Assembly (NCBI GenBank): GCA_019750575.1
Contig: JAIEOJ010000271.1
Location: 1-40,280, forward strand
Origin: Rhodocyclaceae bacterium
Lineage (GTDB): Bacteria; Pseudomonadota; Gammaproteobacteria; Burkholderiales; Rhodocyclaceae
Length of the DNA: 40,280 bases
Reading direction: 5' to 3'
Positions 1 through 40,280 of the stretch are shown in pieces. The notes under the pieces were generated by a model that saw nothing but the letters and a program-made list of their open reading frames with translations, was not told the DNA's origin and did not search any database. Every line of letters starts with the position of its first letter. The first letter of the stretch is position 1. The position numbers were made by a program, and so were the translations under genes.

Positions 1-326
<326 letters not shown>

Positions 327-327
<1 letters not shown>

Positions 328-1922
328 TGGCCGGGCACCAGCCCCGCTGGCTGCTTGCGTGGCTGTCGCTAGCGACCGCCGCGTGTGCATGGGCACAGGC
401 GCCTGTGCAAGCACCGGAACAGGCAGCTGCGCAAACTCCGGCCAGCCTGCCCGATCCGGGGGCCAACGATGGCGACACGACTTCGCCATCGCGTGCCTGG
501 GAAATCACGCCGCGCATCGGCATCGATCTGACCCAGAGCGACAATGCCACGCTGCGCCGCGACAACAAGAGAAGTGACCTGATCGTGCGCACCAGCCCCG
601 GCATTCGCGTACAGGGCGAGAGTGCCCGCGCCAAGGCCTATGTCGATTTCAGCGTCCAGCAGATCGACTACATGCAATCGGCAGGCCGTGACCGCACGCA
701 GCGCACTCTTAACGGCATGGGTACGCTTGAACTGCTCGACAACTGGCTTTACCTTGACGTAAGCGGACGTATTACACGTCAGGCTATTTCCGCATTTGGT
801 ACACCAGACAGCGGAGGCGACTCGATCAACAGCAATATGACCGAGACGACCATGTACCAGGTTTCCCCGTACATCAAGGGGCGTCTGTTCGGCCAGGCTG
901 ACTACCAGCTGCGTCTCGACAATTCCTGGTACAGCGCCAAGACCGGGCCGGTGCGTGACACGACCATGCAGACGGTTCAGGGCAGCCTCTCCGGTGCCAC
1001 CGGACTCAGTCTGCTGACCTGGGGCCTGTCAGCGGATGTGCAGCAAACCACGTATTCCAACAACCTCAAGAACGATGCGGATTCCCTGCGTGGCACACTG
1101 ACCTATGCATTCGATCCGCAACTGCGTTTTACCGTGATCGGTGGCCGCGAGTCGAACGATTACGTCAATTTTCGCCAGCAGACCAGTAGCATCAGCGGCT
1201 GGGGCGTCGAGATTGCGCCGACCGAACGTACGCAGATCGCCTGGCGCCAGGAAAACCGCTACTTCGGCACCGCACACAATTTTTCCTTCACGCACCGCAC
1301 ACCGCGCACGACATGGCGGATCACCGATTCGCGCGATGTGATGCTGCGCAACCCGCAGACGATGGCGTATGCCATGGGCAGCTACTTCACCCTGCTCAGC
1401 GAGCAGTTGCGCGCCTCCATCCCGGACGAGCAGGAGCGCACCCGCTATGTGCTGGCCATGCTGCAGGCCATGGGCATTTCGCCGAACGCCAATGTGCTCG
1501 GCGGATTCCAGACGTCGCGGGCATCCATCAATCGCGTCAGGGAGGCGTCTTTCGTCTGGAACGGGGCGCGCAACATGCTCACCTTTTCGGCACAGAGCAC
1601 CAACCTCACCGGGCTCGGTACCGGCATCAACATTCCCGACGATTTCAGCAACTTCAGCCAGACCATACGCCAGAAGGGCGTGAACCTGAACTGGGCCTAC
1701 AAGCTGACCCCGAACTCCACGCTGACGCTGATGGGCAACAAGTCGCTGACGAGCGGCAATACCAGCAATCTGGACACGGACCGGCGCATGTATGCCCTGA
1801 CGCTGACGACCAAGCTTGGCGCCTACACCACGGGCAGCCTCGGCATGCGCCGTACCGAGGTCAGCGGCTTTGTCGATTATGTCGAGAATGCGATGCTCGC
1901 CTCCATGCTGATGCTTTTCTGA
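327..1922 (+). CDS. XrtA/PEP-CTERM-associated outer-membrane beta-barrel protein
   Basis: 531 residues from ATG 327; a TTG three bases upstream is possible, but ATG overlaps the kinase stop and follows a G-rich Shine-Dalgarno. A signal peptide is clear: RWLLAWLSLATAACAWA, then an Ala/Gln/Pro-rich linker. The rest alternates polar and aromatic or hydrophobic residues in many short strands, and the chain ends in Phe after MLASMLMLF, as outer-membrane barrels do. Size, signal peptide and position between the kinase and the ATPase fit the PEP-CTERM-associated barrel family (TIGR03016-like). It is probably the outer-membrane component for export or anchoring of the exopolysaccharide; the exact role is not established. 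No enzymatic motif was seen. Confidence 0.82.
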
Positions 1923-1931
1923 GCGCCGATC

Positions 1932-3092
1932 ATGTACGAAGCCTATTACGGACTGCATAGCAAGCCTTTCCAGCTCAATCCGGACCCGTCCTTCTATTAC
2001 GCCAGCAAGCAGCATCAACGCGCCTCTGCCTATCTCGAATACGGCGTACACCAGAACGAGGGCTTCATCGTCATCACCGGCGAGATCGGTGCGGGCAAGA
2101 CCACCATCGTGCGTGGTCTGCTCGAATCGCTGGATCAGGACAAGCTGGTGGCGGCGCAACTGGTCAGCACCCAGCTCGATGCCGACGATATCCTGCGCAT
2201 GGTCGCTGCCGCCTTCGGCGTGCGCACCGCCGGTACCAGCAAGTCCGATCTGTTGCTCGCGCTGGAGGCCTTTCTCGTCGATGTCGCGCGTCAGGGCAAG
2301 CGCTGCCTGCTGGTCGTCGATGAGGCGCAGAACCTGACCCAGCGCGCGGTCGAAGAGCTGCGCATGCTCTCCAACTTCCAGTTCGAGACGCAGGCGCTGC
2401 TGCAGAGCTTCCTGATCGGCCAGCCCGAATTCCGTGCCATCCTCAACAGTCCGCAGATGCAGCAGCTGAAGCAGCGCGTGATTGCCGCCTGTCATATCGG
2501 TCCGCTCGACCTTGAGGAAACCCGCGGCTATGTGCTGCACCGGCTCAAGTGTGCCGGTGCGACTGACAAGCCGCGCTTTCAGGAAGACGCCTTTCCGGTC
2601 ATCCACCGCGCCAGCGGCGGCATTCCGCGCCGCATCAATGCGCTCTGCGACCGGCTGCTGCTGCTCGGTTTTCTTGGCGAACTGACCCTGTTTTCGCCCA
2701 AGGAAGTGGAAGCGGTGGCCGCCGAACTCAATGACAAGCCTTTTGGGATCAGCGAAACCGGCCTGATGGCGCCCACTGCGATCGATGGCTCCATGGAGGC
2801 TGAGCTGGACAAGCTGGCGCTTGATCTGGATCTCGATGATCTGGAGATGCTTACATTGGACGAGGGCACCGCAGGCGAATTGCGCCAGATGATTTCGTCG
2901 GCACGCATGCGCCGCGATGAAGAGCTTCTGAGTCGTATCGAGCGCAGCTTGCTGCGCATCGAGCGTGGTCAATCAATGATGTTGAATCTCCTGCAAAGAC
3001 TGGTCCATGCGGCGCGTCCGCCAGAAGTCTCCGGCAAGGCCGCGCGCGAGGAACGACGTCGCCCCCGCGACAAGTCGGAGGAACGCAAATGA
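1932..3092 (+). CDS. XrtA-associated ExeA/GspA-like ATPase
   Basis: 386 residues. The N-terminus MYEAYYGLHSKPFQLNPDP is typical of the ExeA/GspA AAA family. Walker A is GEIGAGKTT (residues 50-58) and Walker B CLLVVDEAQ (125-133), followed by a sensor-like SNFQFETQALLQ segment. After about residue 270 comes an acidic stretch (LDLDLDDLEMLTLDE), a likely coiled coil (about 315-355) and a very basic tail. This matches the exosortase-locus ATPase family (TIGR03015-like). In secretion systems ExeA couples ATP hydrolysis to assembly of envelope structures; a similar role for the polysaccharide apparatus is inferred. No transmembrane helix is obvious, so it is probably cytoplasmic or peripheral. It overlaps the next gene by 4 bp (ATGA). 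Confidence 0.88.
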   Translation: MYEAYYGLHSKPFQLNPDPSFYYASKQHQRASAYLEYGVHQNEGFIVITGEIGAGKTTIVRGLLESLDQDKLVAAQLVSTQLDADDILRMVAAAFGVRTAGTSKSDLLLALEAFLVDVARQGKRCLLVVDEAQNLTQRAVEELRMLSNFQFETQALLQSFLIGQPEFRAILNSPQMQQLKQRVIAACHIGPLDLEETRGYVLHRLKCAGATDKPRFQEDAFPVIHRASGGIPRRINALCDRLLLLGFLGELTLFSPKEVEAVAAELNDKPFGISETGLMAPTAIDGSMEAELDKLALDLDLDDLEMLTLDEGTAGELRQMISSARMRRDEELLSRIERSLLRIERGQSMMLNLLQRLVHAARPPEVSGKAAREERRRPRDKSEERK

Positions 3093-3937
3093 ACACGATC
3101 ACCAATGCCCTGACCATAGACGTCGAGGATTACTTCCAGGTCTCCGCCTTTGCGCCCTGCATTCCGCGCAGCGAGTGGGACAGCTGCGAATGCCGCGTCG
3201 AGCGCAATGTCGAGCTGATCATGGACATGCTGGATCGTCACGACGTCAAGGCCACTTTCTTTACCCTGGGCTGGATCGCGGAGCGCTATCCGGATCTGGT
3301 GCGCGAAATGGCGCGGCGTGGCCACGAGGTCGCCAGCCACGGCTATGGCCACCAGCGCGCCAGCGATCTGAGTCGCGCCGAATTCCTCGACGACATTACC
3401 CGCGCCAAATCCATCCTGGAAGGGCTGTCCGGCCAGGAAGTGCGCGGCTATCGCGCGCCGAGCTTCTCGATCGGCACCGATAACCAGTGGGCCTTCGACT
3501 GCCTGGTCGAGGCCGGCTATAGCGACAGCTCCAGCGTCTATCCGATCAAGCACGATCACTACGGCATTCCGGATGCACCGCGTTTCATGCACGAGGTGCG
3601 CCCCGGCCTGACCGAAATCCCGCCGACCACCATACGCGCCTTCTCGCGCAACTGGCCGGCCAGCGGCGGCGGCTATTTCCGCCTCATGCCTTACGCCCTG
3701 TCGCGCCAGCTGCTGCGCAAGGTCAATCAGGAAGACCAGGCTGCCGCGGTCTTCTATTTCCATCCCTGGGAAGTGGATCCTGAGCAGCCGCGCGTCGCCG
3801 GCGCCAGCGCCAAGGCGCGCTTCCGCCACTACCTCAACCTGGATCGCATGCAGGCGCGTCTTGACCGCCTGCTCGGCGACTTCAGCTGGGGCCGCATGGA
3901 CCAGGCCTTCTTCAAGGACGCACCGTCCCGCAACTGA
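3089..3937 (+). CDS. XrtA-system polysaccharide deacetylase (NodB/CE4 fold)
   Basis: 282 residues. The NodB domain begins almost at residue 1: TIDVEDYFQ (Asp11, Asp14), then VKATFFTLGWIAERYPDLV, then the metal-binding SHGYGH (His84, His88), and RGYRAPSFS. The opening DVEDYFQ in place of the usual TFDDG is characteristic of the DUF3473-containing exosortase-associated deacetylases (TIGR03006-like). The C-terminal part has YFHPWEVDPEQPR, also typical of that group. It should remove N-acetyl groups from amino sugars of the exopolysaccharide. No signal peptide is visible, so a cytoplasmic site or an unconventional export must be considered. The start overlaps the ATPase stop by 4 bp; the next gene follows after 29 bp. 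Confidence 0.9.
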   Translation: MNTITNALTIDVEDYFQVSAFAPCIPRSEWDSCECRVERNVELIMDMLDRHDVKATFFTLGWIAERYPDLVREMARRGHEVASHGYGHQRASDLSRAEFLDDITRAKSILEGLSGQEVRGYRAPSFSIGTDNQWAFDCLVEAGYSDSSSVYPIKHDHYGIPDAPRFMHEVRPGLTEIPPTTIRAFSRNWPASGGGYFRLMPYALSRQLLRKVNQEDQAAAVFYFHPWEVDPEQPRVAGASAKARFRHYLNLDRMQARLDRLLGDFSWGRMDQAFFKDAPSRN

Positions 3938-3966
3938 CCCAGGGCGCCTGCGCCAAACCCCATCCG

Positions 3967-5010
3967 ATGTCTTCGCCTCCCCCACTAAGCCTGCACAGGC
4001 TTGCTCCGGATGCCTATGCGGCATGGGACGCCTATGTATTCGACCATCCGCACGCCACCTTCTTCCATCGTGCCGGCTGGCAGCGCATCATCGAATCGGT
4101 ATTCAGGCATCCGACCTTCTTCCTGCTGGCGCAAAGGGCAGGGCGCATTGTCGGCGTGCTGCCGCTGGCGCAGGTGAATAGCCGCCTGTTCGGCAATTCG
4201 CTCTCGTCCTTGCCCTTCGCCGTCTATGGTGGCGTCCTCGCCGACGACGATGCAGCTGCCGCCGCGCTGGAGCAGGAGGCCGAGCGCATTGCCGGCGAAC
4301 TTGGCGTCGAGCATCTGGAGTTTCGCAACCTGCAGGTGCATCACGCCGACTGGCCGACCCAGGACCTGTACGTGACCTTCCGCCGCGAGATTTTTCCGGA
4401 CGAGGAGGCGAACATGCTGGCCATTCCGCGCAAGCAGCGCGCCATGGTCAGGAAGGGCATCAAGAACGACTTGAAAAGTGAGATCGATGCCGATGTGGAG
4501 CGTTTCTTCGCGCTCTATGCCGATAATGTGCACCGTCACGGCACGCCGGCCTTTCCAAAAAAATACTTCGCCGCACTGCTCAAGGAGTTCGGCGCCGACG
4601 CCGAGGTGCTGACGGTGACCGGACCCGCCGGCCAGCCCCTGTCCAGTGTGCTGAGCTTCTATTTCCGCGACGAGGTTCTGCCTTACTACGCCGGCGATCA
4701 CGTCGATGCGCGCGATCTTGCCGCCAATGACTTCAAGTACTGGGAGCTGATGCGCCGTGCCTGCGCGCGCGGCCTCAAGGTTTTCGACTACGGGCGCAGC
4801 AAGCAGGGCACGGGCTCCTACGCCTTCAAGAAGAACTGGGGCTTCGAGCCGGCGCCGCTGTACTACGAATACCGCCTGCTCAAGCGCGACGCGATTCCGC
4901 AGAACAATCCGAACAATCCCAAGTACAAGCTCATGATCGCGGCCTGGCAGCGCATGCCCATCGCCCTGGCCAACTGGCTGGGCCCGCATATCGTGCGCAA
5001 TCTCGGCTGA
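3967..5010 (+). CDS. FemAB-family XrtA-associated protein
   Basis: 347 residues, with a duplicated GNAT-like fold expected. Recognisable FemAB/CelD features are the HPHATFFHRAGWQRIIE opening, RKQRAMVRKGIKNDLKSE in the middle (the positively charged segment common to this group), LSSVLSFYFRDEVLPYYAGD, and the near-C-terminal FDYGRSKQGTGSYAFKKNWGFEP. The last motif and the position between deacetylase and stp1-like transferase fit the PEP-CTERM FemAB family (TIGR03019-like). FemAB proteins transfer aminoacyl groups from aminoacyl-tRNA to peptidoglycan or other acceptors. The donor and acceptor here are unknown; modification of the glycan or of a lipid-linked intermediate is inferred. Confidence 0.87.
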   Translation: MSSPPPLSLHRLAPDAYAAWDAYVFDHPHATFFHRAGWQRIIESVFRHPTFFLLAQRAGRIVGVLPLAQVNSRLFGNSLSSLPFAVYGGVLADDDAAAAALEQEAERIAGELGVEHLEFRNLQVHHADWPTQDLYVTFRREIFPDEEANMLAIPRKQRAMVRKGIKNDLKSEIDADVERFFALYADNVHRHGTPAFPKKYFAALLKEFGADAEVLTVTGPAGQPLSSVLSFYFRDEVLPYYAGDHVDARDLAANDFKYWELMRRACARGLKVFDYGRSKQGTGSYAFKKNWGFEPAPLYYEYRLLKRDAIPQNNPNNPKYKLMIAAWQRMPIALANWLGPHIVRNLG

Positions 5011-5020
5011 CCCTGAGCGA

Positions 5021-6223
5021 ATGGCGCGTCTTCTTTACCTCGTGCATCGCCTGCCGTATCCGCCCAACAAGGGCGACAAGGTGCGTTCCTTCCATTTGCT
5101 CAAGCACCTCGCGCGCAGCCATGAAATTCACCTCGGCACCTTCATCGACGATCCGGACGATGCGCAGTACGTCGAGACTGTCCGTGGCTACTGTGCCGGC
5201 CTGCATGTCGAACGTCTCTCGCCACGCCGCGCAAAGCTGCGCAGCCTGTCCGGCCTGATTGCCGGGGAGGCGCTGTCGCTGCCTTACTACCGCAATGCCG
5301 GCATGCAGGCCTGGGTCAGGCAGACACTGGCGCAGCATGCGTTTGATGCTGCCGTCGTGTTTTCCTCGGTGATGGCGCAGTACGTACCGGACGATCTGCC
5401 CAGCCTCGTTGATTTCGTCGATGCCGATTCCGCCAAGTGGGCGGCCTATGCGGAAAACCATCGCTGGCCCATGTCCTGGATCTATCGGCGCGAAGGCCGC
5501 AAGCTGCTGGCGTTCGAACGTCATACCGCTGCGCAGGCGCGCCGCGCTTTTTTCGTGACCCCCGCCGAAGTCGCGCTGTTTATCGATCTCGCACCCGAGT
5601 GCAGGGACGGGGTCGAGTCCATGGGCAACGGGGTCGATGCCGACTTCTTTGCGCCGGCGCATACCGGGGACTCGCCCTATGCCGTGGATGAGCTGCCCAT
5701 CGTGTTTACCGGCGCCATGGACTACTGGCCGAATATCGATGCCGTGTGCTGGTTCGCCGGCGAAGTCCTGCCCGCATTGAAACAGCAATGGCCGCAGCTG
5801 CGCTTTCACATCGTCGGTCGCAGCCCGGCTCCGGCAGTGCAGGCGCTGGCGAGTGAGGCGGTGGTGGTGAGCGGTACCGTGCCCGACGTGCGTCCTTGGC
5901 TGGCGCATGCGGCAGCCGTCGTCGCGCCCCTGCGCGTGGCGCGCGGCGTACAGAACAAGGTGCTTGAAGCCATGGCCATGGGCCGCCCGGTCGTAGCCGC
6001 CAGCGCCTGCACCGTTGCCATCGAGGCCGAACCGGGCCGTGATCTGCTGGCGGCCACTTCCAGCGAGGACTATGTGAACGCCATCAACATGCTGCTCACG
6101 GACAGTCAGCGCGCCGGCGCAATCGGTCGCCACGGGCGTGACTGCGTGCTTGCGCGCTACAGCTGGGATGCCCATCTTGCCGGCATAGACCGCCACCTGC
6201 CGCAGACGGGAGCTCGGGCATGA
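5021..6223 (+). CDS. GT4 glycosyltransferase, XrtA-associated (stp1 type)
   Basis: 400 residues. The N-terminus LLYLVHRLPYPPNKGDKVRSF and the following HEIHLGTFIDDPDD are characteristic of the PEP-CTERM/EpsH1-associated sugar transferase family TIGR03087. A GT-B fold is expected: the nucleotide-sugar-binding half has FTGAMDYWPNIDA (about residue 229), HIVGRSPAPAVQAL, VPDVRPWLAHAAAVVAPLRVARGVQNKVLEAMAMGRPVVA. The conserved Glu lies in KVLEAMAMG. It probably adds one sugar to a lipid-linked repeat unit on the cytoplasmic face of the membrane; donor and acceptor cannot be read from sequence. It starts 10 bp after the FemAB gene and overlaps xrtA by 4 bp. Confidence 0.9.
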   Translation: MARLLYLVHRLPYPPNKGDKVRSFHLLKHLARSHEIHLGTFIDDPDDAQYVETVRGYCAGLHVERLSPRRAKLRSLSGLIAGEALSLPYYRNAGMQAWVRQTLAQHAFDAAVVFSSVMAQYVPDDLPSLVDFVDADSAKWAAYAENHRWPMSWIYRREGRKLLAFERHTAAQARRAFFVTPAEVALFIDLAPECRDGVESMGNGVDADFFAPAHTGDSPYAVDELPIVFTGAMDYWPNIDAVCWFAGEVLPALKQQWPQLRFHIVGRSPAPAVQALASEAVVVSGTVPDVRPWLAHAAAVVAPLRVARGVQNKVLEAMAMGRPVVAASACTVAIEAEPGRDLLAATSSEDYVNAINMLLTDSQRAGAIGRHGRDCVLARYSWDAHLAGIDRHLPQTGARA

Positions 6224-7725
6224 CGCAGACATGGCGCAACAGCCTGGCAGCCCTGCTGCTGGCGCTGCTTCTGGTGGCCGCCACCTACTGGAATACCCTG
6301 AGCGGCATGGTCGCCATCTGGGAGCGTTCCGGCACCTTCACCCATGCCTTCCTGGTGCCGCCGATCAGCCTGTGGCTGGTCTGGCGTCTGCGCGCCTCGC
6401 TGTCGGCCTTCGTGCCGTCACCGGCGCCATGGCTGGCATTGCCGCTGTTCCTGGTCGGCGTCTTGTGGCTGTTCGGTGAGCTGGTGGCAGTCAATGTCGT
6501 CACCCAGTTTGCCCTCGTCTGCATGCTGGTACTCAGCGTACCGCTGCTGCTCGGCCTGCCGGTCGCGCGTGCGATTGCCTTTCCCTTGCTCTTCCTGTTC
6601 TTCTGCGTGCCCTTCGGCGAATTCATCATGCCGCGCCTGATGCAGTGGACCGCCGACATCACGGTGCTGTTCGTGCGTATCTCGGGCGTGCCGGTGTATC
6701 AGGAAGGCCTGCAGTTCGTCATCCCCAGCGGCCGCTGGTCGGTGGTCGAGGCCTGCAGCGGCATCCGCTACCTGATTGCCTCGATCTGCGTCGGCGTGCT
6801 CTTTGCCTACCTCAACTACACATCGTGGAAGCGGCGCGTGCTGTTCGTGATCGCCGCCGCGCTGGTGCCCCTGCTGGCCAACTGGCTGCGCGCCTACGGC
6901 ATCGTCATGCTCGGCCATTTTTCCGGCAACAAGCTCGCCACCGGGGTTGATCATCTCGTCTACGGCTGGGTCTTCTTCGGCATCGTCATGACCCTGCTGT
7001 TCATGCTCGGCATGCGCTGGCAGGAGCCGGAGCGTCTGCCGGTATTCACGCCGCCGCGTGTGACGACCCCGCGCAGCCTGCCGCTGGCCTGGCTGTTGCT
7101 GGCCGCTGCCTTGCTGATCCCGCGTGCCGGTCTGTGGCTGGTGGAGCGCAGCGATGCGGCTGCCGCTCCCGCCCTCAATGCCGCGCGCCTCAACGATATC
7201 GGTGACTGGAAGGGCATCAGCCCCGGCTTCAGCAGCTGGCAGCCAGCCTTTACCCAGCCGGCTGCAAGTTTCCGGCGCAGTTATGTCAGTGCGGACAAGC
7301 AGGCCGCGCTCTACATCGCCTATTACCGCAATCAGGACAGTCAACGCAAACTCGTCAGTTCGGAAAACATGCTGGCAAGAAGCGGCGGTGATTTCTGGGT
7401 CGTGGTTGAACGCGGTACCGCGAATGTCGATGCCCTGACGGTGCGCACGGCCAGCCTGCGCGGCGGCAGCGTGGGCACCGGTGGAGAGCAGCGCCTGCGT
7501 GTGTGGCAGTGGTACTGGGTGGATGGCACGCTGACCGCCAGTGACATCCAGGCCAAGCTGCTGACGCTGAAGGCACGGCTCACAGGGCGTGGCGACGACG
7601 GTGCCATCATCGTGCTGTATGCGCCGGACCAACAGCCGCGCGAAGGTGATGCCGTCTTGTCGGCCTTTGCTCTGGCCGCACGCGAGACGCTCATGTCCGC
7701 ACTGGCACGCACGCGGGAGGAATGA
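6220..7725 (+). CDS. xrtA: Exosortase A with fused EpsI-type domain
   Basis: 501 residues: an N-terminal polytopic domain of about eight helices (to about residue 265) and a C-terminal soluble EpsI-type domain preceded by one more helix (LAWLLLAAALLIP). The transpeptidase-like catalytic triad is readable: Cys179 in VVEACSGIRYL, Arg224 in LLANWLRAYGIV and His245 in GVDHLVYGWVFF. The EpsI part has the expected DWKGISPGF and YYRNQ segments. Exosortases recognise C-terminal PEP-CTERM signals of exported proteins, cleave them and probably transfer the protein to an envelope anchor; neighbouring genes make the glycan. The flanking TIGR03087-, TIGR03088- and TIGR03097-like genes mark this as subtype A (EpsH1). 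ATG 6220 overlaps the upstream stop by 4 bp. Confidence 0.95.
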   Translation: MTQTWRNSLAALLLALLLVAATYWNTLSGMVAIWERSGTFTHAFLVPPISLWLVWRLRASLSAFVPSPAPWLALPLFLVGVLWLFGELVAVNVVTQFALVCMLVLSVPLLLGLPVARAIAFPLLFLFFCVPFGEFIMPRLMQWTADITVLFVRISGVPVYQEGLQFVIPSGRWSVVEACSGIRYLIASICVGVLFAYLNYTSWKRRVLFVIAAALVPLLANWLRAYGIVMLGHFSGNKLATGVDHLVYGWVFFGIVMTLLFMLGMRWQEPERLPVFTPPRVTTPRSLPLAWLLLAAALLIPRAGLWLVERSDAAAAPALNAARLNDIGDWKGISPGFSSWQPAFTQPAASFRRSYVSADKQAALYIAYYRNQDSQRKLVSSENMLARSGGDFWVVVERGTANVDALTVRTASLRGGSVGTGGEQRLRVWQWYWVDGTLTASDIQAKLLTLKARLTGRGDDGAIIVLYAPDQQPREGDAVLSAFALAARETLMSALARTREE

Positions 7726-7744
7726 GCAGCATGAGTGTCGCGGC

Positions 7745-8899
7745 ATGAAGATTCTTTACCATCACCGCACTGCGTCCAAGGACGGGCAAGCGGTACACAT
7801 CGAGGAAATGATCGCGGCCTTGCGCAAGCAGGGCCATGAAGTGCGCGTGGTCGCGCCGGAAGCGGTCGTGGATGGTGCAGGACGGATGGGCGGCGGGGTT
7901 GGCTGGGTGCAGCGCTTGCGCAGCATGTTGCCGAATGCCGTGTACGAGCTGCTGGAGCTGGGCTACAGCGCGATCGCCTATCGACGTCTGCGCGCCGCGG
8001 CCGCGGCGTTCAAGCCGGATCTGATCTACGAGCGTTACAACCTGTTCCTGCTGGCCGGCCTCATGCTCAAGAAGAAGCTCGGCATTCCCCTGCTGCTCGA
8101 GGTTAATGCGCCGCTGGTGCATGAGCGCTCCCTGCATAGTGGTGGCCTTGCGCTCGAGCGCCTGGGGCGCTGGGCCGAGGGCAAGGCCTGGCGCGGTGCC
8201 GATTTCGTGCTGCCGGTTACGCAAGTTTTGGCAGACCATGTGCGCGCCTACGGCGTGCCTGACGAGCGCATCGTCGTCATTCCCAACGGCATCAACGAGG
8301 CGCATTTCGCGGCGGCACCGTTGCCTGAGCAGGCGCGCGCCGAGCGTGGTCTTGCCGGCAAGCTGGTGCTGGGGTTTACCGGTTTCGTGCGCGAATGGCA
8401 CGGCATGGACCGCGTGATCGCGTGGCTGGCCAGCGCCGCCGCACCTGCCAACGCGCACCTGCTGGTGGTGGGCGACGGGCCGGTGCGCGGTGTGCTGGAA
8501 GCGCAGGCGCTGGCGCTGGGTGTTGCCGATCGCGTCACCTTCACTGGCGTCATCCACCGCGACCAGGTGCCGGCCTGGGTCGCCAGCTTCGACATCGCCT
8601 TGCAGCCTGCGGTAGTGGCCTATGCTTCGCCGCTCAAGTTGATGGAATATCTGGCGCTGGGCAAGGCCGTGGTCGCGCCGCGCACGCCGAATCTGTGCGA
8701 GGTACTCACCGATGGCGACAATGCCTTGCTGTTTGATGCCGATGCGCATGGCGCGCTGGAGCATGCGCTGGCGCGCTTGTGCAGCGACACAGCCTTGCGC
8801 ACCCGCTTGGCCGACGGTGCACGTACCAGCATCGTCCGTCAGGGGCTGACCTGGGACAGCAATGCGCGGCGTGTCACCGGACTGCTTGGTACCGCATGA
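7745..8899 (+). CDS. GT4-like glycosyltransferase
   Basis: 384 residues. The frame is open further upstream into xrtA, but homology-like sequence begins at ATG 7745 (MKILYHHRTASKDGQAVHIEEM), 19 bp after the xrtA stop; the extension overlaps xrtA and looks non-coding. It has the GT-B pattern: a Gly-rich acceptor-side loop, VVIPNGINEAHF, LGFTGFVREWHGMDRVI, LLVVGDGPVRG and YASPLKLMEYLALGKAVVAP. In the last motif the first Glu of the usual E-x7-E is replaced by Ser (SPLKLME), a variant known in several GT4 subgroups. It is likely a cytoplasmic sugar transferase in repeat-unit assembly. The sugar is not predictable. The next gene overlaps it by 4 bp. Confidence 0.85.
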   Translation: MKILYHHRTASKDGQAVHIEEMIAALRKQGHEVRVVAPEAVVDGAGRMGGGVGWVQRLRSMLPNAVYELLELGYSAIAYRRLRAAAAAFKPDLIYERYNLFLLAGLMLKKKLGIPLLLEVNAPLVHERSLHSGGLALERLGRWAEGKAWRGADFVLPVTQVLADHVRAYGVPDERIVVIPNGINEAHFAAAPLPEQARAERGLAGKLVLGFTGFVREWHGMDRVIAWLASAAAPANAHLLVVGDGPVRGVLEAQALALGVADRVTFTGVIHRDQVPAWVASFDIALQPAVVAYASPLKLMEYLALGKAVVAPRTPNLCEVLTDGDNALLFDADAHGALEHALARLCSDTALRTRLADGARTSIVRQGLTWDSNARRVTGLLGTA

Positions 8900-10524
8900 A
8901 GCCGGGGATTGCAAAGCACCTGCGGGCCGCTGATCTCATCGCGCTGGCGCTGCTGCTGGCACTCGTGGCGCTGCTGTTCGTGCAGGCGCCGGTCGGCGGT
9001 GCCTTCGCCTGGAGCGATGCGCCGCGGCATGCGCTCAACGGCGTGTTCGTCAAGGATTTTGTTGCGGCCATGCCCTGGGACGACCCGGCGGGCTATGCCT
9101 ATCGTTATTACGCGCAGTATCCGGCGCTGACCATACTGTTCTATCCGCCCCTGTTCTACGTCGTCAGCGCGCCGTTCTATGCGCTGTTCGGCTTCTCCCA
9201 CGGCACGGCCTTGCTCGTCGTTGGCCTGCATTACGCCGCCTTCGCCTGCGCCTGCTATCGCATCTCCCGACGCTGGTTGGATGCGCCGGCCGCCTTCCTG
9301 CTGGCGGCGCTCATTACGGTGCTGCCGGAAATCGCTTTCTGGGGCCGGCAAATCATGCTGGAGATTCCGGCACTGGCCTTCCTCGCGTGGAGCGCCGTCT
9401 GCTTCCTCGAGTACCTCGACGAGCGTCGTCCCCGACATCTCTACCTCGCCGTAGTCCTGCTGGTGCTGGCCATGTACAGCAAGATCAACGTCGGCTTCAT
9501 GGCAATCGCCTATGCCGCGAGCCTGATGCAGGCCCAGGGCGGTGGTGCATGGCGCAATCGCCATCACTATCTGGCGGCATTGGCCGCCGCCATCGCGTTG
9601 CTGCCTTTGCTGCTGCTGACGGTCAAGTTTGGCCAGGCCAATGTGCAATCGGTGACTGGTGTCGCCGATGCCTCTGTGTCGCGCGCCACCCTCGACGGCT
9701 GGTTCTGGTATGCCCGTCAATTGCCCTTGCAGATGGGCTGGCCGGTATTGCCGGTCCTGCTTGGTGGTCTTGCCTTGCTGAGCCGCTCGCCGGCCGGCGA
9801 CCGGCGCGCCCAGCAGTTCTTCCTTGCGCTCTGGTTCGTGAGTGGTTATCTGTTCTTTTCCGCGATAGACCTGAAGGAATCGCGCCATACCGTATTCATC
9901 CTGCCGCCGCTGGTGTTCCTGGGAGCGCTGGGCTTGCGGACGGTGTTGTCCTGCAAGCGCCTGTCGGCTCTGTTGCTGGCCCTGTTGCTGGCGACGCTGA
10001 CATGGACCGTGCTGAAGCGGCCGGTTCATTATGTGGATGGTTATCGCAAGGCGGCCGACAAGGTGGCCGATATGGCGCCGCCGAACAGTGCCGTGCTGTT
10101 TTCCGGCTATCGCGACGGTGCCTTCGTCTTCAATATGCGGGTGCGCGAGGACAGGCGCGATCTGGTGACGGTGCGCGCTGACAAGCTCTTGCTCAAGGTT
10201 GCGGTACGGCGCGAGCTGGGGGTGGAGCAGAAGTCCTATTCGGAAGCCGAAATCGTTCAGATGCTGAACGGGGCCGGCATCCGCTATGTTGTCGCCCAGC
10301 ACGACTTCTGGACCGATCTCGAAGTCATGGCGCGCTTGCAGCGCGTCCTGAATTCGGAACACTTCACCGAGGTGGGGCGTATCGCGACCCAAGCGAACTA
10401 TCCTGTCAGCGACACGCTGCTGGTCATCTACCGCAACAATGCGGCGCTGAGCGGCGCGGCCAAGCGCATGGACATTGACTTGCCCATCATCCAGCGCACC
10501 ATTCCTGCGGGGCGCCCGCAATGA
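8896..10524 (+). CDS. GT-C / GT39-like membrane glycosyltransferase
   Basis: 542 residues from ATG 8896, which overlaps the previous stop by 4 bp; the longer open frame upstream lies inside the GT4 gene. It is polytopic, with about ten to eleven hydrophobic helices. The first periplasmic loop has WSDAPRHALNG, with an acidic residue where ArnT/PMT-like GT-C enzymes place the catalytic Asp, followed by YYAQYPALTILFYPPLFYV. GRQIMLEIPALAFLAWS matches the conserved helix of ArnT/PMT_2 proteins. A soluble C-terminal part (from about residue 380) includes PPNSAVLFSGYRDGAFVFNMR. Such enzymes use polyprenyl-phosphate-linked sugars on the periplasmic side. It could decorate the glycan or glycosylate a protein; the target is unknown. 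Confidence 0.78.
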   Translation: MKPGIAKHLRAADLIALALLLALVALLFVQAPVGGAFAWSDAPRHALNGVFVKDFVAAMPWDDPAGYAYRYYAQYPALTILFYPPLFYVVSAPFYALFGFSHGTALLVVGLHYAAFACACYRISRRWLDAPAAFLLAALITVLPEIAFWGRQIMLEIPALAFLAWSAVCFLEYLDERRPRHLYLAVVLLVLAMYSKINVGFMAIAYAASLMQAQGGGAWRNRHHYLAALAAAIALLPLLLLTVKFGQANVQSVTGVADASVSRATLDGWFWYARQLPLQMGWPVLPVLLGGLALLSRSPAGDRRAQQFFLALWFVSGYLFFSAIDLKESRHTVFILPPLVFLGALGLRTVLSCKRLSALLLALLLATLTWTVLKRPVHYVDGYRKAADKVADMAPPNSAVLFSGYRDGAFVFNMRVREDRRDLVTVRADKLLLKVAVRRELGVEQKSYSEAEIVQMLNGAGIRYVVAQHDFWTDLEVMARLQRVLNSEHFTEVGRIATQANYPVSDTLLVIYRNNAALSGAAKRMDIDLPIIQRTIPAGRPQ

Positions 10525-11678
10525 GCAGAAGCGATACACGCACGCATATCGTGCATGTCGTGAATCGCCTCGGGGTGGGCGGCATGGAGAATGTCGTGAT
10601 CCAGCTGGTGAATGAGTTGCCGCCCGCGCGTTTTCGTCACTCCATCATCGCCATTACCGATGTCATGCCCGACATTGCGGCACGTATCAAGCATGCGGAC
10701 GTCGGTCTCCATGCCTTGGAGAAGGCGCCGGGGCAGGCGTTATGGCGCTATCCGCACATGCATCGCCTGCTGCGTCGCCTGCGGCCTGATGTCTGGCACG
10801 GCTGCAATCTGGCGGCGCTGGAGTTTGCGCCGCTGGCCTGGATGGCCGGTGTGAAGTGGCGTATCCATGCCGAACACGGCCTGGAGATGGATGAGCTGCG
10901 CGGCCGTCAACCGGCCTATCGCTGGCTGCGGCGGCTCTATCGTGGCTGCGTGCATATCTACGTCGCGGTTTCCGCACCGATTGCCGCATATCTGCAGCAA
11001 ACAATCGGTATTCCGCCTGCGCACCTGCGCCTGATTAGCAACGGCGTGGACCTGCAGCGTTTCCGGCCGTGGCGCGCCGGAGATGCCTCGCCTGAGGGCT
11101 TTTCCTTCGATAAAGCCGAGCACTGGGTGGTCGGCACCGTCGGTCGCCAGGAGCCGATCAAGAACCCGTTATTGCTGGTCGATACCTTTATCGATCTGGT
11201 GCATGCCGGCCAGCCCGAAAGCGAGCCACTGCGACTGGCGATGATAGGCGAGGGCAGCCTGCACGACGAGATTGATAACCGCATGCGAGCGGCGGGCCTG
11301 CGCGAGCGGCTGTGGCTGCCGGGCAATCGCAACGATGTCGATGTGATCCTGCGCTGCCTTGACTGCTTCGTTCTGCCTTCGCTTTCCGAAGGCACCTCAT
11401 GCACCCTGCAAGAGGCGCTGGCTTGCGGCCTGCCTGTCGTGGCTACCGATGTCGGCGGCAACCGGGCGACGCTGGGCGATGCCGGGCGCCTGATTCCCAG
11501 CCAGGACCGCGCGGCGCTGCTGGCGGCACTGCAAGCCTGTCGCCATCACCCCGCAGCGGCGCAGGCGGCGCGCGCCCATGCCGAGCAGACGCATGATCTG
11601 AACACGACCCTGCAGGCGTATGCTGAGTTGTTTGAAGGCAGCGATACGGCGCTGCCCATGGCGAAGGAGCGGAGCTGA
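10521..11678 (+). CDS. GT4 glycosyltransferase, XrtA-associated (stp2 type)
   Basis: 385 residues. The opening HIVHVVNRLGVGGMENVV has the Gly-rich loop of GT4 enzymes and, with RFRHSIIAITD, resembles the PEP-CTERM/EpsH1-associated family TIGR03088. Further along are VDLQRFRPW, GTVGRQEPIKNPLLLVDTF, and the donor-binding E-x7-E motif in SLSEGTSCTLQEALACGLPVVATDVGGN. The last segment is a textbook GT4 C-terminal half. The predicted role is addition of one sugar to the exosortase-linked glycan or its lipid carrier in the cytoplasm. It overlaps the GT-C gene by 4 bp and is followed 2 bp later by the small-protein gene. Confidence 0.9.
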   Translation: MSRSDTRTHIVHVVNRLGVGGMENVVIQLVNELPPARFRHSIIAITDVMPDIAARIKHADVGLHALEKAPGQALWRYPHMHRLLRRLRPDVWHGCNLAALEFAPLAWMAGVKWRIHAEHGLEMDELRGRQPAYRWLRRLYRGCVHIYVAVSAPIAAYLQQTIGIPPAHLRLISNGVDLQRFRPWRAGDASPEGFSFDKAEHWVVGTVGRQEPIKNPLLLVDTFIDLVHAGQPESEPLRLAMIGEGSLHDEIDNRMRAAGLRERLWLPGNRNDVDVILRCLDCFVLPSLSEGTSCTLQEALACGLPVVATDVGGNRATLGDAGRLIPSQDRAALLAALQACRHHPAAAQAARAHAEQTHDLNTTLQAYAELFEGSDTALPMAKERS

Positions 11679-11680
11679 CC

Positions 11681-11854
11681 ATGGAAGGATTGTTCTTCCT
11701 TGCCGACATCATTCTGATGCTCCTGCTGGTCCTGGCGATCTTCCGCAGCGAACGCAAGCCGACGTCCGAGGATCTCGGCCTGTTTGCCTACAAGGCTGAC
11801 GACGGGCCTGACCGGCAGGCAGGAGATACAGGGGAGGCTAGCCGCGATGCGTGA
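11681..11854 (+). CDS. 57-residue single-helix membrane protein of unknown function
   Basis: A short gene between the stp2-type transferase and the ligase-like gene. ATG 11681 lies 2 bp after the upstream stop and is preceded by the purine-rich GAAGGAGCGGAG. The product has one strong hydrophobic segment (residues 4-21, LFFLADIILMLLLVLAI), then a positively charged boundary (FRSERKP) and a hydrophilic tail with DLGLFAYKADD. Positive-inside logic suggests the tail is cytoplasmic. Its stop lies 8 bp inside the next gene, so it is packed into the operon as a real gene would be. From memory, XrtA loci often carry a similar short open frame just before the O-ligase with an L-G-L-F motif; this was not checked. 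No function can be assigned. Confidence 0.72.
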   Translation: MEGLFFLADIILMLLLVLAIFRSERKPTSEDLGLFAYKADDGPDRQAGDTGEASRDA

Positions 11855-13169
11855 TCTGGTCCTGCTGGCCGCCATGCTGCTGTTCGTGCCCTTGAGCATG
11901 ACGAATGCCTTCATCGCCTATCTGCTATGCGGCTGGGTGTCGGTGCTGTCGCCGGCCTACTATCTGTACGGCTTCATGGATGATGTGCGTTTCAACCTGA
12001 TTTTCGCAGTCATCACCATCAGCGTCCTGATCGTAGGGCGCGACCGTTTCAAGAACCGGCTCGGCTACGCCAATCCGACGGTGCTGCTGATGCTGCTGTT
12101 CATGGTGCACGGCATCCTCTGCGCGCTGTTCGCCTATCCCGGCAATCCGCTCAACGAAACCCTGGCGATCCAGTTCGTCAAGACGCTGATCTATTGCCTG
12201 CTGGCGCCGCTGCTGTTGACCACACGTTTCCGCCTGCACGCGCTGCTGCTGATGCTGGCGCTGGGACTGGGTTTTCACGGCGTCGTCGAGGGGCTCAAGG
12301 TCATCAAGTCGGCTGGCGGCCATCGGCCGCTTGGTATTCCTTCTTCCATGATGTCGGACAACAACCAGCTCGCGGTTGCCATGGTCATGGCCTTGCCCAT
12401 TTTCTTCTATCTCTACCAGTACTCTCAGCGCAGGCTGGTACGGATTGCCTTTCTCTGCACCATCGCCTTTACTGTCGCCTGCGTACTCGGCACGACTTCG
12501 CGCGGCGGGCTGGTCGGCCTGCTGGCGCTGGCGATCTGGTTTGTGCTGACTTCGCGCCACAAGGTGATGGCGGTTGCTCTCATTACCTGCCTAGCCGTGA
12601 CAACCGTGGCGGTGGCGCCCGAAAACATGTTCAGTCGTGTCAGTACGATGCAGGACATCGAGAACGACAGTTCCTTCATGGGGCGCGTTGCGGCCTGGAA
12701 GATCAGTTCGGCCGTGGCGCTCAATAACCCGTTTTTTGGTGGTGGCTTCCATGCCATCCAGCACACCCCGATCTGGGATTCCTATCGTTACGAGCAGGGC
12801 CTTCTCGGCTGGATCACTACACCGCCGCCGGACGAGCGCGGCAAGGCCGCACACAACATCTTCTTCGAGGTGCTGGGCGACCTCGGCTTTATCGGGTTAG
12901 CCTTGTTCTGTCTCCTGTTCCTCAACGCTTTCCGTGCGCGTGCCGAGGTGCGGCGCATGACGCGGGATGGCCGCTGGCTATGGGCACGCGACATGTCTGA
13001 TATGCTTTTTCTCTCCATCTTCGCCTACATGATTTCCGGCTCGGCGGTCAGCATGGCGTATTTCGAGCCGTTCTATGTGATCCTGATGGCCATGGAGATG
13101 CTGCGTCAGTGGGTGCGACATGAGTCTCGGCAACTGGCGGAGAAACCCGGCCCGAAGGAGGAGCCATGA
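11847..13169 (+). CDS. O-antigen-ligase-like (WaaL/Wzy_C) protein, XrtA-associated
   Basis: 440 residues from ATG 11847, which has GGGGAGG ten bases upstream; the open frame extends 5' but without a better start. It is a polytopic membrane protein with about ten to twelve helices. MRDLVLLAAMLLFVPLSMTNAFIAYLLCGWVSVLSP is the signature N-terminus of the exosortase A-associated O-glycosylation ligase family (TIGR03097-like). The Wzy_C features follow: MMSDNNQLAVAMVMALP, GTTSRGGLVGLLALA, the periplasmic loop with FFGGGFHAIQ, and AHNIFFEVLGDLGFIGLALF. It is predicted to transfer or polymerise undecaprenyl-linked glycans in the periplasm, either as polymerase of the exopolysaccharide or as ligase onto a protein. 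It overlaps both neighbours (8 bp and 4 bp). Confidence 0.88.
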   Translation: MRDLVLLAAMLLFVPLSMTNAFIAYLLCGWVSVLSPAYYLYGFMDDVRFNLIFAVITISVLIVGRDRFKNRLGYANPTVLLMLLFMVHGILCALFAYPGNPLNETLAIQFVKTLIYCLLAPLLLTTRFRLHALLLMLALGLGFHGVVEGLKVIKSAGGHRPLGIPSSMMSDNNQLAVAMVMALPIFFYLYQYSQRRLVRIAFLCTIAFTVACVLGTTSRGGLVGLLALAIWFVLTSRHKVMAVALITCLAVTTVAVAPENMFSRVSTMQDIENDSSFMGRVAAWKISSAVALNNPFFGGGFHAIQHTPIWDSYRYEQGLLGWITTPPPDERGKAAHNIFFEVLGDLGFIGLALFCLLFLNAFRARAEVRRMTRDGRWLWARDMSDMLFLSIFAYMISGSAVSMAYFEPFYVILMAMEMLRQWVRHESRQLAEKPGPKEEP

Positions 13170-14134
13170 TCGAACTTGTGCTGCGTAGCTTGAGTCGCGA
13201 GAAGCTGTCCATATTCCTGTTTCACAAGATTCCACTGGCGGCTTCGCCGTTGGCCCCCTACGATCTGCCCTACGTCGATTTCCTGCGCTTGCTTGATTAT
13301 GTGGCGGCGCATTTCAAGGTGCTTCCCCTGGACGAGGCAGTTGCTTTGCTGGAGAGCGGAAAACTGCCGCCCGGCGTTGCCTGTCTGACCTTCGACGACG
13401 GCTACAACGGCTGGGTCGAGCATGTCATGCCTGCACTACTGGCGCGCGACCAGCATGCCACCTTCTTCGTTACCACTGGCCAGTTCTCGGGCCGGCCGAT
13501 GTGGCACGAAAGAGTAGAGCAGGCCCTGTCACGCCTGCCCCTGGGTAGCCTTCGGCTTGCTGATACTGAACTCGATACTTTCGAAATTTTCGATGAAGCC
13601 GCGCGTCAGCATAGCCTCCGTCGTATTGAGCAGTATTTGAAATATCTGCCGCTGACGCGTCGCGAGCAATTGATCGAATACTTGGAAGAGCTCTCTGGCG
13701 TGCGACCGGAGTCTCTGAGTCTGATGCTGGCTGACGATGTGCGCGCCTTGCATGCGAAGGGATTTTCGATTGGCGCTCATACTATCAACCATCCCATACT
13801 GACGCTGTGCAGTGATGATGAGGCTCGCCACGAAATTGGTGCTGCACGGGAAGAGCTTTCCGCCATGATCAATGGGTCGATTACCGGCTTCGCCTATCCG
13901 AATGGCCGGCCGGCGCAGGACTTCAACGAACGCCATGTGCGGCTGGTCAGAGAAGCCGGCTACAAATACGCCGTCACCACCCAGTGGGGCGCTGCGACCC
14001 CGCAGACTTCCCGGCTGCAAATCCCGCGCTTCACGCCCTGGGGGCCGGGTCGCCTCAAAATGAGTTATCAGCTCGCGCGCAACTACCTGCTGCCGGGCAA
14101 GACCCTGGGCATTACGGAATCGGTACTGGTGTGA
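13166..14134 (+). CDS. Polysaccharide deacetylase (CE4) no. 2
   Basis: 322 residues. NodB motifs are in order: LTFDDGYNGW (Asp77, Asp78), QHATFFVTTGQF, the metal-binding SIGAHTINHP (His205, His209) and FAYPNGRPAQDF. A long insert between TTGQF and AHTINH (about residues 110-200) probably forms a helical cap. No signal peptide is visible. It should hydrolyse N- or O-acetyl groups of a saccharide; the acceptor is unknown. It overlaps the ligase gene by 4 bp. The central part (about 13560-13870) looks richer in A and T than its neighbours, which may mark a different history. Confidence 0.87.
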   Translation: MIELVLRSLSREKLSIFLFHKIPLAASPLAPYDLPYVDFLRLLDYVAAHFKVLPLDEAVALLESGKLPPGVACLTFDDGYNGWVEHVMPALLARDQHATFFVTTGQFSGRPMWHERVEQALSRLPLGSLRLADTELDTFEIFDEAARQHSLRRIEQYLKYLPLTRREQLIEYLEELSGVRPESLSLMLADDVRALHAKGFSIGAHTINHPILTLCSDDEARHEIGAAREELSAMINGSITGFAYPNGRPAQDFNERHVRLVREAGYKYAVTTQWGAATPQTSRLQIPRFTPWGPGRLKMSYQLARNYLLPGKTLGITESVLV

Positions 14135-14136
14135 GC

Positions 14137-15147
14137 ATGTCCCTGAATGGTGTGAAATCTGCCCTGAAATCCCTCGCTTATTTCAGTGGCATGCTCGGCT
14201 GGTGGCATCGACGCCGCAATGCCAGAGCGCTGACGGTCTTCATGTTCCATCGCGTATTGCCTCGTGAAAGTGCGGCCTACGCTGCAGCGGAAAAGGAGTT
14301 CACCTTCAGCGTTGAAGGTTTCGGCCGTTGCCTGGATTTCATCCGCAGACATTACAGCCTGGTGAGTGCCGCCGAGGTTGAAATGGCGGTCGCCGGCAAT
14401 ATCACCCTGCCACCGTGTCCGGCCCTCATCACCTTCGACGACGGCTGGCGCGATACGCTTGTGTACGCTTGCCCTCAGCTCAAGGCACGGAATATGCACG
14501 CACTGCTTTTTCTCGCCACCGAGATACTGGAGAGTCCTTCGCCGCAATGGTGGCAGGACATGCTGGTGCGTATTCTCGAACAGCCGGTGCAGGCGCGGCA
14601 GCTCATGCAGCGCCTCGGCCTGCCCGCAGACCTGGCGAATGCGCGTAGCCGGGAGATTGATCATGCCGTCGCCGGGGCGGTGGCTGCCATGCCGTTGGCC
14701 GAACGCCTGGCCTTGCTGGAGGAATTTTTGTCGCCGGCCGAAGCCGAAGCCCAGATGCTCATCGCGGAGGAAGTGCAAGCCGCCGACCGCGCCTGCATCG
14801 AGTTCGGTGCGCATGGCCATACACATGCGCCGTTGACCATGCTGGCCCGGCCAGAACTGGAGTTGCAGCAGTCCCACGCCTTGCTCGCGTCATTGCAACC
14901 CGGCGTGAGCAGCATGTCCTTTCCACACGGCGCTTATACCGAGGCGATCATGACGCACGCCGCCACGGCGGGATTTCGCCTGACCTTCACCAGCGACCCA
15001 CTCCTGCTGGATCTCAAGCACCCGGGTAGCGGGCACGGCATCGGTCGCATCCATATTCCGGAAAACGAATGGACTACAGAATCCGGCCGTGTTTCCTTCC
15101 CCAAGCTTGCCACCTTCCTGTTCTTTCGGCCGCAGGCCTCCCACTGA
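14137..15147 (+). CDS. Polysaccharide deacetylase (CE4) no. 3
   Basis: 336 residues from ATG 14137; GTG 14131, overlapping the previous stop (GTGA), is an equally possible start. The open frame further upstream lies inside the previous gene. Motifs: LTVFMFHRVLP (a first-strand His), ALITFDDGWRDTL (Asp101, Asp102), MHALLFLATEIL, EFGAHGHTHAPL (His226, His230) and MSFPHGAYTEAIM. It is a second CE4 protein immediately downstream of the first but with clearly different sequence, so not a recent duplicate. It may act on a different residue of the repeat unit. The stop is followed within 3 bp by the next start. Confidence 0.85.
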   Translation: MSLNGVKSALKSLAYFSGMLGWWHRRRNARALTVFMFHRVLPRESAAYAAAEKEFTFSVEGFGRCLDFIRRHYSLVSAAEVEMAVAGNITLPPCPALITFDDGWRDTLVYACPQLKARNMHALLFLATEILESPSPQWWQDMLVRILEQPVQARQLMQRLGLPADLANARSREIDHAVAGAVAAMPLAERLALLEEFLSPAEAEAQMLIAEEVQAADRACIEFGAHGHTHAPLTMLARPELELQQSHALLASLQPGVSSMSFPHGAYTEAIMTHAATAGFRLTFTSDPLLLDLKHPGSGHGIGRIHIPENEWTTESGRVSFPKLATFLFFRPQASH

Positions 15148-15150
15148 TTG

Positions 15151-16191
15151 ATGCCAGATTCCACCATCGGGCTGACCTTCTTCGTCAAGCCTTTCCAGCA
15201 ACTTGATGCCTGCGAACGGGACGCCTGGGCGGCGCTGGTCGATCGCTATCCTGACAATCGTCGCGCCTTCATGACGCCGGTCTATGCAGAAGCGGTTGCT
15301 GCTGGCGATCCGTCGGTGTGCGTCCTTGTCGTTCATGCAAACGGCACAGCGGCAGGCTTCATGCCGCTGCAACGTCGTGTCGACTGGGCTGGCCGTCTTG
15401 GTGTGTATGAGCCCGTCGGTGGCGTCATGACTGATTATTTCGGGTTAGTTGCCGCGCCGGACTTGCAGATCGATATCAAGCAGGCATTACGCGAATGCCG
15501 TCTGCCATTACTGGCCTTTACTCATCTCGATACGGCGCAGCTCCAGCATGGCTTGCCTGCGGAGCAAGCTCGCATTGGTCTGAAAACGGAGATCGAGGAG
15601 CCGGTAGCAGACTTCTGGGAACGCCTGCGCGAGAGGGACAAGAAGTTTGTCTATGACACCGAGCGGCGCGAACGCAAGCTGGGCAAGGATTACGGCGAAC
15701 TTTGCTTTGAATCTGATTCAAGCTCGCCGCAGGAGGATCTGGCAACGCTGATTGCGCTCAAGTGCGCCCAGTACACGCGGAGTTCCAAGCTGCAGGCGCC
15801 GCTATTCGCGCGCCGCAATGTCGAGCTGCTGCACCGCTTGCTCGATGCGCGCTCGCCACAATGTACAGGTGTACTCAGTACGCTGAAACTTGACGGACGC
15901 ATCATCGCCGCGCATTTCGGTTTGCGCTGCCATGAAACCCTGCACTATTGGTTTCCGGTCTATGACCCGGCATTCTCGAACTATGCGCCGGGTCGCATCC
16001 TGTTCCGGCGCGTACTCGAGGCCTCCGTGCCTCAGGGGGTGCGCATCATAGACAGAGGTGAGGGCGACACGCAGGCCAAGCGCGATTTCGCCAACCGCGA
16101 GCATCTGTTCTACCGCGGCCTGTGGAGTGCCGGCGGGATCAGTGCGCTGCCGGGACGAGCGGTGCTGTCGCTGCTGTGGCGTCTGGCCTGA
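15151..16191 (+). CDS. CelD/FemAB-like GNAT acyltransferase
   Basis: 346 residues from ATG 15151; TTG 15148 directly after the previous stop could also serve. The features of the Acetyltransf_6 (CelD/BcsL) group are present: a first GNAT-like half with AGFMPLQRRVDWAGRLGVYEPVGGVMTDYF, a central basic stretch RERDKKFVYDTERRERKL, and a second half with TGVLSTLKLDGRIIAAHFGLRCHETLHYWFPVYDP and IIDRGEGDTQAKRDFA. It probably transfers an acyl or aminoacyl group to a sugar or lipid-linked intermediate. It is the last gene of the rightward operon, and its final 53 bp overlap the 3' end of the GT4 gene on the opposite strand. No intrinsic terminator was found after it. Confidence 0.83.
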   Translation: MPDSTIGLTFFVKPFQQLDACERDAWAALVDRYPDNRRAFMTPVYAEAVAAGDPSVCVLVVHANGTAAGFMPLQRRVDWAGRLGVYEPVGGVMTDYFGLVAAPDLQIDIKQALRECRLPLLAFTHLDTAQLQHGLPAEQARIGLKTEIEEPVADFWERLRERDKKFVYDTERRERKLGKDYGELCFESDSSSPQEDLATLIALKCAQYTRSSKLQAPLFARRNVELLHRLLDARSPQCTGVLSTLKLDGRIIAAHFGLRCHETLHYWFPVYDPAFSNYAPGRILFRRVLEASVPQGVRIIDRGEGDTQAKRDFANREHLFYRGLWSAGGISALPGRAVLSLLWRLA

Positions 16192-17422
16192 GGCCAGCTT
16201 CCTGCAGCAGGGAAGCGTAGAGCGCGACATGGCGCTCCGCGTTCAACTGCCAGGTGTAATTGTCGCGGATCAGTGCGTGACCCTGACAGCTCAGACGTTC
16301 ACGCAAGGCTTCGTCGTGCATCAGGCGTTCGATCGCATTGCAGATGGCATCCGTCGTGCCGGGCTCGATCAGCAATGCATGCTCGCCATCCTCAACCACG
16401 TCGGCGATTCCGCCGACACGGGTGAAGATGGACGGTGTTGAGGAGAACAGCGACTCGAACAGTACCGTCGGCAGACCTTCCGAATGCGAGGGCAAGATGA
16501 AGGCGTCGGCAAAATGCATCCAGTGCTTGATCATCGAGTGATGCACACTGCCGACCAGCACCACATTGTCCTGCAGATCATGTTCGCGGATGAAGTCGCC
16601 GATGTAGTCGCCCAGCTCGTTGCGGCCGACCAGAAAGAGCTTGAGCTGTTTCTTTCCGGCACGGACCAGGCGCGCCACGGCCGGCAGCAGCTCGCGTATG
16701 CCTTTGCGCTGATTCAGATAGCCGACAAAAACCAGGTTCCAGCTGTTCGCATGTTGGGTCCTGAGGCGTTCCAGCACTGCGTGATCGTCTTCAAGCAGAC
16801 TGAACTTTGCGGTGTTCACGCCATTGGTGATGTAGTGGCTGCGCGCCGCCATGCGTCCATCGGTCAGTGCCTCGGCCAGGCGCAGCCCCTCGCTGGCGAC
16901 GAAAACGCCGGCATCGGCACCGTCCAGCGCCTGTTGCACCTTACGTCGGCAGGCTGCGTTGTAATTCGGCGCGTCGATGATGCAGGTCCTGTGTATGGTG
17001 TGCACCACCTTGACGGCGGGCAGGCATTCATCGCGCAGGCGATTGGCCGCGTAACCGCAGGGGTAGGTCGCATGGGCATGAATCAGGTCGAAGGGCCAAT
17101 CCGCATGGATTTCTTCGACCACGCGTTTGATGCTGCGGTACATCCAGTCGCCGACATGCTGGAACAGTAGATGGCGAGGCAAGGTCAGATAGCGCGGATG
17201 ATAAACCTCGAACCCTTCATAAGTTTCGCGTTCGGGGATATTGGCCAGTGCTGCATAGCGTTCGCTCATCAGGCCGAGCGGGAAGGGTGCATACGGAATC
17301 GGCTGGACGATGCGTACATCAATGCCGCATTCGCGCAGGGCCACGGCCTGTTCATGAACGAAAGTGCCGAACACGGGGTTTTCGTGATTCGGATACCACA
17401 TGGAAAGAAATAGTACGCGCAT
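16139..17422 (-). CDS. GT4 glycosyltransferase
   Basis: 427 residues. The N-terminus MRVLFLSMWYPNHENPVFGTFVHEQ is typical of GT4 enzymes near exopolysaccharide genes. IHAHATYPCGYAANRL, HTIHRTCII, ITNGVNTAKF, LVFVGYLNQRKGIRELLPAV and the donor-binding E-x7-E in SHSEGLPTVLFESLF follow. The final 17 or so residues (Ala/Pro-rich, TAATAPLVPAAH) are encoded antisense to the convergent acyltransferase gene and look like a non-conserved tail. It is the last gene of the leftward operon and starts 29 bp after the GT2 stop. It is likely a cytoplasmic sugar transferase; the sugar is unknown. Confidence 0.88.
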   Translation of the reverse strand: MRVLFLSMWYPNHENPVFGTFVHEQAVALRECGIDVRIVQPIPYAPFPLGLMSERYAALANIPERETYEGFEVYHPRYLTLPRHLLFQHVGDWMYRSIKRVVEEIHADWPFDLIHAHATYPCGYAANRLRDECLPAVKVVHTIHRTCIIDAPNYNAACRRKVQQALDGADAGVFVASEGLRLAEALTDGRMAARSHYITNGVNTAKFSLLEDDHAVLERLRTQHANSWNLVFVGYLNQRKGIRELLPAVARLVRAGKKQLKLFLVGRNELGDYIGDFIREHDLQDNVVLVGSVHHSMIKHWMHFADAFILPSHSEGLPTVLFESLFSSTPSIFTRVGGIADVVEDGEHALLIEPGTTDAICNAIERLMHDEALRERLSCQGHALIRDNYTWQLNAERHVALYASLLQEAGLRPDATAATAPLVPAAH

Positions 17423-17451
17423 GCTGATCGTCGATGGGTGAATGAGACCGC

Positions 17452-18414
17452 CTAGGCGGTGGTTTTCTTCTTGAGGCAGGATAGCAACCAGTAGATCGCC
17501 GAGCGTATGCGCCGGCCGCCGTGCAGGAGGGAATAGCGGAAGGCCCGCCGCGCCACGGCTGTCTTGCCGTGCCAGTAGTGGGCGTAGCCGTGGTTGAAGT
17601 AGGTCATGGCGACGCGGCGACGGAAGCTCTTTTCCTTCAGCAGGCTGCCATCGAGATTGTTGAGACTGTAGCGGGCCACTGTTCCCAACAGCAGGCGGCC
17701 AAGATAGTTTTCATCATCAAGCTTGTGCATCGCGCTTTGCGCATGAATGCGGTACAAGGCGACAGCGCCGTCAAGCGCGTGCATCTGGGTGATACGCGAG
17801 GCGCGCAGCCAGAAGTCATAGTCCTCGCCGATGCGCATGTCCTCGCGGAAACCGCCCAGCCAGGCATGAACTTCGCGGCGGATGACGGCGGTGTTCATGC
17901 CCACCAGCAGGCCCATCAGCAGTCGGTGATAGAGCCAGCCCGAGCGTTCCGGATTGATGCGTTCCAGACAAGCGCAATCGTGGCTCAGCGTTTCTGCCGG
18001 CGGAAACTTGCCTTGCGCGTCGCAGGTCCACTTGATGAAGCCGCCGAAAATCACACCCACGTCCGGGTGTTTCTCCATATGGCGGATCTGCGCCAGCAGC
18101 TTGCCCGGAAACCAGATGTCGTCGGCATCCAGAAACGCGATGTAGCTTCCGCGCGCCTGCCGAATGCCGGTATTGCGCGCAAAGGAAACGCCGCGACCGT
18201 CGAGATGGATCACGCGTATGCATGGGTCAAGGGATGTCAGCCTGTCGTAGTCGTCGTCGCTCGAACCGTCATTGATGACGAGGACTTCGAGCGCCGGATA
18301 GTGCTGCGCCAGCACGCTGTGCAGCGCTTCGTCGATGAACTCCCGGCCATTACGCACGGGAATGATGACGGAGACAAGGGGGAGTTGCGCGGGCGGCACG
18401 TGGGTCGGGTTCAT
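17452..18414 (-). CDS. GT2 family glycosyltransferase
   Basis: 320 residues from the ATG whose first base is 18414; the open frame upstream reads through the previous gene and lacks family sequence. GT-A fold motifs: LVSVIIPVRNGREFIDEAL, VINDGSSDDDYDRL, SFARNTGIRQARGSYIAFLDADDIWFPGKL (the DxD is ADD), and FREDMRIGEDYDFWLRAS near the catalytic base region. The C-terminal 60 residues are basic and helix-prone (FNHGYAHYWHGKTAVARRAFR). It adds a sugar with inversion, probably at the inner face of the membrane. It starts 4 bp after the pyruvyl transferase stop, so the pair is tightly linked. Confidence 0.9.
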   Translation of the reverse strand: MNPTHVPPAQLPLVSVIIPVRNGREFIDEALHSVLAQHYPALEVLVINDGSSDDDYDRLTSLDPCIRVIHLDGRGVSFARNTGIRQARGSYIAFLDADDIWFPGKLLAQIRHMEKHPDVGVIFGGFIKWTCDAQGKFPPAETLSHDCACLERINPERSGWLYHRLLMGLLVGMNTAVIRREVHAWLGGFREDMRIGEDYDFWLRASRITQMHALDGAVALYRIHAQSAMHKLDDENYLGRLLLGTVARYSLNNLDGSLLKEKSFRRRVAMTYFNHGYAHYWHGKTAVARRAFRYSLLHGGRRIRSAIYWLLSCLKKKTTA

Positions 18415-18418
18415 GGGC

Positions 18419-19624
18419 TTACCGCAGGGGTTCGAGCGCGGCGGAGATGATGCCGCTGCTGTGGCGACGGAGTTCCTCGCGCCGCACCGCGATATGCTGG
18501 CGCAGCGCATTGCGGTTTTCCAGGGCACGCTGCGCGAGTTCACTCAGGGCGGTGGCGGAAAAGTGCAGGGTATCCTGATAGTAATCGTCCATACCCATCA
18601 ACTGATTGAAGCCGCGATGCTTGATATCGTAGGCGATGGCGATCCACGGCGTGCCAGACGACGCTGCAAGGATGCAGGAGTGCAGCATGCCGCCGATATG
18701 CAGGTCCAGATCCCGGTACGCGGCGCAGGTGCCCGCCAGATCGGCATGCACGATATCCATCGAAATCCCCTGTGTTCTCAGCAGTCGCGGAATCACATAC
18801 TCGTTGGCATGGTGGGTGATGTAGCGGAACCGGCAATGACTGCTTTGCTGAATGGCCTTCAATGCCCGCACATAGGCTGCCAGATTGGCAAGCAGGAACT
18901 GGTTGCTGCTGGGGCCGTGGAATGGAAGGTTAATGCCAATCAGCGTTGTGTCGGCATCCTGTTTCTCTGCCGGGGGAAAGCCGAGTGCAGCTGCGGTATG
19001 CAGGGCCGGATCGCCGATCAACTGCACGTTCTGTCCGGTGAGGGCGGACAGGTAGTCAGCCGAGTACACATCGCGTACGGTGACCAGATCGGCGCCGTCC
19101 AGCAGGCTGCGCAGGGTTTCCTTGTCGTCGAGCGACGGAGTGATGCGACACTGCTCGCCTTGGGGATTGAAGGGCTGGTTTACGCCGACACCCCAGAGCA
19201 TGTAGGGTATGCCGCTGGTCTTCAGGAAGTCGAGATCGGCGCGCAGGCGCGGCTGCAGCCCGCCGTCATGGTTGAACAGGAAATAACCTCCGCCGGCGAC
19301 GACCAGCAGGTCTATCCTGCGCTTGGAATTCAAGGCGTGCAGGGGTGCCGTATCGCCCCAGTCGACATTGCTCAGAGAACAGTCCGGAAGCGCCTGACGC
19401 AGGTTCAGACGTATGGTTTCCGCAATCGCGATATCGCCGATATTGGTCGCGTATTTGACACTGTAGTCGCGATAGTCGCAGTGGAAGTTGGCGGCGTAGC
19501 GCAAGCGGTACTGGTCGCGCCAGACCTTCAGGTTGCGCTTGAGGCTTGCCAACAAAGGCAGGCGGCGTGCCAGGTGCGGCGAGATATCAGCGGCGGCGCC
19601 GTAGATCGCGATATGCAGGCTCAT
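18419..19624 (-). CDS. Polysaccharide pyruvyl transferase family protein
   Basis: 401 residues from the ATG at 19624, which overlaps the flippase stop by 4 bp; the longer open frame is an artefact inside the flippase gene. Family features (PF04230-like): NIGDIAIAETI, LLVVAGGGYFLF, YMLWGVGVNQPF, LVTVRDVYSADYL, LIGDPAL and, near the C-terminus, HIGGMLHSCILAASSGTPWIAIAYDIKHRGF. The last block is the conserved H/S-x-A-x3-G-x-P-x3-Y-D-x-K of the family. These enzymes transfer pyruvate from phosphoenolpyruvate as a ketal onto a sugar, giving acidic exopolysaccharide, although some members have other substrates. Its place beside flippase and GT2 supports the exopolysaccharide role. Confidence 0.85.
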   Translation of the reverse strand: MSLHIAIYGAAADISPHLARRLPLLASLKRNLKVWRDQYRLRYAANFHCDYRDYSVKYATNIGDIAIAETIRLNLRQALPDCSLSNVDWGDTAPLHALNSKRRIDLLVVAGGGYFLFNHDGGLQPRLRADLDFLKTSGIPYMLWGVGVNQPFNPQGEQCRITPSLDDKETLRSLLDGADLVTVRDVYSADYLSALTGQNVQLIGDPALHTAAALGFPPAEKQDADTTLIGINLPFHGPSSNQFLLANLAAYVRALKAIQQSSHCRFRYITHHANEYVIPRLLRTQGISMDIVHADLAGTCAAYRDLDLHIGGMLHSCILAASSGTPWIAIAYDIKHRGFNQLMGMDDYYQDTLHFSATALSELAQRALENRNALRQHIAVRREELRRHSSGIISAALEPLR

Positions 19625-21069
19625 GATCGGGTGAGGCGTTTGCCGAGTTCCGCCTGCAACAGGGAAAATTCCCGTGTCAGCGGATGCTGTGTGAAACGGA
19701 TGGCCAGGTACCAGACCGGAACCGCAATCAGGCAGCTCAGGCCGACGACGAAGGCCGGATGCTCGTTTGCCGCCAGCAGTTCCCGGCACAGCAGGGTGAC
19801 GCCCAGCACGCTGATGGCGACGATCGCGGTCCGGCCGAGAGGTTCGAGAATATCGCCAAGGCCGAGGCCGAGGAAACGTCTCAGCAGATAGATGTAGGGC
19901 AGCATGGTCAGCAAGTCGGCGATGGCGATGGCGATGGCGAAGGAGGCGAGGCTGCCGTCATACAGCAGAATGCCGAACAGTATCTTGAGAATGACGGCAC
20001 AGATCAGTGCGATAGCGCTCAGATAGGGGCGGCCGATGCCCGTCAGTGCGGGCTGAGTCAGGCTGAAGGCCGTTTGCGCGGTGCAGGCCAGGCACAACCA
20101 CACCATTGCTGTCGCACTCTCGCGCCATGCTTCGCCGTAGAGCAGCACGATGATGGGTTCGGCCAGCACGGCGGTCAGCGCCAGGGCCGGCCAGAAGATG
20201 CCGCTGATGTAGGCGATGACGCGCTTGAGCTCGGCCGCCATATCGTGGCCGCCGTGATGAACCCGGGCCAGATAGGGCAGCGCGACATAGTTGATGGTCG
20301 GGCCGGCGATATGGTTGAGGATGTTGACCGTGGAGTTGGCGCGGCTGAAGAGGCCAACCTGATGCGCGCCGGACATCTTGCCGAGCAGGATGTCCGGCAG
20401 GGCGAGATCAATCGCCTTTAGCGAGGAGGTCAGCATGGCGCCGGTACCGAAGTCAACGACGCGCCGCCATTGTTGCAGCGAAACGCGCATGGTCACCTCG
20501 GGTGGGCGGAGGGCGATGTAGCAGGCGCCGCTGACCAGGATGTTCACCAGATTGGCCCAGGCCATGCTCATGTAGCTGAAGTCGTTGAGTGCAAGTACGA
20601 TGGCGACAGTGATGTAGATCGTGGTGGACACAATCGTCACGATCGCCTGCTTGCCGACCTCGAAGTTGCGGGTCAGGACGGCCTGGGGAATCGCCCCGAA
20701 GGGAATGAAGACAAAGCCCAGCGCCAGTACGTGCATGACCTGCTCGATGCCCGGCTCTTCGAACCAGTTCGCCCAGTAGCTGCTCAGGAGGTAAAGCACG
20801 GCCGCAATCGCCCACGAGGTGGTGATGAGGACGCCGGTTGCGGAGGCGATGACGTCGCTGTTGAGCTCCTTCTGCTGCTTGATGAAGCTGACCACGCCGA
20901 AGTCGCGGAAAACGTGGGCAAAGCTGACTGCGATGGCCGTCATCGAGAAAATGCCGATCTCGCTCGGACTGAGCAGGCGGGCAAGGACGATGGAAAGTCC
21001 GAAACTGGCAGCGGTGGCGCCATTACTGACGAAGAACTGCAGCAGGATTTTCTTGCGTAGAGTGTTCAT
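19621..21069 (-). CDS. Oligosaccharide flippase (Wzx-like, MOP superfamily)
   Basis: 482 residues with about 12-14 hydrophobic helices. The N-terminus LRKKILLQFFVSNGATAASFGLSIVLARLLSPSEIGIFSMT is typical of the polysaccharide-synthesis (Wzx/MATE-like) branch. The middle has VDFGTGAMLTSSLKAIDLALPDILLGKMSGAHQVGLFSRANS, the usual second-half repeat. It should flip undecaprenyl-linked repeat units to the periplasm for the O-ligase-like protein at 11847-13169. It overlaps the beta-helix gene upstream and the pyruvyl transferase gene downstream by 4 bp each. Confidence 0.9.
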   Translation of the reverse strand: MNTLRKKILLQFFVSNGATAASFGLSIVLARLLSPSEIGIFSMTAIAVSFAHVFRDFGVVSFIKQQKELNSDVIASATGVLITTSWAIAAVLYLLSSYWANWFEEPGIEQVMHVLALGFVFIPFGAIPQAVLTRNFEVGKQAIVTIVSTTIYITVAIVLALNDFSYMSMAWANLVNILVSGACYIALRPPEVTMRVSLQQWRRVVDFGTGAMLTSSLKAIDLALPDILLGKMSGAHQVGLFSRANSTVNILNHIAGPTINYVALPYLARVHHGGHDMAAELKRVIAYISGIFWPALALTAVLAEPIIVLLYGEAWRESATAMVWLCLACTAQTAFSLTQPALTGIGRPYLSAIALICAVILKILFGILLYDGSLASFAIAIAIADLLTMLPYIYLLRRFLGLGLGDILEPLGRTAIVAISVLGVTLLCRELLAANEHPAFVVGLSCLIAVPVWYLAIRFTQHPLTREFSLLQAELGKRLTRS

Positions 21070-22433
21070 CTCGATGCAGGTCCGGGCGCCTGGAAAGCCC
21101 CTGGATGGCGGGTTGAAACGGCAAGCGGCCGGGTGCTTGCGGGATGTACATATTCACGTTGCGGCACCAGACTGAAGCCGTTGGCGGGCGCCGGGGCGAC
21201 GTACTTCCCAAGCAGATTGGTATTCGGTTTCAGCCGGTAGTCGAAGCGCTGCGGCAGTATGAACTGATCCCAGTCGGCGTTCGGATTGTTGGTGACCCTG
21301 CCTTTCACGCCGGTGATCTCGGGTTCGATCTGCTTGGCGCTGACCAGGATATTGTTGATGGCCACCAGGCGCTGAATGCCGGGCTTGACCACAAGCAGCT
21401 TGCCATTGACGGGAAGGTCGTCAACCAGTGTGTTATTGACGAGATAGAGTTCGACGCTTGCGCCCTTGTAGCCCTCGGCGCCGAAGGAAATGAGCGTCGG
21501 GTTGTCGGTCTGCGAACTCTGTGCAATCAGGTTGCCGACGACATAGGCAACGCCGCCATTGGGAAATTCGAGTTCGTAACTGGCCCTACCGTCGATCTCG
21601 TCGCTCAGGCGGTTGTAGAAGATGTGATTTTCCTCAGCCCGGCTCTTGAGCAGATGGCCGATACGGGCATGATGGAAATAGCTGCCGCTCACGCGCAGAC
21701 GGGTGATCTGGCCCACATAAAGATTATGGGTACGCCCGTCTCCGACGCCGTTGTGGGCGAACTCCGAGTCCTCGATATCGAGGAACATGTCAGGGCCGCC
21801 TGCCGTCAGGATGCCATTCTCGTTGTTCTCGAACTTGCAGTTGCGTACGGTCAGATAGCCCTTCTCGAAGCGTATGCCGGCACCATTCCGGTCATGTACG
21901 TGCGCATCGCGGAATTCAAGATTCTCCACGGTGATGGCGCCGCCACGGACGATCCAGATGCCCTTGCCCTCGACGTGCGCGCCTGCCGCGATCAAGCGCG
22001 GACGGCTGGGGCCGATACCGCGTATGGTCAGCTTTGCCTGTTCCCAGATGGCGACATCGGCATGATAGTCGCCGGCTTCTATTTCGATGGTGTCGCCGTC
22101 GGCGGCCAGCTTGGCCGCCGCAGCAATGCTGCGCAGCGCTTGTTGCGGTCCGACGCGCAGCGTCTTGCCGCTGCTGGCGCCGGATTGACGTGCTGTCGAC
22201 ACGGGCGTCTCGAGAGGGGCCGATTCGTGGCGGCCCGGTTGGGTCTTGGGCTTGGTGAGAGCCGGTGCAGTGGGCTCGACATCGGGCGTGCCCGGCTTGA
22301 CCGGAACCGCCACCAGCTGTCCATTGGCATCACGCCGGATTTCGCCGCGGTAGCTGGGAGCGTCGAGCTGGGCCAACGCAAACGGCATGCCAAGCAGCAG
22401 GAGCGCAACCAGGCGAAGCAAAGTGTGCCTCAT
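21066..22433 (-). CDS. Secreted right-handed parallel beta-helix protein
   Basis: 455 residues from the ATG at 22433, which overlaps the decarboxylase stop by 4 bp. A signal peptide is clear: LLRLVALLLLGMPFALA followed by QLDAPS. After a Pro/Thr-rich linker (about residues 45-95) comes LRVGPQQALRSIAAAAKLAADGDTI, the usual entry to a pectate-lyase-like beta-helix. Rungs follow: ITVENLEFRDAHV, YLTVRNCKFENNENGI, FLDIEDSEFAHNGVG, LRVSGSYFHHARIGH, VELYLVNNTLVDD, LVAINNILVS. No lyase catalytic set could be identified with confidence. It may bind, trim or epimerise the glycan in the periplasm or outside, as beta-helix proteins of other polysaccharide loci do (AlgG is an example). The C-terminal 40 residues are Pro/Arg-rich and probably disordered. 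Confidence 0.82.
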   Translation of the reverse strand: MRHTLLRLVALLLLGMPFALAQLDAPSYRGEIRRDANGQLVAVPVKPGTPDVEPTAPALTKPKTQPGRHESAPLETPVSTARQSGASSGKTLRVGPQQALRSIAAAAKLAADGDTIEIEAGDYHADVAIWEQAKLTIRGIGPSRPRLIAAGAHVEGKGIWIVRGGAITVENLEFRDAHVHDRNGAGIRFEKGYLTVRNCKFENNENGILTAGGPDMFLDIEDSEFAHNGVGDGRTHNLYVGQITRLRVSGSYFHHARIGHLLKSRAEENHIFYNRLSDEIDGRASYELEFPNGGVAYVVGNLIAQSSQTDNPTLISFGAEGYKGASVELYLVNNTLVDDLPVNGKLLVVKPGIQRLVAINNILVSAKQIEPEITGVKGRVTNNPNADWDQFILPQRFDYRLKPNTNLLGKYVAPAPANGFSLVPQREYVHPASTRPLAVSTRHPGAFQAPGPASR

Positions 22434-23647
22434 ATCAGTATCTCTGCCGGAGGCGGCAGGGACAGGAAACCCTGTGGGCTGGCGCTGGCGCCATAGGCGC
22501 CGGACTGGAACAGCACCACCCAGTCGCCGGGCTCGGCGGTGGGGAGCACGACCTTGCTGGCCAGCACATCCAGCGGCGTGCACAGCGAGCCGTGTATGTT
22601 GACGGTTTCTGCAGGCGCGGCATCCATGCGATTGCCGATGGCCACGGGGTAGTTCTTGCGGATGACCTGGCCGAGATTGCCGCTGGCGGCGAGATGATGA
22701 TTCATGCCGCCTGCCGTGATCAGGAAAGTCTGGCCGCGCGATACCTTCTTGTCCACGATGCGCGTCGCATAGATACCAGCTTCGCCCACCAGATAGCGGC
22801 CCAGTTCAAGATGCAGCCGTGCTTGCGGCAACTCGCGGGCGGCGGCGCTGGTAATCTCTGCGAGCGCGTCCGCGATCGGCGCCAGATCAAGGGGCTGCTC
22901 GCCGGGGAAATAGGGGATGCCGAAGCCGCCGCCCAGGTTGAGACTGCGCACGGGCGCGGGCGCCTGCGTGGCCAGGCGGTGCGCCAGGGCATAGCTTTCG
23001 CGCTGGGTCTGCGCAACTGCCTCGCCATTCAGGCTTTGCGAGCCGCAATAGATATGAAAGCCTTCAAAGGCCAGGCCGAGCGATTGCAGGCGACCGAGCA
23101 AGTCTGGGACCGCTTCCTCGTCGATGCCGAAAGGCTTGGCGCCGCCGCCCATGCGCATGCCTGCGCCGCGCAGTTCGAAGGCCGGATTCACGCGTATCGC
23201 CACGCGCGCCGTGCGGCCGCGCTCGGCACTGAGCCGGGCCAGGGTTTCGGCCTCGCGTACCGATTCGAGGTTGAGCAGGATGCCGGCCTCCAAGGCCGCT
23301 GCAAGATCACGTTCCGTCTTGCCCGGGCCCGCATAGCTGATGGCGGCGGGCGCCACGCCGCTGGCAAGCGCCAATTGCAACTCGCGCAGGGAGGCAACAT
23401 CCAGGCCATCGGCCTGCGCCGCCATGCAGGCGACCAGCTCGGGCAAGGGGTTGGCCTTGACGGCATAGTGGATGCCGATGGTGCTAGGCAAGACCGCACG
23501 CAGCTCGGCCATGCGGCGCTCCAGGTGCGCGCGGTCATAGGCATAAAAGGCGTCGCTGCGCAGCGTGTTGGCGATGTCATCCAGCGTACGGCCGCCGATC
23601 AGCAGTTCGCCGTTGCGGCTGGGCCAGGGTACGGCGAGCTTATTCAT
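22430..23647 (-). CDS. PLP-dependent decarboxylase, exosortase A-associated
   Basis: 405 residues, fold-type III (alanine racemase / ornithine-DAP decarboxylase) family. Motifs: HYAVKANPLPELV with PLP-binding Lys64, ISYAGPGKTERDL, EGFHIYCGSQSL, LNLGGGFGIPYFPGE (phosphate-binding Gly loop), HLELGRYLVGEAGIYATRIVDKK and GSLCTPLDVLA, with the catalytic Cys of the second subunit. It ends VLFQSGAYGASASPQGF. It fits the exosortase A-associated decarboxylase family TIGR03099. The substrate is unknown; an amino acid loaded by the neighbouring ligase is a reasonable guess. It overlaps the VanZ-like gene by 8 bp and the beta-helix gene by 4 bp. Confidence 0.92.
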   Translation of the reverse strand: MNKLAVPWPSRNGELLIGGRTLDDIANTLRSDAFYAYDRAHLERRMAELRAVLPSTIGIHYAVKANPLPELVACMAAQADGLDVASLRELQLALASGVAPAAISYAGPGKTERDLAAALEAGILLNLESVREAETLARLSAERGRTARVAIRVNPAFELRGAGMRMGGGAKPFGIDEEAVPDLLGRLQSLGLAFEGFHIYCGSQSLNGEAVAQTQRESYALAHRLATQAPAPVRSLNLGGGFGIPYFPGEQPLDLAPIADALAEITSAAARELPQARLHLELGRYLVGEAGIYATRIVDKKVSRGQTFLITAGGMNHHLAASGNLGQVIRKNYPVAIGNRMDAAPAETVNIHGSLCTPLDVLASKVVLPTAEPGDWVVLFQSGAYGASASPQGFLSLPPPAEILI

Positions 23648-24827
23648 GACGGTTGGGTGCGGCTTCTCGCGGCAGGCAGACGAAGACGATACCCATCAGC
23701 AGACCGATGAGTACATCGGTGATCTCCGCGCTGCGGCCAGGCAAGAAGATCTGCATATAGCTGCAGGCAAACAGCAACCCGGCAGTCAGCAGGGTGGCAA
23801 CGGCCAGCGAGAAGCCGCCGCGTGCCAGTAGCCAGATCATGCCGCCGTAGAGCGCGCTCTTCTCGCAGAAGGACTGCACGTTCACGCCGATGGAGCCGTG
23901 CATCAGGCTTTTGAACGGAACCCAGCCGTAGTCGCGCAGCGCCACCTCGCTGAAGCTGAACGGCGTCAGCAGAATGAACAACAGGAGGCCCAGGTAGGGC
24001 AGTGACAAGAGCAGATAGCGCGCATGTACGCGCGCAAGGAACGTCAGCCACAGCAGCCCGGCACAGAGGCAGCCGATCAGGTCGGCCGGCTTGATGACGA
24101 GATTCGTGATCAGCACCTTGGCGGCGAAGAAGCCGGTGGCGAAAATGGCGAAAACCAGCGCCCAGCGCTTGGCACCGTAGCAGGCATGCATCAGCGCGGC
24201 GATGAAGAGCCAGGCGATGAGGTAACGCAGCACCTCCGTTGGCGGCAGCTCGGGCGCCAGCACCAGGGGCTTGAGCGCGCGCCAGTACTTGTGCAGGTCT
24301 ATGGTCGGTACATAGGGATAGAGTCGTGCGCCCAACCACAGAGCCAAAAGTAGTGATGCGCGCGGGTGCTGTACCAGCGGCACCAACCAGGCCGGCTGAA
24401 AGTGGCGGCTGGCCAGTAGCCCAGCCATGGCGCCAGCGGCACTGCCGATGGCATTGGCATAGATATCGCCGCAGGTCGGATTGCGATATTCGGCGTAGTA
24501 CTGCAGGAATTCGACCGAGCACGAGAGGGCTGTGCCCGCGAGCGTCGCCACGACGATGGCGACGCTCGCGGGCAGTCGCTCCTTGAGCGCGAGCATGCCG
24601 AACAGCCCGCAGGGAATGTAAAGCAGGATGTTCGACACCAGATCGCCGGGCTTGTCCCATTCGCCCGTCGTACCGAGCAGGTAGGCGATGGCCTGGCCCG
24701 GATTTTCCAGTGCGCGCAGCTCGAAGGGATAGAGCGATCCGTAGTAGATCACCGCCACGGTCAGCAGCCAGATGAACGACATGGCGCGGCGCGGCTTCGA
24801 CATGCCGGATGACACAGCGGTACTCAT
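23640..24827 (-). CDS. VanZ-like membrane protein with two VanZ modules
   Basis: 395 residues with about ten hydrophobic helices. The first half has the VanZ pattern: YYGSLYPFEL, KPGDLVSNILLYIPCGLFGML, then SVEFLQYYAEYRNPTCGDIYANAIGSAAGA. The second half repeats the same logic: LLTPFSFSEVALRDYGWVPF, FCEKSALYGGMIWLLARGG, then YMQIFLPGRSAEITDVLIGLLMGI. The family is named for the teicoplanin-resistance protein VanZ but its general function is unclear. In exopolysaccharide loci such proteins may affect surface glycan chemistry. The start (24827) overlaps the ligase stop by 4 bp; internal Met at residues 9 and 16 are less well placed. It overlaps the decarboxylase by 8 bp. Confidence 0.83.
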   Translation of the reverse strand: MSTAVSSGMSKPRRAMSFIWLLTVAVIYYGSLYPFELRALENPGQAIAYLLGTTGEWDKPGDLVSNILLYIPCGLFGMLALKERLPASVAIVVATLAGTALSCSVEFLQYYAEYRNPTCGDIYANAIGSAAGAMAGLLASRHFQPAWLVPLVQHPRASLLLALWLGARLYPYVPTIDLHKYWRALKPLVLAPELPPTEVLRYLIAWLFIAALMHACYGAKRWALVFAIFATGFFAAKVLITNLVIKPADLIGCLCAGLLWLTFLARVHARYLLLSLPYLGLLLFILLTPFSFSEVALRDYGWVPFKSLMHGSIGVNVQSFCEKSALYGGMIWLLARGGFSLAVATLLTAGLLFACSYMQIFLPGRSAEITDVLIGLLMGIVFVCLPREAAPNRHE

Positions 24828-26377
24828 GACTTCTCTGCCGCCAATACGCGCCGGTCGATCTTGCCGTTGGCATTGCGCGGCAGGGGGCTGCTGCGGATTT
24901 CTATCCGTGCCGGCAGCATGTAGGCGGGCAGGCGGTTGCGGCAGGCTTGCAGCAGCGTATCCGCGCTCAGCGCATCAGTGCCGGCGGGCACGGCGACGAG
25001 GTGGATGCGCTGCCCCAGGTTTTCGTCAGCCACGCCCCAGGCGCAGCATTCCGCGATCAGACCGCTGGCATGCACGGCTTCCTCGATCTCGGTGGGGCTG
25101 ACGCGATAGCCCGAGGTCTTGATCATCTCGTCCTTGCGGCCGATGAAGTAGAGATAGCCCTCCGCATCGCGGCGCACCGTGTCGCCGGAGAACACGGCGA
25201 TTTCATCCAGCGTCTGGCCGGGCTGGCGCGGCAGCGGCTTGAAGCGTTGCGCCGTCATCTCCGCGTCATTCCAGTAGCCCATGCTCACCAGCGGACCGCG
25301 ATGTACCAGCTCGCCCGGCTCGTCGGCGGCACATTCGCTGCCGTCGGGGCGCAGTACCCGCACCTCGGCATTCGGGATCGCGCGGCCGATGGAGTCGGGC
25401 CGCGCATCGACCTGTTCCGGCGGCAGATAGGTGGAGCGGAAGGCCTCGGTCAGGCCGTACATCAGATAGGGTTTGCTGCGCGGCAGCGTGGCGCGCAATT
25501 GCTGCAGCGTGGCCAGCGGCATGCGGCCGCCGGTGTTGGCGAAGTAGCGCAGATGTGCATCCAGCCCCTCGGGCCAGCGCTGTTGCACCAGTTGCATGTA
25601 GAGCGGCGGCACGGCGGTGAGGCCGGTGATCTGCTCGCGCGCCATGACCTTGATCAGGTCCTGCGGCAGCAGGTAGTTGTGCAGCACCACGCGCGCGCCG
25701 CTGTGGAAGGCGGTGCTCAGCTGGCTGAAGCCGGCGTCGAAGGAGAGGGGCAGGGCGGCGATGAGGCTGTCGCCGGCATGGTTGTCGAGATAGCTGGCGA
25801 CGCTGGCCGCACCCGTGACGAGGTTGCGGTGCGAGAGCATCACGCCCTTGGGGCGGCCGGTGCTGCCCGAGGTGTAGAAGATCGCGGCGAGGTCGCTGTC
25901 GATGACGCGATGGGCAACCTGCGGCGCGGCCTGCAGCAGTTCGTTCCAGGGGGTAGTGCCCGCGCTCGCCGTGCCGGTCAGCACGACATGGCGCAGATCT
26001 GGGCAGGCGGACAAGGTCTCGGCCAGCAGCGCGTGACGTTCGGGCGCAGTCACGAGGATGCGCACATTGCAGTCGCGCAGAATGTGCTCGACCTGGGCGG
26101 GTTTCAGCAGCGGATTGACCGGCACGAGCACGCCACCGGCGCGTGCCGTGCCGAACATGGCGATGACGGACTCGCAACGCTTGTCCAGCCAGATCGCAAC
26201 GCGCCCGCCGCGCTGCAGACCCAGCCCGAGCAGGCCGTGGGTACAGGCGCTGATGGCGGCCTCCAGCGCCGCATAGTCGAGCGTGCCCTGCGCATCCGAG
26301 AGCGCCGCTGCGGCAGGCGTCGCGGCCGCCTGGCGGGCGACCAGATGGTCAAGCAGGAAGCAGGGCATCGGTTTCAT
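24824..26377 (-). CDS. AMP-forming acyl-CoA ligase-like enzyme, exosortase A-associated
   Basis: 517 residues from the ATG at 26377 (MKPMPCFLLDHLVARQ), overlapping the upstream stop by 4 bp. ANL-superfamily motifs are complete: A3 AAIFYTSGSTGRPKGVMLSH (residues about 166-183), A5 YLMYGLTEAFRS, A7 SGDTVRRDAEGYLYFIGRKDEMIKTSGYRVSPTEIEEAV, and A10 NANGKIDRR with the catalytic Lys. It fits the exosortase A-associated ligase family TIGR03098. The reaction is adenylation of a carboxylic acid, probably followed by transfer to a thiol of a carrier protein or CoA. No acyl carrier protein gene is visible nearby. The substrate cannot be read. Confidence 0.92.
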   Translation of the reverse strand: MKPMPCFLLDHLVARQAAATPAAAALSDAQGTLDYAALEAAISACTHGLLGLGLQRGGRVAIWLDKRCESVIAMFGTARAGGVLVPVNPLLKPAQVEHILRDCNVRILVTAPERHALLAETLSACPDLRHVVLTGTASAGTTPWNELLQAAPQVAHRVIDSDLAAIFYTSGSTGRPKGVMLSHRNLVTGAASVASYLDNHAGDSLIAALPLSFDAGFSQLSTAFHSGARVVLHNYLLPQDLIKVMAREQITGLTAVPPLYMQLVQQRWPEGLDAHLRYFANTGGRMPLATLQQLRATLPRSKPYLMYGLTEAFRSTYLPPEQVDARPDSIGRAIPNAEVRVLRPDGSECAADEPGELVHRGPLVSMGYWNDAEMTAQRFKPLPRQPGQTLDEIAVFSGDTVRRDAEGYLYFIGRKDEMIKTSGYRVSPTEIEEAVHASGLIAECCAWGVADENLGQRIHLVAVPAGTDALSADTLLQACRNRLPAYMLPARIEIRSSPLPRNANGKIDRRVLAAEKS

Positions 26378-27423
26378 GCGGCGGGGGCATCCTTGCCACG
26401 CAAGGGGCGCAGGGCGCGGCCGGCCCAATGCCGCAGCGCCGCCTTGAGCCCCTGCCATTGCGACAGATCGAAGGCGATGATGCCGTGGCGCTCGCGCCTG
26501 TGGCTCATCCAGTTCTGCTTGTAGGGCTCGTCGCCGTTCAGGTAGTCCACTTCCGCAACGCGATCAACATCGAGTGCATGCTCGAACATGGCGGCGGTCA
26601 GCACCGTGCCGGCCGAATAGCGCGTCGCGGCCTCGTCGTAAGCCAGCTTGTAGATGCTGGCCACGCCCTTGTGCGTGAGCCAGAGCTGCGCGGCAATTGG
26701 CGTGTCGTCGAGATGCAGCACGCCCAGCCGCAACCAGCCTTCGCGTGCCGCCGTGCGGCACAGATTGGGAATGAAGTCCGCCTGCGGCTCGGGCGATTTC
26801 CAGCTCATGGCACAGACATGTTCAAAGGCTGCAATCGCCGCCTCCAGTCCCGCATCCTCGTGCTGCTGGATGCTGATCCGCCATGCTTTTGGGTCACCTG
26901 CGGCGCGGTCGAGCTTGCCGTAGGCGCGCTGCAGTGTATTGCGCAACTGCGAGGAACGGCTTTGCAGGTAGTCGGCAAAGCTGCGCCCCTCGACATCCAG
27001 ATACCAGTTGCCGAAGCAGTAGTAGTCATCGACCCAGTAACCCGCCTCGGTCAGCACCTGCTTGAGCTGCCCGAACTCGGGCGCGCAGGGATCGAGGGGA
27101 TGCAGGTCCACGCAGGCACGCCCGCACTCCTTGAGGTGGGAGACCAGACCGCCGGGCAGGGCGCCGACGGGGCCGTACAGACTGCTGTAGTAGTTGGACA
27201 GGCCGCGCAGCGTGGCGCCGTCATCGAGCAGCGGCAGGCAGCCCTGTTCGTCTGCGGGCAGCAGCAGCGTATCCAGCTTGCGTACCGCTTCCAGTCCGTG
27301 GGCGTGCAGGTTTTCAAACCAGGGCAGGCTGCAAAACACGCTGCCATGGCCCGAGACGGCATCCAGCGCAGGCCATGCGGCGCGCAAGGCGGCGATATCC
27401 ACGGGGCTGGAGGACAGGGTCAC
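26374..27423 (-). CDS. CelD/FemAB-like GNAT acyltransferase, first gene of the leftward operon
   Basis: 349 residues. The start is GTG at 27423; no ATG lies near it and no strong Shine-Dalgarno is seen, so the start is the least certain of this operon. Features: FCSLPWFENLHAHGLEAV, GLSNYYSSLYGPVG, then the second half SFADYLQSRSSQLRNTLQRAYGKLDRAAG, GVLHLDDTPIAAQLWLTHKGVASIYKLAYDEAATRYSAGTVL and VAEVDYLNGDEPYKQNWMSHRRERHGI. The block D-x-A-x2-YSAGTVL and D-x-N-G-D-E-P-Y-K is typical of the CelD/Acetyltransf_6 group. It is a natural candidate to accept the product of the ligase or decarboxylase and attach it to a sugar. It overlaps the ligase by 4 bp. Confidence 0.83.
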   Translation of the reverse strand: MTLSSSPVDIAALRAAWPALDAVSGHGSVFCSLPWFENLHAHGLEAVRKLDTLLLPADEQGCLPLLDDGATLRGLSNYYSSLYGPVGALPGGLVSHLKECGRACVDLHPLDPCAPEFGQLKQVLTEAGYWVDDYYCFGNWYLDVEGRSFADYLQSRSSQLRNTLQRAYGKLDRAAGDPKAWRISIQQHEDAGLEAAIAAFEHVCAMSWKSPEPQADFIPNLCRTAAREGWLRLGVLHLDDTPIAAQLWLTHKGVASIYKLAYDEAATRYSAGTVLTAAMFEHALDVDRVAEVDYLNGDEPYKQNWMSHRRERHGIIAFDLSQWQGLKAALRHWAGRALRPLRGKDAPAA

Positions 27424-27591
27424 GACAAGGCGGGAGCAGGACCGTTGAAAGATTCAGATGATACCCGCAGCCACCTGCCGCCGCGTGGAAATCTGGGTGT
27501 CGGGGATTTTTACACCAAGGCCCGGACAAGCTTGCCCATACTGTCGTGTCCTTGGATTCAGGGACAGGCCAAGCAGGTATAATCCGCGCAA
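27424..27591 (+). promoter_or_regulatory. Divergent intergenic region between the exosortase locus and housekeeping genes
   Basis: A 168-bp gap separates the GTG of the leftward operon from the ATG of the rightward protease gene. On the plus strand a perfect TATAAT lies at 27578-27583. On the minus strand only a weak TATCAT-type hexamer (27458-27463) is a candidate -10. Short inverted repeats (TGTCC/GGACA and CTTGG/CCAAG) surround 27547-27573. No gene was seen. It is likely the control region of both operons, but operator identity is unknown. Confidence 0.6.
27578..27583 (+). promoter_or_regulatory. Consensus -10 box just before the site-2 protease gene
   Basis: TATAAT, with no convincing -35: the best upstream hexamer, TTGGAT at 27552-27557, is 20 bp away and only partly consensus. 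Transcription would begin about seven bases downstream, near 27590, right at the ATG 27592. The frame cannot extend 5' because TAA (27580-27582) is in frame. This makes the mRNA likely leaderless. Confidence 0.6.
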
Positions 27592-28239
27592 ATGGACAAT
27601 GTAATTCAGGCACTGGCGATCTACGCCTTGCCGGTGATCTTTGCGATCACCTTGCACGAAGCGGCCCACGGTTACGTGGCGCGGCATTTCGGTGATCCGA
27701 CGGCGTGGCAGTTGGGCCGCGTCAGCCTCAATCCGGTGCGGCATATCGATCCGGTCGGGACGATACTGGTGCCCGGCCTGATCCTGCTGTTTTCCGGTGG
27801 TGGTTTCCTGTTTGGTTGGGCCAAGCCGGTGCCGGTGGATTTCGGGCGTCTGCATCATCCCAAGCGCGACATGATCTGGGTCGCTGCAGCGGGACCGGCG
27901 GCGAATCTGGCCATGTTGCTGGGCTGGGCGCTGCTGTACAAGTATGGTGCGAGCAACCCCGAAAGCATTTACGGTGCGGCCATGCAGGCCATGGGGCAGG
28001 CCGGAATTCTCATTAATGCCAGCCTCATGTTGTTGAATTTGCTGCCTTTGCCGCCGCTGGATGGCGGGCGCATCATGGTCGGGCTGTTACCGCACCATCT
28101 GGCGTGGCGTTTTGCCCAAATCGAACGCTTTGGCTTCATTATTCTGCTGGTTTTGCTGTTTACCGGCCTGCTCAATGCGATACTCTTGCCGCTCATGCGG
28201 GTATTGCTGGCCCTGATTCAATCGCTATTCAATCTCTGA
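27592..28239 (+). CDS. Site-2 protease family zinc metalloprotease (M50)
   Basis: 215 residues, polytopic. The zinc-binding HExxH is HEAAH (His22, Glu23, His26), inside the first helix, and the third ligand is in NLLPLPPLDGGRI (Asp157). FGWAKPVPVDFGRL and AAAGPAANLAMLL are other family blocks. It is the short M50 form without PDZ domain, as in many proteobacteria where it sits next to trpS. It cleaves substrates inside the membrane; the substrate is not known. The start has no Shine-Dalgarno and sits directly behind TATAAT. Only 6 bp separate its stop from trpS. Confidence 0.92.
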   Translation: MDNVIQALAIYALPVIFAITLHEAAHGYVARHFGDPTAWQLGRVSLNPVRHIDPVGTILVPGLILLFSGGGFLFGWAKPVPVDFGRLHHPKRDMIWVAAAGPAANLAMLLGWALLYKYGASNPESIYGAAMQAMGQAGILINASLMLLNLLPLPPLDGGRIMVGLLPHHLAWRFAQIERFGFIILLVLLFTGLLNAILLPLMRVLLALIQSLFNL

Positions 28240-28245
28240 CATTTA

Positions 28246-29448
28246 ATGTACGAAGAACGTGTTCTCTCCGGCATGCGTCCGACCGGGCGTCTGCATCTCG
28301 GCCACTATCACGGTGTGCTGAAAAACTGGGTCAAGCTGCAGCACGAGTATCCGTGCCTGTTTTTCGTCGCCGACTGGCACGCGCTCACCACCGGCTATGA
28401 CGATACGGCCGGCATCGAACAGAGCACCTGGGACATGGTGATCGACTGGCTGGCGGCGGGGGTGGATCCTGCGCAGGCGACCATCTTCATCCAGTCCAAG
28501 GTGCCCGAGCATGCCGAACTGCACCTGCTGATGTCGATGATGACGCCGCTGGGCTGGCTCGAACGCGTGCCGACATACAAGGATCAGATCGAGAAACTGA
28601 GCCACAAGGATTTGACCACCTACGGCTTCCTCGGTTATCCGCTGCTGATGAGCGCGGACATTCTGATCTACCGTGCCGACAAGGTGCCGGTGGGCGAGGA
28701 CCAGATTCCGCACATCGAATTCACGCGCGAGCTGGCGCGGCGCTTCAATCACCTCTACGGTCGCGAGCCGGGCTTTGAGGACAAGGCGAAGGAGGCGGTC
28801 AAGAAGCTGGGCGGCAAGCGCGCCAAGCTCTATGAGGAATTGCGCAATCGTTATCAGGAAAAGGGCGACCAGGATGCGATCGAGCAGGGCCATGCGCTGC
28901 TTGACGAAGCGCAGTCGCTTTCGCATGCTGATCGCGAGCGCCTGTTCGGTTATCTCGAGGGCGGCAGCAAGATGATCCTGACCGAACCGAATGCGCTGCT
29001 GACCGAGGCATCCAAGATGCCCGGGCTGGACGGACAGAAGATGTCGAAGTCCTACAACAACACGATTTTCCTGCGCGAGGATCCGGAGTCCATCAGCAAG
29101 AAGATCCGCACCATGCAGACTGATCCGCAGCGCGTGCGCCGCACCGATCCGGGCGATCCGGAAAAGTGTCCGGTGTGGCAACTGCACCAGGTGTACTCGG
29201 GCGATGACGTGAAGGCCTGGGTGCAGCAGGGCTGCCGCAGTGCTGGCATTGGCTGCATTGAATGCAAGCAGCCGGTGATCGAGGGCATGCTGAAGGAGCA
29301 GGAGCCGATGCGCGAGCGTGCCCGCATGTACGAGGAAGATCCGGCGCTGGTACGCAACATCGTCGCCGATGGCTGTGAAAAAGCCAGGAAGATGGCGCAG
29401 GAAACCATGCGCGATGTGCGCGAGGCCATGGGCCTGGGCTTCAACTGA
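28246..29448 (+). CDS. trpS: Tryptophan--tRNA ligase
   Basis: 400 residues, class I synthetase. The HIGH motif is HLGH (residues 17-20) within SGMRPTGRLHLGHY and the KMSKS motif is KMSKS (265-269) in GLDGQKMSKSYNN. EHAELHLLMSMMTPLGWLERVPTYKDQ and the active-site region MSADILIYRADKVPVGEDQIPHIEFTRELARRFN are family blocks. Its length exceeds the 330-340 residues of E. coli TrpS; the extra sequence includes KEAVKKLGGKRAKLYEELRNRYQEKGDQ (about residues 180-215), a form known in beta- and some other proteobacteria. It charges tRNA-Trp in the cytoplasm. The Shine-Dalgarno before ATG 28246 is weak; coupling to the protease gene is likely. Confidence 0.96.
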   Translation: MYEERVLSGMRPTGRLHLGHYHGVLKNWVKLQHEYPCLFFVADWHALTTGYDDTAGIEQSTWDMVIDWLAAGVDPAQATIFIQSKVPEHAELHLLMSMMTPLGWLERVPTYKDQIEKLSHKDLTTYGFLGYPLLMSADILIYRADKVPVGEDQIPHIEFTRELARRFNHLYGREPGFEDKAKEAVKKLGGKRAKLYEELRNRYQEKGDQDAIEQGHALLDEAQSLSHADRERLFGYLEGGSKMILTEPNALLTEASKMPGLDGQKMSKSYNNTIFLREDPESISKKIRTMQTDPQRVRRTDPGDPEKCPVWQLHQVYSGDDVKAWVQQGCRSAGIGCIECKQPVIEGMLKEQEPMRERARMYEEDPALVRNIVADGCEKARKMAQETMRDVREAMGLGFN

Positions 29449-29465
29449 GTCACCGGGTCCAGTCC

Positions 29466-30362
29466 ATGTCCATGGAAACCGTCCTCGCCGATACCGATCC
29501 GCCCGAGCCGCTACCGCCCGGGGTAGCCGCGGTCTTGCCGGCCGAGGAGCCGGTACCGCCGCATCTCGTCAAGGTCTATGGCGAGCGGCTGGAGACCATG
29601 CCCAAGGACCTGTACATTCCGCCGGACGCGCTGGAAGTCATCCTTGAGTCCTTCGAAGGGCCGCTGGACCTGCTGCTCTACCTGATTCGCAAGGCCAATG
29701 TGAATGTGCTCGACATTCCGATGGCGCCGCTGACCAAGCAGTACCTCACCTATGTCGAGGCCATGCGCAAGCGCAACCTCGAACTGGCGGCCGAGTATCT
29801 GCTGATGGCGGCGATGCTGATCGAGATCAAGTCGCGCATGTTGCTGCCGCGCCTGCCCAAGAACGAGGAGGGCGAGGTCGAGGATCCGCGCGCGGAACTG
29901 GTGCGTCGCCTGGTCGAATACGAGAAGATGAAGGCCGCCGCCGCCAGGATCGATGCGCTGCCGCAGGCCGGTCGCGATTACGAGTGGATTTCGGTGTGGG
30001 TCACCGAAGACGTGATCGAGGCCCAGCCCGAGGTCAATCTGCACGACCTGCAGGTGGCCTGGCTGGCGCTGATGAAGCAGGCCAAGGTCACGCAGCACCA
30101 CAAGATCAAGCGCGAGGAGTTGTCGGTGCGCGAGTACATGACCAACATCCTGCGCAATCTCGCGGGCAAGGGTTATGTGGTGTTCGAGAGCCTGTTTGAC
30201 GTAAGTGCAGGCGCGCCCCAACTGGTGGTCAGCTTTCTCGCCGTGCTGGAGCTGGCGCGCGAGTCGCTGATCGAGATCACGCAGAACGAGGCGCTTGCGC
30301 CTATCTATGTAAGGCTGCCCGAGATAGGGACCGAGACCGATGCTGCAACTGTACAAGCCTGA
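29466..30362 (+). CDS. scpA: Segregation and condensation protein A
   Basis: 298 residues. The core [32 protein letters not shown] and [25 protein letters not shown] are the ScpA (kleisin) N-terminal domain that binds the SMC neck. [28 protein letters not shown] is the C-terminal winged-helix segment that binds the SMC head. An N-terminal extension of about 55 residues, rich in Pro and acidic residues, precedes the domain; a second ATG at 29472 is possible. With ScpB it forms the condensin complex with SMC for chromosome segregation. Its end overlaps scpB by 23 bp. Confidence 0.95.
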
Positions 30363-31011
30363 AGATTACAAGCGCGTACTCGAAGCCGCGCTGCTCGCCA
30401 CCAGCGAGCCCATGACCCTGACCGACCTGAAAAAGCTCTTCGACGAGCAGTTCGACGACGAGACCTGGCGCACCCTGCTCGACGATTTGCGCCGTGACTG
30501 GTCACAAAGGGGCGTAGAACTGGTACAGTTGGCGACCGGCTGGCGTTTCCAGACCAAGCCTGAATATCAGGCCTATATTGATCGGCTCAAGACCGAAAAA
30601 GCACCGAAGTACTCGCGTGCGGTCATGGAAACCCTGGCAATCATCGCCTACCGTCAGCCGGTAACCCGTGGCGACATCGAAGACATACGCGGCGTCGCCG
30701 TATCACCCAATATATTGAAAACCCTGGAAGGACGCGGCTGGATTGATGCTGTGGGCCATCGCGATGCGCCCGGCCGTCCCGCACTCTACGCCACCACGCG
30801 TTCCTTCCTCGATGACCTGGGCCTTCGCAGTCTGGCTGAGCTTCCGCCGCTGACCGAGATCGAAGGAATGATGGATCTGGTCGATGCCGCGCCCCAGCTC
30901 CAGGCCAGGGCCGAAGTGGCCGCAGGTCCTGTCGAACCCGAGTCACCAACCGAATCAGCAACCGAAGGGATGATGGATCTTGCCGAATCCGCGTCGCAAC
31001 AGCAGCAATAA
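30340..31011 (+). CDS. scpB: Segregation and condensation protein B
   Basis: 223 residues from ATG 30340, inside the end of scpA (23-bp overlap), which suggests translational coupling. The tandem winged-helix domain is clear: [97 protein letters not shown] and [27 protein letters not shown]. ScpB dimers regulate ScpA-SMC. The C-terminal tail (after about residue 170) has EGMMDL twice (about 175-180 and 209-214) and ends in Gln repeats; it is probably disordered. The end overlaps the start of rluB. Confidence 0.95.
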
Positions 31012-32341
31012 AAATACTCCGTTCCGTGCCGCCGGCACTCAGTCGCAGGGCGCTCAGCCCGGCCGTCGTGGTGCCAGCCGCTTCAACAAGCCGGGTAGCG
31101 GGCAGGGCGGCGGTGGCCGCAACATGCTGGTTACCGATCCCGAACCGAAACTGCACAAGGCCCTGGCCGATGCCGGCCTCGGTTCGCGTCGCGAACTCGA
31201 GGACTGGATCATCGCCGGCCGCGTCAGCGTCAATGGCATGCCGGCCCATGTGGGTCAGCGCATCGGACCGGAAGACAAGATTCGCGTCAATGGCAAGCTG
31301 ATCCAGCTGCGCTTTGCGCAAGGCCGCCTGCCGCGCGTGCTGATCTATCACAAGCCGGAAGGCGAAATCGTCTCGCGTGACGACCCGGAGGGCCGCCCCA
31401 GCGTGTTCGACAAGCTGCCGCGCTTGAAGGCCGGCCGCTGGATTACCGTCGGTCGTCTCGACTTCAATTCCTGCGGTCTGCTGGTCGTCACCAACAATGG
31501 TGATCTGGCCAACCGCATGATGCATCCGCGCTACGAGCTGGAGCGCGAGTATGCCGTGCGCATCCTCGGTGAGCTGACGGACGAGCAGAAGCAGCAATTG
31601 CTCGATGGCGTCATGCTGGAAGACGGCCCGGCCAAGTTCAACAGCCTGATCGACAGGGGCGGCGAAGGCAGTAACCACTGGTATCACGTGACCCTGAACG
31701 AAGGCCGCAACCGCGAGGTGCGCCGCATGTTCGAAGCCATCGGCCTGACCGTGAGCCGCCTGATGCGCGTGCGCTACGGCCCGATCAGCCTGCCGCCGCG
31801 CCTGAAGCGCGGCCAGTGTCGTGATCTGGAACCCCAGGAACTGGAACAGCTGATGGAATGGGCGCGCAGCCTGCCCGAACCCGAGCCGCACGAATTGGAC
31901 GACGACGACATGCCGCTACTGGAAACCAGCGACGACGAGCATGAAGAAGGCGATATCAACGGCAATGTGATCGGCGGCATCAGCGAACATCAGAGCCAGG
32001 AACCGGGCCGGGGCGCCAGAAGCAAGCCGCAACGCCAGGGCAAGGGCGGCCAGCAGGGGCGTCCGCAAGGTGGTCAGGGTGGTCAAGGCAGGGGGCCGCA
32101 GGGCCAGTCGGGGCAGCCAGGCCAGGGCCAGCCCGGGCAGGGCGCCAAGAAGCGTCGCCCCAAGCGCCTGCCACGTCCGCAACCGGCGGGTGGCGAAGGT
32201 GCTGGCGAAGCGGTCGCGGCAGCGCCCCGGGGGGGTACGCCGGAAGGCGGCGAAGCCAGGCCGGCCGGCAACAAGCCGCGCAATCGCCGGCGTCGTTTCG
32301 GGGCGCGCAAGAAGCCGGAGTCTGCCGGACAGACGGAGTAA
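30980..32341 (+). CDS. rluB: 23S rRNA pseudouridine synthase RluB-like, with long low-complexity tails
   Basis: 453 residues if the TTG at 30980 is the start; it lies inside scpB (32-bp overlap) with GAAGGGATGATGG just upstream, and an in-frame stop at 30971-30973 blocks any longer form. The next in-frame start is ATG 31124 (residue 49), giving a 405-residue form. The S4 domain (about residues 57-105, [21 protein letters not shown]) precedes the RsuA/RluB catalytic domain with [17 protein letters not shown] (Asp161) and [15 protein letters not shown]. RluB modifies U2605 of 23S rRNA in E. coli. After about residue 310 the tail turns acidic, then Gln/Gly-rich and finally Arg/Pro/Lys-rich, typical of disordered RNA-binding extensions in betaproteobacterial RluB. 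Confidence 0.88.
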
Positions 32342-32397
32342 GCCGGCAAGTGGCCGTGGCGCGCATGCAAGTAAATGCGGCCGGGGCGGGCACAGGA

Positions 32398-32427
32398 TTG
32401 TGAAACAGGCCGTGGCTCTGCTATAAT
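32398..32427 (+). promoter_or_regulatory. Sigma70-type promoter before rimP
   Basis: TTGTGA (32398-32403), an 18-bp spacer, then TATAAT (32422-32427) with TG one base before it, an extended -10. Transcription should start near 32434, about 150 bases before rimP. It is the best promoter in this gap and the likely main promoter of rimP-nusA-infB. Confidence 0.75.
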
Positions 32428-32433
32428 CTTGCA

Positions 32434-32583
32434 CTTTCCACGGCATTGCTGCTTACCAATGCCGCATGTCTCGAGATCATCCGGGACGTGGCCTCAGAAT
32501 CAATAAAAAATGGGCATCAGGCCCATTTTTTGTTTTGTGCGAACGGATTTGTACGGCGCCGACAGAAATAGCGCAGGGATTAC
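32434..32583 (+). promoter_or_regulatory. rimP leader RNA with hairpin and internal terminator
   Basis: The predicted leader has a perfect 8-bp hairpin, CGGCATTG (32441-32448) with CAATGCCG (32457-32464), loop of 8. A self-complementary TCTCGAGA follows at 32469-32476. Then comes the strong terminator at 32505-32531, about 50 bases before the rimP ATG. Nothing in it looks like a gene or tRNA. It may be an attenuator or release a roughly 100-nt RNA. A rimP leader motif is known from comparative work in some Gammaproteobacteria; whether this is the same class was not tested. Confidence 0.55.
32505..32535. terminator. Strong intrinsic terminator in the rimP leader
   Basis: An 11-bp perfect stem, AAAAAATGGGC (32505-32515) with GCCCATTTTTT (32521-32531), loop ATCAG, then GTTTT. 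The A-run on one side and T-run on the other make it bidirectional. It may end transcripts from rluB and also stop the leader transcript before rimP. Confidence 0.85.
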
Positions 32584-33012
32584 ATGCAACTGGTTGAATT
32601 GATTGAACAGACGGTGACCGGATTGGGTTACGAACTCGTGGACTTCGAGACAAGTCCGCGTGCGCGCCTGTTGACGGTCTTCATCGACAAGCCCGAGGGC
32701 ATCACGGTCGATGATTGCGCGACCGTCAGCAATCAGCTGTCGCGCGTGTTCACCGTCGAGAACATTGATTTCGATCGTCTTGAAGTGTCGTCGCCCGGTC
32801 TTGACCGGCCGCTCAAGAAGCTCGGTGATTTCGAGCGTTTTGCCGGTCAGCAGGTCAACATCCGCCTGCGCGTGGCAGTCGAGAACCAAAGGAATTTTAC
32901 CGGGACCCTGCTCGGGGTCCGCGAGGGTCGCGTGTGTCTGGACACGGAAAAGGGCGAGCTGGTGGTAGCCCTTGAAGAGCTGGACAAGGCGCGCCTGGTA
33001 CCCCAGTTTTAA
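32584..33012 (+). CDS. rimP: Ribosome maturation factor RimP
   Basis: 142 residues; E. coli RimP is about 150. MQLVELIEQTVTGLGYELVDFETSPRARLLTVFIDKPEGITVDDCATVSNQLSRVF and LEVSSPGLDRPLKKLGDFERFAGQQVNIRLR are the two blocks of the family, the second being the diagnostic VSSPGLDRPL. It assists assembly of the 30S subunit. GCAGGGA lies a few bases before ATG 32584. It is the first gene of the rimP-nusA-infB operon, and expression may depend on passage through the terminator at 32505-32531. Confidence 0.96.
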   Translation: MQLVELIEQTVTGLGYELVDFETSPRARLLTVFIDKPEGITVDDCATVSNQLSRVFTVENIDFDRLEVSSPGLDRPLKKLGDFERFAGQQVNIRLRVAVENQRNFTGTLLGVREGRVCLDTEKGELVVALEELDKARLVPQF

Positions 33013-33047
33013 AAAATAGCGGATAGAAGAATTCGGAGGAATACTGA

Positions 33048-34529
33048 ATGAGTCGCGAATTGCTGTTGCTGGTCGATGCACTGGCACGTGAAAAGAATGT
33101 GCCAAAGGAAGTGGTCTTCATTGCACTGGAGATGGCGCTCGCCTCGGCGACCAAGAAGCGCATTCATGATGACGCCGATGTGCGTGTCGAGATCGACCGC
33201 GAAACCGGCGACTACGAAGCCTATCGCCGCTGGCATGTGCTGCTCGACGCCGATGTCGAGAATGATGAAAACCAGGTCGGCCTGATTGATGCCAAGGAAC
33301 AGCTGCCGGATGTGCAGGTGGACGACTACATCGAGGAAAGCCTCGAGCCGGTCGACTTCGGCCGTATCGGCGCCCAGGCCGCCAAGCAGGTGATCCTGCA
33401 GAAGATTCGCGACGCCGAGCGCGAGCAGGTGCTGAATGACTTCCTTGAGCGCAAGGAAAAGCTGGTGACGGGTACTGTCAAGCGCATGGAGCGCGGCAAT
33501 GCCATCATCGAAGCCGGCCGCATCGAAGCGCTGCTGCCGCGCGACCAGATGATCCCCAAGGAAAATCTGCGTCCGGGCGACCGCGTTCGTGCCTATCTGC
33601 TGAAGGTGGATCGCCAGGCGCGCGGACCGCAGCTGATCCTGTCGCGTACGGCGCCCGAATTCATCATCGAACTGTTCCGTCTCGAAGTGCCGGAAATCGA
33701 GGATGAGCTGCTCGAAATCAAGTCGGCCGCCCGCGACCCCGGCATCCGCGCCAAGATCGCCGTCAAGTCGAACGACCAGCGCATCGATCCGATCGGTACC
33801 TGTGTCGGCATGCGCGGTTCGCGCGTCACCGCAGTGACCAACGAGCTGGCGGGCGAACGCGTCGACATCATCCTGTGGTCGCCGGAACCGGCTCAATTCG
33901 TGATCGGCGCCCTGGCGCCGGCCGAAGTGGCCAGCATCGTCGTGGACGAAGACAAGCACAGCATGGACGTTGTCGTGGACGAGGCCAATCTCGCCATCGC
34001 CATCGGTCGCAGCGGTCAAAACGTACGTCTGGCGTCGGAGTTGACCGGCTGGCAGATCAACCTGATGACGGTCGAGCAGTCGGCCGAGCGTCAGGAGGTC
34101 GAAGCCGGTGCGATTCGCGCCGTGTTCATGGAAAAGCTGGACGTCGATGAGGAAGTTGCCGACATCCTGATCGCCGAGGGTTTCTCGACCCTGGAAGAAG
34201 TGGCCTACGTGCCGCTGGCCGAAATGCTGGAAATCGATGCCTTCGACGAAGCCACCGTGAACGAGCTGCGTGACCGCGCCCGTAACGTGCTTCTGACTGA
34301 AGCGATCAGCGACGAAGAGCAGCTGGAAGGCGTGGAAGAAGCCATGCTCAATCTCGATGGCATGGACAAGAGCCTGGCCGCCAAGCTGTCACGCGGCGGC
34401 ATCAAGAATCGTGACGACCTCGCTGATCTGGCCGTGGACGAGTTGACCGAAATGACGGGCATAGACGAAGAGCGCGCCAAGGCGCTGATTACCAAGGCGC
34501 GCGCGCACTGGTTCACGGGAGAGGCGTAA
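33048..34529 (+). CDS. nusA: Transcription termination/antitermination protein NusA
   Basis: 493 residues, matching the E. coli length. Domains in order: N-terminal RNA polymerase-binding domain (1 to about 125), S1 (about 135-200, [30 protein letters not shown]), KH1/KH2 (about 205-345, [31 protein letters not shown] and [19 protein letters not shown]), then two acidic repeats (about 355-490, with [26 protein letters not shown]). The presence of acidic repeats is typical of Proteobacteria. It binds RNA polymerase and nascent RNA to modulate pausing and termination; it could act on the terminator in its own operon leader (inference). GGAGGA lies seven bases before ATG 33048. Confidence 0.97.
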
Positions 34530-34549
34530 GCCCGGGGGGAAGTTAATAC

Positions 34550-37276
34550 ATGGCTCAAATGAGTGTTGCCCAATTTGCCAGCGAGCTGAAGATGCCCGCG
34601 GCCGCGTTGCTGGAACAGCTGCAGAAGGCTGGCGTCAGCAAGCAGGTGGCTGAAGATATGCTGACGGAAACCGACAAGGCCCGTCTCCTGGAATACCTGC
34701 GCAAGTCGCATGGCGAAACCGAAGCCAAGTCCAAGATCACGCTGACGCGCAAGCAGACCAGCGAGATCAAGGCTGCCGACTCGAGCGGCAAGTCGCGCAC
34801 GATCCAGGTCGAAGTGCGCAAGAAGCGCGTGCTGGTGCGTCGTGATACGCCCGAGGCTGCTGCCGACACGCCGGTTGTCGAAGAGCCGGTGGTCGAAATT
34901 GCGCCGCCCGTGGTTGAGGAAGTGATTGCCGCGCCGGTGGTTGAAGTGCCTGTGGTGGTCGAGCCCGAACCCGTGATCGAGCCGCCGCCCGTGGTGGTCG
35001 AGCCTGTGGTTGAAGCCGCGCCGGCCGTGGTCGAACCCGAAGCGCCTGTCGCTGCGCCGGAGCCGGTCAAGAAGCCGGGCAGGAAAGAGCCCGTGGTGGT
35101 GCGCCGCTCGGTGATCGATGCCGAACAGCAGGCCCTGCGTGATGCCGAAGCGCGTCGTGCCGCCGATCTGGCAGCCATCCAGGCCGCCGAGAAGAAGGCC
35201 AAGCAGGAACGCGACATCGCGGCACGCGAACGTGAAGAGGCTGCACGCAAGGCAGCAGCTGCACCGCCGCCGCCCGCACCGACCGGCACCCTGCACAAGC
35301 CGGCCAAGGCCGCTGATGCCAAGAAGCCGGAAGTCAAGACCGAAAAGCCGGGCGCCAAGAAGCCGGGTTCGAGCTGGAGCGATGACGCAGCCAAGCGTCG
35401 TGGCGGTCTCAAGACGCGCGGTGGCGACACCGGCAGTGGCTGGCGTACTGGTGGCAAGGGCCGTCATGGTCGCGGTCATGGTCACGACAATTCGCCGCAA
35501 CAGCCGGCCGAAGCCATCATTCGCGATGTGCATGTACCGGAAACCATCACCGTCGCAGATCTGGCGCACAAGATGGCGGTCAAGGCTGCCGAAGTGATCA
35601 AGACCATGATGAAGATGGGTTCCATGGTCACCATCAACCAGGTACTGGACCAGGAAACCGCGATGATCGTGGTCGAGGAAATGGGGCATAAAGCCTTTGC
35701 GGCCAAGCTCGACGATCCCGATGCCTTCCTCGATGAAGCGCACGACGATCACAAGGATGCGCCGCTGCTGCCGCGCGCCCCCGTCGTCACCGTCATGGGT
35801 CACGTCGACCACGGCAAGACCTCGCTGCTCGACTACATCCGCAAGGCCCGCGTGGCCAGCGGCGAAGCCGGCGGCATTACCCAGCATATCGGTGCCTACC
35901 ACGTGGATACTCCGTGCGGCATGATCACCTTCCTGGATACCCCGGGTCACGAGGCCTTTACGGCGATGCGTGCTCGCGGCGCCAAGGCGACCGACATCGT
36001 CGTGCTGGTGGTTGCAGCCGACGACGGCGTGATGCCGCAGACCAAGGAAGCGATTCACCATGCACAGGCCGCAGGTGTGCCGCTGGTCGTTGCCATCAAC
36101 AAGATCGACAAGCCGGATGCCAACCCCGACCGCGTTAAGCAGGAGCTCGTCGCCGAAGGCGTGGTGCCGGAAGAGTACGGCGGCGATGCGCCCTTCATCG
36201 CAGTGTCCGCCAAGATCGGTACCGGCATCGACGAGCTGCTGGAAAACATTCTGCTGCAGGCCGAAGTGCTGGAGCTGACCGCGCCGATCGATGCGCCGGC
36301 CAAGGGTCTGGTCATCGAAGCCCGCCTCGACAAGGGCAAGGGTGCAGTGGCCACCGTGATGGTGCAGTCCGGTACGCTGAAGCGTGGTGACACGCTGCTG
36401 GCCGGTGCCGTGTTCGGTCGCGTACGCGCCATGCTGGATGAAAACGGCAAGTCGATTGATTCCGCCGGTCCGTCCATCCCCGTCGAAATCCAGGGTCTGA
36501 CCGAAGTGCCGGCTGCCGGCGACGAGGCCATCGTGCTCGGCGACGAGCGTAAGGCACGCGAAATCGCGCTGTTCCGCCAGGGCAAGTTCCGCGACGTCAA
36601 GCTGGCCAAGGCGCAGGCTGCCAAGCTTGAGAACATGTTCGAGAACATGGGCCAGGCTGAAGCGAAGCAACTGGCGCTGATCGTCAAGTCCGACGTGCAG
36701 GGCTCGCAGGAAGCGCTGGTGCAGTCGCTGCAGAAGCTCTCCACCGACGAGGTCAAGGTCAATGTCATCCACGCAGCCGTGGGCGGCATCACCGAGTCCG
36801 ACGTCAATCTGGCACAGGCTTCCAAGGCCGTCGTCATCGGCTTCAACACGCGTGCCGATGCCGGCGCGCGCAAGGCTGCCGAGAGCTTCGGCGTGGATAT
36901 CCGCTACTACAACATCATCTATGACGCCGTGGATGAAGTGAAGCAGGCGCTGTCCGGCATGCTCGCTCCCGAAAAGAAGGAAGCCGTCATCGGCACGGTC
37001 GAGATTCGCCAGATCTTCACGATCTCGCGCGTCGGTACCATTGCCGGTTGTATGGTCACCTCGGGTGTGGTCAAGCGGAGCGCCTCGGTGCGCGTGCTGC
37101 GCAACAACGTGGTCATCCACACCGGCGAGCTGGAGTCGCTCAAGCGCTTCAAGGACGATGCCAAGGAAGTGCGCGAAGGCTTCGAGTGCGGCCTCAATCT
37201 CAAGGGCTTCAATGATATCGAGGTGGGCGACCAGCTCGAGGTCTTCGAAATTCAGGAAGTCGCCCGTACGCTGTAA
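34550..37276 (+). CDS. infB: Translation initiation factor IF-2
   Basis: 908 residues. The N-terminal IF2_N helix domain is at the start ([30 protein letters not shown]). Then a long charged linker follows: a Val/Glu/Pro-rich segment (about residues 105-175), an Ala/Lys/Glu-rich helix and a basic Gly-rich stretch with [16 protein letters not shown]. The GTPase domain has G1 GHVDHGKTS (417-425), G3 [16 protein letters not shown] and G4 NKIDKPD, followed by domains II-IV with the fMet-tRNA-binding C-terminus. It positions initiator tRNA on the 30S subunit. A GGGGGA Shine-Dalgarno precedes ATG 34550, 20 bp after nusA. Confidence 0.97.
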
Positions 37277-37304
37277 GCGTTCAGGCAGTCTTATGCAGTA
37301 ATAC

Positions 37305-37336
37305 GGACGGGCAGCTGAAGCATCGGCTGCCCGTTC
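37305..37336 (+). other. Hairpin between infB and rbfA
   Basis: An 11-bp stem with one G-T wobble, GGACGGGCAGC (37305-37315) with GCTGCCCGTTC (37326-37336), loop of 10. It lacks a following T-run, so a terminator is unlikely. It ends six bases before the AGGAG of rbfA. It may stabilise the 3' end of an infB transcript or mark an RNase processing site. Confidence 0.7.
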
Positions 37337-37353
37337 TCACTCAGGAGTTCTCA

Positions 37354-37731
37354 ATGCCCAAGGAATTTTCACGCTCCAGCCGTGTCGTCGAGCAGATCAA
37401 GCGCGAGCTAGCCGAGCTGATCCGCCTTGAGCTCAAGGATCCGCGCGTCAAGTTCGTCACCATCAATGATGTCGAGATCACGCCGGATTACGCCCACGCC
37501 AAGGTGTTCTTCACCGTGCTGGAAACCGACAAGCGCGCCGATATCGAAGCCGGCCTGCTGCGCGGCGCCAGCTTCCTGCGCCGCGAGCTGGGCAAGCGCG
37601 TGCGCATCCACACGCTGCCGCAACTGCACTTCGTCTATGACGCCTCGGTGGAGCAGGGCGCACGCATGTCCAAGCTGATCGAAGAGGCGGTGCGCTCGGA
37701 TCAGAACCAGAACGACGACGAGGCGAAGTGA
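37354..37731 (+). CDS. rbfA: Ribosome-binding factor A
   Basis: 125 residues. [49 protein letters not shown] and [35 protein letters not shown] are the KH-fold motifs of RbfA. It binds 30S precursors near helix 1 of 16S rRNA and is needed for growth in the cold. AGGAG (37343-37347) precedes ATG 37354. The acidic/Gln-rich tail ([11 protein letters not shown]) overlaps the truB start by 4 bp. Confidence 0.96.
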
Positions 37732-38624
37732 GCAAGCCGCGTAGCGCCCCGCGTCGTAAAGTCGATGGCGTGCTGCTGCTCGACAAGCCGCAGGGCCTGA
37801 GTTCCAACACGGCGCTGCAGATCGCACGTCGCCTCCTCAATGCGGAAAAGGCGGGCCATACCGGCACGCTGGATCCGATGGCGACGGGTTTGCTGCCGCT
37901 CTGTTTCGGCGAAGCGACCAAATTCTCCAGCGAGCTGCTGGATGCCGACAAGGCCTACGAGGCGACCCTCAAGCTGGGCATGACCACGACCACGGCAGAT
38001 GCCGAAGGCGAGGTGCTGCAGACCCGCGAGGTGGCGGTGACGCAAGCCATGCTGGAGGCCGCCCTGGCGAAATTCACCGGTCCGATTGCCCAGGTGCCGC
38101 CCATGTATTCGGCCTTGAAGCGGGACGGCAAGCCGCTCTACGAATATGCCCGCGCCGGCGTCGAGCTGGAGCGCGAGGCACGCAATGTCGTCATCCACAA
38201 GCTTGAGCTGCTGGACTGGCAGGGCGACGAAGTGCGCATTGCCGTCGATTGCAGCAAGGGGACCTATATCCGCACCCTGGCCGAGGATATCGGCGAGGTC
38301 CTCGGCTGCGGCGCGCATCTGATCGCACTGCGCCGTACGCGCATTGCCACGCTGGGCCTGGCCGGGACTGTGACGCTGGAGCAACTGGAACATGCCGTTG
38401 ATCGTGACGCCCTGCTGGCCGCGACCGAGTCCCTGCTGGGTGACTTGCCGGCAGCGCATCTCGATGCCGCCGCCAGCGATCGTCTGCTGCATGGGCAGCC
38501 GGTGAGCATGGCAGGCATGTCCGCGCCGCGCTATCGGGCCTATGCGCACGATGGCCGTTTCATCGGCCTGTGTCAGCTCGATAGCCAGGGGCGCCTCGCC
38601 CCCAAGCGTCTGATCGCTGCCTGA
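37728..38624 (+). CDS. truB: tRNA pseudouridine(55) synthase
   Basis: 298 residues from GTG 37728, which overlaps the rbfA stop (GTGA). The catalytic motif is [14 protein letters not shown] (Asp49). [30 protein letters not shown] and [34 protein letters not shown] are conserved TruB blocks, the second including the [11 protein letters not shown]-binding segment. It converts U55 of tRNAs to pseudouridine in the T loop. Five bp separate it from murI. Confidence 0.97.
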
Positions 38625-38628
38625 TTCC

Positions 38629-39423
38629 ATGAGCAACAGCGCACCCATCGGGATTTTTGACTCCGGCCTGGGTGGCCTGTCCGTGGTGCGCGCGATCACC
38701 CAGCTCATGCCTGACGAAACGCTCTTGTACGTGGCGGATACCGCGCATTGCCCGTACGGCTTGAGGTCGGCCGACTATCTGCGCGAGCGTGCCATGCATA
38801 TCACGGCCTGGCTTCAGGAGCAGGGCGCCAAGGCGATCGTCGTGGCCTGCAACACCGCAACGGTAGCGACGATCGCCACCTTGCGCGCAAACTTCAGCCT
38901 GCCCATTATCGGCATCGAGCCGGCGATCCGTCCAGCGGCGGCGAATACCCGCAGCGGCGTGATCGGCGTGCTGGCCACCGCCACCACCCTCGGCAGTGCC
39001 CACCTCGCGGCGCTGATCGCACGCCATACCGACTACCATGAGGTCGTCACTTCGGCCTGCCCGGGCTGGGTGGAAGCGGTAGAGGCCTGCGCGCTCGATG
39101 CGCCGGCAACGGCAGCACTGGTGCGTAACAGTGTGCAGCCCTTGCTCGACGCAGGCGCGGATACGCTGGTACTGGGATGCACCCATTACCCCTTTCTGCG
39201 GGCGCAGATCGAAGCGGTGGCGGGGCCCGGAGTGCATATCCTGGAAACCGGGCTGCCGGTGGCGCGCCAGTTGCAACGCCAGTTGCAAACTCATCACCTG
39301 CTGGCAACGGCAAACCCCGAGCCGGGCCATCGCTTCCTGAGCACCGCAGATCCGGCGCTGCAGCGCGAATTTGTCCGCCAGTACTGGCCCGGCGTCAGGG
39401 AAATCGCCCAACTCACGCTCTGA
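38629..39423 (+). CDS. murI: Glutamate racemase
   Basis: 264 residues. The two catalytic cysteines are Cys74 in [12 protein letters not shown] and Cys184 in [25 protein letters not shown] is the N-terminal signature. It makes D-glutamate for peptidoglycan by a two-base mechanism without a cofactor. Its place at the end of the infB-rbfA-truB cluster is not the E. coli arrangement and is worth noting. It starts 5 bp after truB, and a fresh promoter follows it before rpsO. Confidence 0.96.
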
Positions 39424-39456
39424 ACCGGCTTGTTGCCACAAAAACCCTTGCCCGGC

Positions 39457-39485
39457 TTGCCTTTGCCCGGTGTTCCGGGTACAAT
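39457..39485 (+). promoter_or_regulatory. Sigma70-type promoter of rpsO
   Basis: TTGCCT (39457-39462), a 17-bp spacer and TACAAT (39480-39485). The predicted start near 39492 gives a leader of about 75 bases. The gap 39424-39565 holds nothing else that I could recognise as a gene. Confidence 0.75.
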
Positions 39486-39565
39486 TCCGCCCTCGCAAGA
39501 CCAGTACGCGCTCTATCAAACCGGGGCCGTACCGGATTCCAAAACAGTGTTTGAGTGAGATAAAA

Positions 39566-39835
39566 ATGGCTATTCAAGCTGCCGACAAGGCAAAAATCGT
39601 CGCTGACTTCCAGCGCGCACAGGGCGACACCGGTTCTTCCGAAGTGCAGATCGCACTGCTGACCGCCCGTATCAATGACCTGACCGGTCACTTCAAGGAA
39701 CACAACAAGGATCACCACTCGCGTCGTGGTCTGCTGCGCATGGTGAGCACCCGTCGCAAGCTGCTGGACTACCTGAAGCGCAAGAATGCGGATTCCTACC
39801 GCGAACTGATTCAACGTCTGGGCCTGCGCAAGTAA
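39566..39835 (+). CDS. rpsO: 30S ribosomal protein S15
   Basis: 89 residues from ATG 39566, the standard length of S15; the longer frame upstream is in the leader and is rejected. [51 protein letters not shown] covers the conserved four-helix bundle, with the 16S rRNA contacts at [12 protein letters not shown]15 is a primary binder of the central domain of 16S rRNA. The Shine-Dalgarno is weak (GAGTGAGA). In E. coli S15 represses its own translation through a leader pseudoknot; whether this leader does so is unknown. Confidence 0.97.
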
Positions 39836-39876
39836 TTTACGCAAGTAAGCAGCCGGAGTTGGCAGTCATGCGGAGC

Positions 39877-39895
39877 GCCCGACCCCAGGTCGGGC
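39877..39895 (+). other. GC-rich hairpin after rpsO
   Basis: A perfect 8-bp stem, GCCCGACC (39877-39884) with GGTCGGGC (39888-39895), loop CCA. No T-run follows. It lies between the rpsO stop and the terminator at 39907-39941 and may protect the rpsO 3' end. Confidence 0.6.
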
Positions 39896-39906
39896 ACCGA
39901 TAAGAT

Positions 39907-39941
39907 AAAGCCGGAGCAACCCCTGTGGTCGCTCCGGCTTT
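39907..39941 (+). terminator. Intrinsic terminator of rpsO
   Basis: An 11-bp perfect stem, AAAGCCGGAGC (39907-39917) with GCTCCGGCTTT (39931-39941), loop of 13, then GTCGTTTGC. The T-run is short and interrupted. It lies 72 bases after rpsO, at the position of the rpsO terminator in other Proteobacteria, and may be partly read through into pnp. Confidence 0.78.
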
Positions 39942-39983
39942 GTCGTTTGCAGGTTTTGAGTAAGCTGTACCGTTGTGAAAAGT

Positions 39984-40035
39984 GGCGCTGCATTGGCAGT
40001 GCCTTAATGTGAAGTAAAGCCATGTGTGCATGGCT
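39984..40035 (+). promoter_or_regulatory. Two-hairpin leader of pnp
   Basis: Hairpin 1: GGCGCTGC (39984-39991) with GCAGTGCC (39996-40003), one G-T wobble, loop ATTG. Hairpin 2: AGCCATG (40018-40024) with CATGGCT (40029-40035), loop TGTG. In E. coli the pnp leader carries stem-loops cut by RNase III and then used by PNPase for autoregulation. A similar control is inferred here. The stems are shorter than in E. coli. Confidence 0.5.
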
Positions 40036-40056
40036 CATTGTTTGAAAGGATTTACT

Positions 40057-40280
40057 GTGCTGACTGCAACCAAGAAGAGTTTTGCCTACGGTGCCCATAC
40101 CGTCACCCTGGAGACCGGCGAGATCGCCCGTCAGGCCGGCGGTGCCGTCATCGTCAATATGGACGACACCGTGGTGCTCGCATCCGTGGTGGGTGCCAAG
40201 TCCGCCAAGCCGGGTCAGGATTTCTTCCCGCTGACCGTGGATTACATGGAAAAGACCTATGCTGCCGGCAAGATCCCCGG
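40057..40280 (+). CDS. pnp: Polyribonucleotide nucleotidyltransferase, N-terminal part (3' end outside window)
   Basis: 74 complete codons from GTG 40057 to the window end. GAAAGGA (40044-40050) lies six bases before the start. The product begins with [11 protein letters not shown], then [33 protein letters not shown] and [21 protein letters not shown], which is the first RNase PH domain of PNPase. It degrades RNA 3' to 5' by phosphorolysis as part of the degradosome and matures RNAs. The rpsO-pnp order is the standard proteobacterial one. No clear sigma70 promoter was found between the rpsO terminator and pnp, so read-through may supply part of its transcription. Confidence 0.95.

Follow-up and report, generated by a model that had tools for sequence, protein, structure and literature searches.

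An exosortase A (XrtA) locus in the window, as we call the whole stretch of 40,280 nucleotides analysed here, holds a frame of only 57 residues between two large genes, one for an stp2-type glycosyltransferase and one for a putative ligase. Is this short frame a real gene, and if so, with which of the large enzymes of the locus would its product work? The sequence-only reading of the stretch had taken it for a single-helix membrane protein gene and had suggested a subunit or regulator of either the ligase or the exosortase. The surroundings form a full XrtA locus: matches to TIGR03016, TIGR03015, TIGR03006, TIGR03019 and TIGR03087 lie upstream together with XrtA, each above its cut-off, and XrtA, stp1, FemAB, the ATPase, the deacetylase and TIGR03016, six in all, were found at such scores. 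The features on which the argument draws are the following.

6220–7725, + strand: exosortase A (XrtA) with an EpsI domain, same locus (TIGR03109, 346.3 bits, cut-off 208)
10521–11678, + strand: upstream stp2-type glycosyltransferase (TIGR03088-like, 389.2 bits, just below the cut-off of 409.05)
11664–11674, + strand: ribosome-binding region of the small gene (AAGGAG at 11664–11669, GGAG at 11671–11674; read directly from the sequence)
11681–11854, + strand: small single-helix membrane protein gene, 57 aa (conservation, selection, family profile)
11684–11686, + strand: codon 2, for the conserved acidic residue E2 (an E or a D in most of the family; weighted E 0.77, D 0.19)
11690–11746, + strand: transmembrane helix, about residues 4–22, predicted N-out/C-in (hydropathy; K/R flank counts)
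11705–11707, + strand: codon of D9, a polar residue within the helix (weighted D 0.47, N 0.10)
11771–11791, + strand: DLGLFAY tail motif, lineage-specific (crude pattern: 32 of 85 members with, 53 without)
11831–11837, + strand: GGGGAGG, likely ligase ribosome site, within the 3′-terminal part of the small gene (direct reading)
11847–11854, + strand: 8 bp shared by the end of the small gene and the start of the ligase, ATGCGTGA (direct reading)
11847–13169, + strand: partner ligase, TIGR03097 / DUF5935 + Wzy_C (NCBIfam/Pfam; WaaL fold from the model of the relative L177)

Layout of the small gene

Re-reading the sequence left the coordinates, length, frame and start of the 57-aa frame as first described, and the ribosome site, 2-bp spacing, 8-bp overlap and single helix ascribed to it were all confirmed. 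The frame, which translates to MEGLFFLADIILMLLLVLAIFRSERKPTSEDLGLFAYKADDGPDRQAGDTGEASRDA, begins with an ATG at 11681, two bases after the end of the stp2-type gene at 11678, with GGAG 6 nt 5′ of this ATG and AAGGAG farther upstream. At its other end it overlaps the ligase ATG at 11847, and the putative ligase ribosome site falls within the last codons of the small gene. A mechanical list of open reading frames carries the ligase back to a TTG at 11784, overlapping much of the small gene; as most ligase relatives begin MRD, the ligase start is likely 11847 and not this TTG. The 8-bp overlap is not special in itself because ATGCGTGA is a common start of TIGR03097 ligases: in 25 of 132 TIGR03097 loci that lack the small gene (L010, L031 and L121, for example), an upstream frame of at least 150 aa overlaps the ligase start in the same way. 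A promoter scan of 10400–13300 found none, with 0.7 expected by chance.

A conserved family of single-helix proteins

A genome of the same genus (G001) carries the small gene at the same place, matching the window protein at 63% over residues 1–41 and 56% in another alignment, and so do five genomes of genus g80 as well as g68 and g59. With the last three codons excluded, the comparison between the window and G001 gave a dS of 1.37 and a dN of 0.33 (dN/dS 0.24). Across 18 disjoint pairs of relatives, among which no member is shared, pN was below pS in all 18 and the pooled pN/pS was 0.31, a value that gives direction and not an exact rate as the synonymous distances are in many cases close to saturation. 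For the ligases of these pairs the value was 0.26, and the small-gene DNA of the pairs read in two shifted frames gave 0.99 and 1.76. Pooling 23 distinct pairs, with L114 and L223 counted once as they are one contig, again resulted in 0.31. This comparison of synonymous with non-synonymous change, which the sequence-only reading had proposed as a check, bears out its view of the frame: conservation at the same site and purifying selection at the protein level together indicate that the small gene is real.

How far the gene extends was followed in two samples. The first comprised 150 TIGR03097 ligase loci of the window's family and order, and inspection of their upstream regions gave 18 with the small gene and 132 without. 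The second was drawn from named-genome relatives of 13 ligases of the small-gene class, with the ligase alignment as the query and the small gene no part of the selection, and consisted of the best 80 of at least 553 stretches encoding such relatives. Within these best 80, a small one-helix frame lies upstream on the same strand in 75, its stop placed anywhere from 185 bases before the ligase to 8 bases into it; one locus has it in frame with the ligase (L186), three have it divergent (L229, L237, L248) and one downstream (L247). Six of the 80 are contigs already present in the first sample (L172, L174, L175, L180, L215, L223), and L193 and L194 encode an identical small protein; duplicates and the six repeat contigs were excluded from the family alignment of 86 members.

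A profile of these 86 members had no match at the site in the 132 TIGR03097 loci of the first sample that lack the gene, and its matches away from the site in three of them (L007, L018, L122) were at chance level (E > 2). When similarity clusters were left out in turn, 66 of 68 held-out members were the best match at their site in 0.98 Mb, 62 of them with E ≤ 0.01; L228 (Acidobacteriia) was not recovered, and the best match of L188 was off site. A simple ORF rule (an acidic residue at position 2 or 3, a hydrophobic stretch, and both ends of the frame close to the ligase), the threshold of which was chosen after the data had been seen, passes 86 of 98 loci of the class, 6 of these 98 being contigs counted twice, versus 1 of the 132 others (L065, not matched by the profile). 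In its loosest form the rule admits a hydrophobic upstream frame in 19 of the 132 loci without the small gene, so that single cases need the profile. The similar short frame that had been expected at this position in related loci is therefore a feature of one ligase class, and is missing from the 132 other loci. On these comparisons, the small gene belongs to a family of single-helix proteins of 26–81 aa encoded beside TIGR03097-type, WaaL-fold ligases.

Whole-genome searches with the profile gave matches below E 1e-5 in G000, G001, the five g80 genomes, one g68 genome, two g59 genomes, G296, G1108 and G299. The first twelve of these adjoin a ligase of this class, and the G299 contig ends within the first residues of the ligase. 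Such searches are insensitive for so short a protein, as members in G510, G538, G566 and G617 were not reported by one.

Members share a core, M-[E/D]-x-L-L-[F/L], followed by the helix and then by K/R and D/E. Residue 2 is acidic in most members, and residue 9, which lies within the helix, is D or N in roughly half of the weighted sequences. The C-terminal flank of the helix contains K or R in 84 of 86 members and the N-terminal flank in 2, which predicts an N-out/C-in topology. The whole protein is only 27–30 aa long in Haliea salexigens, Vibrio salinus and Photobacterium aphoticum. The LGLFAY tail of the window protein, which had been singled out in the sequence-only reading, did not hold as a family signature: in its general form, G-[LFW]-F-x-[YF], the motif changes 6 times on the tree and is lineage-specific, and by alignment the helix is the family core. 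No family matched the window protein in Pfam at E ≤ 10 or in NCBIfam, and three members had no match in PHROGs. Searches of 40 members against family databases gave single weak matches (movement-protein p6, FERM_f0, YniD and PP0621), each for 1 of the 40. By sequence against the PDB, the small-protein alignment had one match, at E 0.54.

Several members stand out for their host or setting. Culturable bacteria with the small gene and its ligase include Massilia sp. Leaf139, a Rhodoferax sp. and Pseudorhodoferax soli DSM 21634. The moved but kept copies come, by record title, from Sneathiellales (L229), Caulobacter (L237), Alphaproteobacteria (L248) and Caulobacteraceae (L247); in the first three the profile match is divergent from the ligase, on the other strand, and in the last it follows the ligase on the strand of the latter (E 9e-8 to 7e-5). 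In the in-frame case, L186:5809-7344 from a Hydrogenophaga metagenome-assembled genome, the tail contains a short tandem duplication, and the small gene then continues into the ligase. We downgraded it as a true evolved fusion, since this duplication, seen by eye, accounts for the read-through; L186 is a draft metagenome assembly, and the in-frame join may have arisen recently or may be erroneous. Plasmid plas1 of Vibrio alfacsensis (L266) bears a PEP-CTERM-type polysaccharide locus with PrsK, PrsR, a TIGR03097-named ligase and, at 8852–8941, a small frame of 29 aa. This family-type frame falls in an 86-bp gap before the ligase that has no gene in the PLSDB table (stated to be incomplete), which makes it the one case found for the earlier remark that the gene is short enough to be missed by gene callers. 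On another Vibrio alfacsensis plasmid (NZ_CP032095.1, 125443–126728), the ligase is annotated in two pieces, O-antigen ligase family and DUF5935.

One class of partner ligase

The gene downstream of the small gene matches TIGR03097 with 321 bits over residues 2–423, above the NCBIfam cut-off of 188.1, and the Pfam families DUF5935 and Wzy_C. It is thus a member of the family named ‘putative O-glycosylation ligase, exosortase A system-associated’. By that name the large partner is a putative ligase, and it may be a ligase or a polymerase. The TIGR03097 model excludes the small protein, which we saw with one class of these ligases only.

In a ligase tree of 70 rows (18 with the small gene and 52 without, the latter being the 25 lowest-scoring of the 132 plus every fourth), the 18 make up one side of a branch with an SH-aLRT support of 97, an arrangement reached in 0 of 500 shuffles; the tree has one very long branch, L047, outside this group. 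A FastTree tree of 133 rows, with 90 carriers, 43 of the 132 others and L047 left out, again placed the carriers on one branch (support 99). On both ligase trees, the presence of the small gene is therefore a single change. The class also differs in the ligase itself: the columns of window-ligase residues 314–323 are filled in 90–94% of 98 class rows versus 0–2% of the 132 others. This insertion precedes the conserved histidine 336 of the window ligase, and E148 and K151 are class-specific. By alignment, ligases with the small gene thus form a distinct class under one family name. Several genomes have a second TIGR03097 copy, and these copies (L075, L124–L129) group on a deep branch of their own; G072 has four matches to the model on different contigs.

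The fold was assessed on an AlphaFold model of the L177 ligase, a relative of the window ligase. Against WaaL (7tpg), this model gave a Foldseek E of 1.2e-6 and a VIA Z of 20.5 with 366 residues aligned and an rmsd of 5.2; a sequence search of the PDB with the ligase alignment had no match at E ≤ 0.01. In the modelled read-through chain of the L177 small protein and ligase (pTM 0.88), the helix has a pLDDT of 92–95, also 94 for the helix alone, and the linker falls to 34. The WaaL alignment begins at model residue 73, which leaves nothing in the solved WaaL chain to correspond to the small helix.

The window XrtA locus has two polysaccharide deacetylases, one TIGR03006-type (3089–3937) and one PF01522-type directly after the ligase (13166–14134). 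The latter arrangement is present in loci of both ligase classes. We rejected this downstream deacetylase as a part of the module, as a long homologue comes immediately after the ligase in 14 of 20 other-class loci versus 30 of 79 loci of this class.

A probable ligase subunit

Overall, these data suggest a model in which the small gene encodes a one-helix inner-membrane protein that is probably an accessory subunit of the adjoining ligase class; the physical contact between the two is what we infer. The model draws on conservation at the protein level, inheritance with one ligase class and persistence after rearrangement. Like an accessory subunit, the small gene is encoded and inherited with one large membrane enzyme. 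Tightly packed subunits often show a conserved face, and for the small helix such a face was not significant (permutation p 0.48). If the topology predicted from charge is correct, the few N-terminal residues would face the periplasm and the basic tail would stay cytoplasmic. The helix would then lie beside the WaaL-fold enzyme, a ligase (or polymerase) by which lipid-carried polysaccharide is joined in the exopolysaccharide loci of exosortase A, and would stabilize or complete this class of enzyme. Where the tail carries G-[LFW]-F-x-[YF], it may contact a cytoplasmic or membrane-surface partner, for example a glycosyltransferase. Very short one-helix subunits encoded beside large membrane enzymes include CydX and KdpF, for which contact is proven. 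Their enzymes are unrelated to the ligase, and the likeness lies in the single helix, the very short length and the place beside a large enzyme, whereas contact is predicted here.

An action outside the ligase itself is unlikely, although it would fit part of the evidence. The helix would then anchor the basic tail in order to bring a glycosyltransferase or a Wzc-like chain-length kinase to the ligase. Both the basic, predicted cytoplasmic C-terminal tail and the tail motif of part of the family suit such recruitment, as does the precedent of RmpD from Klebsiella pneumoniae. RmpD is described as a protein of 49–58 aa with one N-terminal helix and a cytoplasmic C terminus with conserved positive charges, which binds Wzc and sets chain length in surface polysaccharide assembly (PMC10294653). 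Compared by these descriptions, RmpD differs from the small protein in its binding of Wzc and in the position of its gene, which belongs to the rmpADC locus and does not adjoin a ligase. However, many family members have a short tail, with 27–30 aa in total, and keep the helix. The large upstream gene also differs between loci, so that no fixed glycosyltransferase partner is seen, and the small gene follows the ligase class.

That the protein serves the exosortase, as its regulator or subunit or in the sorting of PEP-CTERM proteins, is very unlikely, even though the window locus is a full XrtA locus and a TIGR02602 exosortase was found in 19 of 20 genomes tested that have the pair of small gene and ligase. 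Other classes of exosortase-associated ligase do without the gene, as seen from the 132 loci without a profile match at the site and from 20 other-class ligase loci (20 kb each, loci only), in which no match of the full profile fell below E 0.88. In Caulobacter sp. AP07, which carries the pair, no exosortase was detected at E ≤ 1e-10, and in the window the exosortase gene does not adjoin the small gene. As the small gene goes with one ligase class (90 of the 133 tree rows, one change), is missing at the 132 other sites and in these 20 stretches, and occurs in one genome without an exosortase, the ligase is supported over the exosortase as the partner. Of the two roles that the sequence-only reading had left side by side, the link to the ligase is thus favoured by this class linkage and that to the exosortase is not, with a physical subunit role as our proposal.

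We consider it still less probable, indeed highly improbable, that the frame has no other role than to set ligase translation, as a leader peptide or translation-coupling device. Its overlap with the ligase start by 8 or 4 bp is frequent, and in the window it holds the ligase ribosome site. However, selection acts on the small gene at the protein level, and its stop may overlap the ligase start by 8 bp or precede it by as much as 185 bp. Relative to the ligase, each of the three frames is used (in 23, 35 and 27 of 85, a count that includes one contig twice), and the gene is kept as a protein on the opposite strand in L229, L237 and L248 and downstream in L247. As it is kept when moved or turned round and in every relative frame, the small gene would act as a protein. 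An RNA leader was rejected as well: a search of 11500–12100 gave two matches to known RNA families, both far below their gathering scores.

DltX (PF12459) resembles the small protein in having about 50 aa and one helix and in being the first gene of an envelope-polymer operon, and differs from it in its termini and tyrosine: the N terminus of DltX is basic, its C terminus is predicted to lie outside and its tyrosine is invariant (PMC5541007). A DltX-like carrier, in which a tail tyrosine would pass an acyl or sugar group between enzymes, is barely credible despite the shared small one-helix form in an envelope-polymer operon and a match of 1 of 40 members to Pfam DltX, and we rejected kinship with DltX: this match (E 0.035) is not significant and three tail-bearing members had none on rescanning, the flank charges are reversed so that the predicted topology is opposite, and many members have F in place of the tyrosine or lack it.

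No account of the small protein was found among the open-licence papers listed on exosortase, O-antigen ligase, DUF5935 and small membrane proteins; the available part of PMC10903887 makes no mention of ‘exosortase’ or ‘O-antigen’, and that of PMC12004945 none of ‘small protein’, ‘accessory’ or ‘subunit’. Very small accessory membrane proteins are a known kind; none linked to a class of WaaL-fold ligases was seen among these papers.

Enzymes that polymerize or attach surface polysaccharides are usually described as single proteins, chain-length regulators excepted. Carrying the subunit model further, we put forward, as a tentative but plausible proposal, a two-component class of WaaL/Wzy enzymes, in which the large protein with the 314–323 insertion would work only with a separate helix of as few as 26–30 residues. 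This helix, with its polar position 9, would complete or gate the ligase, and it would have been kept through Alpha-, Beta- and Gammaproteobacteria while often being too short for annotation. If one class does need so tiny and easily unannotated a partner, attempts at expression or reconstitution, or models of exosortase exopolysaccharide in flocs and biofilms, would fail without the small protein.
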